Shown here one piece after another: positions 1-64,000 of a DNA stretch of 64,000 nucleotides (the first letter of the stretch is position 1; each line of letters starts with the position of its first letter). A program made the translations under genes and the position numbers. The DNA lies in assembly GCA_037447655.1 (NCBI GenBank), contig JBBHKE010000190.1, positions 208,617 to 272,616 on the forward strand, given 5' to 3'. Under the pieces are notes generated by a model. The model saw nothing but the letters and a program-made list of their open reading frames with translations. It did no database searches and was not told where the DNA came from. This stretch comes from Zygnema cylindricum (Eukaryota; Streptophyta; Zygnematophyceae; Zygnematales; Zygnemataceae).

Positions 1-1354
1 AATATTTTGGTCTAATTTTGATGGCATATAGAATAATAAAAGATAAGAAAACGAAATTGGGAAGCCATATCAGAAAATCAACGTAGTGATGACGTCACAT
101 GGTACGATGACTTCGCGATGTCACAAAACCCTAAACATCTACAATGTCACAAAAACTCGACGACTACAACCGTCGCCGTTTTTGTAGACGTCACTAATTT
201 TAGGAAGTTTCGTAGTCGTCTACATTTCGTTTCGCACTATCGTAGGCTGTCGCATATTTTGTAGATGTCTACACCTGTCACATATTTGAAGTAATGAAGG
301 CCCAAGTAATGATTGACATTGGAACACTTTGAAAAGTACACCGTAAAATCTGCGTTAAAATCCAAAGTAACGTTTCAAAGTTTCGGTTACATGGGAACAC
401 GCCCTAATTTTGTCTAGACATTTAGTTTTCAAGCAGGTTTGGCGGCCTGCAAAATCTTCTGCACTTTATTTTGTAGGGGTCTGAAATTTTCGTCATGTTT
501 TTATTTTGTACACCATTACTTAGCTAGCCGCTCCGTACGACGGTGCACTTTGTGAAAAAAATCATTCGTTACCTTGCGACGCGATGAGACCAATGGATGC
601 AACGCGTTTTAGCTTGACTTTCCCCCGATTCGTGCATAAACTTCCAAAGTAGGAGTGTGCCTTTATGTGCAACATACCATGACTCGTGCCATTACACCGC
701 CCATCTTTATCAGCGTTCATAATAATAATTCGATCGCGACTATTTTGGGCTGAAAATAGTAAAACACAGTAAAGTATATTATTTCAGGGAGAGGACAACA
801 ATTTGCCACACCTCTACTAAAACTTATAATTATTGGGAAATGATCACCGCATGCGTTATTTTGGTTGGGCGTAAGCGCCTCCGTCACCTTATACAAAATA
901 ATTTGACATGTACAAAATAGTTTATGTGGGAACACATTTGTACAGTTTTGTTACCGTTCAGTCTAATTCGACGGTTAATCAGTTGAAGAGCTTTGAATTT
1001 CAAAAATGTGTAATCCTCCGGTTAGAACTTCCCCGCGCTTTTGAACGTCGACTGTCATAAAAACCTGCGATCTAAACGGACGGCCAACTTTTACGCTAAC
1101 AAAACTGCGACAACCACATGTAAATAACAGTGTGCGTGCAAGCCCACTTTCTCGATACGTCATCTACACATTGTAAAGCACATGGCTCTAACTTACATGA
1201 TACTTGTACAAGTGTACTTTTACAATTTACTCTTGTTTTGTGCGAGTTAAGTTTTCCTTAAAACGCCATATCCCCATCCAATTGTAACTTAGCAAACTTA
1301 CTTTTTTTCTAACAAATATTCTCCGTACACTGTTTACAAGTGTCCCAATGGCTC
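1..1354. other. Intergenic DNA, no gene recognised
   Basis: Short open frames occur here but none shows a recognisable domain, start context or codon pattern. The first 300 bases are rich in short words such as GTAGACGTC and GTCACAAAA in both orientations, which suggests an old decayed repeat. I see no RNA gene. Confidence 0.5.
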
Positions 1355-1800
1355 TAATATTGTGTATCGGGTAAATCATTTCGCAATAAATTCGATATCC
1401 GATATATACATTATCGATCAGTTAAAATCCTCGATGCATCGCACTGGGACAATTATATTATATCACAACATATTTGGTAGAAGGTTGGTGTCCGTGTAGA
1501 TCCAGGACCAAAAATCGAATGACAAATCGTACGTAAACTCTTCAAACCACACCCCCCTCCCACTGAGCTCGGGCAACGGGGAGGGGAAGGGAGGCTTTTG
1601 AAACAAAAAATGACCTAGCGTCACATCGATACATCACGATTAAATTAAAATGTGATACCGGCCGATGTATCACATAAAAATCGCGATATTAAGCTCCTCG
1701 TTATATTGAAGCAATACATCGATTATCTGGTATGCAAAATTAGGTACCTATCGTATATCCACAAAGGGTTTTTGACACACAACACTACTGTAATAGGATT
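1355..1800. repeat. TATCGATA-rich dispersed repeat, copy 1
   Basis: The segment opens with TTGTGTATCGGGTAAATC and closes with a CACAACACTACT end, a rough inverted terminal pair. Its interior is rich in CGATA and TATCG words. The stretch around 1640-1790 aligns by eye with 53945-54110: both hold the word GCGATATT, then AAATTAGGTAC, then TATCG, then a CACTAC end. It is non-coding. I infer a decayed non-autonomous DNA element of the family also seen at 40380, 52291 and 53307. Confidence 0.5.
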
Positions 1801-2798
1801 TCTTACCTCTCATAAAATCCCATTACTACAACCAATTTCAACCACACATCCCACACATTGGAAAATACACATCCACATTGGAAAGCACTCATATAAGGAT
1901 AAACTATAAATTAGAAGAAGCTTCTGTCCACATAACATTAGCTTGGTCTCTTGCCCTCGTGGCTCAACTCTTCTTTTAAAGTGTTTTCCACTAGTTTCCA
2001 TTCTTGAATAATTCTATCTCTTAACTACTAAAATAATACTTAGTTAGTAAGAGATTTCAATGCAAAAATGCCATTGCTCCAATTTGGATTTAATCGCTCA
2101 AGACCAATATCACTCAGAATTTCCACAAATTTTTCCAATGGAAAAGATGTCTACTCTCCTCTTAGACTTCATTATTTATCTATCATTGCCTTGACTCGCA
2201 AGGCCAAATTCAACACTTCGTTGAAAAATTTATACATGGGCCAAACATTGATCAGCAAGGACTCAAATTGACCAATGCAAAAACGTGCGAAATCTCTCAT
2301 TAACAAGCTAGCATTTACTAACCAATGAAGCACTACATTTCACTACGTAGCATTTACGTGCAAAAGTGCACGCAAATCAAAACGTGACTTCACACAAACG
2401 CACGTCGCAAATTTAACTTGCGAAATTACCTACAAAATTTACAATTTTTAACTTATAACGTTTCGTACTAAAAATCGTACAAAATGAAACATCATTGGAA
2501 CCAAACAACTATAATTATTTTAAATTGGTGTACGCCTTAGATTCCGCGGCTTCTTGAAACCTTTACCAAGTTCAATGATACCCACTTCTTATTTTGACCC
2601 CGCGTTGTCACCTAAATACACCCATTGCTATATCTTTTGAAATAAAACTCCAAATCGTGTGATTCTTTCGCGGACCTCAATTGAGTTTATAACTCTGTAT
2701 ATCAAACTCTTAAATACTTATTTAAGCACAAGTTAGATCCCTCATTCTTGTTACATCATCTCCTATTTATTTTTATCTAACCTCAGTTAAAACACGTT
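1801..2798. other. Intergenic DNA, no gene recognised
   Basis: AT-rich sequence with no credible coding frame. It lies just downstream of the gypsy pol remnant (minus strand), so it may hold that element's unrecognisable 3' end. I could not find an LTR here. Confidence 0.45.
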
Positions 2799-5500
2799 TC
2801 ACTCTGAAGACAATACTTCTATATTATTATCCCTCCAATACATTTGTAAAAACTCAGAATTTTTATCCTCCAAAGTCAATTCATATTCTAACCTTCCTAG
2901 ATAATGCACTTCCGAGAATACAGTATTGCCAACTTTAAATTGTTGTCCAACCAAATCTATTACCCATCTTTGAACCTTAGGTTCTATAGTAATTGTGGGA
3001 TCCAATTCCAATTCTCCTTTAGTTAGTCAAAGATTTGCCGGTTTCAAATAACTAATGTGTATAACTGGATGAATTCTTGTTCAAGGCGAAAAGTCCAATT
3101 TGGCAACAATTGACGATGTTATCTTGATTAACTAAATGGTCCAATGTACTTAAGAGCAAATTTCCCCGTAGGATCTGATTGTCCCTCGATCTTGCACCTG
3201 TAATGAGTTGTAGAAAGCCCAACCTTGTCACTTGTGCTTACCACCAAATCACCGCCTTCTTGCAGTTGGCATATAATCCTTTGTGCTTCCACTAATGCAT
3301 CCCGGACCGCTTTCCAAACTGTGTGAATGAATTCCCAAAACTCCCTTTCAAAACCCTTATTCTCTTGAGTAACCCATGGTATTAAGTCAAATGCTTCTCT
3401 AGGTTTGTATCCGTATGCAATTTCAAACTGTGAAAATGTTGTACTGGGATGTTTACATGAATTGTATGCAAATTCCAGTAATGGCACTTTAGATTCCCAT
3501 GTGTTATGAACTCCACTACAAACAGTCCTAAGCATTTTCTTTAATGTACAGTTCATCTTTTTTGTCTATCCATCTGTTTGAGGGTGATAAGAGGTACTCA
3601 TTTTTAATTCAATGCCTTGATTTTGCTGTAATTCTTTCCAAAATGCAGACGTAAATTTAAAATCCCTAATGCTGACAATGATTAGGGGAACTCTATGATG
3701 TCTGACCACAATGTCAAAATATAGCTTTATTATATTCACAATTGAATGAGTAGTTTTGCAAGGGAAAAAGATTGCCATTTTAATGAACCTTTCGACAACG
3801 GCCATGATACTGTTATTTCTTTTAGATGTAGTTGGCAACTTGACAATAAAATCCATACTGACAGATTGCCATGGTCTTTTGGAGATATCCAAAGGTCTTA
3901 AGAGACCTCTTGGTTTTTGGTTACTAGGTTTATTCTGTTGGCAAGGGACACAACTTTCCACGTGTTTGACACCTCGTTTGCCAATCCTTGCCAAAACAAT
4001 CTACTCTCCAACCGACAAAGAGTTTTATCTTGACCTAGATGTCCTAAATGCTTATGGGTTTCTTGTAAAAGTTGTTTACTCAAGTCTCCCACTTCAAGAA
4101 TGCATAATCTATCCCCTATTTGCAAAACCACTAAACCATCCCCTAGTCTAAAGTTTTTGACGTGTCTCTCATTCAATGGGTCAAAATTCCCTTCAAAATA
4201 TTCTTGCAAATCATAGCAAAATAAAGAATTTTATCATGACTATTTCTAATAGTATCTAAAAAAAATTCATCCTGAACCATCACACTTATTTCAAAAAAAA
4301 TACTTAAAGGATTTTCTACTACATTTGACTTTCCAAGAATATATTTGACATTAAATTTGAAATATGCCAATTTTTGCATCCACCTAACTTGTCTGCCGGT
4401 CATAATCTATGCATCAGTTAATCTTTGTAGATAGCATAGTGTCTTATGATCACAGTGAATTGTAAATTCTTTACTTTGCAAATAACAACGCCATTTCACC
4501 AATGGATATACAATTACTAGTAATTTATTTTCCTGTGCCAGATAGTTCATTTCAGCATCATTGAAATTCTTTGATTCAAAAGCAATAGGATTAAAATATT
4601 TGCTGAATTTATGACTTTTTATTATACCTAGACCTTTATCAGATGCATCTGTAGTGATTAGAACTTCAAATTCCCCAACACGATCAAGACACACCAGTGA
4701 AGCAGTAAAGGTCAACTTCCCTTTTAGTTCCTCAAAAGCTCTCTCTTTATTAGCTCCCCACACAAACGTCTTCCTCTCCCGAAGTAAATCCGTCAAAGAT
4801 GTCGCGATCATACTAAAGTTCTTGATAAATTTCTAGTAATAAGTGGCTAATCTTATAAGTGATCTAACATCTGTGACATTAGTGGGTTGCTTCCAATTTT
4901 GGATCGCTCTAATTTTGGATGAATCTCTTTTAACACCTTCACCATTAACTATATGTCCCAAAAAAAATTGTTCACTTTTAAGAAAACTGTATTTTGATAA
5001 TTTTCCATATAAATTCCTTTCCTTCAACCTTTCCAACACTTTTTTTAAATGAGTTAAATGTCGTTCTTTAGATTCACCGTAGATTAGAATATTATCTATT
5101 ATCACCTGAACAAACTCATCTATATAATTTGAGAAGGTTTAGTTCATTAATCTTTGGTAAGCAAGCGGTGCATTCATTAAGCCACATGGCATCACTATCT
5201 ATTTCAAAATGACCAACCCTAGTTCGAAAGCATTTTTATCAACATCCTCGGTTCATATTAGCACTTGATTAAAGCCATTACACAGATCAATCAACAAAAA
5301 TACTTTAGCACCTTTTAAACAATCAATCAAATCATAAATTAATGGTAACACATACTTATCTTTCACCGTAATCTTGTTCAGACTATGATAGTCAACACAC
5401 ATTCTCAACGTTCCGTCTTTCTTTTTGACGAAGAGAATTGGTGCTCCGTAGGCTGAATATGTATTTTCTCCACAAGCTCATTGATCTATTTTTTTAACTC
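2799..5500 (-). pseudogene. Decayed Ty3/gypsy (chromovirus-like) pol
   Basis: Read on the minus strand the domains come in gypsy order. Reverse transcriptase runs from about 5470 to 4833, RNase H from 4811 to 4173 (TTDASDKGLG), integrase from 4209 to 3128 (HKHLGHLG zinc region, CVPCQQNKP, STSYHPQTDG), and a chromodomain-like tail from 3011 to 2799 (EPKVQRWVID). It is clearly dead. Seven frame fragments replace one ORF, the RT box reads IIDNILIYG where IDDIL is expected (second catalytic Asp lost), and the integrase SDRD motif reads SIRD (Asp lost). No gag, protease or LTR is visible. The 5' side is cut near 5572, where another LTR begins. The integrase-after-RT order separates it from the copia elements to the right. 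Confidence 0.85.
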
Positions 5501-5572
5501 CACCTATTCAAGGAAACTGTGGTTATAAATTCCAGTGACATGAGGATTACATCCAAACTCAAGGTTAATAAC

Positions 5573-6490
5573 TGTTGTTTTTGAAGATTTAGTTTCGTGC
5601 GAACGTGAAATTTGGTGCGCACGCGACGTTTTGTGCACATATATTTACCTGATGTACTGTGGAGGTTTGAAGAGATTTGTGGATCGGGGGAGTAAGTGTG
5701 CGAGTGAAATTAAAGGGACGTAAGGAACAAATTGAGTGGCGCGAAATGCGTTAGGAAATGGACGTTGGATCGCGAAGCGATCCGACGATGATTTGAAATA
5801 TTCGAAGTGTTTGAGAAAGTATGTCAACCGTACGAAACATAATGAGACGGGCGACATTTATTAAAAAGGACGCCGCCGGTACAGTTCATCTTATTTGACA
5901 GGTGTACTCAAATTGCGGCAGACGACATTTATGGTGAAGTACGAGGACCAAAATTGTTGTACGGACAATATCTCATGGTTTGGCGTGGCTTCGTCAAGTG
6001 GATTTTTATGACCACGCGGCGCGACATCTACGGTGCCGAATAAGAGTCACGGACGACGGACAAAGGCCGCCTCTATTTATCAACTAGTGGGGATGCGAAA
6101 TCGTGTCAATCACGCAATATTTATTTTTGGACGTTCCGGATTGTTTGACAAAATTTGAGGAGTTTCGTCGAGTGACTCAGCATGAGTCAGCATACGATTT
6201 TGTGAGATTTTGTGTACCTGTAAATAATTGGAACAACGTTGGTTTGTCCTATGTGTATTAATAAAATAGAGTTGATTATGGTGTTTACATTTATGTGGTC
6301 AATTAGGGGTTTGGTAGTTTAATTTATGTGGATGTAGTGTCGTACTTTTAGACAAGTGTACTCTTATGATTGGTCGACTCTCAGGTGTACACTTACAGTT
6401 AGGATTATTTGTCGTAGTAGGTTATTATGGTTAAATAATATTTAGTGGAAGTTACGTTGCTTAATTTGACACGTAGCGATTTGTTGACAG
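5573..6490 (+). repeat. Partial LTR of the 1375-bp LTR family, cut by gap
   Basis: Starts with TGTTGTTTTTGAAGATTTAG, as does the solo LTR at 13588, and follows it through the palindrome GGATCGCGAAGCGATCC to the GATT(T/C)(G/A)TTGACAG segment. The remaining 3' part, expected to end in CAACA, is lost at the N run. It sits against the truncated 5' end of the gypsy remnant, so it probably inserted into that element. Whether it is a solo LTR or the edge of a full element cannot be told because of the gap. Confidence 0.75.
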
Positions 6491-6500
6491 NNNNNNNNNN
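6491..6500. other. Assembly gap (10 N)
   Basis: Ten consecutive undetermined bases. The true size is unknown: the LTR on the left is missing its last roughly 430 bp, judged from the copy at 13588-14861, and the right side starts in unrelated AT-rich sequence. Confidence 0.98.
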
Positions 6501-8494
6501 GGCGCTTAGCATTAATCTCATTACTTTTAAATCCCATGTTTTTGATGTTTTTTATTAATCTCATTACTCGGAATTAAATACTCTATCTCAACAAAGTTGA
6601 TACTTCAAATGAGATTAAATAAATTCATGAGATTAAACCGTGCGATTATAGAAAATGACATATATTCCATAAGCATGTCTTAAACCTTTTTGCATGTCAA
6701 AAAGCAAACGTGATCCCCCAAACAATTTCACGTTAATGTACTATTACCGGACATAATTTAGTAATAAACATGGATCACATGAAATAGAGTAAATGATTCT
6801 AATTTTTTCATCATTCTATTTAAGGTAAAGTTTAATCAGCGTTTTTAATTATAATATAGGTTCGTTTTAAATAGTGTGGAATACGGACGACCTCGAACCG
6901 TGCAAAATTGTACTTTATTAAGTAAAAAGGTACAAATAATGATTTAATACAGGCCATTATCATGTAATTGCACTTTAACAAACCCCCTAGTGCAAACGAA
7001 AAACTGTACGTTTTTCCAAATTCTGTACGAATACCTTATATACAGTAAAAGATATTAGCGTGCCAAATTAGAGTACTTAAATAAATTAGAGTAAACTTCA
7101 TAGTTGAAACAACTCTATCTCATAAATTAAGGCTCATTACTCTAATTATTTTTTGTAGTTTTTGTACCCTAAATTTTCATTACTCTAATTACGATTCGCG
7201 GTGTAATGTACAATCTGTACATCCTTGTATTTGTCGTTGTACCAACAGTCAAGAAAACCGTTGCAAATTGAAAATTCGTACAGATGTCTATGAATGTACC
7301 ATTTGAACGTTCATGTATTATCGCTATACCAACGGAGGCGTGACAAGATGTCCTAAAACCAAGATTTTGTCGTCAAGCATGGTTGCTTTGATGTGAGAAG
7401 TTACACGCCATTTGCCACATGTAAGTTTATAGCTTCACGTACGTCGTGGATCGACTGTGACTTTTACAAGTGGACCAATACACACGTCTAGTAAGCGCAA
7501 AGTGTCCGCAGGAGATTTGCCATGTACTTTATAGAATAGGCGTTTGCGTCGAAATTTCAAAATCTGACGGTGGAAGTTTTCGCCAAAAAGTTTGGAGAAT
7601 CTTAACAAATTTATGGTAAACATCTTTTGTAAAAAAAAAAAAAAAACAGTACGGGTTAGTACGAAAGGTACTTTCTCCAATAAATAACCCCACTTTTCGC
7701 CTGATGGAAGGTTACCCTTAGGGTGAACCTCCAAGAGGCAAAAAGTGAGGTTGTTTACTTGAAAAAGTGCATTTACGTACAGATCTAGCTCATTGCCGTG
7801 CAAAGACGTACTTTTTTTTATATAAAACATGATTACTAGAGATTCGTCAAGATTCTCCAAACTTTTCGGCGACAACATCGACCGTCGGGTTATGAGTTTT
7901 CAAAGCAAAAGGTCATTTCTTCCAGTAAATGGCTAGTGTCCCTAAGGAGGACACTAGCCAATCAACGGACATGTAAAACATTTACGCGTGGAAAGGTCAT
8001 GTATGAGCCGCGCGCCGTCGGACATTTGCCACGCGCCTTCGAACAGGCCGATATAAAATCCAACGAAAAACGCCACAAAAAGTTTGTTGGAACAATGTGT
8101 GGTGACGCCTCCACCAACATCGATCATCATCTAGAATTTGTTCCGCATGCTTTTTTCAAATTTTTGATTTGGTTTTTGATACAACGACAAAACATCAACC
8201 TACAAAGTGTACATTCTCGTCATTTTATTTTGCAGCTGGTTGTACATATAGTTTATATATTTTGCTTTCGGAATCTTTAACGGCGCTCGTCGTCAGAACA
8301 CGAATCTACGTGCATCCAATCGAATGAAAGCACGTACGCAATAAATTCCTTGCTGACACGGCGTGAAGTGAATGAAAAATGACCGCCAGTAAACGTATTT
8401 GTACGATTACTGTCGGCGCCTAATGGAGAAGTGGCCTTACGCAACTGTCAAGTTTTGACGCATAAAAGTACATCTTTTGTCCGCCGCTACGCTC
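6501..8494. other. AT-rich non-coding DNA with transposon scraps
   Basis: No gene recognised. The first 700 bases repeat words such as ATTACTCTAATT and AATTAGAGTA in both directions, and end at 7187-7205 with TAATTACGATTCGCGGTGTA, a terminus of the MITE family described at 43366. A perfect 12-bp inverted repeat (TGGCTAGTGTCC, 7930-7941, and its complement, 7949-7960) lies further right. Open frames on both strands near 7435-8280 have no recognisable domain. Confidence 0.5.
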
Positions 8495-9777
8495 TGCAAT
8501 TTTGTGTCTTCAATTGGACTACAGAATTGATGAAGCCTCTAGATAGCTTTTAACTAGCCCACTTTCAGCCACAACCATTGCTGCCCAAGAGGACAAATTG
8601 ACAGTCTGAATGCATCCTTGTGTAGCTTAGACTCCCCTAAGTCCATAGGAAAAAGAATCACTGAAAATGACCAACCAACCGATTAATTTTGAGGTGACAA
8701 AGATGCCAATTTATACAAAACTCTAAAAAGGAAAGGTGACTGTCTAAAAATATGCTACATCTTACTTCCCTCTCACAACCCCTATCTACTACAGTACAAC
8801 CCAATCACTTAACTGTAAAGTACAGAAAGGTACTACGGCCGATGCCTTTTCTGTACAGCATGTGTACGACAAGGCCGCTGAGTGGACGCGTGTTAACCTT
8901 TCACTCGTCCGTACGCTCTCCAGAATTCCTACGATCAAATGTTATCCCTCCACGTGGCGCCAGGTCATGCCACGTCTACAAACGCCAAAGGAACCATTCC
9001 AGGATCCCGGCATCGATATATGCCGTAGGATTAAATCCGACATTGAATGTTAGCCGTCGAAACAAATGTCCGATTCATTTGTTTCGTGCGAAATGACGTT
9101 CGCACTGAAATATTAACTAGTTCTATGTTTTTATTTGTTCATAATTTAGTTAATCGGTTTGAAGAACATATCATAGTTTAAATAGTTATCAAACCCGATG
9201 AATCTTAACGGACTTCTACGACAGACTAGTTAGAGCTGACGGCTACACCATGCTCTGACGGTCGGAGGTTCGAGTCTTGCCAAACTCAACTTTTTGTTGA
9301 GAGTGATATAAGTCATTATTTAGTCTTGCCTAAGGAGCTAAGGCAACCATGGCTCCACTACTCTCTCTCACTCCTTTAGTGACTAGAAAAAGTATAGAGG
9401 ATAGGGAAAAGAGGTGGAGGCAGACTGCCTGCGCTTTTTATTATTTCACTAAACTATTAAAGCCTAGAAAATACTATATAAATCTAGTGATTTCAACACT
9501 CTCTTTATTTTCAATTCTAATTTTAACTTTTATTTCAATCCACATTTTTCCCTACAATATTTTAACTTGGGAGAGGGCATAGGTTTGGTCATCATGTCAG
9601 CCACCATTTCTTCATTAGACTTATACACAAGGTTTACAATTTTATTCTTTACTTTTTCCCTCACGAAGCTCAATCTTATGTCTATATGTTTAGCTTTGAA
9701 ATGATGTTTTGGATTGGCTCCAATTGTAATGGTAGCGTGATTATCACAGGAAAACTTCATGCACTCCCTCTTTCATA
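8495..9777 (-). mobile_element. Copia-0: 3' LTR and RNase H end of a Ty1/copia element
   Basis: The LTR spans 8495-9498 (1004 bp, TGCAATTT to TTCAACA on the plus strand). Internal minus-strand sequence follows, with a polypurine tract against the LTR and the RNase H/C-terminal end of pol at 9530-9760 (FSCDNHATITIGANPKHHFK, ADMMTKPMPSPK). The rest of pol is absent because copia-1 begins at 9778. It is the oldest-looking copia piece on this side. Its LTR carries a tRNA-like segment near 9213-9285. Confidence 0.8.
9213..9285 (+). other. tRNA-like segment inside copia-0 LTR
   Basis: Contains CTAGTTAGAGCTGACGG, similar to a pol III A box/D arm, and GGTTCGAGTCTTGCC, a near-consensus B box/T arm, about 50 bp apart. 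The same arrangement recurs at 37553-37626 and, on the minus strand, at 18172-18245. It is not a convincing functional tRNA: I could not pair an acceptor stem. Confidence 0.35.
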
Positions 9778-10824
9778 TGCAATTCTGTGTCCTCCATTGG
9801 ACTACAGAATACATGAAGCCTCTAGATAGTATTTAACTAACCCACTTTAAGCCACGACCACTTCTGCCCAAGAAGGCAAACTGACAATTTGACTACACCC
9901 CTGTGCAGCCTGGACTCCCCTAAGTCCGTAGCAAAAAGAATCACTGAAAACGGCCAACCAGGCGATAAGTTATAGGGTGGCAAAGATGCCAATTTATACA
10001 AACTCTCAGAGAGAGAGGACTATCTACCTAAATTTTCCTAAGTCCTAGTTTTTCCTAATTCCCTCTCACAGCTCCTATCTACTGCCTGTACGAACCAATC
10101 ACAAAACTGTATAGTACTAGAAAGTACTACTGCCGATGTACTTTCTGTACGGCCTCTGTACGACAAGGCCATTAAGTGGACGCGTTTCCACTTTTCACTC
10201 GTCCGTACGTTCCTCGGAATTCCCGCGACCGAATGATGTCTTCCCACGTGGCGCCGGGTCATGCCACGTCACTAAATGCCAAAGTGACCACTCCGCGATT
10301 TCGGCGATGATGTGCGCCGTTGGATTTTATGCGAAACGCAATCTTGGCCGTAATAAATACTTGCGCGACATTTGTTCCGATGTAGAAATAAAATGCGTGG
10401 TATCCGTTTTGATTTAGCGTCGTACGACGTACTTTATATAACCGAATCTATGTACGCCGTAAACAGTTCTAGTAAAATGAATTTTATCCACTTGAACTAA
10501 ATATATATCTATCACATACCATAGCACTTAGCATTGGTCCTAATCTATTAGGATAAAGCTGACCGCTACCGGTCAACTTGACGAACCGCAGGTACCGGGA
10601 TCAAATCTTTGGTCCGTCAAGTATATTTTTAGTAACCTACTAAAAATAGCTGTCTGTTGAACTAAGGCAGCCATGGATCAACCTCTCTCTCTTTCCTTCA
10701 GTGACTACAACAAGTATGGGGGCTAGAGAGCGGAGGTGGAGACAGGCTGTCCGTCCTTTTCTTTTCCTTTTATAAAAACACATTTAAACCTAGAAAATAC
10801 TCTATAAATCTATAAATTTCAACA
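9778..10824 (-). repeat. Copia-1 3' LTR
   Basis: 1047 bp, plus-strand ends TGCAATTCTGTG and AATTTCAACA (TG...CA). It is nearly identical to 16444-17490. The polypurine tract follows on its right at 10825. Read on the minus strand, the last 20 bases encode the start of Gag in the matching 5' LTR. Confidence 0.92.
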
Positions 10825-10837
10825 CTCCCCTTATTTT

Positions 10838-12025
10838 CTAGTCTAATTTTAATTTTTCTTTCAACCCGCATTTTTCCCGACAATATTTTAGTTTAGGAGA
10901 GGGCACAGGTTTGGTCATCATGTCAGCCACCATTTCTTCATCAGGTCTATCCACAAGATTTAAAATTTTATTTTCAACTTTTTCTCTTACGAAGCTTAAT
11001 CTTATGTCCATATGTTTTGCTTTGAAATGGTGTTTTGGATTGGCTGCAATTGCAATTGCAGCTTGGTTATCGCAAAAGATTTCATGCACTCCCTCCTTCA
11101 TAAATCCCAGTTCTTGTTACAATGATTTCACCCACATTAGTTCTTTTACAGCAGAACAAGACGCCATATACTCAGCCTCCATAGTAGACTGAGCAACCAC
11201 CTTTTGTTGCTTACTGCTCCAACAGCAAGCACCTTCCCCCACATACAAAACATATCCAGAAGTGCATCTTCTCATAGGTGCATCCCCATAACAGGCGTCA
11301 CTCCAAGTGGTGATATCAGTGTGCTCCCCTCCCAAATGCAACCATAATTCTCTGGTTCCAACCAGATATCTCATGACTCTCTTGGGTGCCTCCCAGTCTC
11401 TCTTCCTAGGATCATTAAGACTCCTACTGAGTACTCCAACTGCTGCCGCTATGTCCGGCCTGGTACATTTCATAAAATAGATTATGCTTCCTACGACCTG
11501 TCTATAAGGGATAGACTTCATGAACTCTCTCTCTTTTGGACTCATCTGATCGTCTAAGATCATCACTCCTCCTTCTACACTCCCATCACTTACTTTTTTC
11601 AAGTCCATAGGAGTGGTACAACTGTTTGCATTTTCCATCTGGAATTTCTCAAGCATATTACCTATTGCTTCTTTCTGAGTAAGTCTGATAATCTTCTTCC
11701 CCCTATCTCTCTCCATTTGGATCCCCAAAATATATTTTGCCTCCCCTAAATCCTTCATATCAAATCTGCCCCTAAGATCTTTCTTTAGCCTATTGATATT
11801 CTCCAAAGACTTACTTAACACAAGCAGATCATCCACATAAATTGCAATAAAAATGACACCATTCTCATCTTCAAACATATAGATAGAATGGTCAGAGCTG
11901 ATCCGGATGTATCCCAGATCGGTGAGAAACTCATCTAGTTTCTTATTCGACTGTCGAGGAGCCTGTTTCAGTCCACATAAGGACTTTATGAGCCTGCAGA
12001 CTTTGCTCTCTTCTCCTTCTTCCAC
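10838..12025 (-). pseudogene. Copia-1 reverse transcriptase C-part and RNase H
   Basis: The minus frame from 12025 holds VCRLIKSLCGLKQAPRQ, the RT catalytic box IAIYVDDLLVLSK, GEAKYILGIQMERDRGKK, and RNase H motifs (CYGDAPMRRCTSGYVLYVG, CWSSKQQKVVAQSTMEAEYM). A second frame, 11101-10838, continues with FCDNQAAIAIAANPKHHFKA and ends at ADMMTKPVPSPKLKYCREK. It is offset from the upstream pol frame by an overlap at 11986-12025, a frameshift at NPRG(F/L)..., and broken again near 11110, so the polyprotein is not intact. The YVDD residues themselves survive. Confidence 0.88.
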
Positions 12026-13587
12026 AAACCCCTCGGGTTGCTCATAAAAATTTCTTCCTCTAACTCACCATTAAGAAAAGCGGTCTTAATGTCCATCTGG
12101 TGTATTTCCATGTCTTCCGCTGCGGCCAGACTGAGGAGAATCCTTACCGATGGGAACCGAACAACTGGAGCAAAGGTCTCCTCATAGTCAATCCCTTCTT
12201 TTTGGGTGAACCCCTTCGCTACCAATCGAGCCTTATACCTCTCAATTGTATTATCTGGGTTCAGTTTTAGTTTAAATACCCATTTACATCCAATAGGTTT
12301 TCTGTCTGGAGGGTAATCCGCTAGTTCCCAAGTATTTGCTTCCATGATAGAAGCCATCTCATCATTTATGGCTCTAATCCATCTTTCTTTCTCTGGACTA
12401 TTCACTGCCTCTAAGTAAGACTGAGGCTCATCTGGGTGAGATAGCTTAGTTACCTTATGGGCAGCTTGTTTTTCCTGTATCCTTTTGCTGCTCCTCCTTC
12501 CTCCCTCAAACTTCGAAGCTGGAATGGATGGAAGTCTTGGATTTTTTCTCACTGTCTCATCGGCTCCCCTGTCCATGAAAGCCGTATCTTGTCCCGCTTC
12601 TTCTATCTCCTCGAAGTCCATAGGAGTATGTGAGGTTTCCGGTGAGTCTCCTGTATCTTCGATCTCCCCTGAATCTGTAATCACGGTTTCACTCATGTCC
12701 CTTTCGGGAACGACCAAATTCTCATCACTTTCGGACTCAAATCTGATCCTTATCTTCTTTGTATGTTTGAAGGGGTCAAATGACTTACCTTCATCCATGA
12801 CAACTAAGTGTTTGACCAGAATGATATCTTTCTTTGCTAAGTCATAGACTCTATATCCCTTAACATCCTCATCATATCCCACAAAGTATCCAGGTTTTCC
12901 CTTAGCATCTAGTTTCCAGTTTTTCCTATCCGTGTCAAGACTGTAAACTTGGCTACCAAATACTTTAAGGTGTGAGATATCTGGTTTCCTTCCAACCCAT
13001 CTCTCATAAGGTGTCACTCCCTTTACAGCTGAGGTAAGGACTCTATTCTTAATGTAGTTAGCACTGTTCATTGCTTCTGCCCAAAATCTCTTTCCTATTT
13101 TCTTGTCTGCCAACATACTACGCACACTATCTCCTAGTGTTCGATTCAACCTCTCAGCTACCCCATTTTGTTCCGGGTTATGTGGTATAGTTTTCTAGTG
13201 CTGCACTCCCTCATCTCTCAGATATTCCTCAAACTTGTTAGAGGTATATTCCCCCCCATTATCACTCCTTATCCTCTTAATGGGGGTTTCATGCAACTTC
13301 TCACTCTAAGCTTTATATTCTTTGAAGTAAGTTGATGCTTCAGACTTTGTTTTCAGAAAGTAGACTCTAGAGTATCTAGACCAGTTATCAGTTATTGTCA
13401 TCATGAACCTCTTTCCTCCAACCGAAGGTACTTTTGCAGGTCCTCAAATATCTGTGTGGACCAAATCTAACACTTTCTCACCTCTATATGTGGCGGCTTT
13501 GGGAAAGGGAAGTCTGTGAGCCTTACCTTGAGCACAACCACTACAATCATCCATCATTTCATTATCCTCAAACTGAATGCCATCTAC
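11986..13587 (-). pseudogene. Copia-1 integrase C-half and RT N-part
   Basis: From 13587 downward the minus strand encodes integrase core remnants with some stops, then a 387-residue open frame (13149-11986). That frame has NRTLGDSVRSMLADKKIGKRFWAEA, YERWVGRKPDISHLKVFG (GKKPxVSHLRVFG-like), the low-complexity linker, and RT N-terminal motifs (ANTWELADYPPDRKPIGCKWVFK, ERYKARLVAKGFTQKEGIDY, HQMDIKTAFLNGELEEEIFM). It ends in a frameshift into the next frame. The integrase upstream half is displaced past the solo LTR. Confidence 0.87.
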
Positions 13588-14861
13588 TGTTGTTTTTGAA
13601 GATTTAGTTTCGTGCGTATGTGAAATTTGATGCGCACACGACGTTTCGTGCGTATATATTTACATGATGTACTGTGGAGTTTTGAACAGTTTGCGGTTCG
13701 GGGGAATTAAATGTACGAGTAAATTTAATGGAGTAATTGAGTGGCACGAAATGTGAGAGGAAATGGACGGCGGATCGCGAAGCGATCCGACGTGAGATAA
13801 TCGACGAAGATAAAATGGTACGTCGCACGTACGAAACATAATGCGACAGGTGTACTTTATTTACGACATACATTTATCGAAAAATGACGTGTACCTTAAA
13901 TGCGACAAGGCGCATTTATGACGAAGTACGTGATTTCAGTACGGACAGGATTTGGAACGTACGAATTGATTTCGGCAAGTTGATTCGTGGTACACGTGGA
14001 AGGCGGACGGCGTCCGCCGATATTTTCAAGGGATCTCATTATCTTTAATGACGTATTATTAGGTGGACCGTACATATGCGATGTCGGTTCACTACGTGGA
14101 TGTATCTACGAGTGACTAAGCGAGTTGTCGCTAATGACGCGTATTTTGGGGACGCGTCGGTATAAATATTTGATACAACATTATTTTGTCTTATGTGTAT
14201 TATTAATTTAGTATTGATTATGACATTTTTATTTAAGTGATCAATTAGGGTTTCGATAGTTTAATTTGTGTGTGTACGATGTCGTACTTGTAGACAAGTG
14301 TACGCTTACGATTGCTTGACTTTCAGGTGTACGCTTACGATTAATGTTTCTTAGTAATTGGCTATTATGGTTAAATATGACTTAATGACAGTTTGGTTAT
14401 TTTGACACTTAGTGATTCATTGACAGCTCACAAGTGTATATATAGGAATGAGCTTTGTTAGGAATTAATAATCAATGCTGGTTAGTAAAGTGGGGACCAA
14501 AGATGTAGTGTTTTAGGGTTGTCAATTAGGTCATGCACTTTGAATGATATAATGATTATATCTTGGTTATACTCTTGTTTATGTGTGATGCATTTGTTTT
14601 TATTATTTATGTTATTTTATATATGTTTGATATGCATTGTTTATGCATTTGTCCTAGGGTTTGTTTATGTCGATTATTCCATCAAACCTTAGATATTGTC
14701 ATAGGGTTTATTTATGTTGATTATTCCATGAAACCCTAAATGTTGTTGTATGTTAAATGGAGGATGCATTTCAAATGATTGTTCATTGGCCTAGCTTCGC
14801 CTAGCTTCTTGCATGATAGTTTGGGTGGCTTCTGCGGTCTATTTTAGACCAAAGAACAACA
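13588..14861 (+). repeat. Solo LTR (1375-bp LTR family) inside copia-1 integrase
   Basis: 1274 bp, starts TGTTGTTTTTGAAG and ends AAAGAACAACA, flanked by the perfect 5-bp duplication TCTAC (13583-13587 and 14862-14866). Removing it rejoins copia-1 integrase codons. It has the GGATCGCGAAGCGATCC palindrome, a TATA-like TATATATAGG at about 14430, and two copies of a CGTAAGCGTACAC-type motif, all shared with the LTRs at 29351 and 31652. No internal region remains, so it arose by LTR-LTR recombination after insertion. Confidence 0.92.
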
Positions 14862-16463
14862 TCTACTACCCCAAGCTTTTTCATTTCCCTCAACCTATAA
14901 AAATGCACATGCCCCAACCGCTTATGCCAAATCATCACCTTAGGAACACCAACATAATAAGCATTCTTCTTTTCATTACTCAGGTTAAGCCTAAACATTC
15001 CTTGGCTACCCTTATCTGCTGTGAAGTAAACTTCATTCCCATACTTAGCTGTAAAGACTCCCTTTCTGGTGAAAGTATCAAACTCTTTGTCATCTAATAC
15101 AGACGTAGAGACAAGATTTTTACTCAGCTGAGGAATGTAAAGTACATCTGAGAATGTAAGTATAGAAGTCTTACCCTCCACTAAGACTTTCAGATCTACT
15201 GATCCCACTAGATTTGTAGTAACCACTTTCCCATCCCCATAATCTATCTCTATAGTAGGAATCTTTCTTAGCTTAGTGAAGAGTTCTTTATCACGACACA
15301 TATGCATGGATGCACCTGAGTCGATGATCCATCCTTCCTGTGGAGCTTCCAGAATTGCTCCAAGGGCACACTTCTGCCTCCGAGGGATCTCCTTCTCCTC
15401 CAGACTCTCGTCAAGAAGAAGCTCCCCATCCTCCACAGAGGACTCATCCTCGGTTTCTCCTGACACTTTTGTAACCACAAGTGCCTTTTTCTTCCCTCCG
15501 GAAGAACCTCCTCCACGGTTCTCTAGGAGTCTCAGCTCCGACAGCTTGACAAAATCTGCAATAAAGTGTCCCGGCTTTTTGCAATAATGACAAAGACCCT
15601 TTGGGGGCCTCTGTCCCCCAGAATGATCTCTTTCCCCTCTATAAGGTTTCTTTGTGTCCTTCCCCCATCGGTCCCTTCCTGCTGCTAGAGCTTGAATGCT
15701 CTTTCCTCCTCTCCTAATCTCCATTGTGTTTTCCTGCACAAGTATCATCTTGACTACTGTGTTCCATTTCCATGAACTATCAGGCATTCCCTGTACTCGG
15801 TACACTATGTTTTCGAACTCATTTGGTAATTTCATGATAAGGGTGTTAACTTTCATTTTCATTGTACCTGTCCACCCGGCACTTTCCATTTCCATATACA
15901 AACATGAAAGATCATTACAGTAATCTAACATCTTTCCTCCTTTGTACTTAACTCAATAGCTTTTGCTCAGCCAACTGGAGCTTCTGAATAGTTCCAGCTC
16001 TATAAATCTCCACTAAACTCTCCCACAACTCCTCGGCCTTGTAAATGTGAAGATGAGGAGTGGCCAAACCTTGAGTGAGGTGCCTCAGAATGAAGTTCTT
16101 GGCAGCCATGTTTACATCCTCCCACATTTGAGTATCGTTCTCCACGGTCTTCACGGTCGCCGCTCCCGATACTGTGGCAATAGGAGTGAGGGGTGTCTCC
16201 TTTCCTTTCCCCTTTTCGGACACACTACTGTCCCCATCATCAGCCTCCTCCGCTGAGGCAGCCGTTGTTGCAGAAAACCTTACTCCCCTAAATCCTGGTG
16301 GAGTTCCCGAAGGTGGACGTTTCACTTGTCCACTGACGATACCCTAGTATCGTTTTTCACACAAAGCTCCCATCATCATGGCTTCCCAATAGATGAACCC
16401 AGATCCATTGAAGGTGGGCACCCTAGAGGGTGGGCCCATAACCTGTAATTCTGTGTCCTCCAT
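14862..16463 (-). pseudogene. Copia-1 gag, protease and integrase zinc region
   Basis: Gag opens with an ATG at 16463-16461 inside the 5' LTR and reads through the primer site as ...ELQVMGPPSRVPTFNG. A TAG at 16344-16346 replaces the Trp of the conserved RYWGIVSGQV. A frameshift near 15940 breaks the frame again. From 15931 come the UBN2-type gag region, a zinc knuckle CHYCKKPGHFIADF whose last Cys is Phe, the protease box IIDSGASMHMC with its catalytic Asp intact, and the integrase HKRLGHVHFYRLREMKKLGV. The frame then runs into the solo LTR. At least three independent lesions mark it as dead, although large parts stay readable. Confidence 0.88.
16429..16443 (-). promoter_or_regulatory. Copia-1 primer-binding site, half tRNA-iMet type
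   Basis: The plus strand reads GGTGGGCCCATAACC directly against the LTR end. From memory this equals the anticodon arm of plant initiator tRNA-Met (CAT is the anticodon). The minus strand of the element therefore pairs with the middle of the tRNA, as in Drosophila copia, and not with the usual TGGTATCAGAGC 3'-end site. Confidence 0.8.
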
Positions 16464-17490
16464 TGGACTACAGAATACATGAAGCCTCTAGATAGTATTT
16501 AACTAACCCACTTCAAGCCACGACCACTTCTGCCCAAGAAGGCAAACTGACAATTTGACTGCACCCCTGTGTAGCCTGGACTCCCCTGAGTCCGTAGCAA
16601 AAAGAATCACTGAAAACGGCCAACCAGCCGATAAGTTATAGGGTGGCAAAGATGCCAATTTATACAAACTCTCAGAGAGAGAGGACTATCTACCTAAATT
16701 TTCCTAAGTCCTAGTTTTTCCTAATTCCCTCTCACAGCTCCTATCTACTGCCTGTACGAACCAATCACAAAACTGTATAGTACTAGAAAGTACTACTGCC
16801 GATGTACTTTCTGTACGGCCTCTGTACGACAAGGCCATTAAGTGGACGCGTTTCCACTTTTCACTCGTCCGTACGTTCCTCGGAATTCCCGCGACCGAAT
16901 GATGTCTTCCCACGTGGCGCCGGGTCATGCCACGTCACTAAATGCCAAAGTGACCACTCCGGGATTTCGGCGATGATGTGCGCCGTTGGATTTTATGCGA
17001 AACGCAATCTTGGCCGTAATTAATACTTGCGCGACATTTGTTCCGATGTAGAAATAAAATGCGTGGTATCCGTTTTGATTTAGCGTCGTACGACGTACTT
17101 TATATAACTGAATCTATGTACGCCGTAAACAGTTCTAGTAAAATGAATTTTATCCACTTGAACTAAATATATATCTATCACATACGATAGCACTTAGCAT
17201 TGGTCCTAATCTATTAGGATAAAGCTGACCGCTACCGGTCAACTTGACGAACCGCAGGTACCGGGATCAAATCTTTGGTCCGTCAAGTATATTTTTAGTA
17301 ACCTACTAAAAATAGCTGTCTGTTGAACTAAGGCAGCCATGGATCAACCTCTCTCTCTTTCCTTCAGTGACTACAACAAGTATGGGGGCTAGAGAGCGGA
17401 GGTGGAGGCAGGCTGTCCGTCCTTTTCTTTTCCTTTTATAAAAACACATTTAAACCTAGAAAATACTCTAGAAATCTATAAATTTCAACA
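16444..17490 (-). repeat. Copia-1 5' LTR
   Basis: 1047 bp, plus-strand ends TGTAATTCTGTG and AATTTCAACA, the partner of 9778-10824. Beyond its right end the sequence changes at once to a plus-strand copia RNase H fragment (ATTAGAAGATG...), with no target duplication. Confidence 0.92.
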
Positions 17491-17514
17491 ATTAGAAGAT
17501 GTACTTTTGGGTAT

Positions 17515-17997
17515 GTGTTATATGTGGGGGAGGGTGCTTGCTGTTGGAGTAGCAAGCAACAAAAAGTGGTTGCTCAGTCCACTATGGAGGCTGAGTACAA
17601 GGCTGAGTACATGGCTTCTTGCTCTGCTGTGAAAGAGTTGATGTGGGTCAAGTCTTTATTGCAAGAACTGAGGTATATGAAGAAGGGAGTCCATGAAGTA
17701 TTTTGTGATAACCAGGCTGCAATTGCAATTGCAGCCAATCCAAAACACCATTTTAAAGCAAAACACATGGACATAAGACTAAGTTTTGTGAGGGAAAAGG
17801 TGGAAAACAAAATTGTGAATTTGGTGTGTAGGGGCGATCGGGAAATGGTGGTTGATATGATGACAAAACCTGTGCCCTCTCCTATGTTAAAATACTGTAG
17901 AGAAAAGTGTGGATTAAAAGAGAAACTAAAATTAGACTTGAAAATAAGGGGAGTGTTGAAATCACTCGATTTAAGGGAAGTATTTTCTAGGTCTTAA
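17515..17997 (+). pseudogene. Copia-3 RNase H C-terminal fragment
   Basis: About 160 codons are open, and the 3' end reads over the polypurine tract into the LTR. RNase H is the last pol domain in copia elements and degrades the RNA strand during reverse transcription. Only its C-terminal portion is present, lacking the RT catalytic box, so it cannot work alone. Confidence 0.8.
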
Positions 17998-18171
17998 TTA
18001 GCTAAAATAGTTAAAAGAAAAGCACACGCAGTCTGCCTCCACCTTTTCTCTCTAGCCCCGATACTTGTTGTAGCCACTAAAGGAAAGAGAGGGCGGTGGA
18101 GCCATGGCTACCTCAGCTCTATCGGCAGGACTAAAGAGTGACCTAAGTCACTCTCAACAAAAAGGTTGAGT

Positions 18172-18245
18172 CTGGCAGGACTCGAACCTCTGACGAGCAG
18201 AGCGACGCGTAGCCGTCGGCTCTTACCGTTCTGTCATTGTGGTCC
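18172..18245 (-). other. tRNA-like segment inside copia-3 LTR
   Basis: On the minus strand: a GGTAAGAGCCGACGG A-box-like word followed about 35 bp on by GGTTCGAGTCCTGCC, a perfect B box. This is the third copy of the segment seen at 9213 and 37553, and again antisense to the LTR transcript. Confidence 0.35.
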
Positions 18246-18952
18246 GTGAGGATACATAGGGTTTGGTAGCTATTTGAACATTAGCTACATCATTAATCCG
18301 ATAAACAGAATAGTAAATTAAGAACATATGAACTAGTTGAGGTTTAGTGCGCACGAAACAAATATACCGGACATTTGTTATTTTCGACGGCGAACATTAA
18401 AAGCCGGTTTAGATCCGATGGCCCGCATCATCCTCGGGATCCCGAAGTGGCCGTCTTGGTGGTTTTCGGATTTGACATGACCTGTCGACACGTGTCAAGA
18501 TGTCATTGGGAAGCGAGAATCTCGGGGAGCATAACAACAAGTCTGAAGGAGACAGACGTCCCCTCCATGGCCTTATCGTACACCAGCCGTACAGAAAGTA
18601 CATCGGCCGTAGTACCTTTCTGTACTAAACAATCTTCTGATTGGTTCGTACATCAGTAGATAGGGGTTGAGAGAGGGGTTTAGAACTTAAAGGATTGAGG
18701 AGGTAGCCGCCTCTCTCCCAACAAGCTTGTTAAAATATTGGCATCTTTGCCACTTAATAATTAATTGCCTGGTTGGGCATTTTCAGTGATTCTTTTTGCT
18801 GTGGACTCACGAGAGTCCAGATTGCACAAGGGTGCAGTCAGATTCTCTATTTACTTGCTTGAGTAGCAGAGATCCAGTTTTAGAGAGGGCTAGCCAAAAG
18901 CTATGTAGAGGCTTCATGAATTCAGTGATCTAATGGGGGACACAGAGTTGCA

Positions 18953-19257
18953 AGAACCGAACAACTGGAGCAAACCTCTCCTCATAATCAATCCCCTATT
19001 TTTGGGTGAACCGCTTTGCTACTAAACGAGTGTTATATCTCTCAATAGTATTATATGGGTTCAGTTTTAGTTTAAACACCCATATACAGCCAATCACTTT
19101 TCTGTCAAGAGGATAGTCTGCTAGTTCCCAAGTATTTGCTTCTATGATAGAGGCCATCTCATCATTTATGGGTCTAATCCATCTTTCTTTCTCCGGACTG
19201 TTTAGTGCCTCTGAGTATGATTGAGTCTCATCTGGGTGAGATAGCTTAGTTACCTTG
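18953..19257 (-). pseudogene. Copia-2 RT N-terminal fragment
   Basis: The minus strand reads AHKVTKLSHPDETQSYSEAL, ANTWELADYPLDRKVIGCIW and ERYNTRLVAKRFTQK, collinear with copia-1 RT at about 12430-12150, then stops at the copia-3 LTR junction. It is the far side of the copia-2 pol cut by the array. Confidence 0.85.
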
Positions 19258-19262
19258 TGAGC
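19258..19262. repeat. Left 5-bp target duplication of the array (TGAGC)
   Basis: TGAGC sits immediately before LTR1 and is repeated at 33282-33286 immediately after the end of LTR4. One pair of duplications brackets the whole 14-kb array. Confidence 0.9.
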
Positions 19263-20573
19263 TGAAATTCTATGGGCTCCATTGCCACACAGAATTCGCA
19301 GGTCCAAAGGAAGCTAATCTAGATAGTGCCGACTCCAAGTTAATATAAACCTAAATGATTGACCCCTTGACAATCAGAACCCCATTACAGCTTCACCCCT
19401 GTGAAGTAAGACTCTCTGTGTGCTCAGTTTCACTACAGAATGCAAAGTTAGAATATGAGTATAGGATAACATTCCCCACTTTGACTTTCCCTTAGAAATG
19501 CAGCCACCCAGGCAGGCAAAAAACTCTGACCGACTACACCCCTGTGTAGCCTGGACTCCCCTAAGTCCGCAGCAACAAGAATCACTGAATTTGGTCAACT
19601 GAATTGATAGTTATGGCTGGCCAAAGTTTAACATTTATACAAGGTGCTCTCTGGGAGAGGCAGCTACCTACCAAAAATATTCTAAGTTCTAAACCCCTCT
19701 CTAAACCCTCTAGTACTGAGGTACGGACCAATCACATTACTGTATAGTACATAAAGGTACAGATGTCGGTGTACCTTTTGTACGGACATCGTACGACATG
19801 GCTCAAAAGTCAACAATTGTCCTATCTGGATTCGCTCTTGTATTCTCCGGAATTCCTGCCTCCAAATCTTATCTCTCCACGTGGCGCCAGGTCATGCCGC
19901 GTCAGAAAACGGTACCGTACAAGAAAGTACTAGTGCCGGAGTACTTTCTGTACGTACATTGTACGATGTCGCCATAGTGCGACATTTGTCACTTCCGGAT
20001 TTGTTTTCTGCCGTTCCGTAAATTCCGTAATCCAGTACGTTGTTGCCACGTGTCATCCGGAGTGGCGGAGTCCGCAAACCGCCAAATTGTCCTTTCCTCG
20101 AGACCGGCGCTAACCACGGCCGTCCGATTCATATAGAGATTAAATACGAACCGTCGAAACAAATGTCCGTACTATTTGTTTCGTCCGGTACTAATAGTAC
20201 AACTGATTCTATGTTCTATAGACCGTAACCCAGTTAAATGGAATTCCCTACCTGTAATTATATAAATATCTATCAAACCCTATATGTTCTAGTTCTGGTC
20301 CTAGACTAAATGGACAAAGCTAACTCCTATGGGACGATTCACCGACGGTTGGTACCAGGATCAATTTCTGGGTCCGTCAACTGCCTTTTTGGTAAACATA
20401 CCTTTATTATCTATTCCTGTCTCTCTGGAGAGCCTAGGCAGCCATGGCTCTAGCTCCCTTTCCAGCCTTCAGTGACTACGACAAGTGTGGGGGCTTGGAG
20501 AAGGGAGTCAGGGGCAGACTGCCTCTACTCTTTTCTATCTAATAAAGACCTAGAAAATACCCAAATATCAACA
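19263..20573 (-). repeat. Array LTR1
   Basis: 1311 bp, plus-strand ends TGAAATTCTATGGG and AAATATCAACA. It is the 3'-most LTR of the array in element orientation and directly follows the TGAGC duplication. Confidence 0.92.
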
Positions 20574-20608
20574 CTCCCCTTATTTTCTAGTCTACTTCCT
20601 TTCAACTA

Positions 20609-22291
20609 TTACAAACAAAAATAAACAAAACACTCCCTCCCCTTTTTCCTTTTTCTTTTCTTTTTCCTTTTATATAACTTATGAAATATGCTCTCGTATT
20701 TAAAACAATGCATTAGATGAAATGAAATAATAATTGCATCACACATTTCATTTAGCATCCCACTTATCATAAATCCGAGCGAAGATTTTATCCACCTCAT
20801 TTCTTTTCCATCCACACTTTCTAAATTTATTCCCAATAAATATTTATCCTCCCCTAAACCTTTCATTAAATATTCCTCTTCTTCCTTATCCTTTAAAACC
20901 CCTTCTAGTTTCACTTCTCCCCTTTCCTCGTAATCCGTTGAAGTCTCCCTTTCCGACCAGTTTTCTAATTCCAAACTACCTATAAAATTATCCTCATTAA
21001 TTTTATTTTTCCCGTTTTCACTTATTGATCCTAGTTCTGACTTTCTCATTTCTAAGTCATACACTTTACACTCCTCCACATCCTCAAGTACCTCCTCTCT
21101 CTTTACTTCCCTTATACCTCCAAAAGCACACTGTTGCCTTCGTGGAATTTCTGTGTACTTTTCTCTCTTCTCCATTCTACCGATGTAAAGAAGCTCCAAG
21201 ATTTTTTCATCCTCTTTCTCCTCTTCCCCTTCTTCCTCTTCATTCACACTCCAACTTCTAAGTTCTTCCAAACGAGGACACTCCTCCATATAGTGACCCG
21301 GTTTCCTACAAGCGAAGCAAACCCCCTTTTTCAAAGTTCCCCTTTCTTTTCCTCTCCCTCTCTTTCCACCGAAGTTCCGATAAGGTTTACCTTTGTCCTT
21401 CTTCCTTTCATCACGCTTCCGCTCGTCACCGCCGTTCCTCACATCACGCTTCCGCCAGTCACCACCAGCTGTAAATGCAGTCACCCTTTCACTTCCCCTA
21501 CGAAGCTCCAAAGTGCTTTCTCTCACAAGAATTATTCCCATGGTAATGCTCCAAGTCCACGAGGAGACATCCATTCCCTGCATACGGTAAATGATGTCTT
21601 CGTACTCATAAGGAAGCTTTATGATTAGTGTATTAATCTTTCTCTCCTCAGATTCTACATATCCCGTACTAGCAAGCTCAACATATAACCCAGCAATATC
21701 ATTGCAAAACTCTATCATGCTACCGCCTTTATAAACATAGGCCTCTATCTCTTGTCTTACTAACTGCTGCCTCTGTATAGTCTCACTCTTGTAAATCTGA
21801 ATTAGTGTGTCCCAAATTTCCGACGACTTGGTTAGATTTAAAAGAGTGATAGCTATAGACTTAGACACATATCTAAGTATGAGATGTTTTGCTATAGTGT
21901 TTTTATATTCCCAAATTTTTCTATCATTTTCTTCAGTTTTTGGTTCAGTTATAACCCCCACAAGTGGAACCGTAGGCGAGAGCCTAGCTCCCCTCACCAT
22001 AGGTGTCCCTTTATCCTTCTCCCCTATTTCCCCTTCCACGGTAATGATCTTCCCTTCCCCTTCCGTTGCACCTGAACTCCGGTTGGTTTTCTGGGCAGCC
22101 CCAGATGATTCTCCATAGTGATCTCCTCCAAAGCCCGGTGGCGGACACCTCACTTGTCCCGAAACAATTCCCCACAAGTGCTTTTCGAAAAGTAATCCCT
22201 CCATCGTAAACTCCCAATAAGTGAAGTCTGTTCCATCAAACATAGGCACCCTAGATGGTGGGCCCATAACCTGAAATTCTATGGGCTCCAT
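20609..22291 (-). CDS. Gag-like polyprotein with pol remnants, copy 1
   Basis: 560 residues from the ATG at 22291, which lies inside LTR2. The first codons (MEPIEFQVMGPPSRVP) cross the LTR end and the primer site. Seen in order: a UBN2/gag-type N-terminal half (FDGTDFTYWEF, LWGIVSGQV, LTKSSEIWDTLIQIYKSETI), a basic region, a zinc knuckle CFACRKPGHYMEEC with all four ligands (about residues 325-338), then an acidic stretch. The tail joins two pol scraps in frame. EDVEECKVYDLEM resembles the copia-1 integrase end EDVKGYRVYDLAK, and MKGLGEDKYLLGI resembles RT MKDLGEAKYILGI. Protease, the integrase core and the RT catalytic box are absent. It would package RNA into particles but needs enzymes from another element. 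Confidence 0.85.
   Translation of the reverse strand: MEPIEFQVMGPPSRVPMFDGTDFTYWEFTMEGLLFEKHLWGIVSGQVRCPPPGFGGDHYGESSGAAQKTNRSSGATEGEGKIITVEGEIGEKDKGTPMVRGARLSPTVPLVGVITEPKTEENDRKIWEYKNTIAKHLILRYVSKSIAITLLNLTKSSEIWDTLIQIYKSETIQRQQLVRQEIEAYVYKGGSMIEFCNDIAGLYVELASTGYVESEERKINTLIIKLPYEYEDIIYRMQGMDVSSWTWSITMGIILVRESTLELRRGSERVTAFTAGGDWRKRDVRNGGDERKRDERKKDKGKPYRNFGGKRGRGKERGTLKKGVCFACRKPGHYMEECPRLEELRSWSVNEEEEGEEEKEDEKILELLYIGRMEKREKYTEIPRRQQCAFGGIREVKREEVLEDVEECKVYDLEMRKSELGSISENGKNKINEDNFIGSLELENWSERETSTDYEERGEVKLEGVLKDKEEEEYLMKGLGEDKYLLGINLESVDGKEMRWIKSSLGFMISGMLNEMCDAIIISFHLMHCFKYESIFHKLYKRKKKRKRKKGRECFVYFCL
22257..22271 (-). promoter_or_regulatory. Array copy 1 primer-binding site, inside gag
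   Basis: GGTGGGCCCATAACC on the plus strand touches LTR2. The complement contains ATG at 22267-22265, in frame with gag (codons V-M-G-P-P). The match is to the anticodon arm of initiator tRNA-Met. Equivalent sites are 25266-25280 and 28275-28289. Confidence 0.8.
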
Positions 22292-23582
22292 TGCCACACA
22301 GAATTCGCAGGTCCAAAGGAAGCTAATCTAGATAGTGCCGACTCCAAGTTAATATAAACCTAAATGATTGACCCCTTGACAATCAGAACCCCATTACAGC
22401 TTCACCCCTGTGAAGTAAGACTCTCTGTGTGCTCAGTTTCACTACAGAATGCAAAGTTAGAATATGAGTATAGGATAACATTCCCCACTTTGACTTTCCC
22501 TTAGAAATGCAGCCACCCAGGCAGGCAAAAAACTCTGACCGAATACACCCCTGTGTAGCCTGGACTCCCTTGAGTCCGCAGCAACAAGAATCACTGAATT
22601 TGGTCAACTGAATTGATAGTTATGGCTGGCCAAAGTTTGACATTTATACAAGGTGCTCTCTGGGAGAGGCAGCTACCTACCAAAAATATTCTAAGTTCTA
22701 AACCCCTCTCTAAACCCTCTAGTACTGAGGTACGGACCAATCACATTACTGTATAGTACATAAAGGTACAGATGCCGGTGTACCTTCTGTACGGACATCG
22801 TACGACATGGCTCAAAAGTCAACAATTGTCCTATCTGGATTCGCTCTTGTATTCTCCGGAATTCCTGCCTCCAAATCTTATCTCTCCACGTGGCGCCAGG
22901 TCATGCCGCGTCAGAAAACGGTACCGTACAAGAAAGTACTAGTGCCGGAGTACTTTCTGTACGTACATTGTACGATGTCGCCATAGTGCGACATTTGTCA
23001 CTTCCGGATTTGTTTTCTGCCGTTCCGTAAATTCCGTAATCCAGTACGTTGTTGCCACGTGTCATCCGGAGTGGCGGAGTCCGCAAACCGCCAAATTGTC
23101 CTTTCCTCGAGACCGGCGCTAACCACGGCCGTCCGATTCATATAGAGATTAAATACGAACCGTCGAAACAAATGTCCGTACTATTTGTTTCGTCCGGTAC
23201 TAATAGTACAACTGATTCTATGTTCGATAGACCGTAACCCAGTTAAATGGAATTCCCTACCTGTAATTATATATATATCTATCAAACCCTATATGTTCTA
23301 GTTCTGGTCCTAGACTAAATGGACAAAGCTAACTCCTATGGGACGATTCACCGACGGTTGGTACCAGGATCAATTTCTGGGTCCGTCAACTGCCTTTTTG
23401 GTAAACATACCTTTATTATCTATTCCTGTCTCTCTGGAGAGCCTAGGCAGCCATGGCTCTAGCTCCCTTTCCAGCCTTCAGTGACTACGACAAGTGTGGG
23501 GGCTTGGAGAAGGGAGTCAGGGGCAGACTGCCTCTACTCTTTTCTATCTAATAAAGACCTAGAAAATACCCAAATATCAACA
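22272..23582 (-). repeat. Array LTR2
   Basis: 1311 bp. Serves as 5' LTR of copy 1 and 3' LTR of copy 2. It shares marker variants with LTR3. Confidence 0.92.
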
Positions 23583-23617
23583 CTCCCCTTATTTTCTAGT
23601 CTACTTCCTTTCAACTA

Positions 23618-25300
23618 TTACAAACAAAAATAAACAAAACACTCCCTCCCCTTTTTCCTTTTTCTTTTCTTTTTCCTTTTATATAACTTATGAAATATGC
23701 TCTCGTATTTAAAACAATGCATTAGATGAAATGAAATAATAATTGCATCACACATTTCATTTAGCATCCCACTTATCATAAATCCGAGCGAAGATTTTAT
23801 CCACCTCATTTCTTTTCCATCCACACTTTCTAAATTTATTCCCAATAAATATTTATCCTCCCCTAAACCTTTCATTAAATATTCCTCTTCTTCCTTATCC
23901 TTTAAAACCCCTTCTAGTTTCACTTCTCCCCTTTCCTCGTAATCCGTTGAAGTCTCCCTTTCCGACCAGTTTTCTAATTCCAAACTACCTATAAAATTAT
24001 CCTCATTAATTTTATTTTTCCCGTTTTCACTTATTGATCCTAGTTCTGACTTTCTCATTTCTAAGTCATACACTTTACACTCCTCCACATCCTCAAGTAC
24101 CTCCTCTCTCTTTACTTACCTTATACCTCCAAAAGCACACTGTTGCCTTCGTGGAATTTCTGTGTACTTTTCTCTCTTCTCCATTCTACCGATGTGAAGA
24201 AGCTCCAAGATTTTTTCATCCTCTTTCTCCTCTTCCCCTTCTTCCTCTTCATTCACACTCCAACTTCTAAGTTCTTCCAAACGAGGACACTCCTCCATAT
24301 AGTGACCCGGTTTCCTACAAGCGAAGCAAACCCCCTTTTTCAAAGTTCCCCTTTCTTTTCCTCTCCCTCTCTTTCCACCGAAGTTCCGATAAGGTTTACC
24401 TTTGTCCTTCTTCCTTTCATCACGCTTCCGCTCGTCACCGCCGTTCCTCACATCACGCTTCCGCCAGTCACCACCAGTTGTAAATGCAGTCACCCTTTCA
24501 CTTCCCCTACGAAGCTCCAAAGTGCTTTCTCTCACAAGAATTATTCCCATGGTAATGCTCCAAGTCCACGAGGAGACATCCATTCCCTGCATACGGTAAA
24601 TGATGTCTTCGTACTCATATGGAAGCTTTATGATTAGTGTATTAATCTTTCTCTCCTCAGATTCTACATATCCCGTACTAGCAAGCTCAACATATAACCC
24701 AGCAATATCATTGCAAAACTCTATCATGCTACCGCCTTTATAAACATAGGCCTCTATCTCTTGTCTTACTAACTGCTGCCTCTGTATAGTCTCACTCTTA
24801 TAAATCTGAATTAGTGTGTCCCAAATTTCCGACGACTTGGTTAGATTTAAAAGAGTGATAGCTATAGACTTAGACACATATCTAAGTATGAGATGTTTTG
24901 CTATAGTGTTTTTATATTCCCAAATTTTTCTATCATTTTCTTCAGTTTTTGGTTCAGTTATAACCCCCACAAGTGGAACCGTAGGCGAGAGCCTAGCTCC
25001 CCTCACCATAGGTGTCCCTTTATCCTTCTCCCCTATTTCCCCTTCCACGGTAATGATCTTCCCTTCCCCTTCCGTTGCACCTGAACTCCGGTTGGTTTTC
25101 TGGGCAGCCCCAGATGATTCTCCATAGTGATCTCTTCCAAAGCCCGGTGGCGGACACCTCACTTGTCCCGAAACAATTCCCCACAAGTGCTTTTCGAAAA
25201 GTAATCCCTCCATCGTAAACTCCCAATAAGTGAAGTCTGTTCCATCAAACATAGGCACCCTAGATGGTGGGCCCATAACCTGAAATTCTATGGGCTCCAT
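23618..25300 (-). pseudogene. Gag-like polyprotein, copy 2, broken by a stop
   Basis: Collinear with copy 1 but with one nonsense change near 24114: the Glu codon after FGGIR is TAA (GAA in copies 1 and 3). The zinc knuckle stays in the first part (25300-24116, about 394 residues); the pol-derived tail (24088-23618) is cut off. The same base change makes an AGGTAAGT string that resembles a splice donor, which may be chance. A truncated Gag with the knuckle could still be made. Confidence 0.85.
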
Positions 25301-26591
25301 TGCCACACAGAATTCGCAGGTCCAAAGGAAGCTAATCTAGATAGTGCCGACTCCAAGTTAATATAAACCTAAATGATTGACCCCTTGACAATCAGAACCC
25401 CATTACAGCTTCACCCCTGTGAAGTAAGACTCTCTGTGTGCTCAGTTTCACTACAGAATGCAAAGTTAGAATATGAGTATAGGATAACATTCCCCACTTT
25501 GACTTTCCCTTAGAAATGCAGCCACCCAGGCAGGCAAAAAACTCTGACCGACTACACCCCTGTGTAGCCTGGACTCCCTTGAGTCCGCAGCAACAAGAAT
25601 CACTGAATTTGGTCAACTGAATTGATAGTTATGGCTGGCCAAAGTTTGACATTTATACAAGGTGCTCTCTGGGAGAGGCAGCTACCTACCAAAAATATTC
25701 TAAGTTCTAAACCCCTCTCTAAACCCTCTAGTACTGAGGTACGGACCAATCACATTACTGTATAGTACATAAAGGTACAGATGCCGGTGTACCTTCTGTA
25801 CGGACATCGTACGACATGGCTCAAAAGTCAACAATTGTCCTATCTGGATTCGCTCTTGTATTCTCCGGAATTCCTGCCTCCAAATCTTATCTCTCCACGT
25901 GGCGCCAGGTCATGCCGCGTCAGAAAACGGTACCGTACAAGAAAGTACTAGTGCCGGAGTACTTTCTGTACGTACATTGTACGATGTCGCCATAGTGCGA
26001 CATTTGTCACTTCCGGATTTGTTTTCTGCCGTTCCGTAAATTCCGTAATCCAGTACGTTGTTGCCACGTGTCATCCGGAGTGGCGGAGTCCGCAAACCGC
26101 CAAATTGTCCTTTCCTCGAGACCGGCGCTAACCACGGCCGTCCGATTCATATAGAGATTAAATACGAACCGTCGAAACAAATGTCCGTACTATTTGTTTC
26201 GTCCGGTACTAATAGTACAACTGATTCTATGTTCGATAGACCGTAACCCAGTTAAATGGAATTCCCTACCTGTAATTATATAAATATCTATCAAACCCTA
26301 TATGTTCTAGTTCTGGTCCTAGACTAAATGGACAAAGCTAACTCCTATGGGACGATTCACCGACGGTTGGTACCAGGATCAATTTCTGGGTCCGTCAACT
26401 GCCTTTTTGGTAAACATACCTTTATTATCTATTCCTGTCTCACTGGAGAGCCTAGGCAGCCATGGCTCTAGCTCCCTTTCCAGCCTTCAGTGACTACGAC
26501 AAGTGTGGGGGCTTGGAGAAGGGAGTCAGGGGCAATCTGCCTCTACTCTTTTCTATCTAATAAAGACCTAGAAAATACCCAAATATCAACA
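25281..26591 (-). repeat. Array LTR3
   Basis: 1311 bp, 5' LTR of copy 2 and 3' LTR of copy 3, closest to LTR2 by shared variants. Confidence 0.92.
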
Positions 26592-26626
26592 CTCCCCTTA
26601 TTTTCTAGTCTACTTCCTTTCAACTA

Positions 26627-28309
26627 TTACAAACAAAAATAAACAAAACACTCCCTCCCCTTTTTCCTTTTTCTTTTCTTTTTCCTTTTATATAACTTAT
26701 GAAATATGCTCTCATATTTAAAACAATGCATTAGATGAAATGAAATAATAATTGCATCACACATTTCATTTAGCATGCCACTTATCATAAATCCGAGCGA
26801 AGATTTTATCCACCTCATTTCTTTTCCATCCACACTTTCTAAATTTATTCCCAATAAATATTTATCCTCCCCTAAACCTTTCATTAAATATTCCTCTTCT
26901 TCCTTATCCTTTAAAACCCCTTCTAGTTTCACTTCTCCCCTTTCCTCGTAATCCGTTGAAGTCTCCCTTTCCGACCAGTTTTCTAATTCCAAACTACCTA
27001 TAAAATTATCCTCATTAATTTTATTTTTCCCGTTTTCACTTATTGATCCTAGTTCTGACTTTCTCATTTCTAAGTCATACACTTTACACTCCTCCACATC
27101 CTCAAGTACCTCCTCTCTCTTTACTTCCCTTATACCTCCAAAAGCACACTGTTGCCTTCGTGGAATTTCTGTGTACTTTTCTCTCTTCTCCATTCTACCG
27201 ATGTGAAGAAGCTCCAAGATTTTTTCATCCTCTTTCTCCTCTTCCCCTTCTTCCTCTTCATTCACACTCCAACTTCTAAGTTCTTCCAAACGAGGACACT
27301 CCTCCATATAGTGACCCGGTTTCCTACAAGCGAAGCAAACCCCCTTTTTCAAAGTTCCCCTTTCTTTTCCTCTCCCTCTCTTTCCACCGAAGTTCCGATA
27401 AGGTTTACCTTTGTCCTTCTTCCTTTCATCACGCTTCCGCTCGTCACCGCCGTTCCTCACATCACGCTTCCGCCAGTCACCACCAGTTGTAAATGCAGTC
27501 ACCCTTTCACTTCCCCTACGAAGCTCCAAAGTGCTTTCTCTCACAAGAATTATTCCCATGGTAATGCTCCAAGTCCACGAGGAGACATCCATTCCCTGCA
27601 TACGGTAAATGATGTCTTCGTACTCATATGGAAGCTTTATGATTAGTGTATTAATCTTTCTCTCCTCAGATTCTACATATCCCGTACTAGCAAGCTCAAC
27701 ATATAACCCAGCAATATCATTGCAAAACTCTATCATGCTACCGCCTTTATAAACATAGGCCTCTATCTCTTGTCTTACTAACTGCTGCCTCTGTATAGTC
27801 TCACTCTTATAAATCTGAATTAGTGTGTCCCGAATTTCCGACGACTTGGTTAGATTTAAAAGAGTGATAGCTATAGACTTAGACACATATCTAAGTATAA
27901 GATGTTTTGCTATAGTGTTTTTATATTCCCAAATTTTTCTATCATTTTCTTCAGTTTTTGGTTTAGTTATAACCCCCACAAGTGGAACCGTAGGCGAGAG
28001 CCTAGCTCCCCTCACCATAGGTGTCCCTTTATCCTTCTCCCCTATTTCCCCTTCCACGGTAATGATCTTCCCTTCCCCTTCCGTTGCACCTGAACTCCGG
28101 TTGGTTTTCTGGGCAGCCCCAGATGATTCTCCATAGTGATCTCCTCCAAAGCCCGGTGGCGGACACCTCACTTGTCCCGAAACAATTCCCCACAAGTGCT
28201 TTTCGAAAAGTAATCCCTCCATCGTAAACTCCCAATAAGTGAAGTCTGTTCCATCAAACATAGGCACCCTAGATGGTGGGCCCATAACCTGAAATTCTAT
28301 GGGCTCCAT
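26627..28309 (-). CDS. Gag-like polyprotein with pol remnants, copy 3
   Basis: 560 residues, intact. The ATG at 28309 lies in LTR4 and the frame crosses the primer site as in copy 1. It differs from copy 1 by about four residues (for example ITKPKT for ITEPKT, EIRDT for EIWDT, FTTGG for FTAGG, LLHIG for LLYIG). Domains are the same: UBN2-type gag, CCHC knuckle, acidic stretch, integrase-like and RT-like scraps, and a very basic C-terminus (YKRKKKRKRKKGRE). That two of three copies stay open argues for recent amplification or for selection on Gag. Confidence 0.85.
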   Translation of the reverse strand: MEPIEFQVMGPPSRVPMFDGTDFTYWEFTMEGLLFEKHLWGIVSGQVRCPPPGFGGDHYGESSGAAQKTNRSSGATEGEGKIITVEGEIGEKDKGTPMVRGARLSPTVPLVGVITKPKTEENDRKIWEYKNTIAKHLILRYVSKSIAITLLNLTKSSEIRDTLIQIYKSETIQRQQLVRQEIEAYVYKGGSMIEFCNDIAGLYVELASTGYVESEERKINTLIIKLPYEYEDIIYRMQGMDVSSWTWSITMGIILVRESTLELRRGSERVTAFTTGGDWRKRDVRNGGDERKRDERKKDKGKPYRNFGGKRGRGKERGTLKKGVCFACRKPGHYMEECPRLEELRSWSVNEEEEGEEEKEDEKILELLHIGRMEKREKYTEIPRRQQCAFGGIREVKREEVLEDVEECKVYDLEMRKSELGSISENGKNKINEDNFIGSLELENWSERETSTDYEERGEVKLEGVLKDKEEEEYLMKGLGEDKYLLGINLESVDGKEMRWIKSSLGFMISGMLNEMCDAIIISFHLMHCFKYESIFHKLYKRKKKRKRKKGRECFVYFCL

Positions 28310-29350
28310 TGCCACACAGAATTCGCAGGTCCAAAGGAAGCTAATCTAGATAGTGCCGACTCCAAGTTAATATAAACCTAAATGATTGACCCCTTGACAA
28401 TCAGAACCCCATTACAGCTTCACCCCTGTGAAGTAAGACTCTCTGTGTGCTCAGTTTCACTACAGAATGCAAAGTTAGAATATGAGTATAGGATAACATT
28501 CCCCACTTTGACTTTCCCTTAGAAATGCAGCCACCCAGGCAGGCAAAAAACTCTGACCGACTACACCCCTGTGTAGCCTGGACTCCCCTGAGTCCGCAGC
28601 AACAAGAATCACTGAATTTGGTCAACTGAATTGATAGTTATGGCTGGCCAAAGTTTGACATTTATACAAGGTGCTCTCTGGGAGAGGCAGCTACCTACCA
28701 AAAATATTCTAAGTTCTAAACCCCTCTCTAAACCCTCTAGTACTGAGGTACGGACCAATCACATTACTGTATAGTACATAAAGGTACAGATGCCGGTGTA
28801 CCTTCTGTACGGACATCGTACGACATGGCTCAAAAGTCAACAATTGTCCTATCTGGATTCGCTCTTGTATTCTCCGGAATTCCTGCCTCCAAATCTTATC
28901 TCTCCACGTGGCGCCAGGTCATGCCGCGTCATAAAACGGTACCGTACAAGAAAGTACTAGTGCCGGAGTACTTTCTGTACGTACATTGTACGATGTCGCC
29001 ATAGTGCGACATTTGTCACTTCCGGATTTGTTTTCTGCCGTTCCGTAAATTCCGTAATCCAGTACGTTGTTGCCACGTGTCATCCGGAGTGGCGGAGTCC
29101 GCAAACCGCCAAATTGTCCTTTCCTCGAGACCGGCGCTAACCACGGCCGTCCGATTCATATAGAGATTAAATACGAACCGTCGAAACAAATGTCCGTACT
29201 ATTTGTTTCGTCCGGTACTAATAGTACAACTGATTCTATGTTCTATAGACCGTAACCCAGTTAAATGGAATTCCCTACCTGTAATTATATAAATATCTAT
29301 CAAACCCTATATGTTCTAGTTCTGGTCCTAGACTAAATGGACAAAGCTAA

Positions 29351-30725
29351 TGTTGTTCTTTGGTCTAAAATAGACCGCAGAAGCGACCCAAACTATCATG
29401 CAAAAAGCTAAGCCAAAAATAGGTCGACGAACAATCATTTGAAATGCATCCTCCATTTAACATACAACAACATTTAGGGTTTCATGGAATAATCAACATA
29501 AATAAACCCTATGACAACATCTAAGGTTTGATGGAATAATCGACATAAACAAACCCTAGGACAAATGCATAAACAATGCATATCAAACATATATAAAAAC
29601 ATAAATAAATAATAACACACAAATGCATCACACATAAACAAGAGTATTATCAAAGTATAATCATTATATCATTCAAAGTGCATGACCTAATCGGCAACCC
29701 TAAAATACTACATCTTCGGTCCCCACTTTACTAACCAGCATTGATGATTAAATTCCTAACAAAGCTCATTCCTATATATACACTTGTGAGCTGTCAATGA
29801 ATGACTAAGTGTCAAAATTACCAAAGTAAATTACATAACTGTCACTAAATCAAACTAATCGTAAGCGTACACCTGAGAGTCAAGCAATCGTAAGCGTACA
29901 CTTGTCTACAAGTATGATATTGTACACACACAAATTAAACTATCAAAACCCTAATTGATCACTTAAATATAAACATCATAATCAACGCTAATTTATAATA
30001 ACGCAAAAGACAAAACAATGTTACTCCAAATATTTACACCGACGCATCCACATATCCGCGTCATAAGTGACAACTTGCTTAGTCACTCGTAGATAAATCC
30101 ACATAGTGAACCGACATCGTATATGTACGGTCCACCTAATTAACACGTCATCAAACAATATGATCCCTTGGAAATATCGGCGGACGCCATCCGCCTTTCA
30201 CGTGTACCACGAATCACTTGTCAAACAATCCGGAACGTCCAAAAATAAATATCGTGTGATTGACGCGATTTCGCGTCACCACTACATAAAAATCTCGGCG
30301 GCCTATATCCGCCGTCCGTCGCTCTTAATCGGCACCTTTGATGTCGCGCCGCGTGGTCATAAAAATCCACTTGTCGAAACCTCGTACAATCGAAATCATT
30401 TTCGTACCGCAAGCGCGTCCCTTGTAATAAATGCGCTTGTCGCATTTTGTTTCGTACGCCATGCGTACATTTTCACACTTCGAAAATTTCAAATCGGATC
30501 GCTTCGCGATCCGCCGTCCATTTACATTGCGCATTCCGCGCCACTCAATTAGTCCTTCACGTACATTTAATTTTCTTCGTACATTTACTCCCCCAATCCG
30601 CAAATCAATTCGAACCTCCACACTACATCGCGTAAATGCGCACGCACGCGAACACGCGCACGCACGAAACGCTCCGTACGCACGAAACGCTGTGTACGCA
30701 CGAAACTAAGTTTTCAAAAACAACA
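29351..30725 (-). repeat. 3' LTR of the young non-coding element
   Basis: 1375 bp, TGTTGTTCTTTGG to AAAAACAACA on the plus strand. Contains a 45-bp direct repeat (around TTCATGGAATAATCAACATA and TTGATGGAATAATCGACATA), two AATCGTAAGCGTACAC motifs, a TATATATAGG box on the minus strand near 29772, the palindrome GGATCGCTTCGCGATCC, and terminal ACGCACGAAACGCT repeats. Confidence 0.93.
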
Positions 30726-31651
30726 CTCCCCCGAAAAATTAGTCTCGTGCATCCATGGCGCCACGTCATAAGCTGTCACCAATGTTACCTGCTGTCACAC
30801 CTGCTTTCAACTGCCTTCTCCATCTTAATCCTCCAAATGCCTCCGCCAGAATTTTCTCACTTGTTCCACCATCGCTTCCGCTAACTCCACATACCATCCA
30901 AATTTCATAATACATAATATATATATTTTCATTTTCTTTTCTCTTTTCTCAACAATATCTAAATCCGAAAATTTCCCATAAAAATACATAAATAATAAAC
31001 TATTTTCCGAAAATCAATTCTACCAATAATAAATAAAATTCCAACAAAAATTACCACATTTTCCTCTAACTACCATAACAATTTCCAAAAAATAAAACTT
31101 TCCAAATTTTCTAAATTTCGCGACCCGCGTACTTAATCCCACAAAATAAAACATTAAAAATAAAAGTAAATAAAATCTACATTCTCTATCCCAATTTTAA
31201 GCTCCAATAATGTTACATTTCCCAAAACTACCAACAATCCGAAAAATAAAATCTCATAACATCCCATAATTATAGATCCACAAATTCGGATCTTTCACCA
31301 AATGCCACAACTCCACCTTTCGGATCTCTCCACTAAATGTCAAATCTCCACATTTCGAAATGCTTCATTAAAAATAAACATTTATTTTCCAAAACTAAAA
31401 TATTGATTCTCAAAATAAATCATTTTCATTGAGGGTAGACATTTCGACACTGTCACTAAGTTAACCCTTGGGGCGATGCAAGATTAAACTCGGCACATAC
31501 CAACACTATGATAAGGCCGATCTCATGGGTACACAGACACCATTACTGCAATACAACCAGCAAGGACAATATTAACCCGCTACAATGCATGTGACACAAA
31601 CCTATCTCGACTTAACGTAACATATGATAGATGGGGTGTGGGCCCATAACC
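30726..31651 (-). other. Non-coding internal region of the young element
   Basis: 926 bp, AT-rich, no domain on either strand. Starts (element sense) with the half-tRNA primer site at 31651-31638 and ends with the polypurine tract at 30738-30726. Likely holds the RNA packaging signal used with a helper's Gag. Confidence 0.75.
31638..31651 (-). promoter_or_regulatory. Primer-binding site of the young element, half tRNA-iMet
   Basis: GTGGGCCCATAACC on the plus strand, 14 bases shared with the copia-1, copia-2 and array sites, although the flanking sequence is unrelated. Here it is not part of a gag frame. Confidence 0.8.
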
Positions 31652-33026
31652 TGTTGTTCTTTGGTCTAAAATAGACCGCAGAAGCGACCCAAACTATCAT
31701 GCAAAAAGCTAAGCCAAAAATAGGTCGACGAACAATCATTTGAAATGCATCCTCCATTTAACATACAACAACATTTAGGGTTTCATGGAATAATCAACAT
31801 AAATAAACCCTATGACAACATCTAAGGTTTGATGGAATAATCGACATAAACAAACCCTAGGACAAATGCATAAACAATGCATATCAAACATATATAAAAA
31901 CATAAATAAATAATAACACACAAATGCATCACACATAAACAAGAGTATTATCAAAGTATAATCATTATATCATTCAAAGTGCATGACCTAATCGGCAACC
32001 CTAAAATACTACATCTTCGGTCCCCACTTTACTAACCAGCATTGATGATTAAATTCCTAACAAAGCTCATTCCTATATATACACTTGTGAGCTGTCAATG
32101 AATGACTAAGTGTCAAAATTACCAAAGTAAATTACATAACTGTCACTAAATCAAACTAATCGTAAGCGTACACCTGAGAGTCAAGCAATCGTAAGCGTAC
32201 ACTTGTCTACAAGTATGATATTGTACACACACAAATTAAACTATCAAAACCCTAATTGATCACTTAAATATAAACATCATAATCAACGCTAATTTATAAT
32301 AACGCAAAAGACAAAACAATGTTACTCCAAATATTTACACCGACGCATCCACATATCCGCGTCATAAGTGACAACTTGCTTAGTCACTCGTAGATAAATC
32401 CACATAGTGAACCGACATCGTATATGTACGGTCCACCTAATTAACACGTCATCAAACAATATGATCCCTTGGAAATATCGGCGGACGCCATCCGCCTTTC
32501 ACGTGTACCACGAATCACTTGTCAAACAATCCGGAACGTCCAAAAATAAATATCGTGTGATTGACGCGATTTCGCGTCACCACTACATAAAAATCTCGGC
32601 GGCCTATATCCGCCGTCCGTCGCTCTTAATCGGCACCTTTGATGTCGCGCCGCGTGGTCATAAAAATCCACTTGTCGAAACCTCGTACAATCGAAATCAT
32701 TTTCGTACCGCAAGCGCGTCCCTTGTAATAAATGCGCTTGTCGCATTTTGTTTCGTACGCCATGCGTACATTTTCACACTTCGAAAATTTCAAATCGGAT
32801 CGCTTCGCGATCCGCCGTCCATTTACATTGCGCATTCCGCGCCACTCAATTAGTCCTTCACGTACATTTAATTTTCTTCGTACATTTACTCCCCCAATCC
32901 GCAAATCAATTCGAACCTCCACACTACATCGCGTAAATGCGCACGCACGCGAACACGCGCACGCACGAAACGCTCCGTACGCACGAAACGCTGTGTACGC
33001 ACGAAACTAAGTTTTCAAAAACAACA
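31652..33026 (-). repeat. 5' LTR of the young non-coding element
   Basis: 1375 bp, same sequence as 29351-30725 as far as I can see. It is followed by the GCTAA duplication and the rest of array LTR4. Confidence 0.93.
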
Positions 33027-33286
33027 GCTAACTCCTATGGGACAATTCACCGACGGTTGGTACCAGGATCAATTTCTGGGTCCGTCAACTGCCTTTTTGG
33101 TAAACATACCTTTATTATCTATTCCTGTCTCTCTGGAGAGCCTAGGCAGCCATGGCTCTAGCTCCCTTTCCAGCCTTCAGTGACTACGACAAGTGTGGGG
33201 GCTTGGAGAAGGGAGTCAGGGGCAGACTGCCTCTACTCTTTTCTATCTAATAAAGACCTAGAAAATACCCAAATATCAACATGAGC

Positions 33287-35995
33287 CACCTGTTTTTCCA
33301 GGATCCTTTTGCTGCTCCTTCTCCCCCTTGAAACTCCAAAGCTGGGATGGAGGGAAGTCTTGGATTTCTCCTTACTGTCTCATCGGCTCCCCTATCCATG
33401 GAAGCCGGTTCCGGTCCCTCCTCGTCTGTCTACTCGATGTCTATAGGAATATGTGACGTTTCCTGTAGATTGCTTGTGTCTTGGATCTCCCTTAAATCAG
33501 CAATCCCTGTTTTACTCATGTCCCTTTTGAAAGGATGGAGTTCTCCTCATTTTTAGACTCAAACCTGGTTCGTATCTTTTTGGTATATTTTAAAGGGTCA
33601 AATGATTTTCCTTCATCCATGACAACTAGGTATTTGACCAAAATGATATCTCTATTTGCGAAGTCATAGACTATATATCCCTTGACATCCTCATTATATC
33701 CTACAAAGTATTCGGGTTTTCCATTATCATCTAGTTTCCAGTTTTTCTTATCAATGTCAAGACTGTAAACTTGGCTACTGAATACTTTAAGGTGAGAGAT
33801 ATCAGGTTTCCTTCCCACCCATCTCTCATAAGGTGTTATTCCTTATATAGCTGAGGTAAAGACTATATTCTTAATGTAGTAAGCACAGTTCATGGCCTCT
33901 GCCCAAAATCTCTTTCCTATTTTTTTGTCGGCCAACATACTGCATGCACTATCTCGTAGTGTTCGGTTCAACCTCTCAGCTACCCAATTTTGTTCCGGGT
34001 TATATGGTACGGTTTTTTGGTGCTAAACTCCCTCATCTCTCAAGTGTTCCTCAAACTCGTTAGAGGTATATTCCCCCCCATTATCACTCTCTATTCTCTT
34101 AATGGGGTTTCCATGCAACTTCTCACTCCAGGCTTTATATTTTTTGAAGTAAGTTGATGTTTCACACTTTGTTTTTAGGAAGAAGACTCTAGAGTATCTA
34201 GACCAATCATCGGTTATTGTCAACATAAACCTCTTTCCTCCAACCAAATGCACTTTTGGAGGTCCCTAGATATCTCTGTGGACTAGATCTAGTACTTTCT
34301 CACTTTTATATGTGGTGGCTTTGGGAAAAGGAAGTCTGTGAGCCTTACCGTGAGCACAACCACTACAATCATTCGTCATTTCATTATCCCCAAACTGAAT
34401 GCCTTCTACTACCCCAAGCTTTTTCATTTCCCTCAACCTATCAAAATTCACATGCCTCTATCGTTTATGCCAAACCATCAACTTAGGAACACCAACATAG
34501 TAAGCATTCTTCTTTTCATTACTCAGGTTAAGCCTAAACATTCCTTGGCTACCCTTATCTTCGATGAAGTAAACTTCATCCCCATACTTAGTTGTGAATA
34601 CTCCATTTTTAGTGAAGGTATCAAACTCTTTGTCATCTAACACAGACGTAGAGACAAGATTTTTACTCAGCTGAGGAATCTAGAGTACATCTGAGAATGT
34701 GATTATAGAAGTCTTACCCTCTGCTAAAACTTTCAGATATACTGATCTCACTAGATCTGTAGTAACCACTCTCCCATCCCCATACTCTATTTATATAGTA
34801 GGGATTTTCCTTAGCTTTGTGAAGAGGTCCTTGTCATGACACATATGCATGGATGCACCTGAGTTGATGATCGATCCTTCCTTTGGAGCTTCCCGAATTG
34901 CTCCAAAGGAGCACTTCTGTCTCCGAGGGATCTCCTTCTCCTCCAGACTCTCGTTAAGAAGAACCTCCCCATCCTCCTCAGAGGACTTGTCCTCGATCTC
35001 TCTTGTCACCTTTGTGACCAAAAGTGCCTTTTTCTTCCATCCGAAAGAACCCCCTCCATGGTTCTCTTTGAGCCTCAGCTTTGATAGCTTGACACAATCC
35101 GCGATAAAGTGTCTCGGCTTTTTACAAAAATGACATGGGCCCTTTGGGGGCCTCGGTCCTCCAGGCTGAACTCTTTCTACTTTGTATGGTTTTTTCGGAT
35201 CGGCTTTCCACTTGTCCCCTCCGGTGGCTAGAGCTTGAGCGCTCTTTCCACCTCTCTTGATTTCAATCGTGTTCTCCTGCACAAGTTTTATGCGGACCAA
35301 TGTATTCCACTTCCATGAACTATCACTCATTTCTTCTACTTTGTACACTATATTCCCATACTCGACAGGTAACTTCATGATGAGAGTGTTAACCCTCATC
35401 TTCATTGTACCTTTCCATCTGGCACTCTCGATCTCCATATACAAACAAGATAGATCACAACAGTAGTATAACATCTTTCCCCCTTTATAAGTATAATTTT
35501 CCAACTTTTGCTCTACCAACCGGACCTCCTGAATTGTACCAACTCCATAGATCTGTATCAAACTCACCCACAACTCCTTGGCCTTGTAAACTTGAAGGTG
35601 AGGAGTTGCCAAAGCTTGTGTGAGGTGTCTCAAAATGAAGTTCTTAGCAGCCATGTTGGTGTCTTCCCACATTTGAGTATCGATCTCCACGCTCTTCACG
35701 ATCGCCGCTCGGGTATCGTGGGAATAAAAGCAATAGAAGTATGAGGTCTCATTTTATTTCCCCTTTTCGGACACACTGCTGTCCTCATCATCTGCCTCCT
35801 CTGCTGCAGTAGATGTTGCTAAAAAAAACCTTATTCCACCAAATCCCGGTAGTGTTCCCTGAGGTGGAGGTTTCACTTGTCCACTAACAATACCCCAGTA
35901 TCGTTTATCACACAAAGCCCATGTCATCTTGGATTCCCCAATAGATAAACCCTGATCCATTGAAGATGGGCACCTTAGAGGGTGGGCCCATAACC
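33287..35995 (-). pseudogene. Copia-2 gag, protease and integrase
   Basis: Reads leftwards from the primer site as VMGPPSKVPIFNGSGFIYWG. Gag (35699 to about 35000) has a complete zinc knuckle CHFCKKPRHFIADC. The protease box is INSGASMHMC, with the catalytic Asp changed to Asn. The integrase zinc and core pieces (NFDRLREMKKLGVVEG, CSGCAHGKAHRLPFPKAT, ITDDWSRYSRVFFLK, ESDNGGEYTSNEFEE, WMGRKPDISHLKVFS-like) sit in separate frames with stops. The upstream LTR ATG is followed by a stop (M-E-D-T-stop), so Gag could start only at the ATG within the primer site. The element is dead. Confidence 0.87.
35981..35995 (-). promoter_or_regulatory. Copia-2 primer-binding site, half tRNA-iMet type
   Basis: GGTGGGCCCATAACC on the plus strand, touching the LTR at 35996, the same 15-mer as in copia-1 and the array. 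Confidence 0.8.
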
Positions 35996-37032
35996 TGCAA
36001 TTATGTGTCCTCCATTCGACTACAAAATTCAAGAAGCATCTAGATAGTTATTAACTAACCCACTTTCAATGGCAACCACTGCTACCCAAACAGACAAGCA
36101 AACAATCTAACTGCACCCCTCTGCAACTTAGACTCCCTTGAGTCCGTAGGAAAAAGAATCAATGAAAACGCCCAACCAACCAATAAGTTATGAGGCAGCA
36201 AAATTGCCAATTTGTAAAAGCTCTCAAAGAGAGAGGTGATTGCCTACCAAAATTTTCTAAGTCCTGATTCCCTCTAATAACTGTTATCTACTGAAGTACG
36301 GACCAATCAGAATACTGTACCGTACCAAAAAGTACTACTGCCGGTGTACCTTTTGTATGGCCTATGTACGACAAGGCTATTAAGCGGACGCGTGTCCACT
36401 TTTCACTCGTCCGTACGTTCCTCGAAATTCCCGCGACCGAATGTTATCTCTCCACGTGGCGCGAGGTCATGCCACGCCGCTAAATGCCAGAGTGACCATT
36501 CCGGGATCCTGGGGATGATGTGCGCTATTGGATATGAACCAAAATGCAATCTCAGCCGTCATAAATACTTGTGTAATATTCGTTTCGCTTTCGAAGCAAA
36601 ATGCGCGGTATCCGTTTCGATATAGTATCGTACTTCGTACTTTACAAAACCGTATCTATGCATATCGTATAGAGTTTCAGTTAAATGAACTTGTTCACTC
36701 TCAAATAAATATATATCTATCATACCTTATAGCATTTAGCATTGGTCATAGTCTAATAGGATAAAGCTGACCGCTACCGGAAAACTAGACGGACGGCAGG
36801 TACCAAGATCAAGTCCTGGGTCCGTCAGGATTCTTTTTAGTAACCTAGCAAAAATAGATGTATGTTGAACTAAGGCAGCTATGGTTCAACCACCCTCTCT
36901 ATCCTTCAGTGACTACCACAAGTGTGGGGGCTAGAGAGAGGAGGTGGAGGCAGGCTGTCCGTTCTATTCTTTTCCTTTCATACTAACGTATTTATACCTA
37001 TAAAATATTATAGAAATCTATTAATTTCAACA
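35996..37032 (-). repeat. Copia-2 5' LTR
   Basis: 1037 bp, plus-strand ends TGCAATTATGTG and AATTTCAACA. Similar in layout to copia-1 LTRs but clearly diverged. Directly followed by a truncated copia-0-type LTR, into which copia-2 probably inserted. Confidence 0.9.
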
Positions 37033-37841
37033 ATTATGAGGTGACAACGATGTCAATTTATACAAAACTCTCAAAGGGAGAGGTGACTGTCTACAAATAT
37101 GTTAAGTCCTATTTCCCTCTCACAACCCCAATCACCTACAGTACGACCCAATCACATAACTGTAAAGTACAGAAAGGTACCACGACCGAGGTCCTTTCTA
37201 TACGACTTGTGTATAACAAGTCCTCTGAGTGGACGCGTGTCAACCTTTCACTCGTCCGTACACTCCCCGGAATTCCTACAACCAAATGTTATACCTCCAC
37301 GTGGCGTCAGATCATGCAACGTCCACAAACGCTAAAGTGACCATTCTCGGATCTCGGCAACGATATATGTCGTAGGAATAAATCCTAGATTGAATGTTAG
37401 TTGTTGAAACAAATGTCTGATTTATTTGATTCGTGCGAACTGACGTTCGCACTGAAATATTAACCAGTTCTATGTTCCTTCATCCATAATTTAGTTAATC
37501 GGTTTCAGTATCATATCACAATTTAAAAAGTTATCAAACCCTATGTATGTTAGCGGACTTCTACGACAGACTGGTTAGAGATGACGGCTACGCTGCGCTC
37601 TGCTGGTTGTAGGTTCGAGTCCTGCCAAACTCAACATTTTGTTGAAAGTGACTTAAGTCACTCTATAGTAATGCCTAAGCAGTTGAGGTAGCCATGGCTC
37701 CACTACTCTCTCTCTCTCCTTCGGTAACTAGAACAAGTATAGGGGATAGCGAAAAGAAGTGGAGGCAGACCGCTTGCGCTTTTTTTTTTCACTAAACTAT
37801 TCAGACCTAGAAAATACTATATAAATCTAGTGATTTTAACA
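37033..37841 (-). repeat. Truncated copia-0-type LTR
   Basis: Aligns with 8690-9498 of the copia-0 LTR (GAGGTGACAA...ATGCCAATTTATAC-like start, GTGATTTTAACA end). The other part, expected left of copia-2, is not in the window, so the left flank of copia-2 has been lost or rearranged. Confidence 0.8.
37553..37626 (+). other. tRNA-like segment in the truncated LTR
   Basis: Best copy of the three: GACTGGTTAGAGATGACGG (D arm/A box-like) and GGTTCGAGTCCTGCC (B box/T arm) 35-40 bp apart. A full cloverleaf was not established by hand. Confidence 0.4.
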
Positions 37842-38213
37842 AAACGGTCGAAACCAACCGCCCCAACCGCCACCGCCACGTTTTTTGTCATTTTATTAAA
37901 TTTGGCGTACGGATCCCAAAATTGATGACATCGTTTTCCCATTTTTCCAATTGTGAACCACGCAATAGTCGCACGTAATTTCGAGAGTTTTAGAAAGTAT
38001 GAGCTGATTTCGTTGCGGCGGCTTCGGTGGATTCGAGATTCGTGAGTGATGGCGAAACGACCTTAGGGTTTCACACTCTTCCTCGAGTGCGGTGAAAAAA
38101 TGTGAACGTGACATTGTACTAAAAAATAAAGTTGGAGTAAAACAAATTTACCAAACAAGCAGCTCGCACTACATGATAATGTTCATATCGGGCCAGACCA
38201 AGCTACAGTGCAC
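37842..38213. other. Non-coding or unrecognised DNA
   Basis: Begins with AACGGTCGAAACCAACCGCC, reminiscent of the hAT subterminal words at 41640. A 72-codon minus-strand frame (38114-37896) has no recognised domain. Confidence 0.35.
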
Positions 38214-38442
38214 ACAAAAAACCGTGAATCGTAATTAGCGTTAATAACATTTTTGCCACTGAAAAACATCTTTTTATCTTTACTCATTTGTCCAATTTTC
38301 AATTTAAAACCGCCATTGGTAAGTTGAGAATATAACCTTTGAATCGCAACCGTGAGATCCACAATCTGACATGTGTATACAGAGAAAAGATGTTTTAAGT
38401 GAAAAAAAGCAAATTACCTCTAATTACGATTCACGGTTGTAG
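38214..38442. repeat. MITE, GAATCG-TTAG family, copy A
   Basis: Left end CCGTGAATCGTAATTAGCG (from 38222) and right end CTAATTACGATTCACGG (to 38437) are inverted complements, and the repeat extends inward (ACATCTTTTT... against AAAAGATGTTTTAAGTG). About 220 bp and non-coding. It shares its arms with the copy at 52030. Confidence 0.75.
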
Positions 38443-40379
38443 CGCTTGGCCATCCGCGGAGCTTTGATATCGTATTTTCACAAGAACCCAAAAATTTGTA
38501 TCTTGAAAATTCGAGTCTTTCATTCGATTTCAAAGGTAACATGTTGCACGTTGACCTATCACACTATGTTTTCCCAAGATGACATTCCATCGGAACTTGC
38601 AAAACACGTGTTTTTTACTTTGTTATTCTTGTGCAAAATCAGAGCAGGCAAGTCCAATATGATGATACTTTCTTAACATGTCGGTTATTGATTTCTACCA
38701 ACAAAAATTGCGCTTCTATCGTATCTTGCAAAAGTTGAAATACATTTGAAGGAATTTTATCTTTAAAACGCTCCGCAAGTGAAAAGTCAATCATTAAGTC
38801 CTCCATAGCTTTGGATAGGTGCAAAAACTTGAAAAAAAATAAAGTTATAGGCATGTGCCCATGCTCATTAAAATTTTTTCCCCGTCTACTTTGTCAAAGT
38901 TTATTAATTCATGGATAACATTTTAACCTACGCGAACAAGTGTAGGAAATGTGGTGTAATTTGCATCGACTTCAACCTCGTATTTTGCATTTTACACGAT
39001 TTCAATTGTATTACACGATAGAAAGCACAAAGATATTATTTTTGCCACACTTTTATATTAAAAATGTAAGAATTTGAAACCTCGAATGGCACTTTATAAT
39101 CTTTACAAAACTTGACATCATTGTCATCGCTCATTCGTTGATCCCACACCCTTCCCACAATTGTTCGTTGCAGTGGATACCCTGTTACCAATGAATTATA
39201 ACACGTATCCAACGTACGCATCATATTAAACAATAGGAAAAATAACCATTTTTTACCCAATTTTACCAAATACCTTCGTCTGATCGCGATAAACCAAATG
39301 TTTTGTATACAATATGGTAATTTTGGTCATCGTAGGATGCCATTTTTAGTGATATATATTATGTTTTGTGTTTGTAGTGACGACATATGTGTGTGTCAAT
39401 GTTACCACTAATCTTCAAAGATGTCTCATGCGCATAAAACGCACGCATGAAACGCCAAAAAAATAATGAATATGCGCATGAAACAAAGTTCAAAAATTAT
39501 AAAATGCGTTGACCGACTTTGACTCCATACTAAAAATAAAAATTTAAAAATATTAAAACATTTAATCGATAACGAAAAATACGATGACAACTTGGTCAAA
39601 ATTTCAAAATTTATAAAGTCTAAACGAAAACCAACGACTATTCACTAGATACAGGACCTGCAACCAGCGATGACACTCTCACATCGCCAGCGAGCAGACT
39701 GCCTCGGTGTGGGACTCGTCGCCAACGCTAAGGCACCGCCAGCGCCTTTTCAGCGCCATGCCGGCGCTTGCCCTTGGTACAACATGTCACCATTCACAAA
39801 TTTACAATTGAAGCAAAAAATAACCATTTTTGAATGTCAAAATTGAATAATGAAAAAATCACAATTGAAAAAAAAGTATCCATTTCTATATGTCAACATT
39901 TAATAATGATAAATTACAAATTGAAGCAAAAAATAACCATTGTTGTATTTCAAATAAGATAATGACAAAATCATAATTGAAAAAAAAAATCCATCATATC
40001 TCCTTGGAGCCTTAACATGCTCCCACTCTGCTCCTCGAGGCCTAGACATGGCTGCTTGTGAAAAGGTTCATGGAAGCTTTAAGTGGTGCTTCAATCAAGC
40101 ATTCAATGGCAGATTCAATGGCAGCTTCGTTGTTACAATGAGCCGTACAAATTTCTCTCAAACTTCAAGCGCGAAAATGAAACGTCAATTTTCAAAAAAA
40201 ATTGTAGATAATATTTGTACGTTTTATCCGTACGAAAAAAAAACGCATTTAACGCAAGATTCAAACTCTGGAAAAAATAACGAAATTTCGTAAAAATTGT
40301 CAAAATCCATTATGCTTATCTTTTAAGAAACACGATAAATTAAGGTTTTTGACATGTTTCGGCTTAATAGCGACTTATG
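38443..40379. other. Intergenic DNA, no gene recognised
   Basis: Minus-strand frames near 38639-38854 and 39036-39269 are open for about 70 codons each without a recognisable domain. They could be fragments of a dead transposase, but I cannot support that. 39800-39990 holds a near-tandem pair of segments around ACAAATTGAAGCAAAAAATAACC. Confidence 0.4.
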
Positions 40380-40810
40380 TTAACCATTAAAACTTATCAC
40401 GATAAAACCGATACCTAATGTTATCGGTTATCGAACGGTGAGGGATTTTGGTATATCGCTCCAAAACCAACAATTTTTTTACCGCCGATAAGTTTATAAA
40501 TCATATTTTAATACATCATAGTATTCTATAATATATTATATTATATTTCATACATTATGTAATGTGGCATGCCACGTACGACAATCCGTTTCGTGCTTTC
40601 GTAAAGAACAGTGTAATTGCACGGCTTGAACTGTATAGCTATCGCCGATAATTATATGGTATGATATTTATCATTGATTCGTTGCGATACAACAATTTTT
40701 TATTGCAATAGTTCCCTTGCTAATATACCGGACCAGTAAATCGGATATCGGCAGGGTCAAAAAATGTACATATCGGTTATCGGCAAATGGCTACCGATAC
40801 ACAACGTTAC
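40380..40810. repeat. TATCGATA-rich dispersed repeat, copy 2
   Basis: Dense in TATCGG, CGATA and GATATCGG words. The right end CCGATACACAACGTTACC is the complement of the GTTGTGTATCGG start of other copies. Non-coding. Confidence 0.5.
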
Positions 40811-41025
40811 CAGTAACAGATGGGCAAATAGTGTACTTGGTCTAAAAGGTAACATAAAACTAAAATGTTTATATTATATATACCAGGACAACAAGTTTTT
40901 ACATCATCCTGAAAGTGCACGCACGAACCCTAGTAAAAAGTCTGAATACCGCGCCGATCACAACAGCAATTCGTTATAAAACGACTTTTACGGATGTAAG
41001 GAATCAGTACGTACAGTACACCGCC

Positions 41026-41562
41026 AATCGCTATTAGCGTATAAGTTTCTTTGGTGTATATGAATAAGTACCGTGGTTTACCCTAATTAAAAATTTGAAA
41101 ATTTTGAAAAAAAACATACATTCGAAGTGTTTAATAGTTATATTTTGGGTCTTTAAAAAAAAAAATGTCGGTCGCAAACATGCTTACACTAATAAAGATA
41201 CTTGTACAAAATCTGACAAATCGTACACAAATTGTACGTTCACACATTCGAAACGTGGTTGTTGGACAAATATGTGCGAACGTGATATTTGACAACTTGA
41301 TTTTATTTCCTTTTTAGAGCGCATATTCTCATGCGTCCGCGGTTATTAAAACTCATTAATTATACTTTTTCAATTTTGTACGGTCTGACACGTACCATAC
41401 ACCACACTATTTAAACGACGACGTACATTCGTTTTGTACGGTACTTAGAAAATGACCCTAAATGGCGCACATAAAAAAATATAATAAGCTACGCTAATGG
41501 AGAATAAAACAAAAAAAGCGGGACGGAATTAGCGTACACTATGCTAATATCGATTGTCGGTA
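41026..41562. repeat. MITE, GAATCG-TTAG family, copy B (long)
   Basis: Left end ACACCGCCAATCGCTATTAG (41027) and right end near 41535-41560 (TATGCTAATATCGATTGTCG) form an imperfect inverted pair. About 535 bp, longer than the 222-bp copy at 43366, so it may carry an insertion. No ORF. Confidence 0.6.
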
Positions 41563-41611
41563 TACTTTGTGATGCTGGATGTTACGTCGCTTTTCGCACA
41601 ACGGAATACTG

Positions 41612-42376
41612 CTTCACGTCAGAGGTCGCAAACGGTCAACCGAAACCGTGACCGACCATTAACCGACCGCCCGCGCCGGATCTGGAACAGATTCGGTTGC
41701 CAAATTTTGGGGGTCGGGCGGTTACGGTCGGTTGATTCACCAGGAAAAAAAAAACGGTCGGTTACGGTGGGTCAACCAAAAAACCAAAAAAAATGAAAAT
41801 TTTATACTGTCCTTATAATCCAACATTCTTGTACTTTGTACTCTTTGGCATCGTGGAAGTACGTGACATCATATTAGCGTCGCAAATCTGACACGGAACT
41901 GTAGTAAGCTATTTATTTCGCAAACCAAAGGGAACGCGACAAAGCGTCGCAAATCTGATACGGTAGTACACAATTCATTTTGAAAATCTTAAGGAACGCG
42001 ACAAAGCGTCGCAAATCTGACACGGTAGTACAATATTCATTTTCACAAATCTTAGGCAACGCGACAAAGCGTCGCAAACGTGACACAGTAGTACACTATT
42101 CATTTCACAAATCGGGGAACGCGACAAATCGTAATTATTGGCTTATTCCATCGTATATTGATTAATTTTGTACTTTTTCGGTTTCGGGCGGGCACGGTTA
42201 GTCGCGAAAAATCAAGATTCGGTTATTTTATTTTTTCGTAAACGACGGTCGGTAACAGTTAACAATTTTGGAGCGTGACAAAACTCGGTCGAGCGTCGGT
42301 TACTCATATTTTGAAAAAAAAAAACGGTCGGTTTCGGGTATGAAATTTTTTGACTTTTGCGACCTCTGCTTCACGT
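41612..42376. mobile_element. Non-autonomous hAT element with 8-bp target duplication
   Basis: The element is 41620-42368 (749 bp), bounded by CAGAGGTCGC and GCGACCTCTG, exact inverted termini. It is flanked by the perfect 8-bp duplication CTTCACGT (41612-41619 and 42369-42376). An 8-bp duplication and a CAG...CTG end are hAT hallmarks. Subterminal regions repeat CGGTCGGTTACGG-like words in both orientations, as expected for transposase binding sites. The centre (about 41878-42130) holds four tandem copies of a roughly 60-bp unit around GCGACAAAGCGTCGCAAATC. No transposase is encoded. Confidence 0.9.
41878..42130. repeat. Four tandem ~60-bp repeats in the hAT element
   Basis: Each unit has GGAACGCGACAAAGCGTCGC, then AAATCTGACACGGTAGTACA or a close variant, then ATTCATTTT. 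Units differ by several bases. GCGAC/GTCGC words make each unit locally palindromic. Confidence 0.85.
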
Positions 42377-43365
42377 ATCCCCACCCCACGGGATATTCAT
42401 GTTTCAAACACACCCTGGATTTTTATGCGTCAAGTATCTGAAAGTTACATAGGGTCCGTCAATGTTTATCCGAAAGCCATAGATGTCCCGTGCGCATAAT
42501 ACGCACGAAACGAACGCGCGAATACTACGCTCGATACGCATTTAACGATGATGAGAATGTAATAAAATGCGTACCAGGCTATGTAACTGTACTTTTTCGT
42601 ACATTTGCGTGCTATATTCGTACATTTCAGTACTTTTAGGGTTATTAAGTTGGGTTTGTGGAATTTTAGGGTACATTCTCGTGCATTCTCGTATATTTTT
42701 GTTAAACAGCCAGTTTTTATTCTTACATTTGCGTACAATGTCCGTTTTTTTTCGTACTTTTTACGGTTATTATTTTGAGTGTTTTAGGGTACATCTTCGT
42801 ACGTTTCCGTATATTTCAGCTATACGGACTTACAAATTTTGTATATCTACGTACAGCGTCCGTATATTTCAGTACTTTTAGGGTTATTGAAGGGGGGAAT
42901 TTAGGGTGTTTTGGGTATTTCCTGTGCATTTCTTACTTTCCGGTAAATTACAGTACAACCACCTTCATTATCTGTACTCTTAGGTTTTTTCGGGTGCACC
43001 TTTCGTACAATGCTGTACATTTACGTATGTTTCTCGTACGTTCTAGGATTTTGTAAGGATTTTTTTAGGGTTAAGGGGACGATTTTCGTACGTTTTTGTA
43101 CATCGTACAGCGAAAACTAACGAACGGTATGAAAGTAGCGAATACTACGTAAAAATCGTAAATAAGTCGAAATCCGTACGAATAGGACAACTAGGCCGAA
43201 AACGTTACGAGGTTGAAATTCCTTCCCTCGCGAAGATTCCGATCGAAATCGTGCTTTATTGCGTGATCTGGTCATTCATATGTTTTGGGGCTCAAATTCC
43301 CACGTGGCTCTACCCGTGGTACTATACAGATGGCAACTTGCGGTCACGAAGTTATAACCAGAAAG
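42377..43365. repeat. Degenerate tandem repeat and unassigned DNA
   Basis: Between about 42590 and 43080 a module of roughly 115-130 bp recurs in decayed form, each time with TTCAGTACTTTTAGGGTTATT followed by a TTTTAGGGTACAT stretch (near 42630, 42750 and 42860). No coding domain. The rest of the interval is unremarkable. Confidence 0.5.
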
Positions 43366-43587
43366 TACACCGCCAATCGCTATTAGCGTATTGAACGCTA
43401 ATTCGGTCCCGCTTTTTTTTTCTCAAATTCTCAAATATAATTATCCATACTACTTAAAAACAAACCCCAATTTATAATTAGAGTAGACGATTTTTTTCAA
43501 AATTTCCAAATTCCCAATTAGCGTTAATAACCGTAATTATTCCTATACGCTAAGAAAACTTCTACGCTAATAGCGATTGGCGGTGTA
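43366..43587. repeat. MITE, GAATCG-TTAG family, copy C with perfect 25-bp TIRs
   Basis: 43366-43390 and 43563-43587 are exact inverted complements (core ACCGCCAATCGCTATTAGCG). 222 bp in total, non-coding. The outermost TA on each side may be a TA target duplication, as for Tc1/mariner (Stowaway-like) elements; the family assignment is an inference. Confidence 0.88.
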
Positions 43588-46500
43588 GCTTATGCGAGGA
43601 GATACTGTGTTGTTTTCATAAATGACAAATGACGATTCGAGGATTTCGAGGATCCCAGGTGGCTCCAGAGGTGTGAGCAGGAAACAATACACTGTAGATG
43701 ACAGCGGCCTTAGGTCACAAATATTTTCATGCCCATGTGTACGGACAACTCTGACAGGTCAGCAGTTATGGACGCGCTGTTGACATACGGTATATTGCCT
43801 TTGGCAGTTTGTCGCCAAGGTTTCAAATAAAAGTCGCCGCGAAAACTTGAAACTGTGTAGTGAGTGGAGCGCCACCGACCACGTAGAGAATATCTTTTCC
43901 AAAACTTTCAATAATGTGGTTTAGTGTAAAATTTCGCCAATAGCGCAAGATGCACAAAAATCCCGAAAATTGGGTACAAAGAGCTTTTTAAACAAATAGA
44001 GCTAAATGCTTAAGTACAACTTGTAAACCCTACATTTAGTTACTTAACAAAACTAACACATAACGAGCTAAAACGAAACGGTAAGATGTTATTTTTTGAC
44101 TTAAAGTGGATCGCTCTCTAATTCAAACATATTTTCCCCTTGTCTTAAACCAAGAGTTTTGTTAACTCTTACCAACTTTTCTATAAAAAGCTTTACCACA
44201 AAAAAAATGACATTTAACGCTAACATGTCCATTCAACGAAGAGAACAAAAATCAATATATATTTGAAACCCATTAAGGTCAAGGGTGCCTCTATTATTCC
44301 ACCATGACTCAATGTTCTCACGTCACTTAAATTACAAAGGTTTAGCTTGACTATGTTCTCGCACTAAAACAATCAGGTTTGTACTTTTTTAACTAAGTTG
44401 CAATGTGAGAGCCTCTTAATCCTCAAAATGGACAATTAAGGCACTTACATTTTCCTTCCTCACACATAACACATGCCATTCTTGTCGACAAGTTTTTGTT
44501 AGGCAAACCATAAAATAAAACGGTTTGAAGTTTTCTGATTATTGGTTATTCCGTGATTTTCTCTAAAAAAAACGGTTTTTAGGATATATCGCATACGACC
44601 ATCCATTTGTGGGTACCACCCTACATCATCTTGATAATAAACCAAAAACTTGCGTTGCAACTATGAAAAACTCGACGGAGACTCCCAGGTGCTTCTAAAG
44701 CAATCGACATAAAACTCTCGAGGTTGGTATGACCAAAATTAATAGACAGGTTGAATTTACATGGGTGGTGGATTTTTTTCTTGAGGCATACACAATTAAG
44801 TGGAGCGGATATATAATGGTCATTATGTATTGACAAAAAAATTACTACTAAGTAGGTATAAACTCGAATGCATGCTTGAAACAATATTGTTGAAGACAAT
44901 TCATTTTTTCAAACCAAACATACATTGTCCAAAAACACTCGCATGGCCGTGGATGAAAGCGACCCTTTTAATTTTGAAAACTATTACTTTCATTTCGTCG
45001 TTGAAAACATAAAAGCGGCGTGCTTGATATGTGCATGCAATCCATATGAATTAGAGTATAAACATGAACCAATACCACTTATACACCTCTTTTGTTTATG
45101 ACATCGACAAATATCACGTGTTTTGACAATGGTAAAGGATATCGAGTCGTCGACGTTGCCAAGGTGCATTTTATTTTACAACATAAAAGAAATGAGGTAT
45201 TTATTGGTTTTGTTAGTATAATTGAAACGATGTGTTTCACATCTCGATCCATACTCGAGTGGTTGTTCGTCTAACTACGTATTGTGGGTTAGTAAGACCA
45301 CGGTCACGCGATTTAAACTGCTTGCTTTTAAGCAACCTCAATTTTTTTTGGTTGTTCGATAGCTCGACGGTGAAAATTGACAAGACTACAACCTTTGTTG
45401 TTTTACCGTTGCAATTGATTTAAAGTACACTTCTATCGGATCTTAGGGCATTTGCAATCATATTTGCGTATCCATTTGTATTACACGTGGATACACTAAT
45501 AAGCTATGTGCCAAAAGATATCATTTATATTTAGATTATGTGTGGCGATGCGATGTATGGATAATTGTACGGTATGATGTGCCAATAAAACATGATATGA
45601 TGCATTTATTGCCAAAAATTCGGGTATCCGCATGTTGCGCTGCATAAAATCGATACATGTGTCAACAACACAAGAATGACACCCCTAAATTACGACCCCT
45701 CAACATAAAGTAAAATTACCAATGCCATTTATTTTTCTACACTAATGTAAGTATGGTTAAAATATGTAGATTACATTAATTCAAGATGTATTAAAATGTC
45801 GTAGCATACGGGAATGTCTAACAAAACAACACAACAAGTGTCAAATGACGACGCCGACACGTGAAAGCTCCCTCAAATTTGATGCATAATAAATAAAGAG
45901 CGAGGAAAAAAGGCGAAGTTGTTCTCACTTGTTCAGCTTATATGATGTGAACACAGACTTTAGGAGCCACATTATAGGAATATGTAGATAAAGTTGTGTT
46001 ATAATGCTCGTGGTTTGTTGGCTTGAGGTAAAGGATTCTAAAACAACGTTCATAACGCCATTGTTTTTCATAGACTAATAGTTTTCTACATTATTCACGT
46101 TGTAGCTCTCAGTTGGACCATGGTCGTTTTATGCCATTTCACCAGAAAACTTTCCCGTTTCGATTGGCGATGAAACGTTGTTAATCCTGTTTTAGCATCT
46201 TCATCTGAGCGCGATGGAGCATGGGCTCCTGTAGTTAAAAGCCAGCCACTGGGGTATGCGACAGACGCCGTAAATGTAAATCTAGCTATCGAACTGTACA
46301 GTGCCATGTGAAGATCACACGTCACCCGCCACGTCATTCTCATTGTATCGAGCTTCGGACGAACCAGCCGATCTCCGCGATGTGATTAGATACGACTACG
46401 TTGAATATGCTTTGCTTCGGCTTGTATCCGTTATAGTTTGAAAGATAACGCGCAAAGTGAGGTGAAGGCTTTTTCGAAAACGACGAAGAAAACTCACTTC

Positions 46501-47428
46501 GGACGAAGGCCCTAATGTCTACGTCCTCATAGACATTTTGAAAAAACATGCCCACGGACAATATTTTTGTCGTCATCGATCGTGCCTTTTCGAAACGACA
46601 CGCTCCTGACTGCCGCTTCATCAGCATTTAATCGCCGACATGACAAAGCGAAGCTAAACCCCTTTGCATCACGCGGTACTTCATTACCCTACACGACAAG
46701 CACCAGTCCTGTTTCAGAACAATAGACACGTGGGACTTGTCAACGCCACCATTCCGTGGAACAATACTCGCCATTTTCTTTCCCGTTCTGCCAAACGTCA
46801 ATAACGACAAACCTTCTCACACAAGTACACGCCCTCGTCGAAACAAGATTTGCGGTTATCCAGCTGTCAAAATCGATGACTGTACACATACGCCAAACCC
46901 AGAGTAAAATGCTATCCGTACAAGAATCTCTTTACACGCCTCGATCATCTCAGCCGCAGTTCTGATTCGCCCAGATCGAATCCTGGACACTGTTTCGCGC
47001 CACGTTCCAGGCTAATGTCGGCACTGGACTTCATTAAAAGACGCTGTCGCTCTGCACTATTGCTACCACGCGCGAAGCAACATTCTACGTAAAAACAAAC
47101 CGTACGCTGTACTTTACTTCTCCGATGGCTCGGATATCTTCCGCCGTCCGATCAAACCGTCCTCCGATACGCCACCCTTTAAAAGTGAACCAATCCCGCG
47201 ACGCCTAGCTACTGCACACCTGGCATTCAAAGCCGCAGAAGTCGCCAAACTCCAAAGCGCGCCTTCAAACTCACCTCGAAACCAGATCAAGGAAAAAAAA
47301 ATTATAAAACCAAAGTCCCATCCACTAAAAACTAGTCTAATTGCCCCTAAAAAATCTCAAAACTTCCGCAAAACACGATATAAGTCTCCCGGCTGGGAAA
47401 CTAGCGTGGGCAGTCGCAGGGCTGGGCG
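43588..47428. other. Intergenic DNA upstream of the MYB gene
   Basis: No gene recognised. Minus-strand frames at 46095-46810 are open in pieces but match nothing I know. GC content and CG density rise from about 46100 towards the MYB start. An ATTATAAAAC string at about 47301 could be a TATA element about 125 bp upstream of the MYB ATG, which is only a guess. Confidence 0.4.
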
Positions 47429-50297
47429 ATGGAGGCGGTCGTGAAGGGCCCCTGGAGCAAGGCGGAGGACGTGTCTCTCACGCGATTGGTCGCGGTCCAC
47501 GGCGCGCGCAAGTGGTCGGTGATCGCGGCGGGCATGCGGGGGAGGTCGGGGAAGAGCTGCCGACTGAGGTGGTGCAACCAGCTGGACCCGCAGGTGGGAG
47601 GGGGAGGGGGAGGGGGAGGGGGAGGGGGAGGGGGAGGGGGAGGGGGAGGGGGAGGGGGAGGGGGAGGGGGAGGGGGAGGGGGAGGGGGAGGGGGAGGGGG
47701 AGGGGGAGGGGGAGGGGGAGGGAGAGGGAGAGGGAGAGGGAGAGGGAGAGGGAGAGGGAGAGGGGGAGGGAAGCAGGCGAGAGGTAGACGAGCTAAGGGG
47801 AGCGAGCGGCTGTGCCGGCAGGTGCGCAAGGCTCCCTTCACGGCGGAGGAGGAGCGTCGCATCATATTGGGCCACGCGGCGCACGGCAACCGGTGGGCCG
47901 CCATCGCCGCCACGCTGCCCGGCCGTACGGACAACGCCGTCAAGGTGTGCTCTCCCGCTCCATGTGCCCAGTTCCGTGCGCCGTGCCGCGGAGCCCCCGC
48001 TGCATGCCGTACAGCTCTCTTTGTAGTGTGCCGCGTGTTTTTCCTTTTTTTTTTTTTTTTTTTTGTCGGGTTTTGCGTGCTGTTGGTAGTTTTTTGTGGA
48101 TCTTTTTTTCTATAACTCGAACTTTTTTGTAGTGTAACAGAAGTCACTGCTCCTTCCCTCCCTCTCTCCCTCCCCCCATCTCTCCCTCCCTCCCTCCCTC
48201 CCTCCCTCCCTCCCTCCCTCCCTCCGCGCTGTTACTGACGAGCCTCGGTTTGCGCACACGTGGCACGCGCAGAATCACTGGAATTCGGCGCTGAAGCGGC
48301 GCTACCCTGCCTTGCTGGCAGACATCAAGCAGCTGCAGGTACCGATTCTGGCTCCGTACAGTACAGTACTGTACTGTACCGTACCGTACTTCACTCTGCA
48401 TTTAAAATTTTCATGAAATGAATTCCTGACCGTTTTTTTGAGTGCTGACGTCTGCAGCTGCACACAGGAGGAAAAATAATAGGTGGCAAAAATTGTTATG
48501 TGGAATTCTAGGTTTGTACATTGTATGGAGCATGGACAGTTTTCTGGGAAAATTAAAGAACTTACTTTTTTTCTGTTTTTTTTTTTTTGTTGTTGTTGGG
48601 GTTAGGAAAAGCGTAGGAAAGACGAAGAAGCCCTTAAAAGACAAGCTATTGACAACAGCAGTGTGACACCTTGTAAAACGATTCGGTCTTTGGAAAACAA
48701 ATCGGAGATTCGACAAGAACAACGACAACCGGAGTCTATTTCTATCTCAGAAAATCTAGAAAAAAACGATACGTTTGTGCTTTCTCCACTAGACGACAAA
48801 AACCAAGTCCAAAAAACGCTGGACGCCAATCAGTCGAATACGCATACGACTCCAAATTCGAACATGTCTCCGAATAAAACGAATCCAGTTTGTAATTACA
48901 GCTCGTCGCTTACTCTCCATTCTCTCAAAAGGTCAGGATCAACGGCTTCAACTACAACTTGTTCTGAATCAAAAGGGAATGGTGATTTTAGTTTTGAAGT
49001 TTTTCATGGTGGAGAGGGAAGCCTCATTGATGGTAAAGGGACGGACAAACCTGGCGATTTTGAAAAAAATCGGGACTTCAAGCGAGTGAAATTCAGTGGA
49101 GAGACGGAATGGGGAGGGATAGGAGGAGGAAGCTCTGAATCTATGGCTGCTGGAAAGTTTGAGCTTCAATATCAATCTCTCATTCCAGCGTACCTGCTGA
49201 ACTCAGCCTCAAATAAAGTGAAAAGTGAGGTATATACGGGGCGAGAGGCAGGAGATAGAGAGGAGGATAGAGAGATAAATCCAATGGATCTTGACTCTAT
49301 GAAGAAAACGTACTCCTCTTCATCTTCTTTAACGACTTCAGATTTATTTCAGTTACCAACACACGACGACGTTTCTGTAAACTTCTGCGACGACCAGAAA
49401 ATGTTCGAGAATGACGATCGTTCTCTTTTTCTCCGACAAAGAGCGGTGGAGATGATGAAAAAGATTCAAAGCTCGGCGGCAAAAAGTTATTTTTCGATGC
49501 CAATTCAACAGCAGAAACAAGGATCGTGTCATAACATGGTTTCAGAGGTTCCAAAATCGAACTTGGATGTCACTAAAAAATTAAATTCGATTTCAATTCC
49601 TAATGCAAATCAGAAGCAATCTGACATTTCGGATGGAGTTCGAGTAACTAATTCAAACGTTAAAAACTTATCGAACAACAATTCCCTGCTCGATTTCCTG
49701 GTATCTGATTGGCCGCAGTTGAAGAAGAAGAATCCGGGAATCTCTTCTGAAGGAGATAAGGAAGAAGTAAAAGGAGAAGACGGAAAACAGGGAGAAGGGG
49801 GCGAAGGAGGTGAGGAATGTCAGGAAACATGCAAGGAAATTTCAACTTTGGAAGCAACAAGAAAACTTATCACGAATCGAATTTCTAGGAGAAGAATGGC
49901 TTCCTCCAACCATGTTCTTCTACCGACAGATCTTCCACCCTTAGAGCTTTATCCTATGTATGATAATAATCAGAATCGGACGGTTGCGAAACCGATAATG
50001 TCACCGGGAGTTCCGTCTCCAGGAACAGAAATTTCAAGTGTTTCTCCGTCAACAACAAAAATGCAACATGAAAGAGCTGATAAAGTGTTTTCGATTTGTT
50101 GTGAAGAAGGATTCGACAGTATTGCATCAGCATGTGAATCTGATTGGTCAGCGTACATGCAGGGAGGAGGGGAAGAAGAGGAAAGTCTTGCTCAGTTCTG
50201 CTCAGAGCCTTCATTACCTTTCTTGAAAGAGGAACCTGAAAATGCCTTCTTTGGAGGTTTAGTTTCTCCACGAACAGCAGCCGCATGGGGGTTTTAA
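47429..50297 (+). CDS. R2R3-MYB transcription factor (subgroup 22/23-like), four exons
   Basis: Exons 47429-47593, 47822-47944, 48273-48338 and 48606-50297, all GT-AG and all phase 0, give 681 residues. The N-terminal R2 repeat has Trp at 9, 29 and 48 ([34 protein letters not shown]). R3 has Phe61, Trp80 and Trp99 ([40 protein letters not shown]). The CNQL...[10 protein letters not shown] signature is that of the MYB44/MYB1-type clade. The domain binds DNA in the nucleus. The roughly 575-residue C-terminal part is Ser/Asn-rich with an acidic Gly/Glu stretch and ends [16 protein letters not shown]...AAAWGF; I see no classical EAR motif. Exon 2 starts at GTGCGCAAG because this rejoins R2 and R3 without extra residues. 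Target genes cannot be told. Confidence 0.88.
47594..47821 (+). repeat. MYB intron 1: GGGGGA microsatellite, in frame
   Basis: 228 bp (76 codons) bounded by CAG/GTGGGA and CCGGCAG/GTGCGC. From about 47597 to 47770 it is an almost pure GGGGGA array changing to GGGAGA. It has no stop in the MYB frame and a length divisible by three, so retention would insert poly-Gly and Gly-Arg between R2 and R3. Confidence 0.85.
48037..48230 (+). repeat. Simple repeats in MYB intron 2
   Basis: A T run at about 48042-48064 and a CCCT/CCTCC array at about 48149-48225, inside intron 2 (47945-48272). Together they make a long polypyrimidine-rich stretch upstream of the CACGCGCAG acceptor. Confidence 0.85.
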
Positions 50298-51151
50298 AGG
50301 CGCAGTTGGAAACTCTAAGAATTTCTTATTTATTTTTTCCGCTTCTGTATTTGTGAAGGCAATTCTGTAACAGAAAGTCTAACGTTTTTTCAGAAATCTA
50401 CGATGTGCGATATTAGGATTTGTTAGAACCAAGGGTATCATGAAGGCATTCTTTGCAACTATTGTAATTGTTAAGGTCACATTTGTATGTATTTCAAAGT
50501 GGAGTCTGGCTGAACACTAGTTAACAAGCTTATGACAGGAATTGATTTACGCAACATTTAGCGTTCATGTTTCACTGTATCTTGGACACACTTTTCTTTG
50601 TCGTTTGTAGCATGGTAGATAGACGCGAAAAGATGCAGTTCCCATATGCATCCAAAGTTTTTTGATTCATTCATTTTTATGAGGCCTTAGGGATTCAATT
50701 TGTTTCCTTCCTTGATAGGTGTGTGAGCTTTGTGAGCTGCTTGTACACTTTACTCAATCATGAGTAGCAGTTATTCATCTGTCCTTGTCCCATGATCTAT
50801 TTTATAATTGGTTAATCTTTATTTTTTAAGCGCCATAATGCCATGGTAAGTACTGTTTATGTTCAGTTCTAAGAGGCTGCAATGATTATGTTCCTTCACA
50901 TTTAGTGAGGATTCTTACAGAAAAAATGATGGCGATACCATTTTGGATGGTCAGCTTTGTACTATGACTTAATACTTTTTTTTTGTGTTTTTTCTTTAAC
51001 TTTCCATTTAAACTTTTCTTCTCAAGCTGTAACTATTTTTTTTTCCATTTGGCCTTGTTGGTAATACTTTTCTGAATATTTGCTCTATTCTGGAAAAAAA
51101 ATGTAACTTGCACATAAAAAAGGGAATGGTCAATGGAATAAAAAATAATGT
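50298..51151 (+). other. MYB 3' untranslated region and flank (inferred)
   Basis: No ORF of note, T-rich with several possible far-upstream elements. GGAATAAAAAATAAT near 51135 is the best polyadenylation-like signal. The true end of the transcript cannot be fixed from sequence alone. Confidence 0.4.
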
Positions 51152-52029
51152 TTGATTACGATAAGGAGAATTAATTTTATTAATGTATGTTACTCAGTGT
51201 CAGTTTTTCCAAGCACCTCTCACTCCATCCCAGTAATAAGATACAAGAAGCTTAAGCGAAAAAGGTGTGATGACAAACCATTCGAGTACAAAATTGTCAC
51301 GAAAAGCAAAATGAAGGCGAGAACAGCACACGAAAATGAACCACAAAAAAAAAAAAAAAAAAAAAAAACCAAATGACAAGCAAAAGATTCAAATCAAAGA
51401 TGCCAATAAAACCCTGCAGAAAACAGAAACTACGACATGGAAGCTTAATAATACGGTCAATCCAAAACCCTAACCTAACCAAGCTCCTTGAAAGGGGCTC
51501 ATCTTCACAAAACCTCTCATACTTAGTGGAGCCCGTAGGGGGAGAAGTCTGCAAAACGTCAAATATCCATTCTTCTCCTACGCCAGTACGAGTAGAACGA
51601 AGGCCTGCACGTGCGGTAAAGCCACAGACACAAACAAAGACTGTCGATAAATGGCCGCGACTATAGAAGGCGGAGGGATCTTTGGTACCCTCATCTAGTC
51701 CAAGCGTCATCCACAAGTACATGCGAAACCGCTCAAAAGCATCGCCCAAGCAACAAAATATTTCTAACCAGTAACCACAATTGCAAAAAAAAACGTCCGT
51801 GGCAGTTGAGAGTTGAGCGTGTATAATCACGCTCCGATCCCTGAGCTCTCTAATGGTGCGTGAGAGGCGCGATTCTCCAAAACAATGTCTCCAAAAATAC
51901 GACAAGCACCATAAGCCAAAACAATATCAATTACTCGATTAGACGCAAATGAATAATATCGGATCCTCGCGCTTAACACAATAACCCGCCTCCAAAACAA
52001 TAGTGGGATAGCAACAGTGTCCCCAACAA
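51152..52029. other. Unassigned region with a long A run
   Basis: A 22-base or longer A run lies at about 51346-51368. A 202-codon minus-strand frame (51905-51297) has no recognised domain and reads the A run as poly-Phe, so I doubt it. It could be a decayed retrocopy. Confidence 0.3.
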
Positions 52030-52238
52030 TAGACCAGGAATCGTAATTAGCGTTTATGTTTTTTTCGCCTTTTAAACATATTTTCTCCGTACACACTTGT
52101 CGGATTGTGTATCTGACGGTTGCGATTGAAAGGTAAGATTCTCAGCTTACGAATGGCGAAAATCGGGAAAGTGTGTACGGAGAAAAGATGTTTTAAGTGG
52201 CGAAAAAATTATTAACACTAATAGCGATTCACATTGTA
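52030..52238. repeat. MITE, GAATCG-TTAG family, copy D
   Basis: The left arm (GAATCGTAATTAGCG..., CTCCGTACACAC) and the right arm (GTGTGTACGGAGAAAAGATG, ...CTAATAGCGATTC) are inverted over about 60 bp. The arms share AAAAGATGTTTTAAGTG with copy A at 38214. About 210 bp, non-coding. Confidence 0.8.
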
Positions 52239-52290
52239 CCATGTGCCAGAATCATCTTGCCTTCTAAAAACCCAAAAAAACCCTAAAAAA

Positions 52291-53244
52291 CTAGTGTTGT
52301 GTATCGGTAAAGATTTGCCGATAACCGATATGGGCCTTTTTTCGGGTAGCCGATAATCGATATATTGGTACGATAAATCGCTATCGGTGTTATCTCCGAT
52401 ATATATACGATATTTATCGATTATTATTGGCGATAACACCAATATCGATAACTATCGGCGATATCTATACGGATTGTACAGATAAATCTACGGCCAGTAC
52501 CCTCAACTGTACGTGTTATTCCTCGGACGCGCCCTACTCACAACTCCTATCAACTGAGGTGTCTACCAATCAGATCACTGTGTTGTACAGTTGTACAAGA
52601 ACAGAAAGTACAGTAGCCGCCATGATATCTGTACGGTTTTGGTACGAATCCAGTAAAAACGATGTACCTTTCACATCCGACGCCATGGCTTTGTCCCTTT
52701 CTTCTTTGGGATCCACTGGGGACTTGCCACGTGTCAATCTTTTGGCTTTTTTGGCAAAAGCTGCCAAAAGAGCCATTCCGGGATGCCGGCGCTCACGCTG
52801 GCCGTCCGCTCGTATTTTCTCATTCCAAGTCGTCCGTTCAATTCTAGCGGCGCGCAGAATGTTATTTTGCGTCCGTTGTACTTTGTGTCCGCCGTCCTTT
52901 TACCGTTCCATGTTCACCAGTTTGTCGGTTAAATCCCGTAAGTTGCCGTAAAATTTATGTTCAGTTAACCAGCCAACATTTATGTGCTGCGCTATCAGTA
53001 ATAAATCGCAGTTAAACAGAGACGGAACAGCTCTTTATACGTGGCATGCCACGCTATATAAAGTCAATAATATAATACAGTATGTTATAAAGTACTATTG
53101 TATGCATACTATATTTTTTAAGTTACTGCCGATATGGAATTTGTTGGTCTCAGACCAATATATCGGGACCTCTAACCGTTCGAAAACGGATAACTATCGG
53201 TATCGGTGTTATCGCGATAATTTTTTTACAGATACATTACACTA
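52291..53244. repeat. TATCGATA-rich element, copy 3, with a nested LTR scrap
   Basis: Left end TAGTGTTGTGTATCGGTAAA and right end TTTACAGATACATTACACTA are inverted with about three mismatches. TATCGATA-type words fill 52310-52480 and 53130-53230. Between them, about 52490-53030, the sequence resembles copia LTR sequence (CCAATCA...CTGT, PyACGTGTCAA, TTCCGGGATGCCGG), so an LTR fragment probably inserted into the element. Confidence 0.55.
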
Positions 53245-53306
53245 TAAAAAACCATACAAAATCCTAAAAAACCCTGAAAAATCATAGAAAACTCTAAAGC
53301 CCCAAA

Positions 53307-54111
53307 ACTAATGTTGGGTATCGGGTAAAATCATATCGCGATAATTTCGATAATCGATATATCATTTATCGATCGGTCAGAGGCTTCGATATATCGTACC
53401 GGAACCAGGGAAAATCATCGCGATGCATTTCACGATATACAATATTATTTATATTTAATACTTTATATAATATATTGTTTTATCGAAAACGAAAAGTTGT
53501 CTGATAGGCCACGTATGACGTGAATTTTGTTGGGTTACTTCAAGGTAGACGGCGCAACATGTACCGTAGAAAAATCGGTACCTTATGTAATTAGTACGTA
53601 TTAACGTACAGAACTTCAAATTTTCAAACGAAAAACTCACACTAATTTAGTGAAATGATGACCTAACAATACTTTTTTTGCATAGTTCCCAATCTGCAGG
53701 CAGGAAGCATTGCATTGATGCTTATCCATTTTCAGCTGTTAGTATTATAGAAAGGTTACATTTTTATCTTTCTCCATTGATTCCCAAGGGAAAGGAGGCA
53801 GCATGGGAGGTGTAGAGGAAGATGATACTCAACTGCTTCCAAATATGGAAACAATAGACATGGAAAATTCATTAGAAATCGCAGATCAGTTTAGGGATGC
53901 GAAAAAGGTCATTCCCAAGAGTTATAAAAAACAAGAGAACAAGCTTCGATATATTGCGATATAATAATCGACATATCGGCCCGATATATCGGCAAAATAT
54001 CGCGATATTTAGCTTCTTGATATATCGAAGCGATATATCTATTACCGGGTACCTAAAATTAGGTACATATCGAATATCGGCAAGTGGTCTTCGATATCCA
54101 GCACTACCTAA
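53307..54111. repeat. TATCGATA-rich element, copy 4, interrupted
   Basis: Left end TAATGTTGGGTATCGGGTAA and right end TTCGATATCCAGCACTACC form an inverted pair. CGATATATCG words are dense at 53330-53460 and 53940-54090. The middle, 53510-53935, is unlike the family and holds an acidic open frame (ATG at 53803, MGGVEEDDTQLLPNMETID) that I do not recognise. It could be an exon fragment or captured sequence. Confidence 0.5.
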
Positions 54112-57100
54112 AACCCTAAAACGCCAACACAAGGGAACAAAGGGCACGAACAACGTTTGAAGGAAGCACTTCAAGAAGCTCATATCGATGCGAGCAACAT
54201 GATTCATGGACTCGTGCAACTTGATTCATGGACTCGTGCAACTGGTTTCTAACTGAGAGAGGATAAAAAAGGCTAACCACCAAGGCATTCAAAAGTGTGA
54301 AATAGTAAGGGAGGCCATTGTTGCGTCATGAGGAAGAAGGGTGACAAGAACATGAATGCCACCAACGAAGGAAAAGGAAACCAAACATCGAAGTGATGCG
54401 ACTCAACTCCCTAAAACCGACGTTACACGTGTCGTAGGAATTACAACAAGCCCCCAACTGAGATGGAAAAAGATGTTGTATTGGTGTGTCCATTTTTCTA
54501 TTGACAACCCCTCCGCAAAACAAAACGTTGAGGATGGCAAGTATGCGTTAATCCAAGGTTGATAATGGTGCAATAAACAAAGATGTGGACATTGACCTAT
54601 GTTTGCATGGAATCAAAAGGAGGGCGTGAAAAAAAAGGGAGACTAGAAGGTGACGAATCAAGACATAAAAGAAGTAACAAGACTTCATTAAGAGAGTGCG
54701 ATGGTAAACTGTCTGGGTACACGGGGACCAAAAAAGTGGACGACGAAGATGAAACTGAAAAATAGGCAAGCAAGACGAGAAAATAGTGCGAAAGAAACTA
54801 AGACATAGAAAAAGGCGCCCCAACCAATGATATTCAAAGAAGCAACAATCACTAAAGCAACAACACAACAGTTCACCCAAACCAATACTAACTAACCAAA
54901 CCACAACGTGGCTAAGGATCCTCTAAAAAGTAACCCATTAGACACAGAGAGGACCCGTCTGCAAAGGTTAAGTCCATACAACCGCTAGGTTAAGTCCATA
55001 CAACCGCTCTTCTGGGTAACTATAGGACGAACAGTTGGATCCACAGGTCCAACAATATGCGTGTCATCAAGACTAAATGGAAGATGCAAGAAGGGAAAGT
55101 TGAAACAAAAAACCTATGATGAACAGCGACGAGGAAGAATGCAGATAGCCTACTGGTCTTCTTAACGACTGCCGGTAGCAGAAAAAGTAAAAAACTAAAG
55201 GGCTTCCATTCCAGAAAAGGGAGAATGCTTGTGAAATAATAGTGGGATGCTCAAATTGGATTGTGTGGACAACAAGAGAGGCAGCTCTCATAAACTTTGA
55301 ACGGAGAATATTTAAAAACCTTTGAGTAGGACTCTTGAGAAGCCCAAGAGCTGTAAACCAAATATCAACAACCTTCTCGAGTTGATATATTGTATTCGAA
55401 TGTGGACTGGAGTTGAATTTAGATAGCATGGTCAACCAAAGGGAACAATACCCTCCCAAAAACAATGAGGTAAATCCCTCCACGTGGCCTAGTGGGAGCC
55501 TGTAAATGAGACGGTCCGTGAAAATCATAAATTTGGGAGAGAAGGTTCACACTAGTGATTAGTATTATCGTCCTCTTGGTTCCCATGGACTCAGATGGTC
55601 TACCAATCGCGCTTTTTAATAAATTTCTATATATTTTTCTTTTTTTTCTCAAGTGATTAGGAGTAACACCTAGAGAGAAAAGAGAGGATTTGCCAAGGAG
55701 CTATGAGAGTGGGATTGACATAAATATATGACAAGATGAAGAACGTCTAGTACTAAGATTGTAGTGGAAGGGGGATGAGGGCGTACGATATAAGACGAAA
55801 AAAGAAAATATAAAAAGTTCCTATCGCATCAAGATCTCGAACAAGTGTCGATAGTTTGTCCGAATATGAGGAGGTGAAGAAACTACCAAAGGGAAGAAAT
55901 TATTAATGTGGGGTTTATATTAGTGTTTTTAATTGTAATTAAATTCCAAATGACGTGGATGGTTTTGAAGTGTTTTAAGAATTATCGTCAAGAAACAACC
56001 TATTAAGTATTGTTAATGCTAGTTTGCGATCATAGGGTAAAAAATATACCGTCCCCGAACTAGTGCATTGATGCTAATAGCAATTCAGTATAGTAAAGGT
56101 TACAAATTGATGACAACTTCGTTTTGTATATAAGCTTTTAGTGTGACGAGCATAACTAGCCCCAGTTTTTTAAAAGGTTTGTCAACTCAAAAGATGTCAA
56201 AGACTTTTAATTATCTATCAGCATCTTAAACTTTATTTTCTCGTAATGTGGTGGTATATTTTGATGTGTGAGATGTGAGTGGTTTGTAGAGATTAAAGGG
56301 GACAGTTGTGGTTTTCAGTACGGTGGGCCAAGAAAGGGAACACGTGGGGTGTGGTTTGAGAAAGTGGGGCCAATGATGGAAACGGGGGTGGAGGGATAAA
56401 GAATTGGTAAATGAGGAGAGGGGGTGAGGGGTTGAATGACAGAAGTGGAGAGAGACTAAAATCCAGGAATACTGATCCGTAGAGCTGCGCTTTCTCTTCC
56501 TCCACTTTTTTTTTCTGGTGAGACTCTATGTTTTTTTCACGTATTTAACGGTTACTGGCGTTCCAACTTTCATCAACAACCTCTGAAACGTTTCCGTTAA
56601 AAAGTTTCCGCATTGCAGAACAACCCAAGCCAAAAGTCACATACCTATTCCCGACTTATGATGTTCCCATCACCCTAAAATGGCGTGGGTTTAAGGGAGA
56701 TGCTGTATTTTTATTTTTGGGTTCGAGTTTTTTTATTTTTCTTGCCATTTTTCAGTGTTCACGTTGCTTTCTTTGTTTTATGTTGCCGTGCTTGTCGATC
56801 TTCAGATTTGGCCATTCCACCCCTTTTGTACCCTTGGACTCAGACGGTTTACCATCATGCTTTCTCATTCCGTCTGTTTTCTAAAACGGCATCGACAACT
56901 TTTTAATATCAACACGAAAGTGCCTACAAGTGCATGATCCAAATGTAACGGTTATTTCTTCTAAAATGTTAAAACAATGGTGCCATGCACGCAAATGATG
57001 TTGATAGATTATTACAGCATTCCCGACAACATCACATACTAGTTTGAGCAAAAATGACTCTTCTTTGCGCTCGTAAGAGAGAAAATCCGACGACTTCCAA

Positions 57101-58154
57101 AACTGAATATAACATTGGACTGTGGTTGATGCATAGCTGCCAGTCACTGGAATTGACGTACATTCAAAATTCAAATTTTACATGTAAATGTTTACTTCAA
57201 TGTTAATGTAATTGTCTGGACCACACATGCTGATGATTTTTTTCCTATTCCGTGTCTCAAAAGAGGAAATTTCCTTGCAACAAAACATAAAGCTGTCGTG
57301 TACTATCTTATCTGAATACTTCAGAAACTGCAGGGATTGCCATAAATTCATGCAATAGCTTCCACATTTTTGTTTCAGATAGATTATCGTGAACAAAAGA
57401 CCTCCCAAACAGTTACCCTACTGAACAGTTTAAAAAACAGAAGCCCTTTTCTGTAGAAAGGGGGTCTATGATTAATATCACCATTTTTGTTCCTTTTCCC
57501 GGTCATCAGAGGCCAAATCAGACATATGGGACATGAGAAATGCTGATTTCCATTCTTCCAAGTGTGTTTCTAATAATCTTAACTATGTTTATAATTCTTT
57601 TTATAAAGACCGGCGCTGCAACAAACCATCTGAGTGCAGGAGGGGAAAAAAAGACAAAAAAAGGTGAAAATGAAATCAAATTAACAAAAAAGCAAGAACA
57701 CTGCAAAGATACACGGCAATCAAACCAACCAATGGAAAATACGACTAAAACCCAGTTTTAACGAAATCAACCAGCAAAACCTAGCAAAGCTACTAAACTA
57801 AACGGATACAAACCTACCAGAATCCCAAATAAAAGACAGAATGAAGGTGAAAATGAAATCAAACTAGAAAAGCTGTGATCACATTGCAAAAGTTTAAATG
57901 ACAATCAAGACGGAAAAAAAAATAGGGCTAAAACCTTACAAATAAACAACCCCAACCATCAAAACCTAGTACAAAAACTAGCTTACAAAACCTAACAGAT
58001 ATAAACCTATCAGAGTCCCCAATCCCATGTCATGAATGAAGCCCACTCTACAAGCACAAACAATGACAATTAGAGTGTTATTAAGTAACCTGAATACCTG
58101 GAAGCATGTTAACAAATTAAAAAATTTACATGAACTGCCACAAACTGTTTTGCA
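54112..58154. other. Intergenic DNA, no gene recognised
   Basis: Several open frames of 60-150 codons on the minus strand (for example 55528-55073) lack any domain. A 24-bp tandem duplication around GATTCATGGACTCGTGCAAC lies at 54200-54245. GATGCTAATAGCAATTCAGT at about 56072 resembles one MITE end. I see no tRNA or rRNA. Confidence 0.4.
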
Positions 58155-58330
58155 ACATTTTCATTTTGAAACATAAGTTCAATGTGTGAAAACAATTGGA
58201 ACCGCTAGAAAATGTTGCCCATATGGTAAGTGCACTACATGAGTATGTTGCAAACAGTACACATACTTTCTGGGAGAACAATTTATAGCGATTCCAATTG
58301 TTTTCGCACATCAAACCTATGTTTTGTAAC
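58155..58330. repeat. Fold-back inverted repeat
   Basis: The arm at about 58165-58225 (AATGTGTGAAAACAATTGGA, ACCGCTA) pairs with 58265-58325 (TCCAATTGTTTTCGCACATC, TAGCGAT), about 50 bp with few mismatches and a loop of about 40-50 bases. It could be a small MITE or a hairpin RNA precursor. Confidence 0.6.
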
Positions 58331-58976
58331 ACAAAAATTAAGTCGTCATCACGAGGTGTTAAAAAACCTTCACACAGGACTCTTTGCAAGCATCGGCTTT
58401 GGAAACAAAATTTTGAAAATAGTCCATCAGCCCATTTTACTCATGTTTTTATCACATGGCAAGACAGCGGAAAACATATATTGAACGGACAACTCATTTT
58501 TTCTTATCCTTATCATAATTGACAACCGGTACATGTGGAACACCACTAGCATGATCTATCCATCAAAAGAACCTAACAGTTTCCTTTTCTCCAAGTCTGA
58601 ATGAAAATACTCCCGTAGCCTACTCCCAGAAGAAGAAGACGTTTTTTTATAAAAATGTACAGCGACACCAAAATGTTCTAAACAGAGGCCTCAAAATAGA
58701 ATCGAACAAATGGGAATAGAGGTGATATACAGAAATTGAAGACAGCCTAATCTTCATTTCTCCACCCACACCTCTCCACATTGCAGAACATTCAATACAT
58801 CATATTAAAAAAGAAGTGTCGTAACAGAACTAGCATATACCCCAAAATTGAAGAGTGACAAGCCTGTTTGACTTTCACTCTATAAACCCTCCCTTTACCC
58901 CAAACATCAAGTGCAGGACCAGGTACCTGACATCGAAAATCCATGTCCAAACAATTGGACATAGACCCTGGAGCAT
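58331..58976. other. Downstream flank of the NAGK gene
   Basis: AT-rich, no recognised feature. On the minus strand the NAGK 3' untranslated region must start at 58976; no clear polyadenylation signal stands out. Confidence 0.4.
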
Positions 58977-61260
58977 TTATCCAGTGATCATGGTGCCTCC
59001 TCCCTCTCCTGTGAGAATCTCTATAAGCAAAGAATGAGGCGCTCGGCCATCAATAATGTGAGTCGCCTTCACTCCCTGTGCCAGTGAGCGAATACAGCAC
59101 TCGACTTTCGGAATCATCCCACCCTTCACTACACCATCGGCTATGAGTTTCCGTACACCTCGGATGTCCACTGCTCTCACCAAACTGCAGTCACAAACGT
59201 CACATTTCAACGCTATCAGCTTTGTTTTGTCACAGAAGATCCACTGTAGAGCTGATAGGAAAGCTGCAGGGTGGATTCTACAAAACCATGAATCGCTATT
59301 AGCTGTAATAACAATATGGTGCCGCTTTTTCAAGTCCCCTGAACATAAAGGAGCGTTAACAATACTGATTGTGTTTTTCTTAACGCTAATTTGGTGAGCA
59401 ATTGAAAATCGTACATGCACAGACCTAAGCGAGAGTTAATAACACCAAATAAACCACACAGCTATATATTTCTTGAGTTTATAAGAATTGACAGTGTACA
59501 TTCATGTCTGAGCATCTGACGCATAAACGGATGAAATAAAATGGTTAAAAAAACATTGATAAACAACATGACAGGGCAAATGGGAACAACAAAGTTGACC
59601 AAAAGTTATGGCCAAAATCCTCACCTTTACATTTAACTACGTAACGGACTGTGATGCCAACTAGGCCCATAGCAAGAAATCAAATTAGCTATAGTGTTTT
59701 TTGAAAACTGTTCTTCAACATGCACTACTTTTTCAAACAACCCAGTTAAAAATCACAAATTCCACAAAAAATCTCAACAAGGAGCAGAAAATTATGACCT
59801 TCCCAGCTCTATTCCATATGGAGCTATATTACCTGAGGCTTCAAGAAGCGCCAGGAAAAAACGCCTGGCGCTTTTGCGGCTTTTTGCGCCGCAAAATCTT
59901 GTTTTAATGGCGTTCATCAAGCATAATACCAATAAACCAGATTACAAAACCATGTTCCAAAATTCATCACCTTGAGCTCTGACCGACCATTGAGAAAAGA
60001 CAGCCACCACAGCCACCACAGGCACCACATCCACCACAGCCACCACAGCCACCACAGCCTCATTGACGTCATAACTCAATTAAAAAACACTCCAAAAAAC
60101 CAATTCACGATCAACCCCAATTCAGCACTGATTTTTTCGGCAAAAACACTCCAATCCCGAAGTCATGGCCACAATTCAGCAGTGAATTACCTAAAATATT
60201 AAACACAAATGTAAATAGGTGGAAAGAAGAGTGCATACCTGTCTTGGACCTTGGGATCCAGCATTACTCCTGGAACATCTGTCATAAGGATAAGTTTCTC
60301 AGCTCCCAAGGAGGCGGCTATCTCTCCAGCAGCTGTATCAGCATTGATATTATAAGCCTGTCCAGAAACATCAGCCGCCACAGAAGCCACTACTGGAATA
60401 TGTCCATCTCTCACCAATCCCTGGAGGACAGTTGTATCTATGGAGGCAATATCACCAACAAAACCAAGGTCTTCATTTGCAGGTCTTGCAGTGATTAATT
60501 TCCCATCCTTACCACACATACCAACAGCACTTCCCCCAGCTCCATTGATCAAAGAAACTAAGGACTTGTTAACTTTTCCGACGAGAACCATCTCAACAAC
60601 TTCCATAGTTGGACCATCCGTCACACGGAGACCGTTACGAAACTGTGGTTCAATTCCAATTTTGGTGAGCCATGAATTAATCTCTGGTCCACCACCATGG
60701 ACAAGTACTGGTCTTAGTCCGACACATGAAAGCAAGACGAGATCTTTGATGACTCCTTCTTTCAGCGAAGGGTCTTTCATAGCTGCTCCACCATATTTCA
60801 CGACAACAGTTTTGCCATGGAACCGTTGAATGAAGGGAAGAGCTTCTGCGAGAACGTCAACTCTTTCTTGTGTCGTAAAGCGAGGTGCTGCTACTGGCTC
60901 TTCAGTAACTGCTACATTACTGACACCAAGCATTTGTCTCTTCCTATTGTTGATACTCTTGACAACAACTTTTCTTATGGAAGAATCCGCAGCAAGTCGA
61001 GAGCTTGTTCCTAAAAAAGAGTTAAACAGCTGCAATGATTGCTTGCTTTCACATGGATTCTTATTTTTGCTTTCCATGTTGCACTTACGTAAAGTCACGA
61101 CATTAGAAGCTACAAGACAATCGCGAGCCACCATGGAAGCCATAATTCTTCCAGACAATGTGGCTGAAAAGAGTATTCTTTTAGCAATGAGATATGGATG
61201 AGACGAGTCACAGGAAAAGAACTTGAGACTACCAGTTACTGTCGGACAAAGGCTATCCAC
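58977..61260 (-). CDS. NAGK: N-acetyl-L-glutamate kinase, plastid type, two exons
   Basis: Phosphorylates N-acetylglutamate with ATP, the controlled second step of arginine (ornithine) synthesis in plastids. In plants and algae it is inhibited by arginine and relieved by the PII protein. Exon 1 is 61260-60239 and exon 2 59184-58977, with a GT-AG phase-2 intron of 1054 bp, giving 409 residues. The core starts near residue 128. It contains [11 protein letters not shown] (152-162), [10 protein letters not shown] (186-195), [11 protein letters not shown] (208-218), [14 protein letters not shown] (303-316) and LMTDVPGV (325-332). Exon 2 carries [20 protein letters not shown], the C-terminal arginine-sensing region, and ends GTMITG. 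The N-terminus, about 125 residues, is Ser/Lys/Arg-rich and transit-peptide-like. The start could also be Met40 (MASMVARD), which would bring the length closer to the usual 340-360. Confidence 0.94.
59184..60238 (-). other. NAGK intron with a MITE remnant and two hairpins
   Basis: Within the intron, 59285-59400 resembles the GAATCG-TTAG MITE family (CATGAATCGCTATTAGCTGT and TTAACGCTAATTTGG). Two GC-rich hairpins stand side by side (arms 59846-59855/59864-59873 and 59872-59880/59888-59896), and a CCACCACAG minisatellite of about six units lies at 60001-60058. Confidence 0.7.
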
Positions 61261-62811
61261 TTTATGTAGTTTATGCTATTACAACCTCATCTGGACTGGC
61301 TTCAATTGTGCTTTAATAGCTTTGAAGTTCGCTTTGAAGTTCGCTTTGAAGTTCGCTATGGAGCTTCTTCTCTGGCCACTTCAGATTTCTCATTTCTCAT
61401 AACGGCTGAATCGGTCCTCCAATTCACATGTGGGGGGATTGAAGGCTGAACCGGGTACAGTAGGCGCTTGCGATGTTCGCCAATCACGAGGGTCCACATG
61501 GATAAATCTGCAGTTTCTAAAAAAGACCGTAATGTGACATGTGACAGGGTAAGTAGACCTGATCGAATCATTTTTTGATTTGTAGTTGAGGTTTACATGA
61601 GAAAGGGCCGAATAGCGCAACAGATTATTGAAATCGAATGCGGACTAAAAGCGTCCACGCATTCCAAATTCAGCTTACAGAAGGTGGTGTGGACTGTACT
61701 ACTTTTATATCAAGGGTTCTTGACAATTACCTTTTCCGGCAATTGTGTGATTCGCCCAAAGCTGCTCAGAGTTATAAGCGTATCGTTGCATTGTTGATTT
61801 CCATGTTAGCGACAATTTCTGACTTGAATCTGGCATTTGGGCTTGGTTCAATGCGTCAATCGGCTTCTCCGCTGTCCTTTGGAGGGGAGCATTTCCTGTA
61901 CGGTTTATGCCACGTGGAATCGACTCTTCTGTATCCGAAAAATTGCTTTGCGGCTATGTCTCGCCGCCGACAAAGGCGCGGCGCTGCGGCGCCGCCAGAA
62001 AATTTTCATTATCAAATGTCGTACAAAATGCACAGAATATATACATTTCTGTACTGTGCCTACTCTACAATAGGCTGTCGAGTTTGTTTTGCTCTCGAGG
62101 GTACTGTACTGTAGTGTACTTCGACAATGTCGGTTTGTCCTTCTATCGCTTCCATGCACTTCTCATTCTGTTCTACTGTAGTCTGTACCTTTCAGAAGTT
62201 AGAATCGAAAATGGTGGGCCTCCCGATATTTAAGTTTGAATAATGATGGCTTTTCGATACTCGATATGAGCGTGCCATTAACCTCGATACATGAATTTTG
62301 GACATGCGGCTCCATCTTGAAAAAAATTAGTGTTACCTGATGACGCCCACAAACGTGTCACTTTCTTGGTACATTCTAGACTTCTAGTGCGGGCTTCTTA
62401 AAAGTGCTCACATGAAGTCAGTGTAATCACAGGTTACATATGTCACCCGGAAATGTACCGGACGAGCAAATCAACGAGTGTGGTGACTCCAAATTTTGAA
62501 ATTTGAAAATTGTATCGAATGATGCCCGAAACACAAAGACCTAAATAAAATCATGCAAACGCATTACCAAGCATCAACAACAATAGCAAAGAACCAAACG
62601 AAAAATAATAAAAAATATATAATATATGCATAACTACTAAATAAACTGTAAATTCTTGCATTTGTAGGGTTTGACCTGAAGAGTAACCCTAAAGGCAAAA
62701 GGAGTTTCAAGTTGAAAACCCTAACATCCTATTTCTAACCCTAACGTTACTAGAAGTACTAGAATTTGGATAATCATTGTGTTTTCTTAATTGAAAGTTC
62801 ATAAAGATGGA
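61261..62811. promoter_or_regulatory. Divergent intergenic region between NAGK and the ZCRB1-like gene
   Basis: Both genes point outward, so this 1.55-kb stretch must hold both promoters. A 12-bp unit (GAAGTTCGCTTT) is repeated three times near 61323-61358. Telo-box-like motifs (AAAACCCTAA at about 62716 and TAACCCTAAC at about 62736) lie just upstream of the right gene; such motifs are common in plant promoters of genes for RNA processing and translation. Overlapping open frames at 61597-62233 have no recognisable domain. Confidence 0.5.
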
Positions 62812-62957
62812 ATGGAGCCCCATGGGAACAAAGAGGGTAAAGGAGGAAGTGGTGGTTTAGCTCCTTCCAAATCCACTGTATACGTCAGCAATCTTGACTT
62901 TTCCCTCACAAACAGTGATCTCCATACCATTTTCAGCACGTGTGGACAGGTGGCAAA
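62812..62957 (+). CDS. U11/U12 snRNP 31-kDa protein (ZCRB1-like), first exon only
   Basis: The ATG at 62812 opens a 48-codon exon ending at a GTAAGT donor (phase 2). The protein reads [10 protein letters not shown]...[14 protein letters not shown], then [20 protein letters not shown]. This is the RNP2 strand and first helix of the RRM of the minor-spliceosome protein U11/U12-31K (ZCRB1), which helps recognise U12-type introns in the nucleus. The family continues with the rest of the RRM and a CCHC knuckle; those exons lie beyond the window, as the intron exceeds 1 kb. An ATG at 62807 is out of frame with this exon. Confidence 0.86.
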
Positions 62958-63720
62958 GTAAGTTATGTACATCACTCATCGCTATTAGATTTGGTGAATT
63001 ATTAACGTTAACACCTTATTAAAATTAATTACACTAAATTTTGTTTTGCCACGTGGCGTATCGTCGGCCACAACTCAATAGTATCATAAATACTAATTTA
63101 TGATTTTGAGTAAAAAAACACTAAAGCTAAAAGTGATTAGCTCTAACAGCGATGGGCAGTGAAGTCTTAGAGGTATTTGAGAAAAAAAAATGAAGAATCA
63201 ATTATTTTGAATGTAAAAAGATTCAACGCATGGAAATTTTCACACATTGCATATAACTTTTATGGTTTAATTATTAACGGGAAGGAATAAGCCTTGAATT
63301 GTATATGTTTTACTATGTGAAATTCGTTTATATGTTCAAAATTATACCTATTGTCTTCAATGATTTGTAAACTATTGTATTGATTTTGTGGCATACCAGT
63401 GAGAAATTTGTCTTTCTGAATCAGTTGCTTCAATTTCACTTAAAAAAGATGCTTTTTTTTCCTTTGTTTTTTTTAAACATTTTGGACCACTTATTCAATG
63501 GACAAACATTTTCGCGGAACCTATGTCACTTGAAACGCTTTTGTCTTGTAACATCAATTTCGTATTATTATTTTTAAAGTAATTTGATAAAATTCCAGCC
63601 AATCTAACAATAACCAAGCAAAAAAATGAAAAAGAAATGTGTTCTTTAGCTCATAAACTTTGCAAAAAAATTAGCCAGCATACATCAAAATCCTAAATAA
63701 GAAAATCTTCATACGTCGTT
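62958..63720 (+). other. ZCRB1-like intron 1 (partial) with a MITE
   Basis: Starts GTAAGTTATG. Around 62972-63165 lie ATCGCTATTAGATTTGGTGA and, inverted, AGCTCTAACAGCGATGGGCA, a diverged GAATCG-TTAG family MITE of about 190 bp. No exon-like frame that would continue the RRM is visible. Confidence 0.6.
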
Positions 63721-63731
63721 TTACTTGTTTT

Positions 63732-63998
63732 CACTCCCTTCTCCCTCCTCCCTCCTCCCTCCTCCCTCTTCCCTCCTCCCTCCTCCCTTCTCTCACCTCT
63801 CTCTCTCCCCCCTCACCTTTCCCCCTCCCTCCTCCTCCTCCCTCCTCCCTCCTCCCTCCTCCCTCCTCCCTCCTCCCTCCTCCCTCCTCCCTCCTCCCTC
63901 CTCCCTCCTCCCTCCTCCCTCCGTATCGCCCCCTCTCTCCTCTCACCTCTCACCTTTCCCCTCTCTCCTCTCCCTCTTCCCTCTCTCTCACCTCCACT
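63732..63998. repeat. CTCCCTC-type simple repeat
   Basis: A long array of CCTCCCT units with CTCTCT interruptions, running to near the window edge. On the minus strand it reads as an artefactual Gly/Arg/Glu frame. Not a gene. Confidence 0.95.
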
Positions 63999-64000
63999 TT

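Follow-up and report, generated by a model that had tools for sequence, protein, structure and literature searches.

A putative half-tRNA primer site in frame with gag in a copia-type retrotransposon family of Zygnema cylindricum

A tandem array of gag-only elements

The window, i.e., the whole 64-kb stretch of Zygnema cylindricum DNA that was analysed, contains an array of LTR retrotransposon copies at 19263-33281 that is composed of four 1311-bp LTRs and three gag-only interiors and is bounded as a whole by a TGAGC duplication (19258-19262 and 33282-33286). On the minus strand, LTR 1 occupies 19263-20573 (with its length of 1311 bp taken from the match to L005), LTR 2 occupies 22272-23582, LTR 3 is placed by register at 25281-26591 (period 3009), and LTR 4 begins with a first part at 28290-29350 and resumes at 33032-33281 after a nested insertion. 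The first and third copies carry a gag-only open reading frame of 560 codons plus stop (20609-22291 and 26627-28309, minus strand), and the second carries a shortened one of 394 codons plus stop (24116-25300, minus strand), all counted from the methionine codon M1 described below. Past its zinc knuckle, the gag-only frame has an acidic and then lysine-rich tail (20609-21200). The three copies look like one tandem insertion of a gag-only, non-autonomous unit. Tandem LTR retrotransposons with shared inner LTRs are on record from plants and have been attributed to single insertions (PMC11899658); the Zygnema array would resemble those described there as a tandem from one insertion but differs in that its unit holds only gag.

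The nested insertion that splits LTR 4 is itself an LTR element (29351-33026) with a GCTAA duplication and LTRs that are identical over 1375 bp. Its 926-bp interior has no open run above 62 codons and carries a half-tRNA primer site with one mismatch (31637-31651, minus strand, matching at 14 of 15 nt), without an in-frame ATG just upstream. A fragment similar to this element (88.6%) lies at 13951-14862 within copia-1, which together with copia-2 also carries the primer site described in the following.

A primer site matching the anticodon arm of the host's initiator tRNA-Met

The 15-mer GGTGGGCCCATAACC had been proposed to abut an LTR at five places, and we find it at all five and nowhere else in the window: at 22257-22271, 25266-25280 and 28275-28289 in the first, second and third array copies, at 16429-16443 in copia-1, and at 35981-35995 in copia-2, in each case in an element coded on the minus strand. 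None of 100 dinucleotide shuffles contained a match, and across the genome there are 2955 plus 3019 exact matches (5974) compared to 3 plus 3 for a reversed control. Read on the coding strand, the LTR ends in CA and is followed without spacer by the complement, GGTTATGGGCCCACC. All counts across copies given below refer to a sample of 100 listed sites out of the 5974 in the genome plus the five sites of the window, which gave 102 distinct copies after three of these 105 sites had been dropped for identical flanks. These copies are related to each other, and because they were picked by the exact 15-mer, the sample necessarily shows this sequence as invariant and its AUG in strong context. The final two LTR bases are CA in 91 of the 102 distinct copies.

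Searching the genome with a 38-base piece of plant initiator tRNA (with up to three mismatches allowed) gave eight matches, five of them exact. Among these eight, ARAGORN called six distinct tRNA-Met (CAT) genes, all of which hold the 15-mer exactly, in agreement with the original prediction that it equals the anticodon arm of initiator tRNA-Met; the other two matches were not called by ARAGORN, and one of them has a mismatch within the 15-mer. As is typical of an initiator, one of the host genes has an A1-T71 closing pair, the sequence GATCGAAAC in its T loop and an anticodon stem with three G-C pairs; the tRNA matches the plant initiator tRNA-Met. In this 72-nt gene, the 15-mer corresponds to nt 25-39 with the anticodon at nt 33, and therefore the primer would be a 5' half-tRNA.

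Counted from the LTR edge, complementarity to the tRNA spans 15 nt in 72 of the 102 copies, 16 nt in 28 (the first array copy pairs over 16 nt with the next base), and 17 and 18 nt in one copy each. On the LTR side, pairing ends because nt 40 of the tRNA is a C that faces the LTR-terminal base, which is an A in 98/102 copies. The cDNA of published hemiviruses is described as beginning from tRNA nt 40 (PMC1181622), which is given in standard numbering and translates into ordinal nt 39 of the host gene. The reading as a primer site for the 5' half of initiator tRNA-Met is thus supported at the level of sequence.

The gag frame probably begins inside the LTR and crosses the primer site

The frame GTT-ATG-GGC-CCA-CC (V-M-G-P-P) through the primer site leads into a protein that matches the Pfam family Retrotran_gag_2 (E 7.1e-16). 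In the first array copy, an in-frame ATG (M1, 22289-22291) lies 20 nt before the LTR end; the last 20 nt of the LTR (22272-22291, minus strand) run from M1 to the first two bases of Gag codon 7, the primer site forms codons 8-12, and the primer-site AUG is codon 9 (22265-22267, minus strand) and not the first. The second and third array copies have the same frame with M1 at 25298-25300 and 28307-28309, respectively. The proposal that the complement of the 15-mer lies in the gag frame stands for the array copies. In copia-1 and copia-2, M1 is present and the frame is the homologous one but interrupted, with stops reached 32 and 28 codons on from GTT, respectively. Copia-2 has a further stop ahead of the primer site, a TAA at Gag codon 5.

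Across the 102 copies, open runs downstream of the primer site, counted up to 200 codons at most, have medians of 6, 74 and 21 codons in the three frames, and 0, 26 (the V-M-G frame) and 0 copies are open for 180 codons. In 93 copies, an ATG is found at exactly -20 relative to the LTR end, and the next commonest of the 98 offsets tried is found in only three. No stop separates M1 from the primer site in 81 copies (81 of the 93 with M1). Among the 31 copies that are open for at least 150 codons, M1 is present in 31 and the stretch up to the primer site is stop-free in 30, compared to 51 clean M1-to-primer-site stretches among the remaining 71 copies (Fisher p 0.003, which is more a description than a test because the copies are related rather than independent and their decay goes together). 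Gag most likely starts inside the LTR at M1, with the primer-site AUG as codon 9. The idea that the primer-site AUG supplies Gag initiation is not supported for the main start, since the in-frame ATG of the LTR is found in 31/31 open copies.

The LTR-coded codons themselves show only partial constraint. Column variation averages 0.61 bits over the final 20 LTR bases compared to 1.27 bits over the preceding 40 (70 copies), with little variation at M1 and E2 and variable codons 3, 4 and 6. Between M1 and Q7 (codons 2-7), variation amounts to 0.76, 0.59 and 0.64 bits at codon positions 1, 2 and 3, so that the third-position excess seen deeper in gag is absent from these codons. Translation of the LTR codons is therefore suggested by M1, the frame and the leader rather than by codon evolution.

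An ATG-poor leader and two start contexts

The region upstream of M1 is depleted of ATG. Among the 69 copies with 900 nt of upstream sequence (related, and hence not 69 independent cases), there are 0.09-0.70 ATG per 100 nt from -350 to -20 but 1.07-2.26 from -900 to -350, delimiting a depleted zone of ca. 330 nt. The 80 nt before M1 hold ten ATG in these 69 copies compared to 110 on average over 200 mononucleotide shuffles; the five other orders of the letters A, T and G occur 48-136 times each, and 11 copies inspected singly show the same depletion. The gag-less nested element, a control that consists of this one element, has 18 ATG in the final 330 nt of its LTR and nearly the same primer site. 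Given this ATG-poor leader, M1 appears to be the first AUG that a scanning ribosome would meet.

The two AUGs differ in context. At the primer-site AUG, positions -3 and +4 are both G in 102/102 copies, as the tRNA dictates, whereas M1 has G at +4 in 90/93 copies but a purine at -3 in only 17/93, leaving a weak -3 base in the other 76. Under the rules of scanning, an AUG in weak context lets some ribosomes pass to the next one, and some ribosomes should thus pass M1 and start at codon 9 (M9). Predicted RNA pairing of the 31 open copies leaves M1 open with a value of 0.86, and the primer site shows no special openness (0.37 compared to an average of 0.36), a result that is neutral with regard to the explanation preferred below. 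N-myristoylation of a Gag that starts with M-G at the primer site was considered and dropped, as a proline follows the glycine and the signal rule excludes this residue there.

Family depth and classification

Seven Gags chosen from open copies were aligned; identity to the first is 48-51%, except for one at 82%, and all share M1, E2, E5 and Q7 as well as S13, R14, V15 and P16 on either side of the built-in VMGPP. Maintenance of the gag frame across the wider family, another element of the original prediction, is in this way supported within the host genome. The more divergent copy L018 also reads from its primer site into VMGPPPWLPIFDGSNYHY in the V-M-G frame, though it is decayed; just upstream (L018:900-1300), an LTR end is discernible by eye that resembles that of the nested element. 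Outside the host genome, no relative of the array Gag was found among 3539 candidates at E 0.001, none of a seven-row Gag profile among the best 7991 candidates at E 0.01, and no match to a 17-mer (CA, primer site and edge) in viral contigs. The reverse transcriptase has 3175 relatives, with 39-46% identity among the 120 matches listed, which are silent on Gag N-termini.

Besides the array Gag, the corresponding pieces of copia-2 and L001 match Retrotran_gag_2 above its cut-off, while that of copia-1 falls below. In the L001/L109 copy, one piece has an rve domain at residues 61-159 and RVT_2 from residue 439, i.e., integrase before reverse transcriptase, which together with the copia-type gag, TG...CA LTRs and a short target-site duplication is characteristic of Pseudoviridae (Ty1/copia). 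As in hemiviruses, the primer site adjoins the LTR and would pair with initiator tRNA-Met in its anticodon region, and, as in Ty1, gag is predicted from the sequence to begin in the 5' LTR with a frame that crosses the primer site. We therefore regard the family, with some confidence that extends jointly to the explanation of M1 and the in-frame AUG given below, as probable hemivirus-type Ty1/copia elements with a half-tRNA-Met primer site.

Relationship to known systems

The Zygnema family differs from Drosophila copia, whose gag begins far downstream of the primer site. The hemivirus genus as described comprises Drosophila copia, 1731, yeast Ty5 and Volvox Osser (PMC1181622, PMC8515867), and the half-tRNA primer of its members likewise ends at standard nt 40 of initiator tRNA-Met. 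Among plant Ty1/copia lineages, half-tRNA-Met primer sites are reported for Osser, Bryco and part of Gymco-II (Neumann et al. 2019, PMC6317226), which share with the Zygnema family a copia-type organisation and an LTR-adjoining site for one half of tRNA-Met. A primer site inside gag, which had been thought to be new, is already documented for yeast Ty1, where the PBS lies within the GAG ORF but pairs with the acceptor stem of tRNAiMet and so contains no anticodon complement (PMC4974528). In HIV-1, an altered PBS of the initiator-tRNA type that places an AUG upstream of gag is reported to lower virus production, an effect put down to diverted ribosomes (PMC1797187). There, too, scanning ribosomes meet a PBS AUG, though the published case is artificial, with the PBS upstream of gag and a harmful AUG that is not part of it. 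Half-tRNA-Met priming in plant copia elements and a PBS inside gag are thus known separately; among the papers listed in our searches of open-access literature, none describes a half-tRNA-Met primer site that is read in frame as Gag, i.e., their combination.

How the element may live with the AUG of its primer site

The explanation that we consider the most credible, and hold with modest confidence, is that the in-frame primer site defuses an AUG that the element cannot avoid. The 5' half (nt 1-39) of initiator tRNA-Met would prime reverse transcription while paired over nt 25-39, and since this pairing takes in the CAU anticodon, the element must carry GUUAUGGG with its strong-context AUG right after the LTR. 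Gag would begin at M1, 20 nt upstream within the LTR and behind an AUG-poor leader, with the primer site held in the gag frame as V8-M9-G10-P11-P12. A ribosome that leaks past M1 would then start at M9 and make a Gag eight residues shorter rather than be lost in another frame. From the contexts of the two AUGs and the precedent of the HIV-1 PBS AUG (PMC1797187), we infer that the in-frame site makes this AUG harmless and that this harmlessness would be the reason why the frame is kept.

A simpler possibility is that Gag starts in the LTR as in Ty1, with an inert AUG at codon 9 and no selection on the frame. In Ty1, the GAG ORF likewise spans a PBS, there of a quite different type that pairs with the acceptor stem (PMC4974528), so that such an overlap needs no AUG-related reason, and the sequence of the 15-mer leaves all three reading frames free of stops; the frame may have been kept by common descent alone, for which any one of three open frames would do. 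An inert codon 9 fits less well with the weak -3 base of M1 in 76/93 copies next to a primer-site AUG in strong context throughout, given that some ribosomes should reach M9, and we regard this simpler reading as possible but rather doubtful. Far less plausible is that Gag truly starts at the primer-site AUG, with the ATG in the LTR being incidental. It would fit that 9/102 copies have a TAA at Gag codon 5, i.e., before the primer site (a further 6/102 have a TAG at codon 7), that in one of them, L001, the frame past the primer site is otherwise intact, with open stretches of 504 and then 937 codons, and that L018 has gag in the V-M-G frame without an in-frame ATG upstream. Yet L001 is the only stop-bearing copy open for at least 150 codons, and its 5' LTR has TAA where the 3' LTR has GAA, with both LTRs 99.8% identical over 1049 bp, which places the origin of the TAA at the time of insertion or later. 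None of the nine TAA copies has a nearest relative among the 102 that shares the TAA, M1 is followed by no stop before the primer site in the remaining 30 open copies, and L018 is decayed with many stops. We take the TAA and TAG copies as losses rather than as members of a lineage whose Gag would begin at the primer site, and in view of the GAA in the 3' LTR of L001 and the TAA-free nearest relatives, we reject the primer-site AUG as sole start of Gag. The change from G to T that creates the TAA (LTR position -8, e.g., L001:1493-1495 and copia-2) is found in several lineages, and T in 9/102 copies at this site compares to 0-4 at 15 other G-majority sites listed.

The original prediction had also raised a switch in which intact initiator tRNA translates the shared AUG and the cleaved half pairs with it for copying, so that their balance sets the fate of the RNA. 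Anatomy permits this, as the complement of the anticodon is an in-frame Gag AUG, but the main start looks like M1 and no result favours a switch between translating and copying. Furthermore, an elongating ribosome reads codon 9 with elongator tRNA-Met and not the initiator, and priming in the copia family is expected within particles, apart from ribosomes, both of which count against a switch and make it improbable in our view. Equally unlikely appears the narrower version in which each RNA would be shifted, depending on how many tRNA halves are available, between translation of a short Gag from M9 with the intact initiator and copying with the cleaved half.

Under the explanation that we prefer, in which an in-frame primer site defuses its own AUG, the significance of the Zygnema family extends to other retrotransposons. 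Wherever the anticodon half of initiator tRNA-Met serves as primer, a strong AUG inevitably lies between the LTR and gag, which creates a conflict between priming and scanning, and the Zygnema family with its thousands of copies would represent one natural way around it. Other half-tRNA-Met elements are then predicted to either keep their gag frame through the primer site or carry a short upstream ORF.
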